Source: Branchiostoma floridae (lineage: Eukaryota > Chordata > Leptocardii > Amphioxiformes > Branchiostomatidae). From it: a DNA stretch of 64,000 bases. Numbering within the stretch: the stretch's first letter is position 1; the number at the start of each line of letters is the position of its first letter. A model generated the notes under the pieces. It saw only the letters and a program-made list of their open reading frames with translations. It made no database searches and had not been told where the DNA came from. Position numbers and translations under genes: made by a program. This document shows positions 1-64,000 of the stretch, piece after piece. Where the stretch lies: contig NC_049980.1 of the NCBI RefSeq assembly GCF_000003815.2, forward strand, positions 16,630,021 through 16,694,020, read 5' to 3'.

Positions 1-3000
1 CCCGCACTTCCACTTTATTCCTGTTCCGAGCACATTAGCATCAAGCGCTCTCCCATCGTCCATTTGTCTCAGATTAATCCCTTAATGACATCTCGGTCAA
101 ATAATGAATTGTCTCCTTTTTTCGGAATTTTACAGTGGGCAAGAAACTAAAATGGCTGCCATGTATTCGTGAGCTGTTGCGTAAAAGTACCCTGATGGCT
201 TAGGGATACTTTAGGACTGTGTTTTAGTCGTCTGCTCAGTTTCAACGAGAGAATGACAAGTCTGTAAGAACGAGAATCGTGCTGGTGCCTCATCTTTTTT
301 ATTCACCTTCCCTATTCCATAGAATGTACCTTAGAGTGGTAGTCTGGTTGATCAGTCCTCTCTGAAAATCCCAAGCATACTGACAAGAGAATAACGAAGT
401 CGTACTATAAGATGTATGTTCATGACAAACCAGGACCCAGCAGAGTTATGACCCCCGACCCGGGTACTGTCTACAATCGTCCCAGACGGACTATCCTGGC
501 GCATGATAAACTCCTATAGCCCTTGGAAAACAAGACTTTCCTGCGGGGGAAGGTTGATGATGCCAAGGACGCAAAGTAAGGTTCATGATTAGGAATGAAA
601 AAAAATTGCATCACCAGAGGAGCTCTCCATAGAATACGACATTATTCAAAGGATAAAGTGGACACTGAATCACTTCGGTATGCCTCTCATCTACTTTTCT
701 CTATATATTTGTGCAGTCATTAGACCCGCCTATCAATATGGCCACGCGTGTTACCACGCATGTACAGTCGTTGGAATTTATATTGATTCGAATGCTTATC
801 GACGTAAACGACGATCCCCTTGAGGCGCCATATAGGTCATTATGTCTGCATGTCACAAAGGTCAAACAAATAAACCAATAACAAAAAATAATTACATTTG
901 CAGACTTCAAAATTCAAGCACTGTTTCAACTGTCGACGTGTCAAGAGGTGTGGTTTACCTTTCCATTAATTTATTTTGTATACACATACATATCACACTT
1001 GTCATAATCGTCGGTAATAAAGTCTATCATCATAAAGACTAGAGATTGGTGGAACAGACGAGTAGTTAAGGATCAGACAAAAACCGCCCAGTAGTGCTGT
1101 CCCTGGTGCTGAAACACTACTCGCTGGGTCACAGACCACAGTTGCTCCTTTTCGGAGCGTTTTTGCTTTGATAAAGATATAAAGAACTCCTGATAAAAAA
1201 AACCGAGATGTTTATATCCACACAGTTTTCTTTGTAAATTGCTTTGAAAATGATTACAACACACCCACACATGTCCTTCAAACATTTCACTGCTGAAGTA
1301 AATAGTGCACTTCACTTGTCTCCACAGGAGGTCGCCCTTTTCTCGGGGGAATAGATGGAATTTTCACGCTTTGTGCTTTTAATGAATTCTGACCTTCAGT
1401 TGGGTGAAAGTGAGCGAATGACATTTCAAAAATTATTATCCACTACGTGCCCATACCTAATTCTGTCGGCTGTGGAGCGGGCTAAGGCTCGCCAGCGGTT
1501 TTAGTCTGGTAAGGATTTGCCCGTGATTCGGCATTCTGTATGAAGACAGTGCGCCTTATTGCACATCACCGGCGCTGACATTTGAGAGCAAGCCCCAGCC
1601 TAATTTATCCGTTTGAGAAGGGGGAGAATCCGGCTGAGCGTCAGGTCTGTGTTGTTGGTGTGTCTGCCACCACCGAGGGACTCTGTGCCCGTGACCGACA
1701 CCCCCGTGTGGGACGTACAGCGGGACGGCCGGCTAAAGTGTTTCACCGCATCAACAGGCAGACCTTCCTGCCCTCCTAACTAAACTGCTTTTCAGCGGCG
1801 TCGGGAGGCGCTCGTCAGATTTCCACGCACGTCAGCTCGGAGCGGCGCGCAGATCCCGGCGCCTCGGGCGTGTGTTAACGGTGCATATGCAGGCGTACTG
1901 CTGATAGGACATCGCCACCTCCGTCAGAATGCGCTGATACTGCCGGTACGGCTCTGCTAGATGTACAGACACACACGGAGCCAGGTGCACAGGGCGGCAG
2001 TTCACTCTGCGAGGAATGCCGTCAAGACTGCTCTACACTATAACTCATACTGTAGGCGGCTTGCAAGGCAAGGAGCGCCTCCAAATGTAGAAATTGGCTG
2101 GTGCAAGAAACCTCCGTACCACCGCTGTTACCGGACCGCCCAACGTAAGTCTATGTTATAGTGCTGTCCTAGTTTCTCCCTAAAAGAGTAATAGACGAAT
2201 ATTTTACATCAATCTGCACAAACCTGTATAGCGGGGGCTGCCAGAGTTGTCCAAAGGTAAAAGGCCTTATATGATATAGTTTCAAAATGAAAACGGTTTT
2301 GTTGGCACCAAATTCATTGATGAAATCTTTTTATGGGTATGTTCTCCGTTTTCCATCTCATCTTAATAAGATGTGTAGCAGTGGACGGATTCCGTAGAGA
2401 AGTGCTTGGCGCACCTACTATTCAGTTTTTGTGTGGAGTGTAGTCTTGTTTAGAGTGAAGCTGTAAATATTATTCATATTACATTTTAACAATGCAAGGA
2501 ATCTATTTAGTCCGAAGAATGTCAGTCTCATACGATCAACTATTCCATGCGATTACCTCTGCCTTCACAAACATACTAAAACAAAACATCCATGGGCCAA
2601 TGTATCAAACAACTGTCTTAACAGTGAGTCTGCGTAATTTTTCAAAACAAAACTACCGTATGATCATCACATGTACAAGAGCGACATTACACGATTGTTC
2701 AAGCCCCTGAAAGCAGTGGCACACTATGTCTGTTAGATGCAATTCCGACGTACCGTATACTGAATATAGCGAGATTTCGCCGAGACTTGAGATCGCGTAT
2801 TGAGTGGATTCATAAATAAGCGAGAGAGCGCCTCCTCCAGAAATAACTCGTCTGTTTATCAAGCCCGTGTTGACGCTAAGTCATATCGGCGTGCGGTTAG
2901 TCACGGTTTAATTAAGGCATCACATAACGGTGTGCACACAGCTAATCCTGGTGTCTGCGCACCGACTCGCACCGGTCTGATCTGCAGGTGTGGTGCTGAT

Positions 3001-6000
3001 AGTCTGTACCAAACTAGCCTGGCTATAGACAGACTACATTGTACGAGTATTTACAGACCTGTGTGCGTCCACCACAGGGCTTCATTTGCCAGGCAAAGGG
3101 GGAAATGTGACATCCTGCAGACTGAGTGTCCTGGCCAATTTTCTACTTATATTTGCCGAATTCTACACTCCATACCCGCCGTAAAAGGCCTGGTGGCGGG
3201 TATGTTGTTGGTTTGGCAGTCGAGGCCGCAGAGGTGTCAGACGCGACAAGAGCTCCTGCACTAAACCATTTGCCGGTGCCGTGCGCTGTGGAGTTTACCT
3301 GCTGCTGAGTGGTAAAACCTTTCTCCAGGCGCAGATTTAGTGAGTCGTGTGGTAAAATGAATCGATCTCAGTATTTGTAACACGACCCACGCTTTACAGG
3401 TATTGATTTGAAAGTCGATAATTATACATATATTTAATCGCGCAAGCTGCAACAAGGTGAATAATAGAAAACATGCGTCGGTATGTTGCCTACGTCCTTT
3501 TCACCGTCTTCGCATTTCTCCAATCTTTGAGAGTTACTTTGGGAATAGTGGATTTTTCTCCTATCCCATATTGCTGTGATTTTATCCATCCATTTTGTTC
3601 TTGCACGTCCTCGATAGTTTTCCCAGAGATGAGATGCGGTCGCTTCTTCGCTTTCTCCGCCAGGAAGTGGCACCGAGTCAGCCTCCACTCGAGGGTTAAG
3701 TGCCGGGGTAATCAAGATACATCTTGCACGGAGTTGGCCCGCTAAAACAGTCTGAAATGGTTGCGTTGCGTGAAAAATTCATTTTCCGGTGGCACAGAGA
3801 CCTGTGACAGACGAGCTAGCTAGGATGTCGCTGTTGTTATGGTGCTGCCAGAATGTCTAACTCATGGCAGAAGTTTAGTCAGTATTGAACTTGATAACGA
3901 GTTGTCTGGGAGGCGTACTCAAGATAACGACAACTTGAGGTTTAAAGAGAAGGACGTTGGTTTGATGGTGCCGTTGCCATGGTGACGAGTATTCGGCTTA
4001 GGTGAAGCGATTATCTTGACAGAGCAGTCCGCGAATTGCACTGCTGGGATCAAAACAGACAAATTACTGAACTCCAGCCCAGTCCCAGTAAACACCATTA
4101 CGGCGTGCCTGGCGCGTGTCTATCACGGATAAACACAGTCAGGCAGAGGACGAATGGGAGGATTACCCATCGTGATATGCAGGCAGTGTTGCATGCTACA
4201 AATATGTCAATTTATGTACATGTAATATGCAAAATTAATTCTTCATGTGTAATTAAGAATTTCAAATCGATTTTCTTAATTCAGTGTTACTATTTACAGC
4301 CATAGTTAAAGAAGTGTATGGCTGCAGGTTTCTTGTTTTTTTTTTCAATAAACAATTTGATTGATTGATTGATTGATTGGCTGTTTGCTTGATCTATTGA
4401 TAACAATTGTTTGAGTCATTGGCAATTCAGACCCTTGCCGGATTTATTCCAATTCTCTTGTTGCGAACGTGAGAATAAAAATATGGCTGACGTTTTGATA
4501 TTCATGTACCTAATGAATATATAGTGTTGTTTTCAAATCTTATTTTTTTTAAATTAATACGATATGCTATAATTTTACTCTGAATACGCAATTCGCGTGC
4601 TTCTATATGGAAAAGGAGTGTGTTGCTTTGATGTATATATTCAGAAATAGCGTAGGAGTGATCGCCCTTCTGGAGCCGCTACATGACGTTTGCCCTTTGT
4701 GTGGGTCGGAATGTGCCAAATGTCAAAACAGGTGTTGGGCTAAAACAAACCTCAGTCACTCTCTATATATATATCATAGAATATTCTAGACTAGTATAAT
4801 AGTCTGAAGACGCTCGAGTCATTTATAAGATTTCGCGTCATGGCTCCATGGTAGAAAAGTGAGTGAGTGATCCCTGTTGGACTTACTAGTATCTATACGT
4901 TGAAGATGCTGTTATACTGTTGATAGCAATATTTAGGGACTCATTGAGTCATAACTGCACACTTGTAACCATATAGTTGGTGCTGGGCTCCAGAACCAAC
5001 CACCTTATTTTCGTTACTAAGTTGGTCCAGGCTAAATGGGGAAGCGGGAGGCATAAGAATATCGATACAGTTTAGCAATAACCAAGCTAGTTTACGGCCA
5101 ACGCCAAATACAGAACGTCGTCCCATTTCTGGGGACAAGTGCACTTCACTCAGTGCAGGCATGTACAGGGTCATTAACTGCACTTTTATAGACAGTGTTC
5201 TCCCTAGGGTGATGTAACATGTACCTTATAGACCGTTGCTATCACCAGGGAACAACTCATTGATTTTGTACGCAATGTCGTAATATTCCCACCATAACAA
5301 AATAATCCTCCCATCACCGTGAAGGTATTTCCATACCAGGTCACCGGAGACTATCAGTTTTATAACATATCTTAAGATCATTATTTTTTCCATAGCGTCA
5401 CCACTACCGTTAACCTTGAATGCCCCCTGCTTATTGTGATCTACCATGGTCATTCCCTTCGGCTACATCCAATATTCGCATTTCTTCCTCGCCATACGTT
5501 AATCTATTGTGGCTGGGTAATGAAACCACCTGAAGCGGAGCGTAAAACCGCCTTACAAGCGCCAGAGCTCGTAAATATTTCCCGCCATGGCGCGCGGCTT
5601 CTGGTTGGTTTATCGCTCTAAAAGCATTGTATCACAGACTTAAGTGCGCTTCAGCTGGCGTTCATTTTCTAATCTCCCATATAGGGTCACCTTCGGGCAG
5701 TAATAAAACGTGAAGATTCACTGGTATGACGGAAATAGCGACTTAGGGTCAACTATACGTCTCAGAGATCTCACAGGCGTTTTCTTGCAAACCTTGAAAG
5801 TTGGCGATATTGCCCCCCGTTCTTCACTACCACTGCACACCTAAGTTCGGCGGTCATTGCCCTGTTATGCGGTCTGCCTCAGCTGACCTGACTGGCATCT
5901 CACGGTCGGGGTCAGGGGATCAACGTTCAATTTCTCGCCTGTACAAGGAGCACGAGACGTGCATGTGGTGCTGCGGTACGGTAATGAGCTGTGCGACTCG

Positions 6001-8157
6001 TGTCGATAGCGGAGGGATATCCTCACACACTACTAGTAGTAATGATGTCTGATGTCTTGATTTGCTCCTTCAGTATTGATGTGTCACTTCTCCTTTTTCG
6101 TTTCTTTCCAAAACTTATCCATCATCATCATCCTCTGGTTTCTGCATCTGCAGTTGTTGAAACAGCCTGCAGCTGCAGTCAGTCTTTCTTCATCTTCTTC
6201 GACTGCGTGTTGCGTGTTGCGAGCTCCAGTAGCTCTCGGAATTTCTTTTCTGTTATAGGAGGGCTTCAGCCTCTTTGCTTTATGTCTGCTTTCAGCATGC
6301 TAAGTACAATGTTCTACTTCACATGGCGCCGTGCTGCTGCAAACGGGATACATGGCGATATTTTAGCCGTGACATATCTATTGTATTAAAACTGCCCCTT
6401 CTCCAAGTTCAAGGAATTGGAAAAGACAATAACACAACCTATCAGGGTTACACTAAGCCCCGGACTCATGACCAGGACAAGGAGAATGTCTATAGGTGTC
6501 CAGAAAGGCAAAGGGGATCCTCACCCGCCACATAATCCGGTCAACCTTGCGGATATTTGATTTGGACAACAGTCCACAATAGATCTGGCAGGGTCCCTTG
6601 GCTCCTTTTAGTCGGGCCGTAATTGTTGCACAGATTTTTCTTGACGGCCCATAACTTCATTATTTCCAATATCGGAGTCCGCCATCTTGAAACCCCAGCG
6701 ATGCCGGCGCCAACTGCCCTCTCCCATCGCTCTTGCTATACCAAATATACCATGTAGTTCTGGTGTTCATCCGTTTAGCAATCTTTTTGGTCAAGGACTC
6801 TACATGACGGATGGGAGCTGTTATCATTGCAGACCTCTCTTTGCAAAAATTCGTTAAAGGCCGTTTGTTATCTTCTGATTTTGCATATACCGAGTCTCTA
6901 TGGTCAATACCGGAGGGACCAGACAGTCTCATCACCGCACATTTAGTGTGCCATGAATACTTATCTTCTACTTAGCAATAACATAACGATTTGTAGTTGA
7001 TTAAACGGTTGCTTAGTGTTATATAATGTCTACCTTGGCTATTGCATAAATCCGTCAATATCACCGTCTCTTGTCGCTTATAGATTTCAAAACAAATGAC
7101 ATGTTGTATTCTTTCGCAAATGTGGTCCCCGTTTGCCTATTTCTAGCACTATGAGGGTATGACAATTTCTGATAATCAACATCGCCCCGCCGGTACGCCG
7201 TGACGTGTCTGGTAATACTGAAAGCAGGTCGTGGTTTGTGATGCTTGGATGTCAGCTTCAATCAGAGCAGGCATAGACTCTACCCTATGACTACGTGAGA
7301 CTCATGTTAAAGTGGGGACCACACAAAGCATCGTTTGATGATTTAAAGAGACATTTGGAGCCAACTACGAACGATCGATAGACAGTTAAGAGAAGGCCTT
7401 ATGCGCTGTATTAGTGGCGGGAAATCCCTGAACCTGGGCTGAATAAAAGATTATGGAATAATTTCCCCTCAATTTCATCCATTTTCAATAAAATGTTTTG
7501 ATTAGTTCTGTGATGCATCGTTCCTTTAAAACCGCGCACACCCACCGGTAAGCTATTAAAGGCCATAGACGACAGTCTTATCTGAAAATGAAGTATATGA
7601 ATCACGACGGCAATATTTTCACGTTACACCTGTTCAGCTAGGAGCTGCCAGTTGATGACGATGTAATTGATCTTCAAATTCGTGCGAATTTGTCGATAAT
7701 AGGCGCCATTTTTCTAAATCAAGAGGCACTACCGCGAGCAGCATACAAATCCGTCCCATGCATCTAGAAGTATTCTTCTCCTTATGTCCGGGACCAGCAA
7801 ATATCTCTGACAACGCTGTGCATTCTCACTGTTCTATCGTTTGGCACACCTGTCAATTTGAATCATTTGCAGATCAACTTTCTGGTCATTGAACTCGTGC
7901 GCAGAATGGAAGGGACTTTTCTTTCACTTAAGCTTCACTTGATTGGAATTCTTCTCATCCAGCCAGACTGCTATATCTGTCTGATCTCTTAGGAGTAGCT
8001 CAACTCGCGCAAAGAGGCGGTGCTGTGTGATAGCGTTGATGGGGAGAACAGACTTAAGCCTGGCGAGTTATTGGATGAGATGCTTTAGGAGTAGAGAAGC
8101 GCTAGCGGCATAGCGATGGGACTGGTGCACGGCGCCTTACAGTACTAGTTTAGCTTG
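1..8157. other. Non-coding stretch, no supported gene
   Basis: I see no exon with a recognisable protein domain. Open frames are short, occur on both strands and lack convincing splice contexts. The segment at about 1640-1880 is unusually rich in G+C and CpG compared with its AT-rich flanks and could be a promoter or 5' exon, but nothing downstream can be tied to it. A TTGA tetranucleotide run at 4358-4379 follows a T-run and an AATAAA, like the 3' tail of a retroelement. The rest shows nothing I can name. Confidence 0.5.
4358..4379 (+). repeat. (TTGA)n microsatellite, possible retroelement tail
   Basis: About five perfect TTGA/GATT units directly follow a T-run and a CAATAAACAA sequence at 4339-4357. 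A poly(A)-like signal followed by a short tetranucleotide array is typical of the 3' end of CR1/L2-type LINEs or of SINEs using their machinery. No coding remnant is visible upstream, so the retroelement reading is only a suggestion. Confidence 0.4.
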
Positions 8158-8158
8158 C

Positions 8159-8272
8159 CACTCACTCACTCACTCACTCACTCACTCACTCACTCACTCA
8201 CTCACTCACTCACTCACTCACACACTCACTCACTCACTCACTCACACACTCACTCACTCACTCACTCACTCA
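8159..8272 (+). repeat. (CACT)n microsatellite, about 114 bp
   Basis: A tetranucleotide array of CACT/CTCA units, nearly perfect except for single CACA interruptions near 8220 and 8244. The array stays open as a Leu-Thr-His-Ser repeat because 12 bases code four residues. This explains the open frame at 8155-8493, which is not a gene. Confidence 0.95.
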
Positions 8273-10098
8273 TTTACGTTCTTGAGTTACGCTTTTCGTC
8301 AGTCAGCAGAATACCAAACCTGGTCCACCAATGCCTACTCTCCTTCATTGAGGTAATGACAATGTATCTTCAGGTTTTCCAAATAGACCACACTGCGCTG
8401 CTTTCCCGGAACAGATGCCACGCCCAGCGACCCGCTTCAGTGCCAGCGCACCGCCGGTTTATCACATTATCAGTGAAAAATGCGCCAGGATAAGATATCC
8501 AGCATGGAATAATATAAAGCTTTGTCATAATCGGCGGTGTTGAGATAACTCATGGCGGGAGAAACAACAGCGAGGCGGCATAATGGATGTGTTTGTGGGA
8601 GGCATTGGAGGGATCCAAATACCACCCATCGCATCTGAGCAGCTCTAAAGCAATGATGTATAGGCGTGTAGCAAATTAAGACGGCAGAATAAGCTTAAAA
8701 CGTTTCTGAAAAAAAAGCAAGACTCGTCTTCGGTGGGCTGCCGACCTTTCATGACAAACGAAGACGAAGGGCCTCTCTTGTGAGCTATAGAGGATGTTTC
8801 AGGGCATTACTCACAAGTACCAGTGACATAAATATCACCCTGAGGGAAAGTCCTGCAACTACCTCCTGCCAGTTAGTCGGCTGGACGCAATGTCATAGAA
8901 AAAAAGGTAAAACCTTTCTAAGCGTCTGTTCGGTGCAGTAATTCTGTACTCAGCTTGATTATTGTCAGTTACGAAATGTCCATCATCATCAACAACCCGT
9001 AGCCGAGCAGTGTATGCAGATGCCACACCCAAGGACCAGTACCTCAACAGTCCTGCATTTGCAGTGCATAGAATCAAACGTCTATTCTCAATTTAAGGTT
9101 TTCTTGGAGTTTTGTCTTCAAACATTGTCAGCCTTTCACATACACTCAGCAGAGCCAGAAAAATTACTTCAAAACGCTACCCAGAAACGAGTCCTATGGA
9201 ACTAAATCACGGCTACTCTAGAGTAAGAGATCAGCTCCCCCAAGCCAAACACACCATTAGCCATGGTACCAGGCAATCACTGGATCCATTCGTTAGCTGG
9301 GTCTCCCGATGTGCAGGAGGCACTGGAGAGCTCTAGACTTCATACTGTCAAACAAATCATCCCTCCATGTGACGTCACAGCCACAGGAAAACATCGGTTG
9401 TACCTTGCACAAGATTAGGGCTGGTACTTTGTTGAGAGTGGGGAGGTTGTCGGTGTATGGTGAAAGAAACTGGGTGTTACATATGTAAAAGAGCTTGTCT
9501 AAATATCATGTTTGTTGGCAATGTCTGCCAGTTGGAGGATAGATGGATTGTAGCTATGAGAAAACGTGTACAGAATAACGCGGATATCTATTCTCATATT
9601 ATGTGATTGCGCTTTGACAAAGTGGAGAGGTACATATAGTTTTCTGACGTGGTACTGTGACGTAAGACGTAAGGTAGATGTAGACAGCCCAGCACAGATC
9701 TTCAAGATGTCGACAGCTCGAGAGCTAACGGCAGTGGGAGGAAAATACACTTCTTGGCTCTCTTTGCTATTCGAGTTAGGAATAAAAAAAACGAGTTAGA
9801 AACAAAAGCAGTTCTCAGACTTCTCTATGCTATCTAGACAGCTCAATGTACAGTTTGACTTCCCTGTCTGAGAGAGCATGATAAATGACGTACCCTTGGG
9901 CAGACCAAATTACCATCTACATGCAGCTAAATTGTAATTACATTACGTGGCACATATTCTTCTTTATTTGTGTCACCAATATGGGATGATCTAAGGAGCG
10001 GAGGAGGAACGCGGGTCAGCGCTTAGTTTTCCGTGCACCTGACAGGTCATCTGTGTGGCATAATTCTACGTGTCACAAAATGGAAATGTGTACTAGCG
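8273..10098. other. Non-coding stretch, nothing recognised
   Basis: No domain, RNA gene or clear repeat is visible. The 14-mer GGTAAAACCTTTCT at about 8906 also occurs near 3311, probably by chance or from an old repeat. Confidence 0.4.
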
Positions 10099-10268
10099 CA
10101 GTAGAAGCCGTTTAATTGCACAACCATTTTGCCAGTGTATTTCGTGCAATTATCCGGGTTGTGCAACAATGGGAAGTTATCCAGCTGAACAGCACTTGTT
10201 TGGGATTTGGGGATTCCTTGCAATAGAAGTGTGCGGTAATTCGCTGTGCAATTAACTGGCTTCTACTG
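10099..10268. mobile_element. 170-bp terminal-inverted-repeat element (MITE-like)
   Basis: The left end starts CAGTAGAAGCCGTTTAATTG and the right end is its imperfect inverted copy, ending GGCTTCTACTG. The arms match over roughly 23 bp with two or three mismatches. A second inner pair of TTGCACAAC/GTTGTGCAA motifs makes the element strongly self-complementary. CAG-start termini are common in hAT-type non-autonomous elements, but the 8 bp on each side do not form a clear target duplication, so the superfamily is uncertain. There is no coding capacity. Confidence 0.6.
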
Positions 10269-13200
10269 TAACTGTATCTCAAAAATTGGCCTCACACGGC
10301 GGAAAGCCGTTGATGAGCTTAAAGTTGAATGGCGGTGCCCATCTTATGATTAGGTCACATCTCCAAGACATGGCCCGACTGGGCTGTTTTGAGTGACGAA
10401 AAATAAAAAATACATACCTAGAAATAGACACAAATTATGTCCATGACTCGTTTTTATTACGTTCTGTGTATTTTGGCGTCTTCTATATCATTCGTTTTTG
10501 CCCGACTGGGGCCCGGTTTGGAAATATGACGCCATTGTACCAGACGGCAATTGCTGAGCAGCCATACAGCGACCAGCATTGACATTGGATTTATGTTATT
10601 TCACGGTTAGACTGGTGCACGTTGTAAAAGTATGATTTCAAAACACAATAAAACACACACAACGCGTGGATCGTTCTTTATCTACGGATTTCGTTGAATG
10701 ATCATTTTCCGGTCCTTGGGCGGTCTCAGTTCGGTTGCGGCGCCTCTTGCAACAAGGGGGTGTTACCCCTGTTCTCTGCAATAGAAGGAACATAGAATGA
10801 ACTTCTACATTTTATTACTTAGAGAGTGCTGAATGAATGTCGCTGTTGTCTGTGATGGGGAGACTTGATACCAAAGGCGGATAGCAAAATGAAGAGGTGC
10901 TTTTTTCTCGCCAACATTCTTCATTCCCACAGGCAAAGAGATTGTATTTATGTTTTATACCAAGCATTCTTTTGATTTTTAGAATTTTTCTTTGGTATTT
11001 CGATGTTATTATGCAACCCTTAGAGCATTTCAGTTCCTGTAAAAAAGATACCGAAATTCCAAAGCCCTGTCGTCTGCTGAACATTTGTCATGCAGCTCGA
11101 AAATGTACCTGGCCGCACATGAGCCATAAGTCGCATGGAGGTCTGCTGGCGTGTGTCCAAGTAGGCGCGACAAGACGTCTGGATCCGGGCCGCAACTCAG
11201 GCCCTCATCAAACAGTATAGAAGACGCACCATTCCGACCCTTAATACACGACAAAATTATACATACATGTAACCAATTGTTACAAACTGCCCATAGCTAG
11301 TAGGCTTAAGGCAATGGCAGCTGGAATTACAGCGATTCCCGCACGGTTTTATATCCCTTTTAGAAGCAGTTATATTGAGCGTCGCAACAATCGTGCATCT
11401 CCGTGGTTAAGGCAGGCACTGTAAGAATACGTGAGGATTACCCAGACAGGGGGATATTAAAGTCTTCTCAGACGAAAGAACGTTCATAGAATTTAATCTG
11501 TGTGATAGGTGTCACCACGTTTATAAGAGTACCCTGATCAGTAAAGATGAACTCTCATGCCTTTAGTACCTCTTAAGTCTGGAGAAAGCAATTTGTGTGG
11601 AGACAGGAAACAAAGCGCGTCTCCGTGTCACGGCAGACATCGGCGTCTCCGGTACCGAGAGTGCAGGATTTCCCCTCGGAGATTACCAGAACACAGCTAA
11701 TAAACTAGCTGGGTGGTTATTCCTGGTTGGGCGCTACACTTACAGGGAGATGTCATGTGGGGTGGGACGTGAACTGGTCTGAAGCAAAGAAAAACTGAAG
11801 TGGGCTAGCTTCAAAATTAAACTTGTGGAAGCAGATGTTGTCCAGTTGGGGTCGATGTATTTTGACCGTAACAAGGGTAAAAGATATGAATGTGAATATA
11901 GACGATTAAGATGGATATGCGTAGACTTGGTAGTCTTAATTTTCGATTATTTATATTTCTTATTTGCCTAAATTTGCTTAAAGACTCCAAGGAATATGAT
12001 GTCCTTCTACTATCAAGCAACCACTCTATGGTACTATTGTGGACGGGGTGGACATCGACAGTTTGTGACAGGTTTGTCCTCCTGGACACACCGATCCCAG
12101 TTAAGCTATAACGACGATATAAGAATGCGTAATCCAATGGTTGGCGGCCCTGTCTCTGTGAATTCGATCCCGGCCGACATGTACGCTACTGGAAAGGGTT
12201 GCGTTCCTTACGACCAAGGACGGGATGTTGTCCACTATTCATTGTGCTTGTCGAAAATAGCTAGAGGAATTTTCCTGTATGTTGAACGTAGTGTATAAGA
12301 ACTGTACATAGAGTCTGTCTTCTTTGCATCGACAAGTGGAAGGATGGCTTTTCAGTGAGCTAAAGTAGATCGATATAACATGTACCTTTAAGTTTTTCAC
12401 GTTCAATGTGGCGTACAGTCACAATTTTCCTAAGTAATTTCCTTAGAAACATATCTAGATGAAAATGATTCAGCTAAAGCTAATAATCAGCACGCAGATT
12501 AGATGATTTTAGAATCAAAATTTGTTGGGACAGCAAGACGCAGGGACAATCTTCAATTCTATGCTAATGTTGTCCCTGGTGCGTGGTATACCCATTATTG
12601 ATTAATAAAGCGGATGGACCAATAAGCGGATATTTTCAAAGTGCGTGTGGAGTGCAGACAAACTGCCCATAGACTCTGCATTAAAGGCATTCTTGAGTTA
12701 GCCTTCCTATGGGGGTACGGATCACAGAATTCGGCAAAAAGGAACATTTGGCCAAGAGATTGAGTCCAAGCTAAGATTAACATTTCCCCATCCAACGAAA
12801 CCCTTCTATGGCCAAACTTTCCTGAAAAACTATTCCCTATAGCCAGCGGAGCTAGTCTGGTAGGGACTACTATATGGAGTTAAGCGTGGCCTATCAAGGC
12901 AAAATTGATCCTGCGGCAATCAGCTAAGTAAGACCTAATGGTGACTGAAAGCTGTTTTCAATCACCCCAAAATACCTAAGTTATCCGTTGTCCTACCTTT
13001 AACACTACTCAGCTTCGTCACACAATTGAAATCACAACCAACAAGTGAATATAGTAGAATGTCCCTCTAAGAAATAGCTAAAACAACTTTATTGCTATGC
13101 AGGTCAAGTTTCTCCGTCTGCTCTAAGTGACGTCTTTACCTAATACAGCTTTGGCTCGATAGAAGCAGGGGAAATCGGATTTCCGTGGTGACAGCTATAG

Positions 13201-16200
13201 CGCACTGAATGTTGATTGCTTTCTTGCCGCGTGACATCCCCCCCCCCCGTATGGGCCTATGTTCAGAAGTTCTCGTCACTATTCAAGACACATGAAGAGA
13301 ACCAAAGGGCATTCACAGGCGGAGAAGTGTGTACAAATTGAATGAGACATAGATTGGCTGCTCAACGAGGATCCCCGCACGTTATAAACACATTCAAAGC
13401 CACAAACATATTTTCGGCTCTAGTGACAGGCTGGGAAAGAGTTGCGGTATTTTTCAGCCGGCTAGCCGTGCATTCGGCGTGTGATTGATCTTTTAACGAA
13501 CAGAAAATGCGATGACGATATTACACACCTGGCTGACAATCCACAGTATTGTCAGGCTTTTATGGCGCAGTCCAAACCCTGGAGGGCTACATGCACACAA
13601 ACGATAAGTATTAATGGGCAACTTGGTACACTTGTTGTCTTTACTTGTGGAGACTGACTTCGACGGATGAACTAATTAAGTGTGTAGATGCTAAAAAGAT
13701 ATCGACGTCACAACAGAGAAAGGCGTAAGTGCACTCTATCTGTATTTGCATTTGTATACACGAAGAAGAGGTATCATTCGTTGACATGGTAACGTTAACC
13801 ATCTAACGTTTTGTTTGATAGATTAACTCTGCCTTAATTAAAGTTGACTACTTTTGTAAGGAAGCCATAATCTAAACTTAGTAACCAAGCCTCCTGGTCA
13901 TATGTCTACAAAACGCAAATACTGAAAACTGTAATTGCATTAACCTGTATACATTTCAACGTAAAAGTTGATAGGATTTGGCCATGTGTTTATAAAAAAG
14001 AGTAAAACTCGATTTATTTGGCAGATTTATGTAATAGAACAACAATGTACTTGTTGGGGGTACCTACTAGGTACTTACATGAGTTTTACAGCATACTTAT
14101 AAATTAGACACACAAGGGCAGACGTTAATCTAACACGGCCAGTTAAGCATGGCACTCGACCAATACACATATGGATACTAGTGCATCAATACACTTCAAC
14201 CTGGTGAGATATGTCAAGAGATGGCCCTTTTATCCTAAGTAGTCCGCTGTCTAATTTGCATCTTCTGTATGGCTTGTTGAGCTCGGGAGACCTAATTTCG
14301 AGGCGGCACAACTTACGTACCGACATTAAGTTCCTCCGGCAAACGGAAGATGCATGGTGCTGACAGATTCTGTGAAATGGTGACCCATCACAGCTAGTGG
14401 CTATCTGCCGGCCGCGGCGATCGAAATGTTCACAAGTTACTGTCCTTTATTCGCGAAATTTTGGGGAAGGTTTGGCCTGGGTCCAAAGTTGTTCCCAAAG
14501 GCTGGCAGGAAGCAATTGGTTATGTCAATTCCTGTATGCATGGTTCAGTGGGCAAATGCATAGAAAAAATCAGTCATATAGAGATATATTAACAATAATC
14601 AACAAACAATAAATTCTCCAGCTATATTTCATGGAGCTGCGAGATCTTGTTAGAATGTAGATCACGAAGAAATGGCCAATGTAGAAATAGCCAATAGGTC
14701 GTCATTCGATAATAAGTGTGATAAACAGGTATTATGCCACTACACTGCGTCTTCCTGTTGATGCCCTCCGTTGATAACAATCAGAGTATGTTCACTTGAG
14801 ATAAAGTCAATTTTGCCTCTGATGTGTCGTACCGAGGGAAAACAACACTTTGCCTCCAAAGCTGATCAGTTCAGACGTGCGGAGTAACGTGTACTTTTAT
14901 GGCATTCGACTAAAATCGATTTTCCGAATATATATGGCCACGTCTCTCTTATGTAAGCCCCCTACACGTCATTCGAACACGATCCGGTATACATAAAACA
15001 CGTGTATTAAATATCACTGGCCCCTGATAAATGATTGTGTCAACCAGTTTGTCTGGCAGTTGTTCTAGATTACGCCCCTTCCGTCGTTGCATAACATATA
15101 TTGATTTTCCAATCAATCCAAATCCCGTTTGATAGTCATCTTTGCCAACAATCTAAAGTAGTTCTTGTATGTCTGGACTGAAGACCCTAGTGGACACACT
15201 GACAATGTGAAAAATGAGAGCATTTATCGTGGCATCAAATACCGCAGGCACATCAACGAACTGGTAGACTCTTGAAGTCATGTAATTGATTTTATCAAAA
15301 TTAGTCAAATGTGTATGTACAAAAACATGCCCCAAGGATATCCAAGATCAGAGTTAAGTGCACGTCTAGTCGTCTAGTACAGTATTACAGGGGTCCCTAG
15401 CTGATGAGAACTTATGTAGGAATAGAAGATTAGATGATTTCCCAGGCCCATTGCTTGAGAGTAATTCAACAGCCGGATGATTAGCCCATAGGGTCTATCC
15501 GCTGCCTCCAACGACCATGTGCACCCCAGTCACAGCCGCTCCTTTCGCGCCATGTCTGTGCCCCCCCCCCCCCCCAAGTAAATCATCATAACATCAAGTA
15601 CAGCTCAAGCACAGCTCAAGTACAGCTCAGAGACATACAAGTTCAATACTTGCCAACCCTGGCAGTCAGATTAATCAGTCTGGCACAACCCAGAGATGAA
15701 TTCCACTCGTTGCCCGTTAGCTGATCCGCTATCAAAAGGATTGGCTATTGATCGGACGATTCGATGAAGACATCATGACGTCACTCAAAGTCGAAGATTC
15801 ATTGGCCAATTCCTAGTCTTCGGGGAGTTAACGACTGTAGAATGTCGTAATTTCTTCGCAAGAAAGGCTTTTGAACATAATGGAATGGTTGTGAACAAAG
15901 TGCACAGAGCTTTGAGAAGGGGGTACAGTGGACGTCAAATCTCCTTGAGAATATTCGGTTGCTATGAATATCTTTGTTATCGACCATTGCTTTAAACAAC
16001 TTTGTGTCTGTTGCGATTTTCAATGAGAGACACCGGCAATAGGAAGAAATTTAAGTTCATTTTTACGTGGAACTCACGATTCAGCTACATGTGAACTAAT
16101 CGAGCTAATTGAAGATTGCACAATGCACAAATTCTCAATACACGCACCTGCTATGGCGTTCCGTGAACTTTTCCAAGAAGGTTATGTTTTTGGTGCCATT

Positions 16201-16333
16201 TGGATGTTTGCATGTGCCTTGTGGGCAGTATGAATTGAGAAGCTGTGCCTGTTGGTGGATCCGAGTGATATTGGTAGGTGAGCAGAGGTCTGTAAAACAA
16301 GGGGCGCTGATAATGGGTCCCCTAGTGTCTTTC
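10269..16333. other. Mostly featureless intergenic or intronic DNA
   Basis: No supported exon. A minus-strand frame at about 11080-11254 resembles one ankyrin repeat (see findings) but is too weak to call. C homopolymers occur at about 13240 and 15560, and a 13-bp unit containing ACAGCTCAAG is repeated about three times near 15598-15631. The remainder shows nothing I can support. Confidence 0.4.
15598..15631 (+). repeat. Short tandem repeat, ACAGCTCAAG units
   Basis: Three imperfect copies of a unit close to ACAGCTCAAGT/C lie directly after a C homopolymer and AAGTAAATC. It is a minor minisatellite with no visible function. Confidence 0.5.
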
Positions 16334-16336
16334 TAA

Positions 16337-17217
16337 GGCCATGTTGATTTGATTATATGGATGACATCCTCCGGGAACTCCAAAACTGATGCGAGCGAGC
16401 GAATAAAAAAAAAGTTTGGCCAAAAAAAAAGTTGCCTTCAGTATGAAATCAAAGTGGCCAGGAAGGTTGAACATAGGACTAAACACACATAGTATGGTAT
16501 ACCAACATTTACAATGTAGGTGTAGGTGTAGGGACCAGTACATCATACGGGTGCAAAACATTTTTTTTCTTCTTGGACCAATCCGAAAAAAACAGACCTG
16601 AAGAAAAAAACAGAGGAACAGGTTTCGCCAATTACAAAATGGACACACTATGTCGGCAGCTATTTGGGGTCTAACCGGGGGGCCAAGAAGACAACAAGAG
16701 CGAAGTCAAGTAGAGTTTATAGTCAATTGCACCAAGTTTCTACAGTCAAAGGTACAGAGACAGTTAGCCTTTATTACAAGGAGATTGGATTTTAAAATGC
16801 AGTGGGAGTCCAATAATCCACCAAACAGATTCCTTTGTAGCAAAATTGACCAATTACCATTGTTTTGAGTATTGCCAGTTCTCAAGTTTCCACAGACATC
16901 AGGCCCAGGTTCATGTCCGGACCTGGAAATGATCCTCTGGACCTGAATTTTCTGTACTGGTACCTCCCCCAACCAACAATGGATTTTTTTTCTTTCTGTC
17001 CTTTCACATCTTATTCTTTGACTTAGATTCATTTTGGCATTCTATGGCATTAGTTATCTGTTTTCTGATACTTTTTTTTCAATCTACGGAATATTTGTGC
17101 TCATTTTACAGCTGCTTTGCACAACTTATTGTGTGGTCGAAAACTTTTTTTTTTTTGGAAATGGTCGAAAATTGGTGCGAGCGCGGATGTCATCCATATA
17201 ATCAAATCAACGTGGCC
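16337..17217. mobile_element. 881-bp TIR element with TAA target duplication
   Basis: The left end begins GGCCATGTTGATTTGATTAT and continues ATGGATGACATCC. The right end is the inverted copy, ending ATCAAATCAACGTGGCC, so the terminal repeats are about 33 bp with one mismatch. TAA flanks the element on each side (16334-16336 and 17218-17220). Three-base TWA duplications are the hallmark of PIF/Harbinger transposons, so this is probably a non-autonomous member. The interior is AT-rich and has no transposase frame. A partial relative lies at 42421-42711. Confidence 0.7.
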
Positions 17218-17220
17218 TAA

Positions 17221-19121
17221 GGTATATTGCAGCTAAATTTCCGGATCCGGATTTGATATCTCTTGTTTCTGACATTATGTTCTAGTTGTAGATAGCTCTT
17301 GCTTGAGATCATTTCAATAAATTCCGCGAGAAAATAATGTTCCATTTGTGCGGTGCGGCTGATCTTACTGAACCCGTAGTTTCACACATCGTCTGTTGAT
17401 GTCGTAAGGTTGACAGCCGAATCCTTAAACATTATTTAACATTCCAAGTCGCCGCGATTTGATTTTTTTCGGTTGCGGAACGCGTCAGTAAACACGACCC
17501 GGTCGTGCAAAGCGGCGGTTGAGACGTCGGTTCCTCATAACTCACCCTAATGTGAGGTGGGCCTGGAACCAGCTGGAAGAAGCCTGATAATGGTCGTGCA
17601 TTGAAGAGCAAGCCTGACGATGCATGCATGACCTAGCGTATGTTTAACTCAAGCTGTAATGCTATAACGGTGATTAAAAATCAATCAGAAACGCTAATGA
17701 TTACTTCCAGTCGTTACAAAAAGCACCATTAACACCCACAACGGGCTTGTTTTCTGTCATTGCGTGTGTTTAAATATACAGTTACATGGTATTCCTCTGG
17801 AACTGGATCTTGCTGGCAGAATTTTGATGTCCATTGATTGCTAAGTCATTCGGAGGATAGTGCACAAAATCACCTCGCACATTAGCTCAACTTGCACGAG
17901 TCATAGTCCGAGACTCCCTAATATGTGTGTTTCCTGTGATGCGTTACCATACTGATATTAATTCATCCACAACTGACCCGTAGCCATTAACCTGCACTCT
18001 ACAGTCACACCTGGAGTTGAACACCATGAGCCGCCTCTGCGCCTGTACACAATTATTTCAGCAGAGGTGGGAGCGCCGCCTTGTCTAGCAGCCGTGCAGC
18101 TCCATCCTGACGTAGAGATACGTTTGCAAACTTGGCTGTCAAACCTGGCAACTTTAAATTTTACTGGGACGTGGAGAGCGAGAAAGAACGAAACTACCAC
18201 GACGTGCGCTGGATACATCGGAAACAGCAGCTTACACTGTGTTATTTACCGATTTGACGATTACAGTTTTCTGCCCTGTTCAAGTTTCATTTGATATGTT
18301 CGTGAAACGTTTATCACAGTCATCTCCTCGTTGTTAAACCAGTACCCTTCCACAATGTAAGTGTCTGGAAGGTGTAGGCAGCGTATATTTACGTTGCATA
18401 ATACAGTTTGACTTTATGGAAAATATCACTTCAATAAAGCTGCCATAAATACTTCATGTAGACAAAGGGCTGTTATGGTTACGTAAACCAGACGCGACAT
18501 TTACTAGAGTGACGATGTTGATATGGATAGTGTTGTCGTCTACTGCGTCTGTACAGTGAATGGAAAACAGAATATTTTAATCCGTTAAAACTTTAAATTT
18601 TCCATTTAAGGTTAAAAGGCAATGTAATTCATATCAGGGAACCATCTTTCATTTTCTGCAGAGCGTTCCTTTTGTACAACATTTTTATTTCATGTAATGT
18701 AAATTTGCACACGCAGAGACATGGTGAGATTGCTGTAATAAATATCTCCTTCTGCCCTCGGCCTTTGTATAATCCATCAGGCCATTTTCCCGCCTCCACA
18801 ATTCAGTCCATAGGATCTGCAACCTGCCTCGGAAGTATGCATCTTTTAGTACTAGTAGTAGAAGGCACTTATCGAGGCTTTTGCGCTGCCTGCAGCCCAA
18901 GATGCCCACCTCCGCACCCACCCACGTACTGGTGCAGACAGATAGGTGCGGCCTGGGGCACGTACGGTACAGTTCCAGACGAATCACTGGGGATTAAGAG
19001 AAGTTGAATATTACGGTAATTTCTTAAATGTAAATATGTGCAGTTTCTTTGACCAAACTTGCGCCTCAACTTAACTTGGTCCGAAATTGTTAATTCAAAG
19101 ATGTACCGACCTGTTCTGTGC
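17221..19121. other. Non-coding stretch, nothing recognised
   Basis: No conserved protein segment, tRNA or structured repeat was found between the transposon and the first assembly gap. Confidence 0.4.
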
Positions 19122-19377
19122 NNNNNNNNNNNNNNNNNNNNNNNNNNNNNNNNNNNNNNNNNNNNNNNNNNNNNNNNNNNNNNNNNNNNNNNNNNNNNNN
19201 NNNNNNNNNNNNNNNNNNNNNNNNNNNNNNNNNNNNNNNNNNNNNNNNNNNNNNNNNNNNNNNNNNNNNNNNNNNNNNNNNNNNNNNNNNNNNNNNNNNN
19301 NNNNNNNNNNNNNNNNNNNNNNNNNNNNNNNNNNNNNNNNNNNNNNNNNNNNNNNNNNNNNNNNNNNNNNNNNNNNN
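19122..19377. other. Assembly gap, 256 N
   Basis: A run of undetermined bases of non-standard length, so probably an estimated gap. Open frames crossing it (for example 18869-19561 and 19059-19622) are artefacts of reading N as coding. Confidence 0.99.
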
Positions 19378-22300
19378 TTGTAATTTTCATCGACTCTGTG
19401 CCTCGTTGTATTTCGCCCGTCAAACTTAACAGTCCAATGGAACCACGATATAGCCGCGCACCCCTCAGGCACACCCAATCCTTACTGCTCGCCGTAATGG
19501 GCGAACAAAGTCTTCTCAACTGCATTAAGCGTTCCGCGAAATGGCTCTGTAGCGAGAGCAATCGGCTAGACTCAGCGGAGCGAAGGAGGCCACGTTATTC
19601 ACAACTCTGTCAGGCGAAGTAGTTGAGAAACGAGATCGTTTGTCAGAAGTGCGAAAACCGATGTTTGATGGATCTTACTGAAGTTCAAGATGATGTATAT
19701 ACAACGCGAGCTTACTGGCGCCAAACTGCACTCAAACGCAGTCAGGCAGACAGTAATAAAATGGACCTCTGTATTAGACCTCTGCGAGGCACCTGTTGGA
19801 CAGGAGATCATTAGCGACGCAGCGTAGCATGTCGCCACAGTCTAGTATCATCCTTAGTTTAGCCATTGATTAATTTTCCATTTACCTTTCCATAATGGAG
19901 AATCCGTTAAGCACTACTGAAACTCCTGGGTAGGACTGGTACACCTGGGGCGAGGCTGCGCACGCGGAGTGCATGAGAACGGAGGAGGCAGTTCTGATGA
20001 TGGGAACTCCCACGGCTTCACAGCTTTAAAGGACGCACTTTTTATTATCAACGATATAAGAGAACTATTTTATATTCCCCTACTCATACTGCCACCTCTG
20101 CTTCTTCCTTTCAATGTTGTGACGTCGCTGGAAAAAAAACCTTTATACACATTAATACTGAAATGGATGGTATCATAGGCATAACGAACTGTGGTAATGC
20201 CGTGACATGTTGAAAATCATAACCATCGTACCTAACCGACAGAACGAGAAGATAACGGCTCAATTACCTTTTGACGACCACAGAATAATCTTTATCCAAC
20301 AAAAAAGAAATCTTATAAGCACAGTTCAAGAAAAAAACAGAACGTTTCTGTCGTTGCTTGATAGTTACTCTGTATCATGTGCATTTTCATTCTCATTCTA
20401 CATTTACTTAGTCTCAGAGCATGGTCAGAAAGCAAGGCTGAAATGCACGAGCATGTATCCGTGCATTTTTCTTCTGTGCAGTTTTTCTTTTGTCATTGTT
20501 TTCTTCGTTCTTATAACTTTTCTCTTCAAAACCCTGTCCGTAAAGTTGGCTGGTGTCCCAAGTTGTCAGTGCTTATGGCCCGATGGTCCCAATATGTGGC
20601 CAGCAGTCTGCAGGCGGGGGTGGCTAACGGCATGTGACATTATCCTCGTCTTCACTCGTGCGGTATGAAATGACCACCAAATAGCTGTTAGGGGTCTTTC
20701 CTCTTCCCTTGAGGGCCTTTCAGCTCATAAAAACTGCTCCCTACTGGATGGCCGTTAAGATTCAGAATACCATGGGAATGACATTTCCGCACACTTTCAA
20801 TGCCTCTGAGAATAGCCTCTGGCTTATGAAGCTCCACATCGGCTACTTGTGACACAAAGTGTGGATTTGGCAATGTTCTGTTTGTGGGGCACGAAAGTTG
20901 CTCTGGGGGAACCGCGGTAAAAGCTTGTCTCAGTCTGATGGAAATGTAATTTACAGCGCTGGCAGGTGTGTTTGGAGAGGAGGTTGTTGTAGTTGGAGGT
21001 TGTTGTAGATGAAACGTGATAAGAGAACAAAATGAAAACTTCAATATGAATGCTATATTGCAGAAAAAAGTAAGATAACGTTAGCCATCGTATATTCAAC
21101 AGGATCTAAGAAGCTAAGTTTGAAAATCAATGACCGGCGATGTTGGATTTCTTGTTGTAGATCGAAAATTAAGTGGTTGTGTTATCAAAGGAAATGCCAA
21201 TATGTATAATCCCGCTACCGCTTCGCAATAAATGATAACGCTAACAGATAACGATAGATTTCGACAAAAGTATGTGCTATACTTTCAGGCTTACAGTCAG
21301 CTATAGATAGAAAATAGAAAATAACAAGCTGAACTGGCTAGCGCTGATAGCGGACTATTCATGCATTCTAAGAACGTCCAGTTGTTTCAAAGAACCTGGC
21401 ATGATCCAATTGACGAAAGTCCACCCACTGACGGATCTTTTATCTCAGCGAGTAACGGTTAAATCCTTCTTTGCCAAGTAGACTCTTGAGTACTTCTAAT
21501 AGCACAGAGTCAGAGAGAAAGATCTATCTTGAAACTCGACACCAGTAGGTGGTGACGTTGCATATCACAGTTGTTTTCTCAGTGTGACGTCAGAGGCTTT
21601 TGATGCTTGCGCTGTATTGCAGTCGATTATAGCCCAGTCTAATTAGCCTACGGTACTATCTGTTAGATGAGGTGTTAGGTAATCCTTCTAATAACATCAT
21701 AGACGTTAGTATTGGGCAACCCTTTTTTTCGATAAAAAAACAGTAAATTTATTGCAGAAGACGATCGCATCAAAAGGCAACTGATCATGACATTTGGACA
21801 CGATAAGGCTTTAACATGATGAGATGTAAAAATTGTGAGTATTACTTGAGGATCACCAAGCCTCTAGTGTGCCACTTGATGAGCGCGGCGCTATTTAGGT
21901 CACGTTCTACCCTGACGGTTACGTATACCCTGGGAGCTGGGGTAGCAGACTGGAATCCTGATGTCAAACAAGAGAGCGTAATTGTGATTGATATTGATAA
22001 AAGTTGCCAGTTGATGACGCAGAAAAGAGCAATTCATTACATGTACTATCAGGAGATCACGCCCTCTCCCCTCGTGTGGTCAGCTGGAGTGTCGGTGCGT
22101 CGGTGGGCACGGCTGATGATAAACTACATGATCGACATCGCGTTTTACGGGGAATGATAATAAAAGTGTGGGAGAACGTGTGTTGGACGGTTACGATGGC
22201 CGGATGCGGTACTGGGTGTGCGGGGATCAGGAAACTCGATGAATCTTTCAGCCAACAAAGTCAGTGTGATCTGAGCGTTCAATTTGGGTCACCAGATATG

Positions 22301-22672
22301 CCGTAGGAACTGCCTGACCGTCACATTTACTAGTGATAGAAGTGGACGATATCGATGTGGGATTGGTGAAAGGAAACCGATCGATGTCTTTTTATAGCCG
22401 CACTTTTAATACAAGGGTTCATCACCATGTGACAGGGGCACGTTTACGACAATGTAATTCATGCCTTTTGGGTGTTATTGGCGCAGTTCATGATCAGGCT
22501 ATATCTGGAGACGATAGCTAGGAAACAACCTTGAGATATAACCTTCCAAAGGTGAAGCTCGTTGATATTCTACAGGCTGGTGGAGATAAAACCGCAAGAC
22601 GATATTCAACAAAGCTTGTTCATCACACCCCAAAATCTGAATTTCCCCTTATTTACTGCACTGAATGATGAT
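19378..22672. other. Non-coding stretch, nothing recognised
   Basis: Frames in this stretch are short and overlap on both strands. A small duplication of a GGTTGTTGTAG unit lies near 20983-21008. No gene can be supported. Confidence 0.4.
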
Positions 22673-22772
22673 NNNNNNNNNNNNNNNNNNNNNNNNNNNN
22701 NNNNNNNNNNNNNNNNNNNNNNNNNNNNNNNNNNNNNNNNNNNNNNNNNNNNNNNNNNNNNNNNNNNNNNNN
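22673..22772. other. Assembly gap, 100 N
   Basis: Exactly 100 undetermined bases, the conventional size for a scaffold gap of unknown length. Confidence 0.99.
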
Positions 22773-23769
22773 CGTATGGTAGTTGAGTCATACCGCTTCT
22801 AGTGGATTAGCCCCCTGCCGTAGTAATTCCACAAGTTGTGTGGCGCAAGAGCTATTGAAACAGAGATAGGCGCCGCCCTAAGCACCATTTGGGGAGGGAA
22901 GGACTTTGACCAACTAACTTAGCAGTGAATCTAGATGTCATATGCGTGACGTAGCAAAAAGGGCCTGAACCCCGCACGGTAATAGATATTCAACATGCAT
23001 GGGGCAATTCGTTTGTCAAGAGGAGTTAAACAAAGGCTGATTTGAAAGAGGGTTGAAGCTGAGGGACAGAAATTACCGAGGTGGGCATGTTTTCATCTCC
23101 CTTTGCCCCGTTAACTCACAACCGGTACAAAAACGGCCCGCTCTAGTCGTTTAATCAATCCACTATCTCAGTTCGCCCCATGTACGCCCTGTGAACAAAG
23201 TCCCGATATCTGATGGTCTGCCAGTTAGCTTGGAGGCTCTGACGTTCATAGCTCGTACATCAGATTATAGACTCGCCTCTGGCAACGCTTCATAACCCAT
23301 GGAATACCCAACCCAAACAAAGATTGGCCTCATAAAGTTTTCTTTACAAGTACGAGGGCCTGGCGTGATGGGAAAATGGGAGGCAGAAGTTAATGATTCG
23401 CTATTAGGATCCCGTCATCAGCTTATGTTCTATGGGGTGTGGGGGCTTAGAACGCGCGGGAACGTGCCTATTGATGAGGCGGTAATCCTGGAGTGGAAGA
23501 CAGGGACCACGTTTGTTTTGAGAAGTGAGCGGTAATGACCACACGGAGGATTACGAGTAATCACTACCTCAATCCAACCCTAATAGGACCCGATCCCCAC
23601 GGAGCCGCGCTAACTAAGGACAGCCCTAGAATGTCCAGGCGACACGTACAGCTGGGGCTCATACGCCCCCGCTTCTCTTTCTTCGGTACTATCAATGATC
23701 TAGGGAGGCCCCGTAACGTCTGAAAGGTTTGCTTCTGTCGGTGTGGTGAGATTCAGTTGACTCACTTGC

Positions 23770-23880
23770 CATAATATGGCATAGCATAACATGCCATACG
23801 ACCACATAGCATAGCATACCTTACCATATCATATCAGATCATACCATAGCTTACTGTACCATATCATAGTATACAAGACC
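23770..23880 (+). repeat. Degenerate CATAG/CATAC pentamer satellite
   Basis: A tract built from variants of CATAG, CATAC and CCATA (such as CATAGCATAGCATACC), degenerating on both sides. It is simple-sequence DNA without coding potential. Confidence 0.8.
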
Positions 23881-26800
23881 AGACCAGACAACAATAGCGT
23901 GCAGTGAATTCTGTTATTTTTCCATATAAAGTAACAAAATATCACATAAAAAACAATATATTTATTTGTTATGCAGATTGCTGCGTCGACTATGATACAT
24001 ATCAATTTTGAATCTGACATCTTATCTGACATCTCATCCAAATTCAAACATGTCTAACTCATGTCGTCCGTATACTTCACATTGTCCGCCCAAATGTTAC
24101 ATATGAAGACATCTAAACTCCATTGACAAACTAGTGACGAGAGCTCTTAAAGCTTCAAAAGACGCTACTGTTATAGATATCATTGGCTGGTGGTGTTAGC
24201 TAAGGATATGTGGAAAACACCTAATGCTTTTCCCTATGATAGACTGGTGGGATCAGTGCAGGTGATTAAGGAGGAAATTTCATAAACCCGCTCCGGACAA
24301 TTTATATCGTTCATGTAAATGAGAACCTTATTTGCATAATCAATGACTAAACACATCTGTAGTTATGGAGTCAAGGCTGAAATCATTTGGCGAAGTTATG
24401 GAGTCACGGATCTCTCATTACGTGTCTTTTTATCAACAATGTTGCTATTGATAGGTGTCACTGACGTTGCTCTTTGTATGAAAGCTTAAATATTTGGCGA
24501 ATACAAAGCGAATAATTAGAATGGGCCATCCATGTTCACTTGAACAATGTATCGATTATACATCTCCAACGCATTGAACTAAATTCGACAGCCAATAAAA
24601 GAAATCGTTTTTACCTTGTCTCCAAAAAGGTAGAAAGCAGAGAACGCACTTACGAATGCCGCCAGCCTCCCTACGGAAGACTGAAATGAGAATGTATTCT
24701 TCACCAATCCGTGAGAGACGCAAAGCAATGGGTTAAACCTTTCTGAAAACATATGAATTTATCGATCGAGAACTTGGAAAGGAAACGATGACATCGGCTT
24801 ATTGAGTATCACCAGGGCAATCGTTATGTTAAATAATGAATCTGGCATATATCCACGTATGTTTTAAGTGTAGCTTCGTGTTGCCGACGACGTGACGTGA
24901 ATTTATAAACGTGGTTCAGAGGGAAGATGTGAAATTGATGTGCTTAATGTGAATGTCTACGATATCACCAGTTATCATTTCTTCCATCTCTGACTGTAAA
25001 CTGCTCTGTTCGAAATTTCAAAAGGGAACTAAGATTGTGTGATAGTGGAGAATATGGGGCGAGACTTCGATGAAGACTGCGATGTGAAAGGAATTGAAAC
25101 GAAGGTGTGTGGGAGGAAATATTATAGTCCTCATTAAAAAGTTGCGATTCACGTCTTTTTCATTAAGGCTTGAAACAAGGCTTGTTTAAATGGAGTCGTA
25201 AAAAGTAGCAACAATGAAGTTTGCAGTCAGGGATTTACTGAAATCACATAAAATGAGACATAACATAGAATGCGCAGTAAAATATCACACCGTAAAGATT
25301 CACGTCCAATTTGACAGCCAATGAAAAATGAATTATATCGGATCTGAAAATCATTGTTATAATTTGACAGGCATAAAACAGTTCCATTAAGAGCAACCAT
25401 GAAAAGTTAATAACTGGAACAATTAAAGAATTTACAAGTCATACCTTCTGGGCCCCATTTGTCTTTGTTCAAGTGTCGTATACTTTATCGAAACAGGCTT
25501 TATTTCCTTAGATGTTTATAGTCGATTCATTTGGCAGTATATGCATTTATGTCGACAGAAATGGGTGGGGCAGCTGGGGGTATGTGGTACTATTACTAAT
25601 GACTGATAAGGCAAAGATTCCTTATCACTATAAATGTGGCAGGGGCGCGCTTAAAACGTTTGTGCTACCATTGATATTGCGGTCAGTGGAGGTTGTTATG
25701 ACGGTGATAGTGTCTAAGAGATGGCCATCGATCTTTATCCCGTCTTAGTTCCCAAATCTTGATAGTAGCGTCTTGCTCACTGCGTTTCACTCATTTGCCA
25801 CAGACATAAATGCAGCTCACACCGAGCGCCTTCCACTTCCAATAACAGCCAACCATTCAGCACCTGGGACCGCGCCATTCTCCGCTGCAGTCATGTGCTG
25901 TTGATTGCCGGATACCGAGCAGTCATTCGCCGCACGCTTTTAACTGGCCACTTCTGTTCCTTCTGAGGCTTATTACCACCATCGTTGTTATCAACAGCCC
26001 ACAAGACTCTCCAAGAAAGAGCCTTTTGAGCACTTCCACCTATCAGTCTGCAGCAGTGTTGACGGAGATGAGCTTAAACAGAAATGTAGACACTCTTGCC
26101 GTCACGAGTCGTGCAAGAGGACGCTTCGGCAGTACGGAACAACAACAAGCAAGCAGTATTCCTGGGTCACAGTGCCGGCACATCTTGATGAGCGGATCAT
26201 CATTTTCAGGTACCGTATGTACTTTCCGGACCGTGCTACAGCCTTCCAAATGCACGGCGACGTGTGGCGGTCTGTGCTATGTGTGGTGTTAGTTCTCTTC
26301 TGTCACATCTTTGGCCGAAATACTCAGTCTTTATTCTGTTCTTCAGTGAAGCTTGAAGAGGTAATTTTTCATATGTTCCTTTCTTCATGTATCCATCACT
26401 CATCTTCCGTGGGAAGTTAACGTTTCAATTCCAGGTGGTGCTCAAAGTGTGCAAGTATTCCGACAGCGCTTGATAAACATTGGATCTACACATTACTATC
26501 AAGATGTTAATTTTGGCAATGATGCTGTAGGATTACTTGTCTTTTAAATAGGAATCTTGTCTTGGAAGACTTGATTCTTGAAGTAAATAGTGTGTTTCTG
26601 CTGGTAAAAATCTAAGACCAAAAAGAAACTAAACATTGTGATTCCTTGAGGAAAATGTTCTGAATAGGATGTACGTTTTTGTATGTCCCGAAAGTTTAAT
26701 GTGTTTCTTGTGGTTCTACAAAAGGAATGGACTGACCAGTTTTATTATTTAGCACCAACCTGTACCAATAGGAGCTAACGTATGATATGAATCACTTCCG

Positions 26801-27828
26801 GGGTCAAGGTTAATGCTGACAGATGGGCTCGCCCCATCATGTTCACGAAATGATAATGGCGGACCGTCTGTCAGGGAGGGCGTTGGTCGTACTTGTTGCA
26901 GCCCTGTAAGACGTATGGCTGTGCCCCGCGCAGTGTGCGATTACTGGCAGCATCGATTCATCACGGCGGGAGAGGCGGGAGTTAGCGCCGCGTGGGACGG
27001 GGCTGAGGTACGGGCTGTTGGGTGATGTATGGTGCAGTGTGCCCCGATACGACCTCACCCCGGTTCTCTGTGTGTAAAATACAGACACACTCGTCTCAGA
27101 GGTCAAAGTTTCGATGTATTTATCAGTTGCGTCCCGATCGAATGGGTTTGCTGATGCTGTCGAACACCTTTTCACAGATTTTCTCTTTATTGCATAAATG
27201 CAATGGTTTTGACTATTGGCCTGTCTTTAGCTTTCTAAATTCCTTCCTTAAAGCTTCCTTCAACGAAAATACAAGAGTGTCAGAAATTACCGTATGCAAA
27301 GAGCGATGTTTTACATTGACCACATTCACAAGATCTGAGGAAGGAGAATATGGAAATCATACGCTGATGTATGATGATTATAATTTTACTGCTAATCCTA
27401 ATGATAGGAATTACGAGCACAACCAATAACTAAACTGATATTGAATCGAGAACAATACTAGCAAATAATCAAAAACTTCAGTGCATAGTGTGCAGCCATG
27501 CAATGAAGTTTTTCATCAGATTACGGGTGAAGAAACGCCTGCGTCATCTACATGTACATGCCATGTACATGTGTGTGTGTATGTGTGTGTGTTGTGTGAC
27601 ATTGAATTGTTAACGGCCCGAGGAAGATTCCTAACCATAAGGTTGTTTGAGATATTGGATGAAGGGTTAGCGAGACATTATCATTTAGATTGCCAATCCC
27701 TGAAGGGTACGTGACAGCGGTCGATCCCTTGAGGGAGCACCCAGCGACGTAGTCCCTGATCTTGCCGTTTATGGAAGAAATAGATTCTCGATGACTGCAC
27801 TACACCAATACTAACACTACCAGCAGCA

Positions 27829-27858
27829 GCACCGTGCCACAACTGTGTGGCACGGTGC
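27829..27858. repeat. Perfect 13-bp stem-loop
   Basis: GCACCGTGCCACA is followed after four bases by its exact reverse complement TGTGGCACGGTGC. The G+C-rich stem stands out from its AT-rich surroundings. No T-run or gene end is adjacent. Confidence 0.75.
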
Positions 27859-30800
27859 AACAAAAGTGTAAAATACGGGGACAGGGTTGTTATAATTCGC
27901 ACTGTGAATCAACCGTTTTGACCTGATGGTCTACAGCAAATCTTTTATGTGGAATATTTGCATTCGAGTTGTATTAGATGAAACTGTATTGAAAGAATGA
28001 AAACATTTAGAAAATCGAAATATACAGCCAGTGGCAACATTTCGACTTTTTCAAGGGCCCAATTTTTTTTATCATTCCAAAGAATACAAGATCTAGAGCT
28101 CTGACTGTTCAATTATTATACAGAGGTGCGACACACTCAAATTGTTTGAATACTCCTCACGAATCTAGGAGAAATGAGCTGGATTTATTAGCAAAGCTTG
28201 GGAATCAATGACGATCTCTGACGTGACTGCGCGATCATTCTGCTGATAATGATGTTCGTAAGAGAGAGCTATTGAATGAACACCCGCGGCTTTATGTCCC
28301 AATGAATCCTAACAGCCGGAAATGAATGTCCACACTGATATCAGATTAAGCCAATCACCCGGCTGAGAACGAGTAATGAATGACACCTATGCACCAAGGC
28401 GGGGCTCATTGCGCGGTCTATCATGGCGGGGTGTCATCATTATCAAGCGTTCTGACTTCACAACTGACAGTTTATGACGTGAATTTTCAGTCTTTTATTC
28501 ACCTATCACCGGGGTGTTTCTATCCAGACAAACATGACGCCAACATGTGGCCCCTTGGCGGATTAGCTGTAAAAGTTGATTGGAAGTTTGAAGTGGGCTG
28601 TAACGACATTTCACCTACTTCTTATAAATAAATGTATATGTTATACATTGTAAAGTAAAGTTATACATTGGCGGAAAAATCCAGACCTTTATAGCCAGTT
28701 AGAACATTTCTAGTCTGTAACGCGTTCATTAGAAAATACAGGACTAAAACTACATCTACAGCTCACCCAGACAAGCTTCTGTGCTGTAATGCCTTTTCAA
28801 ACAGTAGCTGGAAGAAAGATATCAGACTTCTTCCAACAAGGAAGCCGTGACGCACAGCTTTGATTTGGTCGTCAGAGAGATAAAGGGAGAACATGTTGGA
28901 GAAGATCAGTTCGCCATGGACATCAAATGAGTCGGCACCTGTGATCGTCTGCAGTATTGCACAGGGATGAACATCAGAAAAGTTTGATGAAGCAATAATG
29001 GAATCCCCTCCAGCATGGGGGTATTACTTGATGCTGTTATGAGATATCCTGCCCATGAATCCGTGGATCCAAACTGGCCCGTGGCAACTCTCAAGGACCA
29101 TTTAGAGAGGGAAACTGTTGCTTGACGCATGAACACGGCGCAAAGCAGAGTCCCATCGGCGCCGCGGCTATTATATCAAAAGCTCGACTGGTTGTTGGTA
29201 CTTTCTCAAATCTTACGCTGCTGTTGAGTGATCTGTCTAACTTAGGCTACAGTGAAGAGAGCGACTGACGCAAAAAGCGGATCATCTGGCCGACGCATTG
29301 ATGGGTACCCGCTAGTTCTTGGCTCGTGCATAAACACCAGATGGCTTGTTAAATCGGAGAGTACTTCCATGAGAAAGCTATGAGATCCAAGTCTCCTGGT
29401 CTCTCATGACGGCATGAGACCTGTCTATACAACTTGCACACTGTCGAACCCAATATTGAGATATTAATAATACATTATTGTGGAATGTTTCGACGAGAAT
29501 ATATTATATGTCAGTGACTCTTTAGAATTGACTGGAATGACGGCTTTAGGAGTTTATCCATTATGCTGGGAAATTCTGCATAGAGCAACGTGGTGAAAGT
29601 TGTCTTCTTGTATCTGTTTTACCATCACACAGCATCCATCATTGGTAGAGACTATCTTGAAGAAGAACGCAGGGGTATTGTCGTATTTATCATCGTGCTG
29701 CCCATGGATATGCCAATATTATAGATTGGATGACGCAAAACTCAGACGATTCTTACCGTAAATGAGTGTTCTATTCGATCCTTCATTTCGATTTTCGGGT
29801 GCCCAACTTTTACATTATGATTCTGATCTCCAATACCAAAGGTCTCCAGCCCATTAAAGTAGAAAGATACTATGAGGCGCCTTAGGGGTATCGGGAATTT
29901 TGATAAAGATCATACGACGTATACTAACGACGTATACTACTTCTTTTCAGCCTATAGTCATCTTCGGATTCAATGTCTCAAAAATGTGACTTGTTTCTAA
30001 CGTCGGGGATGTTCTGATGTATTATACAACTCTCTTTTCGCGTTTGTGTGCAGCATTTTCAAAGATACAATCCTTTTTCAAACGTAACAAAGACCGACAC
30101 ACAGAATATTTATGTCCTTTACGTTAATTGGCCTTCTACTTCAGACATCAATGTATTGATTAAGGTCAAATCCGTGTAAGTGAAAACGCTACAAGGATTC
30201 ATGTTGCAACGGCCAAATAAAAGGTATGGAAACTTCAATGGAAAATGTTGGATGGCACGGTGTTATAGGGAGAAATCAAGATTCATCAGTGGTTTAATCT
30301 ATATCGTAACCTACTCTGGCAGGAAGTGATGAATGGTGTAATAAAGAATCCTCTGTAAAGATCGTCCTTCACCAAATTAGAACAAACCATAATCCTCGGT
30401 CATTAGTCACCTGGATTCTCTCGACCAAAGGGCACAAAGATGGCGGTTTCGTTCAGAAATAATCAGGTCACCAGACCAGATGTAATCCGGCTTAAACCAG
30501 CCTTCCGGTTTATTTCAGCTTCATATCTCCAAATCCCTTCTTATGTTAACAACAATGTTTTTCTCGCCAGTCAAGCTGACTTAATTCTGCAGCTGTAGCT
30601 GACCCTTCGATAAGTAAATCAAACAATTGAAAACAGTGTCGAATGGGGGTTTTTCTTTCAGAAAATTGGCATTGTATTTAAAGAAATGTAACAAGTACTT
30701 CACAGTATATCTAGCAATAGATGACGACAATCGCCATAATGGCTTCAAGGTACAACTTGTCAGCACTGCAAAGGATACTACTATATCTAAGGCTGAATTC

Positions 30801-31097
30801 AGAATATCCCGTTGGTCCTTATCTATAATTGCCGTAGGATTTAGACAGCAATGCTTCGTACATTGGGAGCAAAAAAAAAAAAAGAAACGAATAAAAGAAT
30901 GGCGTTTAGAACTAAAGCTAAATTCTACGATAAAAAGTCCAGCATTACTTACAAAAAATCGTTTCAAAAGTTATTCATTCCAATAAATTGATTTGATAAA
31001 CGCATCTGAAGGCCACTTCGGTAACATTGCTCTATTAGAATAGCAACATTACGTCGAGATTTTGCAAGGTAACAGTTAGTTTTGAAAATTGTCTGAC

Positions 31098-31158
31098 CTT
31101 TCAGGTAGCCTCCACTACCCCTTCCAGTCACTGGCGAAAGGTAGTGGGTGCTTCCTGA
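31098..31158. repeat. Imperfect inverted repeat, about 22-bp arms
   Basis: The left arm CTTTCAGGTAGCCTCCACTA(CC) pairs with the right arm GGTAGTGGGTGCTTCCTGAA(A), with three to four mismatches and a loop of about 17 bases. It lies about 580 bases upstream of the Largen-like exon, so it is probably intronic. It could be a tiny MITE or a hairpin RNA precursor; nothing decides between them. Confidence 0.55.
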
Positions 31159-31730
31159 AACATCTGATAGTTTCCTAATCTAGCTGCTTGAGTCACTACC
31201 ACCTTACCTTCATCAGCGATATCAGGGTTATTACATGTACAGGTCAGAGGTTAAGAACTGCACTGCACCTAAGTACTGCATCTTGCACAAGTGATGGATG
31301 CGATTGCCTCGTGGCCTTATTAGCGAGCGACTTTATTGTCTCGTTATTGAAGACAGAATTTCTTTCTTTAGCTGCAGAGTAATTTGGCGGGATCGGGATA
31401 ACGGTACAATAAGGATTCATCACCAGCATTGCATCGAAGGTCAGACGAAAGTAGGTCATTGTGCATACGCGGATCAGTGCAAAGCCCGTGCCTCTCACAT
31501 TGCCTCAAACAATATGAACGTTTTCCTTTCTTCTTCGAAATATTATTGATTTCGTTCGTCTGTATTGTTACTGTCTTTCCATACTTTTGATTGATGGGTA
31601 ATGTTGCTTCGGAACTAATCGAAGAAGGGTGGCTAGAATACAGAGGTAAGAACATCATGCATGGGAAAGCAATATTTCATGTTTCTATATTGGTCAGCTT
31701 ACGTGATAAGATTACTGAACAGAAATCTGT

Positions 31731-31740
31731 CTATTTTTCA
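31731..31740 (+). promoter_or_regulatory. Splice acceptor before Largen-like coding exon
   Basis: TCTATTTTTCAG, a pyrimidine-rich tract ending in AG, precedes ACTTCTGAAGAACG and the start codon. It indicates that the 5' untranslated region is split. Confidence 0.65.
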
Positions 31741-31755
31741 GACTTCTGAAGAACG

Positions 31756-33309
31756 ATGAAGGCCCTGAACTCATCTGAAGTAAAGGCTCAGGTCAAGACA
31801 GTCATCGATGACCTTGAGAATGTCCTTGGCGAGCTGCGGGAGGTGGTGACAGAACTGCGGGGTATCGTGGACCAAATTGACACCATCACGGCTCGGCTTG
31901 ACATCGATGGGGAGGGGGAACCGCAGGCGCAAGAGACAAATCCTTCCTCGAGCGCAAGAGAGCCCCCGAACGGCCGAGTTACGTCACCGCACCACTTCGA
32001 ACTGGGGCAAACAGAACATGCTGACCGTCGGGGGCAAACTCCGGGAGGCACGGCACACAACCAACATCTTCTCAATGGCGACTTGACTGCTGAACAAGAA
32101 CACCAGAACATTCATACCGCACAGGCATCTGCAATCCCAAACCACTCGCCTAACCCAGTTAACACACATGCACTTTCACAGACTACCACAATCCGCCAAA
32201 CTCAACATGGAAGCCTTCTCAGGCGCCATCGGGTTGGGGAAGACCACGTTATCTCACCTTCGGTCGTGCGAGCGCTGACACTGGGTAGAGGCATACCAAA
32301 CGGACACGTCAATACATACCAGCGAGGTTTCAGTGTGGACCAAGCCATTAGTCAGCGGGATAGACAGACTCACGCATCGACGCTTCCAAGGCAAAACCTC
32401 GGGCCTGGAGCTGCTGCATCGCTCAATGGTGATATCAGTGCGTCTCCCACGCGGTTTGGCACTTTCAGGGATGGATACAGCACCGGAAGCGGTCAGTCTC
32501 AAAGAAAGACGAAGCCCGCTCCTCCCCAACGAAGAAGCGCAACACTCGGTGACTACGCCGACTACATGACGTTACCGGGGCGAGCCTCGGGAGATAATAG
32601 TAGACAGGCTAGGAAAGAATCCTTTCGCAGCGCAAAATCCCAGAACCTGGGGCGGGAATTCGAAAGAAGACGGGAACGGTGTGACTCGGTGCCAGGGAGT
32701 GTTCTGAGAACTCACAGCACTAGCAGTGCCACAAGTACCAAAAAGGAAAAGAGGGTGGAGTTTAGGACAGACGACGTCGATGGTTCAGGCAGGGCAGAGT
32801 TGACACGACAACACAGTCTAAAACAGAGGGATTACGAGGCCATACAGAGAGAGCGTTACGCGGGAAGAGACGCGGGAAGGGAGACAGCGGTCAGAACAGA
32901 GAACCCCCGCACACGGTGGAAGACATGTCCACGGCCCATGTCTGTCCCGACAAGCTGGGTGCAGGACGAGGAGGGTAGCTGGCACAGAATTGCTCAGAAT
33001 TCTTTAGCCAGTGACTATGGCAGCCTAGAAAGCTTCCGGTCAGGTGGAAACTACAGCAGTATGGAAAGCTTCCGCTCCGAATCACCTGGGGTGGCGACCA
33101 AGACCATGGACAGCAGGCGGCCAGGCACCGCCCCAGGTAGAGAAGCTGCCCCACCTGGACCCAGTGCAGGAGTGGGCGGAGATCCCACTGCAACTTACGC
33201 CACCATCAACCGACAGGCAAGATCGCAGTATTCAACCGTCGCCTCTCCAAGTAAAGGTCAATCTCGACAGGGGGGAAAAGGAAAAGATATTCTGATGACA
33301 GAGCTGTGA
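31756..33309 (+). CDS. PRR16 (Largen)/INSYN1-family protein, 517 aa
   Basis: Residues 9-50 form an acidic heptad-like helix (VKAQVKTVIDDLENVLGEL and onward to DQIDTITARL). This closely matches the N-terminal helix I recall for vertebrate PRR16 (VLGDLKDVAKEL, then VDQIDTLTSDL) and INSYN1. A second family motif, basic-Glu-basic-Val-x-Phe, is at 331-336 (EKRVEF). Between and beyond these the chain is low-complexity, Ser/Gln/Arg-rich, with a duplicated Ser-x-Glu-Ser-Phe-Arg-Ser motif near 424-438. PRR16 is reported to promote cell size and INSYN1 to act at inhibitory synapses; which role applies here is unknown. The whole frame is in one exon, longer than the roughly 300-residue vertebrate proteins. 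A splice acceptor (TATTTTTCAG) ends at 31740, 15 bases before the ATG, so at least one upstream untranslated exon exists. The codon usage is much richer in G+C than the flanks. Confidence 0.82.
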   Translation: MKALNSSEVKAQVKTVIDDLENVLGELREVVTELRGIVDQIDTITARLDIDGEGEPQAQETNPSSSAREPPNGRVTSPHHFELGQTEHADRRGQTPGGTAHNQHLLNGDLTAEQEHQNIHTAQASAIPNHSPNPVNTHALSQTTTIRQTQHGSLLRRHRVGEDHVISPSVVRALTLGRGIPNGHVNTYQRGFSVDQAISQRDRQTHASTLPRQNLGPGAAASLNGDISASPTRFGTFRDGYSTGSGQSQRKTKPAPPQRRSATLGDYADYMTLPGRASGDNSRQARKESFRSAKSQNLGREFERRRERCDSVPGSVLRTHSTSSATSTKKEKRVEFRTDDVDGSGRAELTRQHSLKQRDYEAIQRERYAGRDAGRETAVRTENPRTRWKTCPRPMSVPTSWVQDEEGSWHRIAQNSLASDYGSLESFRSGGNYSSMESFRSESPGVATKTMDSRRPGTAPGREAAPPGPSAGVGGDPTATYATINRQARSQYSTVASPSKGQSRQGGKGKDILMTEL

Positions 33310-33969
33310 GATGACAAATGGAGAGTACGCTTTAGCTTTTACAGAAAGCCTCTACCGTCTTCACATGACAAATCGGAATTCAATATCATCCAAACCGCAC
33401 GCCTATTTTCCAGAAACTGCTGCGACGGACTTTAAGTGGCCCTGTGTGCAGTTTGCTTACAATAACGAATTCAATTTCACACCTAACGCCGACAAACGTC
33501 TTTTCAATCGATCTGCGGTCAGTGGTTTTCGTCTCCCTAAATGCCTGAAATGAAGGCAAGAGTAAAAGTTGGCTTTGCAATCTATCTGGATGAACGCTGT
33601 CAATAGCGAAGCAATCTACATTCAGCGCAGTAAGAAAATTCACGAACTGCTGTCAGTCGTCAATTGCTATCATCGCCGATGCAGAACGCATACCTTCCTG
33701 TGCCCTTCATCGTTCTGCCCTCATCATTTCATCTCGGCGGACTGGCGCACTGATTCGCACGTCCACAGGGGACCCCAGAAATCGAAACGTGATTGTCACG
33801 AAAGAAGCACGATGTGCAACACAGACACCGATGTCTTTGATTTACTCCGGGATCAAATTAAAGCCCGCCCGCAAGCAAGCTCGTCCATCATGAGATGGGT
33901 CATTCACAAGATAGTACATGGCCTCTTCTGGTCAGGCAGTGGAGAAAGGATATATAACCTAGCACTTAC

Positions 33970-33975
33970 AATAAA
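33970..33975 (+). promoter_or_regulatory. Poly(A) signal AATAAA, Largen-like gene
   Basis: The first AATAAA after the stop codon, about 660 bases downstream. It would end a 3' untranslated region with no conserved frame. A second AATAAA at 34074-34079 is an alternative. Confidence 0.45.
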
Positions 33976-33989
33976 TTAAGTCTACGCTA

Positions 33990-36270
33990 TGAAATGTATC
34001 CGTTAGATATGTTCCGCGAAGTAGATTATAGTATTTCTCTGTGTTGTGAAGCTTGCAGCTGATTATTCGGCGTAATAAATCACCATTCATCACAAGCCAA
34101 TACCGGACCTTCAATCTGATCAATGAGGCCGAGCAAAACGTTTTGCACCCGAGGAACTGACCCAGGAAATTAGGTTCTGTGCCCTAGCGTGGGTTCGATA
34201 TTAGATTATGTGTGGTGGGCAAAGTGCCCTTGGATACTTCCTCTGCTAATTTTGTGAAGTTGAACGATGGACTTCTGGGTTGTGGAAACTTTTGGGAATC
34301 GTCACATGATGAATAACTTTGTATGGAAGCATGAAGTTTTGCTTTAGCGCTGACATCAGTCAGCATTAGCAAGACAGCGGAGAAATGTGACTGGAGAAGT
34401 CAGGGTAGACTGTAGAGCATGAAATAGGTTAGCCAACAACTATGTAAGTGCCAGAATCTAGATACTTAGGGTGGAATGATCCGCGAGAGAGTGTGCAGCG
34501 TTCCTATTGATACATAACTGTTACATATTCAATATCCAGAAGGTCAGAAGCTGGCTTTTGTCTCGTCCCTTCACGCGTGGTTGAAGGCAGTTTTTGGTTG
34601 TACAGAAATCACCAGTGCCTGTGAAGGTTGTGAATTCCACGGACCTTTAAATGAATCTATCTATGGGGCTACTTGATGAAGTCATTGATGGCGGGAAAAT
34701 ATAAGACAATTTTGTAAATGAGTAAAATACGGTCCGTTTGTGACCTAGGACGAAATGCGACGGGGTCAATGAGTACATCAGAAGAAGTAGGCTTATATTG
34801 ACGTCCGTTTTGGACTGTTTACAGATGGGATGGCCCTTCGTTTGGACGTCAAAACTTTAGTAATTAATGTGACTTTGTGAATCACGTTCGTCGGACCAGT
34901 TTCACGTTCTGTACATATAGATATGGAACTCTCTTGCCAACATATATACAATTTAAAAGATATTATATAGATATCAGATGAAGTCTATCTTGTACAAGTG
35001 TAACATTAACGAGAGCACAAAAAACTTATTAAAGCGTCTTGGGGAGGAGGCATTTATCGCTGACCTTGCAGTTTTGCTGATTCGTGATGAAAAGAGTACT
35101 ACTGCATATTTCAATATGATCATAGTACAGTAAACCTTAATCAAGTGTATTGCCATTAGAAGTACATTACGAATCTCAGATATATTCTTAAGCCGATTCT
35201 AGACATAAAGCTGATGTTTTTAGCTTTTTCAATGAGCTCTAGGATAACCTATCTCTTGTCATTGTTTCAGAACGATGTTGTTTTTCTGTCATAGTGTGTC
35301 CGCAACAATGTCAATGATGTCATCAACATTCAAGGAACATTTGTGGGAAAATCACCTTCAACTGGAGCCTGGTGTTACCGGTACCGTCGTTTAAATGAAA
35401 AAAGGTCGGCTCACATACCACATTACAAGACCAGAAGGCTACTTTGAAGACCTTACTGTCTTGGGAAAACCTATTCCCATTGCGGGGGGTCACTCGATTT
35501 TCACGTCTCTTGCTTCAATCGTGTCTTTCTTGTTCACAGAATTCCTCAACAGTCCTCTACACACGAATGATGGTAAGTGCTAGCTCTGTGTCACATTTCG
35601 AATTTCTGCAGTTGTTTTCTTGGTTCCGAAAACCAGACGACACTTGTGGGCTACACATGCATCCACCTTGGCGCCGACCTCGAAATAATCCCCGGATGTT
35701 GGTAGGCCTGTCTAGAATCGTTGTGGACGGATATCACAGGGGGTCGGGGAGAATGGAAGTTTGCTTAATTGCTGATCGGTGTAGGCTGATTGGGGAGGCA
35801 GCTACTGAGTGCTGTTAATGGTGTAGTAATCACGACAGCCCTTCATTAAATATATGCCTGTGTTGTGACGAATCAGAATATGTCTAGATTAACAGGTTGA
35901 AAATCAAGCCGTGTGATTTCCTGTGTTGCTGAAACACACTGCGCTGCTGAAACACACTGCGGAAATAAAACAAATACCGTTGTATGACGCCACATGTGTA
36001 CTGTGATGACTTACTATATCAGCATGATATTCCATTGATGTTATCGGGAATAAAATAATCTAAGGATTTTCCTTCTTCACCCACAAGGGCAGCGGACTCG
36101 CTGCGTTATTCGCATTGCGACCTAAAATTGGACAAATCGCTCAACGAACATGTCATAGATAAAACAAATCTTTTACTCTTTGTGTATTTTGTTGTCTTTT
36201 CGGTACATTTTGCATGATATTCCATGAAATAAAGGGTGACACAAATCCAACTAGAGTTCGGGGACCTCAT
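33990..36270. other. Intergenic, nothing recognised
   Basis: No exon or clear repeat apart from an 18-bp direct duplication containing GCTGAAACACACTGCG at about 35930-35962. Confidence 0.4.
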
Positions 36271-37354
36271 ACCTCCATGAAATATTCATTGCTTTTTTGT
36301 GGATGGTATGTATGTTTATAGTCGGTTGTATTTGAGAGTAATGGTTATAAATGTTATGGGAAAGTAGTGGTGTATTTATTTAATGACACAGAGGATGTCC
36401 ATCTGATTAGTAATTAATAAAATGTGACACTTAATTGTGTAATGTGCGTTTAAGAGGTCGATGGCATATAGTAGCGTGGTGTTCCTTAAGCTTGATGTTT
36501 GGCATTTAAACTGTCTAAGGTTGTCAGCATTATTGAGGTTCGACTATGTGCCTCAGAGCGGTGTGGTGGAAGGAAGTTGGGAAACTCAGAAAGAATAAGG
36601 GATGTGGCCAACTTTAGTCAGATGGTGATTTGATTTTCCACCAATATGTCATAACATCAGCTGTTCACACGGTATAAAATCGAGATGCACACTTTCCTCT
36701 GACAGCCCTACACCAACTGTAAAATGAATACTTGGTTCCAACCCTGTCTGCTAAAAAAACAAGTACCATTGGCTACGAAATAGACAACTAACAACTGTCC
36801 CTTATCGTAACGAAATCAGACCATCTGTATCGCCCATAAAACTTCTGACACCCAACCCATCTAAGATGAGAGGACCTAATGGCATTTTAATGACCATGTC
36901 ACTCAAATCAGCAGTACAGTATGTGAGACATCCATACCTGTTAAGCATTACTGTTAAATGTACCTCAACTTCTTACAATTATACTTACGCTTCACATCTC
37001 CATGATATCCTAAGCAGACATAACTAAAACTAATTATCATATTAAAAAACTCGGGGTTCCCCAAACAGCTGTCATACAAATCACCTCACTATCTGCTTGG
37101 AGCTAAGCCCATTAACAAACACTTAAAGCACGATGCCTGTTCCAATATATCGCAGATATAGGGGTGATTTCTGATATTATCACATTGATTATAACGACAG
37201 ATACGGCGCCCAAAATCTCATCGATTCGAGCTTTCATCACACCCCACCAACACAACAAGTATGAAACCAATCCATCCAGCCGTTCTGGAGTAATCTTGTA
37301 CACAGACAGAGACATATAACAGAAAATATAACGTCCATGACATTTCATGGAGGT
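36271..37354. mobile_element. About 1.08-kb interspersed element with inverted ends
   Basis: ACCTCCATGAAAT at 36271-36283 is perfectly inverted as ATTTCATGGAGGT at 37342-37354. Read on the minus strand from the right end, the sequence passes through a TGTCTCTGTCTGTGT tract and then an AGATTACTCCAGAACGGCTG segment. The same order occurs on the plus strand at 48120-48300 (GT-rich tract, then CATAACTGGAGAACGCC). I recall this pattern from a repeat common in marine invertebrates. The interior is AT-rich and non-coding. Target duplications are not clear. Confidence 0.55.
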
Positions 37355-40300
37355 AACTAAGGTCGCAGCGAGGTTGCTTGTGTAATGGTGGCATGAATCA
37401 CTGTGGTTCCTCTTTTTTCCTTGCCTTTGACTCCGCGGAACAGTTATCCCTTCAGGTCATCACGTGGTTTAGAATAGAGAGCCTATTCTCCTTTTTAAGA
37501 ACCGTACCGAATCCTGGAATGAAACAGGCGCCAGCATTGCACATGCTACACTTTCATCACCGTGAACTGGAGTCCCGAAGCTCTGCTCAGACCAACGTGA
37601 CGAATCGAAGATCAGAAATAGCCCTGGTAGGGAACCTATTTGATTAGCCCATGGCACGACTTGCACCGCGGCTAAATGAGAGGGAAACCCCGTGAGACTA
37701 CCAATAGATGCCATAAGATAAAGAAGAAGATGGGATCTTTTAATTACATTACGACAGTGTTTGGAAATTTGGGCCTGTCCTTTGGGGAGGGGAGTGAGCG
37801 ATGTCGGAATAAGAATCGTTTTCCATAGCTCACGGAGGCAATCGGTGAGCATTGGTGGAGAACAAATGATTAAATAGTTATTTCTGCACCACGGGAAGTG
37901 TCATGGAGATTCAGGTCAGACAACATTCAACGTTTTTGCTGGAGATAAAAAGAGAGAACTACTGGAGAGAGACATAGTCTGGACTATGGCGTATCTTAAA
38001 GTTGGTAGATCTGACTTGGATCTTTGTGCATACATATGGAATATGGACTATAAAATAACAGTCCGTACTCTAACTGAATTGAGGTGCTTTGGTAAATCTA
38101 TTCTATCGAAATTACTGACAACGTTTAGTACCTTTAACATATGTAAGAGTCATGTTTTCAAGCGAAAAGGATTTGGTTCGACTCGTCCTGACCAACTTTT
38201 TATCAGTGGGCAATTTATTCCGAAGCTGTTTAACTTCAGAAAAGCGTTTGTGATTCTCCCACGGCGTAGGTTTATGAGTTCCACAGAAGGAACAGTAAAG
38301 TTGCTAAGTTTTCTGCTGACCCATTTCTACTCAGGCGTTCAAAGCCCAGCTGAAGTCGTTGCCGCAAATCGCGACAAGACCAATAATGACACTTGTACGA
38401 ATCTGCTCCAGGCGCCAATGGTAATTACCATTCATTAACAAGAAACTCTGTCGAGCTTATTGCTGACTGTTTGACCCCGCTACAACAGCCTCTATCGACA
38501 GCACTCACTTTTGCAAATGGCCCAGTTTTGATGCTGCATTGGTGCCCTCTTGGAGCCTTTGACGTCTTTACTTTCGCACGGCGCTGAGGAAAACGATCAA
38601 TTGATAGTGGTGGAGGCAACGTGGGGGGGGGGGCACAGTTTCATCTCAGAATTCATGAATCGATAAGGCTTAAAAGATGGAATTCAGATGCCCGAAAGGA
38701 ACGGCGAGAAGGGGATCACAAAATGTCCAGGACAAACAAAATTGAAGTCCTGGCAGCTTTCCTTCTATAGCAGGAGACCTTGAACTTGACCTTTGTCGTC
38801 CAAAGACGTACTCATTAGATATCATCGCAATCCATCCATCAGCCATATCAATTCTTAAGCTTATCATAAATATCCTGAAACACAATCAGTTGCACACACA
38901 ATTGGAAAGGCCGACATTTGGTGATCACTCAGCAAATACAGCATATTTCAGCCATCTCCCTCCCCATGCAACAATAGACTATTCCAAAATCACCCATTTG
39001 CGAAAATGGAAAACGCCTGCTTAAAAATCAATTGGAGCAAAGTGGAGCAGTACAAAAATACATCTGCTGAAATAAGACTTTGACATAATCACCAAAGTCC
39101 AAACATGAATATAAAAGAATGCTCCCCTCCGTGCTATAATAGACTCTTCCAGCACACCTCAAAATTGCGACCAGTCCAGAAATATTCCCGCTGAATACAT
39201 GGCCTTTTGTATTAGCAACCCAGTTAGAATTGACTTAAGAAAAAAGGTCCCCCGTGCACTAATGGACTCTTCCATATAACACCAGGTTTGCTGATTGGCT
39301 ACGAAATCCTCCTCAGGATATTGATTCAGGCTAGGTTATTCAACACCTCCATTTTTTTCATATCCATTTCTCTGAATCCATTTCTCTACCCCGAGGCCCT
39401 GTTGTGCGAAAAACAGTCCCTCTAGCAGTGCTTTCCTTATTGTTAAGTATCACAGACTGATTGTAAGTGTTCATTAGTAGCTTAGACATACAGGACAGTG
39501 CCGGTGAACTGCAGTTGTCACAAATGTTACTTTGTCTCGTTAAGGAGTACCGAGAAACTCATTAGGCCAAGAAGGTTATTAGGGCTAATTGCTGGTTAGG
39601 GGCACGTGATGAGAAACTAGTACTGTAACTTTTTAGAGACAGCTTTTCTCTCAGCAACATGGCGTCAGGCCAAAAAATGCACCAAAGGGTCGATATGGCC
39701 GGTAAAAACAAAGGGATTTGCGGGAGAATGATTGAGAGGTGCGACACATTATTTGGTAGCTATATGAGCTGTAAGACAAGAGGCTTTCTCTTGGCAGTAT
39801 GTCCTTCCCGAGGGAGTCATCTGCAGTGCATGTACCCGGTGCTGGCTGGTCTCCAAGTCAGGCAAATGGACAAAGTAAGTCGGATCAGTGGCAGGAAAAA
39901 TCTGTCTTACAGTCTGTTGACAAGCCAAGTAGCTGGTGTTCGCAACAACAAAGCTGACTGCTGAGTGTTGCTCCGAAGAATTTTTCAAGGGATAAAGACG
40001 CGATTTAGGAGTGGAAGCTGATGTGTTGATGAAGAAGAAACGGCACATGCACACGGTCCAGCCAAAGACATCCGGCAAAGCATGTCTTGTTCAACCAAAT
40101 ACATCCCCTGGCGTGTAATATGACAAGCAGCACAAACTTCATCTCGACCTGGTAAATTAGTCTCCGCAGAACGTGCAGGAGCAAATTTTTTCAGGATTAC
40201 GTAGACTTGGTGAAGAAATCCTGCCAGAACGAAGCCCAAAGCTGCTATCCGTGCTCAATTATCTGCTCTCCCGCTGCAGGTCTGGGCGGTCAGCACGGCG

Positions 40301-40530
40301 ACTCCTGACCGTAACTCGATTGTTAGCTATCGATCGGTTGGGAAAGGCCGACAGGGGTCAAATCATGTCCAGGAAGCATTGCCCTCTGGATGCTGGGTAC
40401 GAGATGTCCCCAAGGCGCTGGGAACGTACATGGATTTGAACGTTGCAACAGAGTAAACTTGGCAAACAGCAGTGTTTGCAAAAAATATGCTTGGACTTGC
40501 CTGCAGTTTGAAACAGTCCAATCATTCAAC
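37355..40530. other. Intergenic with a triplicated motif, no gene
   Basis: No supported exon. A motif close to CTCCCCNTGCNNYAATAGAC followed by TMTTCCA occurs three times, at 38956-38985, 39121-39151 and 39247-39275. A G homopolymer lies near 38623-38634. Confidence 0.4.
38956..39275 (+). repeat. Three diverged copies of a ~30-bp motif
   Basis: Copies at 38956, 39121 and 39247 share CCCC(A/G)TGC..(T)AATAGACT.TTCCA and lie in the same orientation. The intervals of about 165 and 126 bases are unequal, so this is a decayed tandem array or repeated protein-binding site rather than a clean satellite. Confidence 0.5.
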
Positions 40531-40790
40531 ATGGCGTAAGGTCGTGGTTAGGTTAGGGTGTTTTCCCAATAATCCAGAGACCCTGCGTTCGAATGTCCTG
40601 ACATGACCCGATATAATGACATTGGGAGAAGCACTTTACATGACTTCATTCAGATTATTGGAAATACGTACCTAGCTTCTGTAAGGGACGTTCCTCGGAT
40701 AGTAGGCTGAATGAAAAAGAGGAGAACCACACCTCGAGCACGTTAAAGAACACACAACCTATATAGAAACGAGTCGGGACCTTCCCGGTT
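40531..40790 (+). mobile_element. tRNA-derived SINE, full-length but diverged
   Basis: The head carries an A-box-like GTGGTTAGGTTAGGGTG at about 40544-40560 and a B-box-like TGCGTTCGAATGT at about 40585-40597. The body has GGGAGAAGCACTTTACATGA (about 40623-40642) and the tail has GCACGTTAAAGAACACAC. These match the head, core and tail order of a SINE I associate with amphioxus and related deuterostomes (core GCACTTTACACGAC). It was copied by RNA polymerase III transcription and is now non-coding. Confidence 0.65.
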
Positions 40791-41361
40791 TGAGGAGATA
40801 AGAAAATATAGGTACATGTGTGATTATGATCAGCAACAAGATCATGGGCGTTAAAAGAAATATAAGAGATTTTTAAAGATCAGTCTACTTTCACCATTCC
40901 AGAGCAGTGTGCCACAAACATTGATATTGCTTGAACGTCTGATCAAAGTTAAACTATAACTCCCAACAATAAGAAATAGACTTACCCAAATATTCGACTG
41001 GCCAGATCCAGTCTTATAAGTCCGTTTTTGTACATGTGTTGGAAGTCAAGCTCCAGTATGACTATAATATACGATGGCCTTTACTAAATTGAATGCAGAT
41101 GAAGCTACATGTATACGAATTGTCGAGTTGATATTACTTGAACTTGTTCACCTTCAAAAGAGTCCAATGTTTAAATGAAGGTGAAATCATGTTTTTCGTG
41201 GTCGATATGTTCTATCGACTTGAACACCTGATGACAAAGACAGGGATTGTAAACTCCATAAATGTTGTGTCGATATCTTGAGGCGATGTGATTCCTACAC
41301 AATCGTTGCGTCGCCATAACGTTTTGACTACATCAGGGCCACGTTCGTCTCATTTCCCTTT

Positions 41362-41474
41362 AGTGGCCGTGGCCTCTAACAAGCTGTCAGCCAATCAGAG
41401 AATCAGCTTTACGTAAAGAAATCATTTAGGCGATTCTCTTGTTGGCTGACAGCTGGTTAGAGGATATGGCCACA
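41362..41474. repeat. Long imperfect hairpin, about 41-bp arms
   Basis: The left arm (41364-41404, TGGCCGTGGCCTCTAACAAG onward to CAGAGAATC) pairs with the right arm (41432-41472, GATTCTCTTGTTGGCTGACA onward to ATGGCCA). Only about five or six positions mismatch. The 27-base loop contains the palindrome TTTACGTAAA. Size and pairing suit either a small MITE or a hairpin RNA precursor. No flanking target duplication is evident. Confidence 0.7.
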
Positions 41475-42420
41475 AAAGTGTTTTGCAGAGCCTCCTCGAG
41501 GTATGTTGTGTAGACCGTCGGTCAGGATTTGCTCAGGAGAAGTATGTATAGGCTTCCATCTAAGTGTTTTCCTCGGGCGCACTCTGCTTCACGGCGTTTT
41601 ATGGAGACGTGAATCCAAACAACCCCCCGTCCAGTAAGGCCTACGTCACGTTTCCAATGCCGGGCAGCTTTCGGGAACGAAAAGTATGCTACAAAAGTAC
41701 ACAAGACGTAGAAAAAATAGTCATGGGCATTATTTGTGTATATCTTTACGTATACAATTCTATTTTTCGTTTCACAAACAGAGGTTTGGAAATGTGACGT
41801 TAGCCTTACGGTAACTTGCCGATACATTTATGTATCAGGTAATGTTGAACACACGAGGCTCAAGATATGACAGAATCAATGCCATCTTAAAACCGTCATT
41901 GCTGAGCATGGAATCGATTGACGCAACCCCGCAGTACTTTGAACTATGCTTATTTTCGGATTCTTTATCGCCGAATGAATGCCTTCACAGTTTCAACTCG
42001 AATCTAGATCAAAGTGCTCTCCAATAGCAGGGCTTGTGGTCATTTGGGGACACGTTAGGTCTATGATTAATTCAAGTGGGATGGCTCTGGGCTCGGCCAG
42101 GCCGGTCGATGGCTCATCTTTGGGAAATGAAAATACCGCCATATTGGTTAATCGATAGTTGCAAAATGAACACAGGGTGACAGTAAACGATTTGGACACC
42201 AATCAAAAATGTAATTGTAATTTCAGGAGTTCTTTCTTTCATTTATGGATACGTATAGTCGATTTCATTTGAATTACGGCTGACATTTGGTCTCGTCAAG
42301 CTATTGACAGCCATAACAAATTTGCCACTGTAAATAAAAACCAACATTGTCTAATTGCACAAAAAGTGCAAGAAAATACGTTGGCCTAAAGACCAAAATC
42401 ATGCCATCATAAACTGATAA

Positions 42421-42711
42421 TAACAAACTTTGGCCAAAAGAAGGAATCCCTAGAGGCTAACAGAGACGTACATCCTTTATCATGGAGTAAAAGTGGTCAG
42501 GAAGGTTCAACAATGACACAACTTTTTTCCTTTTTTCTAATACACAGAATATGGTATGCTAAACAATAATTTTAACTCTTTTGCATCTTTCTTCTTTGAC
42601 ATTAGAATCGACGGTGACATTCTATGATAATGATATTAATTTTTCGATATAATTCTTTAGAAAAATTGATGAGCATGTGGATGTCATCCACATTATGAAA
42701 TCAACATGGCA
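42421..42711. mobile_element. Partial copy of the 16337-17217 element
   Basis: The segments AAACTTTGGCCAAAA, GTGGTCAGGAAGGTTCAACA, and the right end GTGGATGTCATCCACATTAT followed by AATCAACATGGC correspond in the same order to parts of the 881-bp element. The left terminal repeat is not recognisable and the middle is shortened. It is a decayed or internally deleted relative. Confidence 0.6.
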
Positions 42712-42989
42712 TTATTTGTCAATACAAGAATATTGAAACACCCCATGTGACATCATGCAATGTTGGCGGCGTGCAAAACAAAAGTACGAGGAGAAAAATA
42801 CTATGCAACATAAAAACTATCTAAAGTTACGATGAAAGTCATATCTGACAACGAAATTGTCGAGGGCAAAAGCAAGACAAAAAAAAACGTATAAGCAAGG
42901 CCCTTGTCTGACCCTCCACATCCTGGACTCGGGAAGAAAGCGTCCTCTACCGATTTTCACTCGATGTGCTGACCGAAAGCTGAGTGTGA

Positions 42990-43982
42990 TTTACTACTTT
43001 GTTATATGGATCTGAAATTTGGAGCTAATTCAAAAGTCCTAAATTTTGTCCTACTGAAAGGGTGCACTTGAAATTTTGTAAACACTCACTTAATGTTCCG
43101 AAAACTGCATCTAACCTTGCTGTACTCGCTGAATTAGGGAGGTACCCTATCCAACTGGAAGCCTCTCTAAACGCCATCAAATATTTCATTAAAATTTAAC
43201 AAAATGTGTCAGCTGAGAGTCTGCAGGCAGACGCTCTCTTATATCAGCTTAATCTAGATTCATCAGGTACTAAATGTTGGGCATCTGGTGTTCGCAAAAC
43301 TTTGGAGGAGTGTGGTTACCCTTTTGTTTGGTAAGCCCGTAAGTCAACAGATCCAAACATATCCCATCTAATTTCTGCAATCCACCAACGACTGAAGGAT
43401 ATTTATTTCCAGAATTTTCTAACCAACATTCATAATGATAATAAAGGTTTACGTGCGAAAAACAAACTCCGAACATACAGACTACTGAAATCCATATACA
43501 ATGAAGAGCAGTATTTGAAAATTACAAACATTCGGCACAAAACTACCATTGCTAAACTAAGAATCAGTTGCCACCGACTGCGAATTGAATCAGGAAGGCA
43601 CAACCGCACTCCTCTAGAACAAAGAGTCTGCCAATTTTGTACCTCAAACATGGTAGAAGATGAAGTGCACTTCATTGTTGATTGCGATGTGTATGCCAAT
43701 GATAGAAATACTCTATTTAGCTATGTAGAAAGTAGATTCCCTCATTTTAGACACATGAGTAGCACTGACAAGTTAATATTTCTTATGCGTTTTGACAAAC
43801 CGACAATAGCGAAACCCATACAGTCCTACATTTTCACCATTACCAAGAAGCGAGAAGAAGCCGAACTTTCGTATGTTAGACTAGATTTGTGATACTTTTA
43901 TATGTATATATCCTGACTTGTTCTGACCTGTACTTAGCTCGGTTGGGCAAAATTGTACAATTAAAGTCTTCATTCATTCACT
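42990..43982 (+). pseudogene. Decayed non-LTR retrotransposon (LINE), 3' part
   Basis: Conceptual translation with frameshifts and stops gives the region just after a reverse transcriptase: LYGSEIW near 43003-43023, then LAELGRYPIQLEASLNAIKY near 43124-43185. A CCHC-like motif (C-x2-C-x9-H-x4-C) follows around 43628-43685, and the C-terminal frame ends at 43892. The order fits CR1/L2-like LINE ORF2. The untranslated tail ends with AATTAAAGTC and a short ATTC repeat (43968-43980), typical of LINE 3' ends. At least two in-frame stops (after IKYFIKI and after GYPFVW) show it is dead. The reverse transcriptase core is absent (5' truncation). Confidence 0.75.
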
Positions 43983-44236
43983 AATGCGCAAGCCTTGGAA
44001 CGATTGGTGTTGTGCTGCTCACGGAAATCATGTCTACTGGAATTTAACTTCTAACGCTCTATGTTTCCCAGTTATTAATATCTTCTTCAAATGTCAGTAT
44101 CTTTTCATCTATCATTACAAGGTCAACTATCCAAGAGAAATTCTGGCTGTATATCTTATATGTTGCACACAAGAAAAGAAAGGGTCCATGTGCACTCAAA
44201 ATCAAACAGACAACACCCTTAGTATTTTTTTCAAAG

Positions 44237-44242
44237 TTTATT
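44237..44242 (-). promoter_or_regulatory. Poly(A) signal, clusterin-like gene A
   Basis: AATAAA on the minus strand (TTTATT on the plus strand), 45 bases beyond the gene A stop codon. It is the only canonical signal close to the end of the frame. Confidence 0.7.
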
Positions 44243-44287
44243 GGGTGAGGAATGATGCTGAGTATCATCTCCAAATGATGATCCTGA

Positions 44288-47200
44288 TTAGATCTTTTTT
44301 GTGGTGGGGGCGGGGTGGAGAGCCTTGTAATGATCCAAAGCCTTCTGCGCGATCTCGCGCCCTGCCTGGGTCATGTCGAACATGGTGAGCGGGCTGTCCA
44401 GCGAGAAGGCGTAGGTCTCCCCGAACAGAGTGGCCGTCACCGTGGCGCTGGTGTAACCTCCGACCGTCGCGTCGAAGGAGCTTCCGTCCACCAGAACCTG
44501 GAAAGGACAAGCGCTCAACATGTTGATTTGTAGATTCGGGATAGTGTAACAACAACAAAAAAGTTACATGTACAAAATTGTATATTATGTTTTCTTTGTG
44601 GCAGGGGATACGTCAAATTCCATCTGTATTGTCGTTGTTTTTATGAGCAGGGCTAGCCACAGTAATAGCCACAGGGTAGTTGGACAACCCTTGCCATGAA
44701 CAGCCAAACCAGTAAATAGAATAAAAAAAGCTACACGACACAACACATCAGTTTCAGCTGCGCGACACCCTAGATCTACCTTCGCAATACCCCAGATCTA
44801 TCATCGCCACACCCCAGATATAGCTGCGTGACACCCTTGCTTGGCAAGCGCTAGCACATCCCTGCTTCAGGTCAATGAAATCCCAACGACAACCACCACC
44901 AGCTTTGGTACATGAATAATATACCTTCCATGTGATCTTACCTGGTTAATGGCATAGTTCTGGTTATCCGTGGGCATGGTGGTTACCCAGTAGTTCTGTT
45001 GCATTGAGCCTTGGTAGTCAGCCATGGCCGCCTGGAACGCGCTACAGTCTGGTGAAAGAAAACACATAACTGTCACATAAAAAGAAAATTGCCGAAGAAC
45101 CAAACTCGTTACGAATACTACGACTGACACGACACGAAAAATAAAAAAATTATGTACACTTTGCGCCAAAAGCACGGGCCATTGACACTGTTTAACTACT
45201 TTGCCAGCACTGCAAAGCGGCAACGATGATGATGATGATGATGTCACTAGTACGGACTACTTACACTGTTCCTCCAGGTACTTGGTGTCACAAACGTTTC
45301 CACAGGACGAGGCGTACAGCAGACAGGCGTTGCCACCCTCATTCTGGAGCTGAGAACAAGTTGGTTCACTGCGCACCTGGCGTTTGACGTGGTGCTGCAG
45401 AATGGCATTCCTCAGTCGACGGTCTGCATGGACACCATAATACAAAAATGTAAACACTTCCTTTCCGTACTTAACCCAATTTTCTTATCCCACAGTCCAA
45501 GACTCAATCAAGCCAATCCAGGCCGGCAGCACAACTCGGACACTTCACGAGTGGCGAATATCCGTGGCTGTACTAAAACATCTGTTTCTGCAACAATGTA
45601 TTGAAAAAAAGGGCATGAGCCGCCCTCGTGACGAATTCTTCTTCTAATGGGTCAGTTAGTGAAAAAATTCTAAATCTTGCTGTTCCAATGAGGCGCTAAT
45701 CAGAAAATCAAGACATATCAGACGTACTGAAAAGGCCGCCAAAAAGGTCTCCGATGCCTTGTATAGCGCCTCCGATGGTTCCGAAGACGCCGTCGACGAG
45801 AGCACCACCAACGTCCCCGATGCCACCGAGGATGCTGCCGCCAACACCGAGAACAGCCTCGCCCAACGAACCAGCAACGTCCTTTAGTACAACACAAAGT
45901 TGTTGATTGGTTATAACGTTAACCAGCAATGCAGGTGAGGGATATTGTTATATCCTCAATCTAGACGGTAACAGATTCCTCATTACTTAATCATCAGGCA
46001 TATTGATTGTCATCGAAGCAGCCTGTATCACACCTCGATGTAGACAACAAAGAAGTATGTTGGCCTTACGATAGGACACAACCGAACACAACTATTAGTA
46101 TTTTAATGCCAAGGCAAAAGCTAAGTAGTGTGAAACAGAAAAAAAACATCGGCGTACCGTAACTCCGTCCCAGATGCCTGTGCCTGCTTCGATAGCGTCT
46201 CCGCCAATTTGTCCGAACACGTTGCCGACCGTTTGAAATGTGTCCAAGACGTCGGTTCCCGCCTCTACAAAGAGGCTGCCCAGCTCATCGAGGTGGAAGA
46301 CATCGGCCACGAAGCCAGGTACGCCAGCGGCCACATTGAAGGCCGAAAAGAGTTGGTCGATCTGGCTGCTGAAGAAACCTTCCACCTGGAACAACGTGAA
46401 CACGGCTGTGGTGAGTGTGATGTCATGTTTAGAGAAGTCCTGTACACTTGAATGACAGTGCGTTTGACCGGCACCGGCCTCTATTTCTGCAAGCAACGTG
46501 TTTCGCTAGTAGTACCAATAGCTATATCCAAAAGTGTCTTTTACTGATTTGGTGGGTTTGAGTATATATATACAATGCAAAAATGTTGGAAGCATGGGAT
46601 GATACAACTCTACAATCAACACAAAATAGCTAAAACATTAAACCGTGGTCGATGAATGCAAGTCTACAACACTCTGACAGTGTACCACCCCTCCTTATCT
46701 AGCTGCGTGCCACACCCACCTGTTGGAGGAGGAAAGCCCACAGACCCGGGCTGCAACTCTCGGCCTTTTCCTGACATTTGGTCTCCACACAAGTCTTACA
46801 GGGGCCCTGAAGGTAGGTCTCGATTGTACTGGTGCATACGGCCTGTGTCTCGTTCACCTAGACGTTAACAAAGCGATCGTGAGAAATCAACTCAAAACGA
46901 GAAATTGAAGATCTTATACCTAAAGTTATGACATAATTAGAGTTTTTTTTTAATTCCTTGACAAAAGATGCCACACTCATGTCCATTTAATGCAGAAATG
47001 CAATTCTCTCAGCTGAACCGTTCCAACTATAATGTTATACATAAAGCGAAGAACAGATTAGCCTAGGGAGACGAGGCCTCGAGCTCAATGAAGCGGTCTT
47101 GCAACTTTATACACCGCCTTTCTTTATGTCACATATGTCTCTTACCAGTTTTGCGGCATCAACAAGCGTATTTCCCGCGGTCATGATTTCATCTTGAAGG

Positions 47201-47614
47201 AGACCAAGGCCAGCATCTCGGAGAACTGTAGGAAGACATTATTCTGTCACACAAGACATATTAGAGTATATAATATTCGGCAAGCTGAGAGAAACATTTT
47301 AGAGACGTTTTGGATTCCCTTGTAGGCTTCTATCTCTGATAATTCTCATTTGAAATGCAGAAGTAGTTTGGAAAACTTGACCAGGCACAGTTCATGTAGG
47401 CAGTGTGTGGTGTATTCAACCATTAGAGAGCTGAGCTCCTTTAAATCATCTTTAGATTCCTTATCCAATATATGCTCAGATTGTGCGGAAGTTTGTGTGG
47501 GTACTTACGCTTAATGTTGGAGTCCGGCAGCGATATGAGCCCGGCCTGTCTGCGGACGGAGTGCACCCCGAACACCGAGCACACCAGCAGGGTCAGAGCC
47601 AGTAACTTGAACAT
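44288..47614 (-). CDS. Clusterin-like secreted protein A, 393 aa, 8 coding exons
   Basis: Exons (minus): 47614-47509, 47225-47146, 46857-46720, 46385-46158, 45881-45728, 45423-45265, 45048-44942, 44497-44288. All introns are GT-AG and all phases join. Residues 1-20 are a signal peptide (MFKLLALTLLVCSVFGVHSV), followed by a dibasic RR-Gln site. Cysteines 70, 82, 85, 90 and 97 (C-x11-C-x2-C-x4-C-x6-C) form cluster 1. Exon 5 encodes a Gly/Asp-rich segment (IGDLFGGL). KRQVR at 249-253 precedes cluster 2, cysteines 258, 269, 276, 280 and 290. Residues 308-393 contain YWVTT, TLFGETYAF and EIAQKALDHYKALH. Human clusterin, as I recall it, has C-x10-C-x2-C-x4-C-x7-C, an R-x-x-R-Ser cut, a second five-Cys cluster and a VVVKLF...VAEKALQEYRKKH end. 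The likely role is a secreted chaperone or lipid-binding protein, by inference. N64 is a glycosylation sequon. Confidence 0.78.
44758..44836 (+). repeat. 22-bp tandem repeat, 3.6 copies
   Basis: Units of 22 bp begin CTGCGCGACACCCTAGATCT, CTTCGCAATACCCCAGATCT, CATCGCCACACCCCAGATAT and CTGCGTGACACCC. The array lies in the last intron of gene A and contains no splice signal. Confidence 0.8.
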
Positions 47615-47655
47615 CGTGCTTGCCAGTGGATGTGGCCGAACATTAGAGCACGACC

Positions 47656-47662
47656 TATTTAT
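47656..47662 (-). promoter_or_regulatory. TATA box of gene A
   Basis: ATAAATA on the minus strand, in the context GGCATAAATAGGTCG, 42 bases upstream of the ATG. This predicts a very short 5' leader. Confidence 0.6.
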
Positions 47663-47699
47663 GCCTTGCGTGGTGTCAAAGGTGAGCCTTTTGGTATTT

Positions 47700-48115
47700 G
47701 CACTGTGGGAGGAACAAACGTGCGTAAACCTTGGAGGTATGACTGATTAGTTAGTTATCGATAACTTTATTTAACCCTAGTTCTCGGGCGGTAGGGAACA
47801 TTGTCACCTGTTACCACACCCTCCACGCAATTCGCACTCATTCATACAAACACATTCCCTATTTTGGTTTTTGCAAAATACAGCATCGTATCGCATTTTT
47901 TTACAAAGAAATCGCCGATTCACCCGTCCTCTTTGAAATATTTACCATCATCGTCTTTTGAATGGTAAATTTTATAGTCAACATGCCCGGGGCACTCTGT
48001 TTATGCATTGGCATAAAGAGAAAGCCTCGCTCGACTTGTAGCAGAATTTTCAAGCAGCCACATACAATATATACGACAACCCGTCCGGTAGCAAGCCAGC
48101 TGAATTTTTTAGGTT
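47700..48115. other. Intergenic between gene A and repeat, nothing recognised
   Basis: Upstream flank of gene A. No exon, repeat or clear regulatory motif beyond the TATA box is visible. Confidence 0.4.
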
Positions 48116-48119
48116 AATT

Positions 48120-49171
48120 ACCTTCGACAAGAAGGTTATATTTGGGGTAGTGTCTGTATGTCTGTGTGTGTGTGTGTTTGTAGAAGATCAGCATAACTGG
48201 AGAACGCCTTAATGGATTGTCTTGATATGTGGTATGTGGGTAGATCTTGATGAAACCTCCAAACGATTAGATTTTAAGCTCCCTAGCGGCATGCTATGGT
48301 ACTGCAGCGGAACTTTCGGGTTTGATATCTCGCGTTCTGGACATGCTGCGGTGATGTTTTTGAGTGGTACCGTCTGGAGGCGAAAAGTAAGTGGTGAATC
48401 TTTGGGCCCCCTAGCGGGGAACTGCAGGAGCCGGTTTAGTTTCAGGCTTTGATGGAGAATAACTCAAGAAGGGATTAACGGATCAATGTGCTTTTTGGCA
48501 TGCAGATAGCTTAAGTGATGCTTATACAAATCAGAATCTACTTTGCATGATTATTGAATTTTATAAACCTATTCTGCTCCATTATAGGACTATTGCAACA
48601 TGTGGTATTTGTAGTTGAGCAAGAGAAAATGTTGATAGATAAATATCATGCAACAAAATACCTAGTTTGTATATTTAATGAGAAAATGCTATAATCACAC
48701 TGTGGTAAATGACTGGAATTCTTCCCTGGAAGATGTGTACAGAAGGACATCATTGAACATTAACTATGTAAATGAGGACCTCATTTGCATGAAATATCAG
48801 AAAATGCGATTAAAGCCTTCTTTCTGAACATAGATTGTGTACATCTGTTATTTGGGTGTACTTCATCCATGCATNNNNNNNNNNNNNNNNNNNNNNNNNN
48901 NNNNNNNNNNNNNNNNNNNNNNNNNNNNNNNNNNNNNNNNNNNNNNNNNNNNNNNNNNNNNNNNNNNNNNNNNNAGGTGTAATCATCACCTGTTGTACAA
49001 GTATAAAAAATCATTATGTTACTGAAACAACTATGTAGTTCATTTGACACATAGTCTTTAGGTAGCTGTAGGATTCTTGAGCAATGTATACCTTTGGTCA
49101 TGGTTTATTTTAAAGAAAGGATCTGTTTTCATTCAAGTTACATGCATTGCATACACTTTCATGGAGGTTTT
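48120..49171. mobile_element. About 1.05-kb interspersed repeat, contains gap
   Basis: The element starts near ACCTTCGACAAGAAGGTTAT, runs through a GTCTGTGTGTGTGTGTG tract (about 48160-48178) and GCATAACTGGAGAACGCC, and then CCTAGCGGCATGCTATGGTA. It ends near ACTTTCATGGAGGT. The order and the ends correspond to the element at 36271-37354 in the opposite orientation. TATGTAAATGAGGACCTCAT (about 48766-48785) is another hallmark I recall from this repeat. A 100-N gap interrupts it. The right edge abuts the 3' end of gene B. Confidence 0.5.
48875..48974. other. Assembly gap, 100 N
   Basis: Standard-size gap inside the repeat. The repeat itself probably caused the break. Confidence 0.99.
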
Positions 49172-49174
49172 ATT
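49169..49174 (-). promoter_or_regulatory. Candidate poly(A) signal of gene B
   Basis: AATAAA on the minus strand, 193 bases past the gene B stop codon, at the edge of the 48120-49171 repeat. If used, the transposon edge supplies the 3' end of the transcript. Confidence 0.45.
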
Positions 49175-49366
49175 TCGCGGGTGAATCATTAGTACAGTAA
49201 AAGCACACATCAGATATTGACGATGTTAAAATTAATTTGTTGTCACTGCGAGCACTCATGGAAGGTTGCAAATATGTGAGGTAGACGTGAGTAGCAAATT
49301 CATTTAGCTGGTGTGTCACGCCGAACGGCGGTTATACCGGCAATATAGATACAGATTTAAGCCAAT

Positions 49367-52300
49367 TTATATAATCTCACCAAACAGTCGCACTTTCACC
49401 GCCGCATTGGTATAAGAGCCAGCACTGTTCACGTTGTTGGTGTCCACCGCGATCTGGAAGGTAAACATGCCGGTATAGTTAAAGACCAACAATCAAATTT
49501 CAATTTATATCAGAACAATCCCTCGTTTATGGCAGTTCAGATGGTTTTCTTCTGTACAGGTCCAACAAGAATTGACAAAGAAGCAAAACATTACAGGTGA
49601 ACATCAGATATGCTCAACAGTATGTTCGGTATCTCCATAATAATTGCATCGTTGCCTCTTTATTAACGTTTTGTGAATAATGATCTGGCAAAATGATGTA
49701 GAAAGGTTCGTTATATACTTGTTGGATGATGAAGTCCTGGTTTTGAGGGACATTTGTTATCCAGCCATTCTGCTGTTGTGAGGTTTGGAGAGCGCTCACA
49801 GCAGAGTTGTAGGTCGGACAATCTGGGAGAAGATACACATGTATGGGTTACTACATTTTCTGGTCATTGTGTATCATACGATTCTGACAGAAAAAAATAT
49901 CACTTTACACAGTCATAGATAGTACTATCAAAACAAAGTGGACAAAACCTTGGTGGGTTGGAAAACACACAGCATGACATGTTTTCAGACAATGTCAGAA
50001 CGCCATATATTACAAACAAAAACAGCTGAATTTCAAGAATGCTCACATGCGCTTTGCAAATACGACACATCGCATGATGTGCGGCAAGCAGACGAGTCGG
50101 CATATTTCAGGCACGCCTGTTCACGCTGACTCTCCAGTTCGCTGCAGGTCGGATCCGAACGGCGAGCACGTGGTCGGACAGCTCTCTTCCTCCGTCCCCA
50201 TCCTCCTAAGTAAGTAAGGAAAATAAAGGTGACCATTGAGTAAAAAAAAAAAAAAAAGAACCCAACATTTTTGCAACCGTGACATCGTCGACTTCTCGGG
50301 GCAAGCTGCCGTGGACATGATAGTTTTGCCTATGTAAAATACCTACATTTGACATTTTACAGGCAGTTGTCATCATCCAATTTTCTTGTAAAGATATCAG
50401 CTAATTTTAGCATAGGTACAAGCAAATGTCTATGTTTTTACTTTTGAGTCCGAGCAGTGTTAGTCCTACCCGCATAAACACTGACGATGGCGTAAGAATA
50501 GTAAAAGGTACCCACATATTCAGATGAAAAAATGTTTATCCGTTTAAAGCGGGTATCTCACATGATTGCGGCGTCACTGTGTTCTATTATATACTTCTAA
50601 ATTGGATTTTTTGTTGCACTTGACTTCATAATGCCTTAATGGAAACAATATGCAAAAAGTTTTTTATCGATGAAATTCGTCGAGCGCTCTGTAGACGCTC
50701 AGCAGCTTCAGTGAAATACCCGCTTTTAAAGTGGTGTTAACCTTACCGCCAAAAACACCACCGATAGCGTCCCCGATACTGTCGATAGCACCTCCGATGG
50801 CGTCGCCGACATCGCTTATCAGGTTCCCTGCGGCGTCCACGACGTCACCAGCGGCGTTCAGAAGATCCTCGCCAGCGTCAACTATCACGTTAGCTGCACT
50901 CTGTCAAGGACGTACAAATTCAAAATCTCTTCATTTGAATCACGTGCGTTTAGTTGCGTACCCATAATATTGTAGTGATGAAAGAATTCAAGGGGAAAGC
51001 TTTTGCATGTTTGGCTTCATATCTACGTTATGAAATGTTGTCAGACACAAAAAAGGGAAGGGTAAGAAAGAGACACATGAAATCTTAGTATAGTATCTGG
51101 GAAATGTATTTCCATGTGACGAAGCCCATGAAACAAGTTGGTTTTCAGCAAAAATCATTAATATATCTGCATCTACGTGGTTATCTATCACTGGCTGATA
51201 TTCATTATCCCCCACCTGCACGCCTGACCAGACAGTTCCTGCCGCTTGATTGATGGCAGTGGACACCGAAGACAAGGCGCCGTCAGCAAAATCTTCCACA
51301 GCCGAGGCGACGTCTTCAACATGGAGGACGTCGTTCCAAACAAAACTGGCAGCATCATTGAACGCAGACTCCAGCTGATTACGGAAGGAAATACCATATA
51401 TATGATATATACCACTTACAATGGGGATTAGGGATGTTGCTGTAACATGTTTGCATCATTCTAGGATTACTTTTAAACGAGATGACATGTGCAAAGATGT
51501 CACAAGTCATGAAATTCACATATTTTACCACTAAGGAATTATGATACATGTACTTAATATGCAAACATATATGTGGAAAAACGCCTGCATGGACAGACAG
51601 ACAGACAAACAAACAAACAAAATATACATTCCTTTTTGATAAAGCTTTTGATTAACATTAACACTAACCATCTGACCGATAGCCTCCCACAGATCCGGTC
51701 GACAGGAGTCAGCCTTGTTCTTGCACTGTTGTCTCACACAGGAGGCACAGTTCGTCTGGAGTTTGGACGTAACTGTCTGCTCACAGCCTGGAAGAGCGGC
51801 CCTGGCAGCGTCGGATTTAGCCTTCAGGTCATTGTAGGCTGCTGTCATTTCATCCCGCAAGTAGGCAGCACCACTTGGCTGGAAAGCTGAGTAAAAGGCA
51901 GTTATGTTCATTTTGTTTGCATGTTTAGGATTGATACCCGATTTTATAGATTTCATACTTTTGTTTATTGGCGCATATAAAAGTTAGGATGAAAATAGAA
52001 TAAGTTGGTCAGTGATAGATATAAAAGAAAAAAATAAATATAGTCTTGGGATAATGTAAAATAGTATTCATAACTCCGTAGAGATCACCCTCTTGACTTG
52101 TGTGCATGCAATGATAGTGATTCTAACAAGGATGCAAAAGTGAAGTCAGTAACAGATCAAAACGTGTTTGGCTGGTAGAATTTGCCACGATGGTTGTTGC
52201 CTATTACTGATATCGTATGGATTAGATAACTTTCTTCTGTACTTGTTATCACCATATGCATGTATATAGATCAGTAAATTTAAGTGATACAGATTGCAAT

Positions 52301-53598
52301 GCGCAAAAATTGAAATTGCATCATACTGTGTCATTTGGTTGTATAATACCTAATTGTGCATTTACGTGCATATCTAAGATTGGCACAAAAACCTGGATAG
52401 GAGCACAGACAAACCTTCGACTGACTACCCGAAGCTAACAACAGTGAGAGTTACATGTAATGATATCGATACATACCAACCACAACCGAGGAGTGGAAGC
52501 TCTGGGTTGCACGCACTGCACGAGCCTTGTTGGACGAACCTTGTAGGCGCCAATACACAAAACAAGACGTAAGTCGTTTTTTCTTAAAGTCCTTGGCATG
52601 CAAGTTGTTGAATTATGCAGCTCCGAGCTTGAAATAATATCATAACGTGAAAATGGAAATGGCGCGCTCACAAAAAAGTACCAACCTTTCAGGGGACGGC
52701 GAAGTCGGCCGTGGCCTCCTGCTAGAACGGCGCCTGCCAACAGCACCAGCAGGAATGCCTGTCATTGAGAAGAAAACATTTGACTAGTAAGCAATATAAT
52801 TGCTTTCAATGCTTGGAAGGCTATATTGTGATGGTCGTTGAGGAATGTCGTCGTTTCAAGCGGCCTTTCCAAGGGCACAACATCGATGGCATATCAGGGA
52901 ATTCTAACCCAGAACTTCTGGGTTCTGGGCCAAACACCCTAACTGTTACGCCAAAGCGACACCACGTTTCATCCTATAGGGAACGCCAGGAAAGACCCAG
53001 GCAGCTTTGATCACAGCTCTAGCTTCTTTCTCACCTATCTTTTACCCACACCCACCTACCCAACCACCTAGCCTGTGTTGACACAATCTCTCGCTGGCTG
53101 GGGCAGCGGCGATTGTAGGGCCGGCCGCTAGGGGTGCGATTTTAGTCAGGCTACCCAGCCACGCACTAATGTTCAAAAGGTCGTCCCTGATTCTTAATTC
53201 AATGGACACTAATATAAGGTAGCATGCAAGTGAAACTATACAAACGACAACGGGTGGCCTAGGATTTTTAAAATTTTTTCTATCAGATAACTTACAAAGC
53301 TAAGTAACCAGAGACACTTCTTACAGTCATTGTCGGGTCCTAGTTCACTTATTTCAACCATGACGAAAACTATGTTTCTATCTACATGTATTAGATAATT
53401 TAAGCCACTTATCACTATCAAATAATGCAAAGCGAGGGGCATTTCAGTTTCTAAAGCTGCCAATCCCAACAATACCGAAGAGTAGACTACGACTTTCTCT
53501 ATGCAGGTTTACACTTAACTCGTTCGCTTTCAGGCATAGCTTTGTAATAACGTTACAGGTAATACAGATAAATTAGAAAAAGTCAATACCTTGTACAT
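49367..53598 (-). CDS. Clusterin-like secreted protein B, 341 aa, shortened C-terminus
   Basis: Exons (minus): 53598-53590, 52758-52686, 52539-52477, 51886-51669, 51374-51216, 50900-50747, 50205-50047, 49822-49719, 49453-49367. All introns are GT-AG and all phases join. A 9-base exon (Met-Tyr-Lys) starts the signal peptide, which continues AFLLVLLAGAVLAGG. Cluster 1 is cysteines 83, 95, 98, 103 and 110 (C-x11-C-x2-C-x4-C-x6-C), followed by RPDLW. A Gly/Asp-rich segment (GDAIGGAIDSIGDAIGG) precedes a furin-type RRKR at 230-233. Cluster 2 is cysteines 246, 257, 266, 270 and 280. The frame stops after VRLFGEII, about 43 residues before the paralogue ends, so the A-x-K-A-L-x-x-Y helix is missing. 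GTGAGA inside the last codons is also a good splice donor. One exon (51886-51669) fuses what are two exons in A and C. Confidence 0.72.
52840..52965 (-). mobile_element. tRNA-derived SINE, 5' part, in gene B intron
   Basis: Read on the minus strand: GTCGCTTTGGCGTAACAGTT, then AGGGTGTTTGGCCCAGAACC, a B-box-like GGGTTAGAATTCC, and GATGTTGTGCCCTTGGAAAG. It is the same family as 40531-40790, with a better preserved head and a truncated tail (ending near GACGACATTCCTC). It lies in the first intron of gene B, in the sense orientation. Confidence 0.65.
53069..53153. mobile_element. Possible 85-bp MITE
   Basis: TAGCCTG at the left and CAGGCTA at the right delimit a CpG-rich 85-bp segment in the first intron of gene B. 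The terminal repeat is only 7 bp and no clear target duplication is visible, so the call is tentative. Confidence 0.3.
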
Positions 53599-53684
53599 CG
53601 TGCTCGTCTTGTAACTGGTGTGTATCAGTCAAGCACGAAGTTTGAAGATAGACCTATGCTAATCCTTTGCGAGGTTGCTGCGTG

Positions 53685-53691
53685 CTTTTAT
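53685..53691 (-). promoter_or_regulatory. TATA box of gene B
   Basis: ATAAAAG on the minus strand, in the context CAGCATAAAAGCACG, 87 bases upstream of the ATG. This predicts a leader of about 55-60 bases. Confidence 0.55.
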
Positions 53692-54600
53692 GCTGTTAGG
53701 TTGTATCTGTTTGTCCTGCGTTAAGGCACATAGGGATGTTCAACAGGATGTCGGAACATTGCTTATCAACAAGGATTGCCTCAATTTGCCGTCTCATCCG
53801 ATTCAGTCAAACAAGCTTGTGTTGACAATTTGCAAGCAATGATAGATAAGAGTAGTGACTTTTACTGATCGTGGGCATTCTTGGACTTGTTTTGAATAAA
53901 ATAATTGAGTAAAATCATTAACACTAAATACAATATTTTTACATTCGAGATGTGATCTAACATCATAGGGAAATCCAGTACTTTACGTGTTAGAGTGGGC
54001 CGGGAGGGACAGAGAGGCAGAAGTTTGCTGACAATGTCAATGGGGCATTAGGAACAAAATGGATGTTTCGTAGTATCCAACATGGGCAAATCATAGTGTT
54101 CCAAGATGATGAAGCATAATGTTCCACGATGAGACGAACAGTTTCCAATTTCGGCGTGTTAGTATGCAAGATTGGGAAAGCTTCTTAGACAGTGTTTTGA
54201 ACAGTTGAGTTTTTCAATTTTGCTATTCTGAAAGTATTACTAGTGTTATATATCAGTGGTTTGAAAAACATATACGTCGATTTGGTTCTTAAAAATGTGC
54301 ATTTTCACGCATTGGCCAGCGTTATTAAGGACTCTTGCTTTCGGAATAGAGTGTAGATGAATTTTCGTTACCTTTTTAAACTACAACGCTGTAATTGCTA
54401 GAACGAGGCGTTACTCGAAGTCCAAAACATTCAAAATACAAAAAGGAAAACAGTTCATCAACAACGCCCGACTTATATTGCTAGATGATAATATGATGAA
54501 GTAACCTAGCTACATAACTTATCTTAGCTACGTGTAGGCAGGTTATTTTTTCAGAGCTAAGCATTTTGTGCACGTGCGCTCAGCTTTACATTGCTTTTTT

Positions 54601-54778
54601 GATGTAGGTGCTACATGTAGGTACATGTAGACCTGTGACCCAGAAAAAAATTTCACATTTTTGACCTAGCAGGAACCTCTTTTCAAAGAGGTTGGCGGGG
54701 AAGATTGTGATTCTATCATATCTCCCGTGTTCTGTCTGCACTTCCCTCCAGGTGATCACAATCTTTCCCACCTACATC
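54601..54778. repeat. Nested inverted repeats between genes B and C
   Basis: GATGTAGGTG at 54601-54610 is inverted as CACCTACATC at 54769-54778. Inside, GGGAAGATTGTGAT (54698-54711) pairs with ATCACAATCTTTCCC (54755-54769) with one bulge. AACCTCTTT-TCA-AAAGAGGTT-like arms near 54674-54693 form a further hairpin. It is probably a MITE inserted in the shared upstream region of the divergent pair B and C. A regulatory role is possible but not shown. Confidence 0.6.
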
Positions 54779-54984
54779 TGCTTGGAGAGTGATATAGACC
54801 CATGAGCATGCACCTCTCATAACTTAAACCGAGCGATCGAGCAAAAATGCGGCATTTGATGAGTGTTTGTTCCCTTTGCAAATAAAAAAGGCATTAATGT
54901 GAGAACCCTACACATGTCGATCTAATGGCATGCAAATGCAGTCACTGTGTCAATTCGGACGACACCAGGCGCCTGTTCCGTGGG

Positions 54985-54994
54985 TTTTAAAAAG
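54985..54994 (+). promoter_or_regulatory. TATA-like element of gene C
   Basis: TTTTAAAAAG, followed about 25 bases later by an initiator-like CTTCAGA. If transcription starts there, the ATG at 55017 would sit at the very 5' end of the transcript. This favours the internal ATG at 55044, which also aligns with the gene A start. Confidence 0.5.
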
Positions 54995-55043
54995 CGTGTA
55001 AGAAGGACCTCTTCAGATGCACTCGCTGCCCATCGTGCCAGCA

Positions 55044-58000
55044 ATGTGGAAGCTGCTGTGCCTGACGATCCTGGTGTGCGCGGTGTCCGGGGGACCCCAG
55101 GTCCGCAGACAGGCTGGTTATTTTCCTATCCAGGGACCCAGTCTTCAGGGTAAGGTTGCCTTGAGGTGTTTGCAATATCATGCGCAGGTGGCCATCCAAA
55201 CTTTTGTAGCTTCTTAAATAATGATCTCGCGTGCGTTCTGTCAACGGCCTTTTTGTCAGCGTAGGATTTTGATTCATCTTTCACTCTTTTTATGGTGAAG
55301 TTGCACCAGTCGACGTCTTTTTTATCTCTGCCTTTGCCATTAGCTAGGTTCTGGATGCTGTCTTAGTTTGTTGAGACATACACGTACAAATATACCATTT
55401 GTCACCACAGTGCTACGCCAAGCCAGTCTTCCCATCCTCCAAGACGCCATCAAAGTCGCCGGAGAAAGTCTCGTCTCTGCCGCCGAACAGGTGGGGCTGT
55501 AATGTTAATGGCAGTGGAATAGAAAATATGTTTGTGCTATGCATATTTGACAGTACTACTAGGACATTTTTTGTGCTATGCATATTTGACGGTACGTAGG
55601 ACACGTAGATTTTCTAGACTTTGCTCTATTTCTCGGGATAACCCATATGACTAGGCAGTTGTAATGTTGACTTGAAAAGCTAATTTTTCAAACAGAAATT
55701 ATGCACATTCTAAAATATCATATCGTTGCTTGGACACATCCTCAAATATCATTACAAAGCCAGAGAAACGTATACTTCAACGTCATCCCTAAGCAACAAG
55801 ATGTGTCGATGGGCTGAATTAAGAACGTAAAGAAACAGCTTAAGAGTCTGAACAAGATCACCCAAAAAATTATGATCCTCATTTGCGAAACCTTTCTTTG
55901 CTCCTTTACAATACTTAGGTGAATACAACAAAGCCAGACTGCATCACCATCATAGAGAGCCAGATCGGAGGTGCATGCAAGGCATGTGTGGAGTCACGAT
56001 GTAAGAGTAAAGCAGACAGCTGTGCTCCGAACCTGTGGGAAGCCATCGCCCAGAAGGTAATGTTTTCTTATTTAGGGTTGCTCAACACTTATTTTGACAA
56101 TGTGATTATGAAAGTCTCATCATTAAACCAAGAAATCAGAGCTTGTGTGTGTATATTACAGTACCAAGGACAGTACTAACCAAGAAGTGCAAAAAGAAAC
56201 AAAACAGACAGAAAGCATTATAACATTAAAAGAGTCCCCTGCAATGTCAAGCAATAAATGAATAAAACCATGTTTACCATAGAGCAAATCACATTATGAT
56301 CACCCTCCAATGTTGACCCATCATAATATTACATGACATGAAAATTTTCTAATTTTTAGGTAGAGGAGTTTTTCACAGATAAGATTCCAGAGTTGTTCAA
56401 CTCAGCTGTGGATGCTGTCCTTGATGCTCCCGATGCCATCATTGATGCCCTTCACCTGAACGAATTGGATGACTTCATACTTGACATTGGGACTGAGCTT
56501 CTGAACACTGTCTTGGATGTTGGCAATGTGTTTGCGAACATTGGTGATGAGGCGCTAGATACACTTGGCAACCTTGGGACCAGCATTTGGGATGGCATAG
56601 AGGTACCTCTAAATATCCCATTTATTTCACAGCATATTAGCCCTATACATGTACATCAAGATTTAACCACATTCAATACAAAATATTTCCATGATGTCGA
56701 TATACCTCACCCATCCTAACTGCACTATGAACTGTATGAAAGGGGTGCTGTAAAAAGAGGAAATACAGCAACTGTTGCCACTAACAGACCATTGGTATGG
56801 TCCTATTTTGTACTGTAATCTACATTGAGAAAAGGTAATGCCTCTATGTAATGTATACATCCTGAATATGAGCAAAATGAACATAGCAAACTTTAACCCT
56901 GTATCATTGGACAGGATGTAGGTGGCTTCCTGGGAGATACAGTCCTGGATGTAGGTAACTTCCTGGTGGATGGCATTGGAGACATTGGAAACATTGCTGT
57001 CGACCTGGGAGACTCCATAGTGGGAGCCATTGGGGACCTTGGAGATCTCTTTGGTGGCCTGTTGGGTGAGTCGTAACATACACATGAGTCAATGTATAAC
57101 GTTGGTTCACCTTTATCCACATGGTAACCTATATCCGTCGTACATAAAATAGGTTATTTGGGGATTGTTAAGTCGATAGAAGGTAGTTTCACAATGCAAT
57201 ATCTTGAAAATTTTAACATTTGAAACCCACGTCGTTGACCTAAAATCTCTAAATACTCAATATTTTAAAACAACGAATTTAGGTTACCCATGGATTAAGG
57301 TGAACTGTTGTTACATGCCTGCTTTTTCATGAAAATGCAAATCAACAAGCAAGGAAGAATCAACTGCTACAGACCCAATCAGCAGGGAAAATTGAGAGCA
57401 AAATAGACAAATATTATAAAATGACAAAGGCAACGATCTGCATATTCATGCCCCATGCCGAATAAACTATGCCATTTGTTTGTAGGCATCAGGTTCATGC
57501 CTCCTCGTAATTTAGAGCTCGCTGACAACTCGGCCGATCTAAATTCTTGATTTGTAAAGGGAGCTTAAGGAATTACACCATGTTGTATTCAATATGTAAC
57601 ACTATGTGAACATTTTGTCTTTTATTACATGCATATCAATTTCATGGCCTTGTTGAAGGGAACTTCCAAGATATTTGTGCATATCTGTGCCTAGTTAACA
57701 GTCTAAAACAAATACACTGTATAACGTTACATTTTGTTCTTCATTCTTTGATTAACAAAATTCACATATCCTGTCCCATGGAGGAGCTATTAACTGACAA
57801 ATAGAGCTCTACAAATGGGTAGTTTTGAAGCTATAACGTTACTTACATGTCTCAGACAATATCCCTTTTAAGTGTCTGAATGTTTGAATGTACATGTGTG
57901 TAGCTCCAAGCTGTCCATACTTTAGAGATGTGTTGAAGACTGTACCACCGTACTGTTTCCATACAGGCAAGAAGAAGAGGGATGTTGTTTTGGCATATTA

Positions 58001-59311
58001 CGTGAAGCGCCAAGTGAGACGCCGACGTGAGGCCCAAAGTCAAGTGCGTAGTGAGCCATCTTGTTCTCAGCTGCAGAATGAAGGAGGCAGTGCCTGTATG
58101 GGCTTCATGTCATCCTGTGGTAGCATCTGTGACTCCACATGGCTGCAGCAGCAATGTAAGGACCCACATGTACTGACATGTTGTATATTATTACAGCATG
58201 GAAGTTAATGTTCTCTAGTTGCTATTACTTAAAAATTGATTTTATGGAAATTAAACTTTTCTCATTATCCATCTTAATATTCTTATGCCATTCGGCCATG
58301 TAAGATTGCTGACAAAATAACAAGTTGTAGGATTGTGCAGTCTGTATTTGATGAGGTAACCTCTTCTGACTGCCTCTAATATTTCTTCACTTTGGTGTCA
58401 TGAAGCAACAGTCCTTCTGATAAACAATCATGTACTTACTCTTCTATCGGCAGACTGTACCACATTCAACACGGCTCTAAATGTGTACCAAGCAGCTCTT
58501 CAGGACCACTACTGGGTCACCACGATCCCTGCTCAGAATCAGGACTTTGTCATAGACCAGGTATGGTGTAGCTGTTGCTTCTGAAGTGAACACTAACAAT
58601 CCTGTAGGCCTTCCAAAGAACATTTGACAAACATAATAATCATAACAGTTCACATAATAATCATAATTACTTACCTTCTATGATGATATACACCTTAATG
58701 GGAGCTTCCTCCTATTTGCTAAGTCAATACAGAATATGAAATAAACGCTGCACTATCCTTCAATAATACCACTAATTGAGAGATTCAATGAGTCAACTGA
58801 AGGTAAAATACTTCAGCAAAAATATTGGGTCATCACAATAATGCTACACATTTGATGATCGAAAACTATACAAAACACTGCAAACAGTAATGCATGAGGG
58901 CATTAGTCAATATACAATTTGTTTTTATTTCAAACAAATTCAATATTTTTCCTGCAAAACATATGTTGAGCATCACCTTCTTTCTCTACAAGTCAAAGCT
59001 CATAAAAGAAAGAAATCCGCCACCTGCAAATGTAAAAGGGAACTCTGCATTCCGATCAATTTCTCATCATATCTTTCTTACTGCAGCTGATGGTGGATGG
59101 AACCTCCATGGACTTCACCACTGGAGCTTACAGCCGTGTTGACGTGACAGTTACAATGTTCGGGGAGACCTACACCTTCCCCTTGGACAACAGCCTCAGC
59201 CCGTTTAACCTGGCCCCTGCTGGACCAGAGATAGCCCAGAAAGCACTTGACCACTACAAGGCTAACCACCCTCCTCCTTCCACTAAGGTGTACGCATATT
59301 CACACAGTTAG
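55044..59311 (+). CDS. Clusterin-like secreted protein C, 412 aa, 8 coding exons
   Basis: Exons: 55044-55149, 55411-55490, 55919-56056, 56360-56602, 56915-57065, 57967-58155, 58454-58560, 59087-59311. Exon 1-3 lengths (106, 80, 138) and exon 7 length (107) are identical to gene A, and all phases agree. The signal peptide is MWKLLCLTILVCAVSGG, followed by VRRQA. Cluster 1 is cysteines 70, 82, 85, 90 and 97. Exon 4 encodes an acidic amphipathic region (IIDALHLNELDDF). Exon 5 is Gly/Asp-rich (GDLGDLFGGL). KKKR, VKRQVRRRR and QVRS at 241-268 are convertase-like sites. Cluster 2 is cysteines 272, 283, 290, 294 and 304. The C-terminus carries YWVTT, TMFGETYTF and EIAQKALDHYKANH. The architecture is that of clusterin, as for gene A. 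An alternative start at 55017 would add nine residues before the signal peptide. N64 is a glycosylation sequon shared with A. Confidence 0.78.
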
Positions 59312-59339
59312 TCGAGGTGCAGGATCTTGTGCTCCTGCA

Positions 59340-59345
59340 AATAAA
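59340..59345 (+). promoter_or_regulatory. Poly(A) signal, gene C
   Basis: AATAAA 28 bases after the gene C stop codon, giving a very short 3' untranslated region. It faces the POLG 3' end only about 125 bases away. Confidence 0.75.
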
Positions 59346-59469
59346 GCTTCACCTTCAAGGGTTCTGTCATACATTCAATGTCTTTGATTTCTTCTTCTTT
59401 TATACAATTAAAAAATGTTGTACAAAAACTAGTTACTTCCTTACTTCCTTAAAAATTAACGAAAAGGAT

Positions 59470-59475
59470 TTTATT
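59470..59475 (-). promoter_or_regulatory. POLG poly(A) signal overlapping its stop codon
   Basis: On the minus strand the gene ends CAA-TAA-AATCC, so AATAAA contains the stop codon TAA. No other canonical signal lies between here and gene C, which suggests an almost leaderless 3' end. Confidence 0.55.
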
Positions 59476-62400
59476 GTCCTACAGAAACCCTTTTGTTTGG
59501 TTTCTTCTCTTTTTGCTGATCCTCTTTTCTCAAGCTGCTGTTCGTTTTCTCCAGGATTTGGTAGATGTCCAGAGCATCTCCTGTGAGGAACAAAACATGC
59601 CTAAATTACAATTTGCACTCAATGAAATCAATGTTTTGTCAAAATTTATCTACAGTTAGATGATGTACATCTTCTTAATGAGGGGTGCGTATGACAAATA
59701 GAGAAATATAGCTTTGCCAAAGCTACATGTTTTGCAAAACACAATGGTACAGACCACTTCTCAATATACTAACATGTATTATGCCTAGGTTACACATAGC
59801 CGACTTTGGCTCCCGAACACTAGCCGACTCTTAGCCGACCCAAGTCGGCAGTAGTTCGGGAGTAGTCTGACCAGTTTAGGCCACGCCTATTTTTTAGTGC
59901 CGAACATGTCCCGAACACCTCCCGACCAGTAAATGACTTACTCCCGACTGTGTCTCAAATGCTAACTAACCTATCACCAACCATCCCGACCTCTAGCCGC
60001 AGACTGCCGAATCACTCCTGACTGATCCCCAACCGATTGCCGACCCTTTTTCGACTTGAAATAGACATAATCAGCGATTTTCAAAAGAGTGCTCATTTTC
60101 ATTTTTAATCAAGAATGTCCTTTGTTCTATTTGTAAACATCACCAAGAGATCAAATTTAGATCACATATAGCTCCAGTGCGGCATTTATGGGTCTTTTTG
60201 CTTTTGGCTGGATGTCGGTCGTGTGAAGTTCGGGAGTGATTCGTCTACGTTCTGGCAATAGTCTTTTTGCTTGGGAATGAGTTAGCAGAGATTTGTCTAA
60301 GGTCTTGGGGTGAATCATTGGTAAGTTGGAAACAATCTGGTAGTAAATCAGCAATGTTTATGGCGTGGTTAAGATTTAATTTGACTGCTGACTTACTCCC
60401 GAACACCAACCGAACACTAGCCGACAGTGCCGACCACCAGCCGACCACCAACCGACCCATTCCAGAGTTGCCATTCAGAGCCGAATGTTTTGAACAATTC
60501 AAAACATTCGGATGGAGCAGCCGAACACCAGCCGACTCAGCCCAACGCCAGCCCAACGCCAGCCGACTCAGACGGACGCCAGCCGACTACAGCCGACTAG
60601 CTCCCAAATCACTCCTAAACCATAGTCGGGAGAGAGTCGGGAGCCAAATTCGGCTATGTGTAACCTAGGCATTAGATTCTTTAGCATGCAGAAATTTAAT
60701 GCCAGTGGCCCCCCAATGCAGACCCTAAATTTGCCCTCAAAAGGACGAATGCAACCCTTAGATGTACACATATATTACAACTAAAGACATGTTGTTAGCA
60801 ACTCCTGTGCAGGGAGAAAATGTATGCGTGACCACTGCAACTGATTCAATTTCATTACTATCAGTTTCCCCACCTGGTGGAATGCCATACCCCCGGGTGA
60901 GTCCATGTGGGTTGGAGGGGGTTTTACAGTCCATGTTCACCTCTTTCCTCATGACGGTGTCCACATCCACAGCACTGAAGAAGGCTACAGACTGAGCATC
61001 AAAAGAACAAACTTTGAATTTTGCATTGCTGGGGTTGCACAAAACTGGGTGGGATGTCAATAGACACTTAACTCAGTAGCCTTTCTTTCTGACACTGTTC
61101 TACTCGGAAGGTTTTTTTGCACCCTGCAACATAAGAAATATCTATAATGTATTCTCTACAGTTCTATCACTTCAAGAAATAGTAATCACTTAACACATAT
61201 CATGTATCTTCTGAAAGCTTGCATAATTATCTATTTTGATATACATTTGTATGCAGCAGTATCAGTCTATTCTAGAGGACTCATGACAAATGAAGAAAAC
61301 AGCTACATGTATAGAATAAGCACATTTTCTGTCCTTCCAGATACATGTAGCCTTACCTGAGGTAGATCATTCATGCCCAGTCTGTAGGCAAACATGCTCC
61401 GTGTCAGCAGGTTGGTGATTTGTAGGGCCAGGGCTGCCCGATACCTGTCCTCACTCTGCACAAGGTAGCGTACCTGGACAGGTAACAGTAGTCTTGTCAA
61501 CATAATACTTGATGTCTTTTGACAGTGATAAGGAAAGATGCATGGGCATGGTGATTCCTTGCTTAAAGTCACTAACATAAGAGATTGTACATATCACTCC
61601 TCTGTTTCATAACTATTTAAGGGTTTTAAACAGTATGTACATTAAGCAAATACAAAAGCCTCATAAATCATTCCTGATTACTCCTGTAACAACTGTACCT
61701 GATGACATTGGGTTTTACCATGAAATGTTAAGACTGAGTACCTCATCATGGATGCTGATGCAGAAGCGCCCATCAATGTTGTACTTGTCGAAGAGCCAGC
61801 GCATACACACCAGCATGAGGTGCAGGTAGTCCACAGCTGAACTCTGGACAACCCAGTTTACACGACTGGTGACAAACTACAAAAAAACACAACAGGGACA
61901 TGAAAACAAAAAATTATCAAAGTGATGTCACCATTCTGAATATTTCAGATGCAATTGTTGTGAGTTTTATAAAAAAATGTGTTGGAAGAGTGAATCAAAT
62001 GCATCACTACAAGGAGATATAGAATTAGACAAGCCATTCAGTATGTCTTCTTTTATGTTTTTGTTAGCTCACCAGCATGTTTCAACAGTAAAAAGGTACA
62101 CCTTACCTCACCCTTAACATAGGCAGGTTCCAGGGCTCTACTGATGCGGCAGTCCAGAACAGGCGTACGCGGTTCTGCAGAGTTTGCGATGCTTTCCAAC
62201 TTGTTGAACATTTCCGACTCAGTCCCACCTACCCAACGTCTACCAGCAATGATGTCCAACTGGCCTGAAATGTTTACTAGTAATGTGCTATCTTCAATAC
62301 AAAGTACAATTGTGTACATGCAGGGCTCGAAATACCCACATGCCCACTTGAAAATGCCACCACATTTTGCTTTGCGCAACTTAATTTTAAACCCAGGTTG

Positions 62401-63812
62401 CACACTGAGTAACCTGAAATTTTGCCATTGGAACACTGCTTTTTCCCCACCTACATGCATAAGCTTTTGTATTTATTTTTTGATAACATAAAACATATTA
62501 CATAGTTACATATAACTGGAAGAAAAGATAATGGATAAGTAGCTGATTTGAAGAAAGTAGCAATTTGAAAGTGGGGCAACCTGAAATGTTGATGGCGCAA
62601 CCTGGCTTTTGACTCAGGTTGCCACTTGGACAACCTGGCTGAAAAAAGTATTTCGGGCCCTGGTACATGTCAAAAGGTTTGAGTTACAATTAAATTTTGC
62701 AACCTTAAAATTCAATTTAAAAAGATAAAAAATCACCTCTATATGTCTGAATGCTTTATAACCCCAAGTCAACTTTTGTATTAGAACAGATGTTCGTCTT
62801 GTATGCTAGAATAAGATTGAACTTAAGAAAGGGAGATGCACAATAAACAATTACCAGGCAGATATCAAAGAGAACTCACTACATGGGAAATCCCCATGTC
62901 AAATAGACCTACCTGAACCCAGGAACAGCTTCTTCTTGACAGTCCTGGACAAGCTGCGCACCTCAGCCAGGGAGACCCACTCTGTCCCTGACTGTGTCAC
63001 TCCTCCCAGCTCTGACAAGGCCTGTTGGGCTGCTTCTGTTAGTTTATATCTGCAACAACCAAACAAAGAAACTTTGGAGGATCACAACTTGCTACACACT
63101 AAACAAGAGGCTGATAAAATTGGCTGAACACTATTGTGACAAGCTCTATGTTGGTAGTACATGTACTTGGTACCCCTAATAATCTGACATTATTGCATGA
63201 ATGTAGCAATCGACAACACCATTGGACCTGAGACAAATCATTCTCCAAATCCCACTGCCTTACATGCTGCCACTCTGCAATATTCAAGAAGCTATTGGAT
63301 GTACACCAAGAAAAAACAAACAAACAAATATACCAACTGATTAAAATACCTACATTTTACTGAGGTAATGAGTTTCATACAAGTTTTGATTAATTATTCG
63401 TCATATCCCATTGAGTGCACTTACTCCCGAACCCCCTTGGTGGCAGCGTACATCTGCTTGGCCTTCTCCCCAGCCTCCTCCTGGGTCATACGGTGGTTGA
63501 ACTGAAGCAGCAGCCTCTCAGCAAACGGTTGCCCTGCTCCGTAGATGCGGCCATAGTTGAACACCTGGACAGAGTGAAACAGCACCTAACTGATAAATAT
63601 ACCTGCCTTGCATTTATGTCATTGCATGCAGTTTGTTGTAAAGCCATCCTGACTATGAAGGAAGATTTGCAAGTACAGTACTTGTACTGAAGAAGTACTA
63701 CATACCTTTGCATGGTCTCTACTTATACCGATGGTGGAGGCTGTCTTGCTGTGCAGGTCTGTTCCACTGCTCTTCTTCCCCTGTAGAGTCATCCAGCCAA
63801 AGGAAGTGCAAC
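59471..63812 (-). CDS. POLG: Mitochondrial DNA polymerase gamma catalytic subunit, 3' part (339 aa)
   Basis: Exons (minus): 63812-63706, 63425-63564 (read 63564 to 63425), 63049-62913, 62264-62107, 61876-61742, 61473-61357, 60991-60874, 59580-59471. The first listed exon begins in phase with an exon outside the window. The protein copies and repairs mitochondrial DNA. It reads [20 protein letters not shown], then the finger motif [16 protein letters not shown] (the human R943, K947, Y951 and Y955 positions are kept). Next come [19 protein letters not shown] and the catalytic palm motif [13 protein letters not shown]. It ends with [35 protein letters not shown] and a Lys-rich tail. These match human POLG almost residue for residue. 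The last exon is separated by a 1.29-kb intron holding a transposon. Reading through instead, to a stop at 60758, gives an unrelated tail. Motif A, the exonuclease and the linker lie beyond the right edge. Confidence 0.95.
59782..60671. mobile_element. 890-bp TIR element in last POLG intron, TTA target duplication
   Basis: Both ends read TGCCTAGGTTACACATAGCC and continue GA(C/A)TTTGGCTCCCGA in inverted orientation, about 36 bp with one or two mismatches. TTA flanks each side (59779-59781 and 60672-60674), as expected of PIF/Harbinger insertions. The interior is built from many AGCCGAC/CCGAACAC iterations, clustered at both ends in opposite orientation. No transposase is encoded, so it is non-autonomous. 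It lies wholly within the intron 60873-59581 of POLG. Confidence 0.8.
60481..60511. repeat. Perfect 14-bp stem-loop inside the element
   Basis: CCGAATGTTTTGAA, a three-base loop (CAA) and the exact complement TTCAAAACATTCGG. It is an internal structure of the 59782-60671 element. Confidence 0.85.
62321..62662. mobile_element. 342-bp hAT-like MITE in POLG intron
   Basis: The left end is CAGGGCTCGAAATAC and the right end is GTATTTCGGGCCCTG, inverted with one mismatch. GTACATG directly flanks both ends (62314-62320 and 62663-62669). CAGGG termini and a target duplication near 8 bp are typical of hAT elements; here seven bases match. There is no coding capacity. It is contained in the intron between the exons at 62264 and 62913. 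Confidence 0.7.
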
Positions 63813-64000
63813 CTGTACAGTCAGACAAACATGTTCAAAACACATTTGCTGGCCTACCTCTGAGAACAGATGAGGCAACATTGATTGCAAGCTAGAAAGC
63901 AAACCCAACACTAGTGTTGCATGCCCAGGGTGTGTATACATCTGCTTTTGGACTGTAATCTCACCTTTAAGGTCTGGGTTTCTTCTTCCCATAGACTTCT

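Follow-up and report, generated by a model that had tools for sequence, protein, structure and literature searches.

We analysed a window of 64,000 nucleotides from the genome of the lancelet Branchiostoma floridae, an invertebrate cousin of the vertebrates. Hand-built gene models placed three adjacent genes for putative secreted proteins in the window: A (minus strand, eight exons, 47614..44288, 393 aa), B (minus strand, seven exons found, 52758..49367, 317 aa), and C (plus strand, eight exons, 55044..59311, 412 aa). All three share two five-cysteine clusters with basic sites ahead of the second, and they agree in almost every intron position. The proteins bear a likeness to clusterin, a blood protein that holds damaged proteins in a soluble state. 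The exons are given below in window coordinates; all come from the hand models, with additional evidence in brackets.

47509..47614, minus: A exon 1, putative signal peptide, then VRRQAG (exon match in the genome search)
47146..47225, minus: A exon 2
46720..46857, minus: A exon 3, cluster 1 with its five Cys (sub-threshold Pfam Clusterin match, residues 57-122, E 1.5e-4)
46158..46385, minus: A exon 4, acidic amphipathic segment (composition and moment analysis)
45728..45881, minus: A exon 5, acidic amphipathic segment, rich in Gly (composition and moment analysis)
45265..45423, minus: A exon 6, basic sites RRLR and RQVR|S, cluster 2 Cys 1-4 (motif positions)
44942..45048, minus: A exon 7, cluster 2 fifth Cys, YWV...NYAINQ
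44288..44497, minus: A exon 8, predicted C-terminal beta/helix module, stop, then AATAAA (one-exon fold)
52686..52758, minus: B exon with a putative signal peptide (no ATG exon found upstream of it)
51669..51886, minus: B cluster 1 exon, equivalent to fused exons 2 and 3 (shuffle test 9/2000)
51216..51374, minus: B acidic amphipathic segment, first of two exons (composition and moment analysis)
50747..50900, minus: B acidic amphipathic segment, second of two exons (composition and moment analysis)
50047..50205, minus: B exon with RRKR and RARR|S sites, cluster 2 Cys 1-4 (motif positions)
49719..49822, minus: B exon with cluster 2 fifth Cys
49367..49453, minus: B final exon found, ending LFGEII and stop, or splicing into or beyond an assembly gap
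55044..55149, plus: C exon 1, putative signal peptide
55411..55490, plus: C exon 2
55919..56056, plus: C exon 3, cluster 1 with its five Cys (sub-threshold Pfam Clusterin match, residues 61-118, E 0.034)
56360..56602, plus: C exon 4, acidic amphipathic segment (composition and moment analysis)
56915..57065, plus: C exon 5, acidic amphipathic segment (composition and moment analysis)
57967..58155, plus: C exon 6, basic sites KKKR, RRRR|E, cluster 2 Cys 1-4 (motif positions)
58454..58560, plus: C exon 7, cluster 2 fifth Cys, YWVTT...FVIDQ
59087..59311, plus: C exon 8, putative C-terminal beta/helix module, stop, then AATAAA

The gene models were internally consistent. All 20 introns had GT-AG boundaries. 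A and C have intron phases 1,0,0,0,1,1,0; in B, where one exon stands for exons 2 and 3, they are 1,0,0,1,1,0. The Tyr before the fifth Cys of cluster 2 is created at a phase-1 junction, so the splicing proposed in the first-pass annotation was correct; the hand models, Cys positions, and intron phases likewise confirmed its claim of three paralogues sharing one layout. Pairwise divergence (NG86) was dN 0.38 and dS 1.98 for A/C, dN 0.67 and dS 3.54 for A/B, and dN 0.67 with saturated dS for C/B. Values of dN well under dS are what coding genes, unlike chance frames, should show. A genome-wide copy search recovered exon 1 of gene A as an exon match, and no further copy was found among the best candidates, the ones scored. 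The trio stands as a local three-gene cluster outside vertebrates, as had been proposed.

Gene B differs from its neighbours at both ends. It halts at LFGEII, whereas A and C run about 45 residues further, its ATG exon was not found, and a tblastn comparison of the heads and tails of A and C with window positions 47651-55040 gave short, weak matches only. These features suit a reading in which B is a decaying copy, leaving two functional genes, A and C. Against this, the introns of B are all GT-AG, its model contains no internal stop, and it keeps 10 of 10 cysteines. Moreover, a GT follows LFG in B and an assembly gap of 100 N lies downstream at 48875-48974, so a missing exon is possible. We hold the decay of B to be a tentative reading, its chances somewhat under even.

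The protein features noted from the sequence at first pass largely stood. Cluster 1 has the spacing C-x11-C-x2-C-x4-C-x6-C in A, B, and C, and for cluster 2 it is C-x10-C-x6-C-x3-C-x9-C in both A and C; B has x8 in place of x6. The basic sites before cluster 2 are RRLR|N and RQVR|S in A, KKKR|D and RRRR|E in C, and RRKR|A and RARR|S in B; R-x-x-R sites thus lie between the clusters in all three proteins, and furin-type cleavage is predicted there. A and C end in FGETYxF...IAQKALDHYKxxH, as described. A signal peptide had been assigned to each protein: A and C do have hydrophobic starts, as judged by eye, whereas B has a hydrophobic stretch with the ATG exon not found. The segment between the clusters (103-132 residues) is acidic, hydrophobic, and Gly/Ala-rich in A, B, and C, with no Arg, at most one Lys, and no Tyr. 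Its GRAVY is 0.52-0.75 and its net charge -16 to -27, and its helical moment exceeded that of 300 of 300 shuffles, separately in each protein. The basic sites flank the end of this amphipathic segment.

Kinship with clusterin was assessed at several levels. A Pfam scan (24736 models) ranked Clusterin (PF01093) first for A (21.3 bits, E 1.5e-4) and for C (13.6 bits, E 0.034), both below the curated cut-off of 23.6 bits, and gave no Clusterin match for B; the HMMER check suggested at first pass favoured clusterin for two of the three proteins, at sub-threshold scores. Both matches lie at cluster 1 and cover near-identical profile positions (60-123 and 64-120). When fragments were scanned, Clusterin was found on A (20.1 bits) and C (14.0 bits) and on none of the other six, the C-terminal fragments included. 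Because the scores fall under 23.6 bits, we do not file the proteins as Pfam-defined members and refer to them as clusterin homologues.

In profile-profile comparison, also proposed at first pass, HHalign probability was low (9% for the whole, 31% for the N half, and 5% for the C half); the template was one single sequence. Against human clusterin, the N half-profile reached P 5e-4 and the C half-profile 7.7e-3, and when human clusterin was shuffled with its cysteines fixed, the N score was reached in 3/500 and the C score in 1/500 cases. The default C-half alignment covered only 16 residues (IAQKALDHYKALHP on VAEKALQEYRKKHR). Forced to full length, the C half aligned collinearly, so that WV, VTxTLFGE, and IAQKAL followed one another in both sequences; in global mode it gave P 0.45. 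In pairwise comparisons with human clusterin, the C-terminal score was reached by 3/2000 shuffles for A and 14/2000 for C, with an unconvincing 92/2000 for B. For cluster 1, the count was 9/2000 for B and an unconvincing 120/2000 for A and 401/2000 for C. In the shuffle test against human clusterin, cluster 2 was at chance once Cys were fixed, with no similarity beyond the cysteines.

Searches of structures and of the genome added little. The three-sequence profile, run against the PDB with hmmsearch, found no match up to E 10, though clusterin is among the PDB entries. In clusterin, the C-terminal AB domain has three strands forming a sheet around a helix; exon 8 of A, predicted alone as an incomplete domain, yielded strands at 9-11, 14-23, and 26-35 and a helix at 43-59 (mean pLDDT 62.6); Foldseek found no match for this model at E 0.001, and clusterin was absent among the best 50 of 126 matches. 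Human clusterin as a query gave nothing in the genome up to E 10, and the Clusterin family search of the genome returned zero matches, the A/B/C locus included. As the family search was blind even to this locus, these empty genome answers, including that of the human query, weigh little. The clusterin homology of A, B, and C is probable, though weak on sequence grounds.

Chromosomal linkage gives independent support for clusterin kinship. CLUL1 is a second vertebrate clusterin paralogue. The lancelet cluster lies at 16.67-16.69 Mb of contig C2, and each of five CLU or CLUL1 neighbours tested maps to this contig too, a correspondence at chromosome level only: ELP3 (11.36 Mb), THOC1 (21.10 Mb), TYMS (29.81 Mb), CCDC25 (30.80 Mb), and ESCO (30.82 Mb), at distances of 4-14 Mb from the cluster. 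TYMS and THOC1 are the neighbours of CLUL1 among them. This contig comprises 35.1 of 513.4 Mb (6.8% of the genome). Since the five neighbours represent only two human blocks, they are not five independent events. Controls fell elsewhere: DHFR on C3, an NFACT-R_1 gene on C1, and GFP on C3, C4, C14, and C17. CCDC25, when sought as family PF05670, led only to a C1 gene that CCDC25 matched poorly (best E 0.12); the CCDC25 protein query then located it on C2. The first-pass claim of clusterin relatives thus draws support from the Pfam top matches of A and C, the shuffles of both halves, and the linkage.

Human clusterin (CLU, apolipoprotein J; PDB 7zet, 7zeu; PF01093) is a secreted precursor, as is predicted for the lancelet proteins, and also has two five-Cys clusters. 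Its Cys gaps (10,2,4,7 and 9,6,2,7) differ from the lancelet ones (11,2,4,6 and 10,6,3,9) by at most two at each position, B included. Both have a basic site between the clusters (RQVR|S in A, RIVR|S in human), and the C-terminal stretch of A and C, like the human one, closes with (V/I)A(E/Q)KAL..Y+..H. From signal peptide to cluster 1 there are about 45-50 residues in the lancelet proteins vs. 79 in human clusterin, from the basic sites to cluster 2 there are 4-27 vs. 57, and from cluster 2 to the (N/Y)WV motif about 17 (in A) vs. about 53. By counted lengths, the lancelet stretches matching those with human helices alpha2 and alpha10, as laid out in section 6 of PMC12527946, are much shorter. 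Given these shortened stretches, the lancelet proteins must have a short coiled coil or none. Phe, Pro, Arg, Ser, and His abound in human residues 204-238, whereas the lancelet inter-cluster segment is acidic and Gly/Ala-rich. N-glycosylation sequons number 0-1 in the lancelet proteins vs. six in human clusterin.

PMC12527946, a 2025 structure paper, describes clusterin as a conserved vertebrate glycoprotein; its representative alignment spans ten species from human to ghost shark, and its larger set 242 sequences. Among the openly accessible papers listed, no title or abstract opening reported an invertebrate clusterin. PMC9892467, PMC5489563, PMC12313776, PMC12939704, and PMC3899998 were off topic for invertebrate clusterin, the word 'clusterin' in the last being a missing space.

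We consider it highly probable that A, B, and C are divergent lancelet homologues of clusterin, from a line that split off before CLU and CLUL1 parted and that multiplied locally to three. They are most likely pre-vertebrate homologues that kept the disulfide domain and the C-terminal module, with the coiled coil shortened and the tails replaced by the acidic amphipathic segment. Each gene would encode a secreted precursor in which the two five-Cys clusters may join up as one compact disulfide domain; the cysteines, in number and order, would permit five antiparallel interchain disulfides. Cleavage by a furin-like protease between the clusters, near cluster 2, would leave two disulfide-linked chains with the amphipathic segment at the end of the first. 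This segment might do the job of the two hydrophobic tails of human clusterin, holding unfolded proteins and lipid in body fluid. Taken on its own, a chaperone or lipid-binding (apolipoprotein) role has roughly even chances.

The segment of a true clusterin homologue could instead act mainly on membranes or lipid, in lipid carriage or as a released membrane-active peptide, rather than as a chaperone tail. Its helical moment, hydropathy, and charge, and the basic sites flanking its end, are in keeping with such a role, and human clusterin is itself called an apolipoprotein in PMC12527946; the strong negative charge of the lancelet segment argues against a classical cationic antimicrobial peptide, and we regard this version as rather unlikely. 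It is improbable that the three belong to a family found only in lancelets, one of secreted, amphipathic (apolipoprotein-like) proteins with cysteine bridges that converged on clusterin-like Cys spacing and a short end motif. This would suit the sub-threshold Pfam scores, low HHalign probability, empty PDB profile search, and cluster 2 without similarity past its cysteines, yet it sits poorly with Clusterin ranking first among 24736 Pfam models in two of three proteins, with two separate halves beating nearly all Cys-preserving shuffles, and with the five linked neighbours.

As clusterin homologues, the lancelet trio suggests that clusterin is older than vertebrates. If so, a pre-vertebrate homologue would date clusterin to before the parting of CLU and CLUL1 and show its ancestral parts. 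With a chance just short of even, clusterin arose before vertebrates as a small disulfide and alpha/beta protein that worked through an acidic, amphipathic segment of apolipoprotein-like kind; vertebrates would then have added the long coiled coil and the chaperone tails rich in Phe, Pro, and Arg, and the lancelet trio would keep the older form. With its very different composition, the lancelet segment would also let nature show what tail chemistry a holdase requires.

Elsewhere in the window, two ORFs (31756-33306 and 43335-43889) gave nothing convincing in Pfam. When the genome was searched with the Pfam family of GFP, it missed GFP exons that a protein query found; lancelet-derived GFP gave 72 exon matches in the genome, up to 88% identical.

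Three neighbouring genes encoding putatively secreted clusterin-like proteins, A, B and C, were modelled by hand from splice consensus and reading frame:

47614..44288, minus strand: gene A, eight exons, 393 aa
52758..49367, minus strand: gene B, seven exons found, 317 aa
55044..59311, plus strand: gene C, eight exons, 412 aa

The models confirmed the first-pass proposal of three paralogues with two five-cysteine clusters each (cluster 1 and cluster 2, separated by a linker). All 20 introns were GT-AG, and intron phases were identical in A and C, with B having the same phases minus one intron. Protein identity was 51% between A and C and 37% between A and B; dN/dS for A and C was ~0.2, with dS near saturation. 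The putative signal peptides contained one extra cysteine in A and two in C, with none in B. A 100-N assembly gap lies downstream of B (48875-48974) and may hide its last exon. When the A protein was compared to the whole genome (513.4 Mb, 431 contigs), all 17 exon matches (E up to 10) fell within window positions 44291-59287, on A, B and C. No further copy was found among the best candidates scored, a search that very distant copies could escape.

We assessed the proposed kinship with clusterin by family, profile and pairwise comparisons, which gave it weak support. In Pfam, the best-ranked family was Clusterin (PF01093) both for A, at 21.3 bits (E 1.5e-4), and for C, at 13.6 bits (E 0.034), but both scores were under the 23.6-bit cut-off, hence the proteins are not filed under this family, and B had no Clusterin match. 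Of eight fragments scanned, two matched Clusterin, those carrying cluster 1 from A and from C, and the other six did not. HHalign of the A/B/C profile against human clusterin (a single-sequence template) yielded P 0.0036 over the whole length and P 5e-4 for the N half (global mode, 1.7e-4), but the probabilities were only 9% and 31%, respectively; the C half yielded P 7.7e-3 and probability 5% on a default alignment of only 16 residues (global mode, P 0.45). Shuffled human halves reached the real score in 3 (N) and 1 (C) of 500 cases with cysteines fixed, and in 1 (N) and 2 (C) of 500 with cysteines free. In pairwise Smith–Waterman tests, the numbers of 2000 cysteine-preserving shuffles reaching the real score were 120 (A), 401 (C) and nine (B) for cluster 1, three, 14 and 92 for the C-terminus, and 1313, 1208 and 948 for cluster 2, which places the signal in cluster 1 and the C-terminus, with cluster 2 sharing cysteines only. 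A PDB search with the A/B/C profile and a search of the lancelet genome with human clusterin were both empty. Exon 8 of A, the C-terminal module, was predicted to fold alone into strands and a helix ordered as in the clusterin alpha/beta domain (pLDDT 63); Foldseek with this one-exon model returned no match at E 0.001. Apart from the order of its elements, the model therefore speaks neither for nor against a clusterin fold.

Chromosomal position was compared using neighbours of human clusterin (CLU) and its vertebrate paralogue CLUL1. CLU is placed at 8:27.60 Mb, near CCDC25 (27.73), ESCO2 (27.77) and ELP3 (28.09) (PMC9169259). In the gene list for 18p11.3 (PMC8943926), CLUL1 is flanked by CETN1 and TYMS, and THOC1 comes two positions later.

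Table. Positions on C2 (NC_049980.1), the contig carrying the window (C2:16630021-16694020).
ELP3: 11.36 Mb
A/B/C cluster: 16.67-16.69 Mb
THOC1: 21.10 Mb
TYMS: 29.81 Mb
CCDC25: 30.80 Mb
ESCO: 30.82 Mb

All five tested neighbours were on C2 (35.1 Mb, 6.8% of the genome), a linkage at the level of the whole chromosome rather than of immediate neighbours. The orthology of the five is based on a single matching locus for each query at the E-value used (0.001; 0.01 for CCDC25). Linkage controls fell elsewhere: DHFR on contig C3, a gene of the NFACT-R_1 family on C1, and GFP on four other contigs. The C1 gene, presumably resembling NEMF, was the sole find of CCDC25's Pfam family (NFACT-R_1), but it was matched poorly by CCDC25 itself and was rejected as its orthologue. 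As the five neighbours represent two human blocks whose genes travel together, a cautious chance of linkage is 0.068 squared (~0.005), or 0.07 if both are counted as one ancestral block. The CCDC25 and ESCO matches are ~14 kb apart (G000:C2:30803595-30820130, G000 being the whole genome), and CCDC25 and ESCO2 adjoin in human too (PMC9169259), forming a small conserved block.

Together with two weak but separate sequence signals, the chromosomal position of A, B and C indicates that this local group of three lancelet genes probably encodes divergent homologues of clusterin, the kinship being weak by sequence. No report of an invertebrate clusterin was found in the portions of the literature searched; sequence databases may already name these proteins.

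Human clusterin, according to PMC12527946, consists of beta and alpha chains joined by five disulfides; a furin-like protease cuts between them, yielding two disordered hydrophobic tails that carry chaperone activity. The basic sites reported before cluster 2 were present in all three lancelet proteins, with candidate cuts four residues before it in A (RQVR|S) and B (RARR|S) and 11 residues before it in C (RRRR|E), and more sites up to 27 residues upstream (RRLR in A, KKKR in C, RRKR in B). Cleavage close to cluster 2 would keep nearly the whole linker on the first chain. The linkers of A, C and B, respectively, are 127, 132 and 103 aa long, with net charges of -16, -27 and -17 and GRAVY of 0.75, 0.54 and 0.52; Arg, Tyr and Cys are absent from all three and Lys occurs at most once (in C). 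Their helical moment exceeded that of 300 of 300 shuffles in each protein, with a best angle of 100 degrees. By this pattern of composition, charge and moment, the linker is an acidic amphipathic helical segment, nearer to apolipoprotein than to the Phe/Pro/Arg/His-rich tails of human clusterin. From cluster 2 to the (N/Y)WV motif there are ~17 residues in A versus ~53 in human clusterin, so a coiled coil here must be short. We infer that the proteins may have a chaperone or lipid role.

Two other open frames were observed in the window. The first (31756-33306, plus strand, 517 codons) occupies a GC-richer stretch; we take its start to resemble INSYN1/PRR16 proteins, and Pfam yielded nothing at E 0.1. 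The second (43335-43889, plus strand, 185 codons) presumably corresponds to the last part of a reverse transcriptase ORF of LINE type, with only a weak unrelated Pfam match. Elsewhere in the genome, a lancelet-derived fluorescent protein had 72 exon matches (E up to 10) of at most 88% identity. A Pfam GFP family search missed the exon arrays on contigs C4 and C17, indicating that family searches lose short exons. These arrays span G000:C4:24569428-24647499 and C17:14828601-14925231, with fewer exons on C3 and C14; large GFP families are a hallmark of lancelets.
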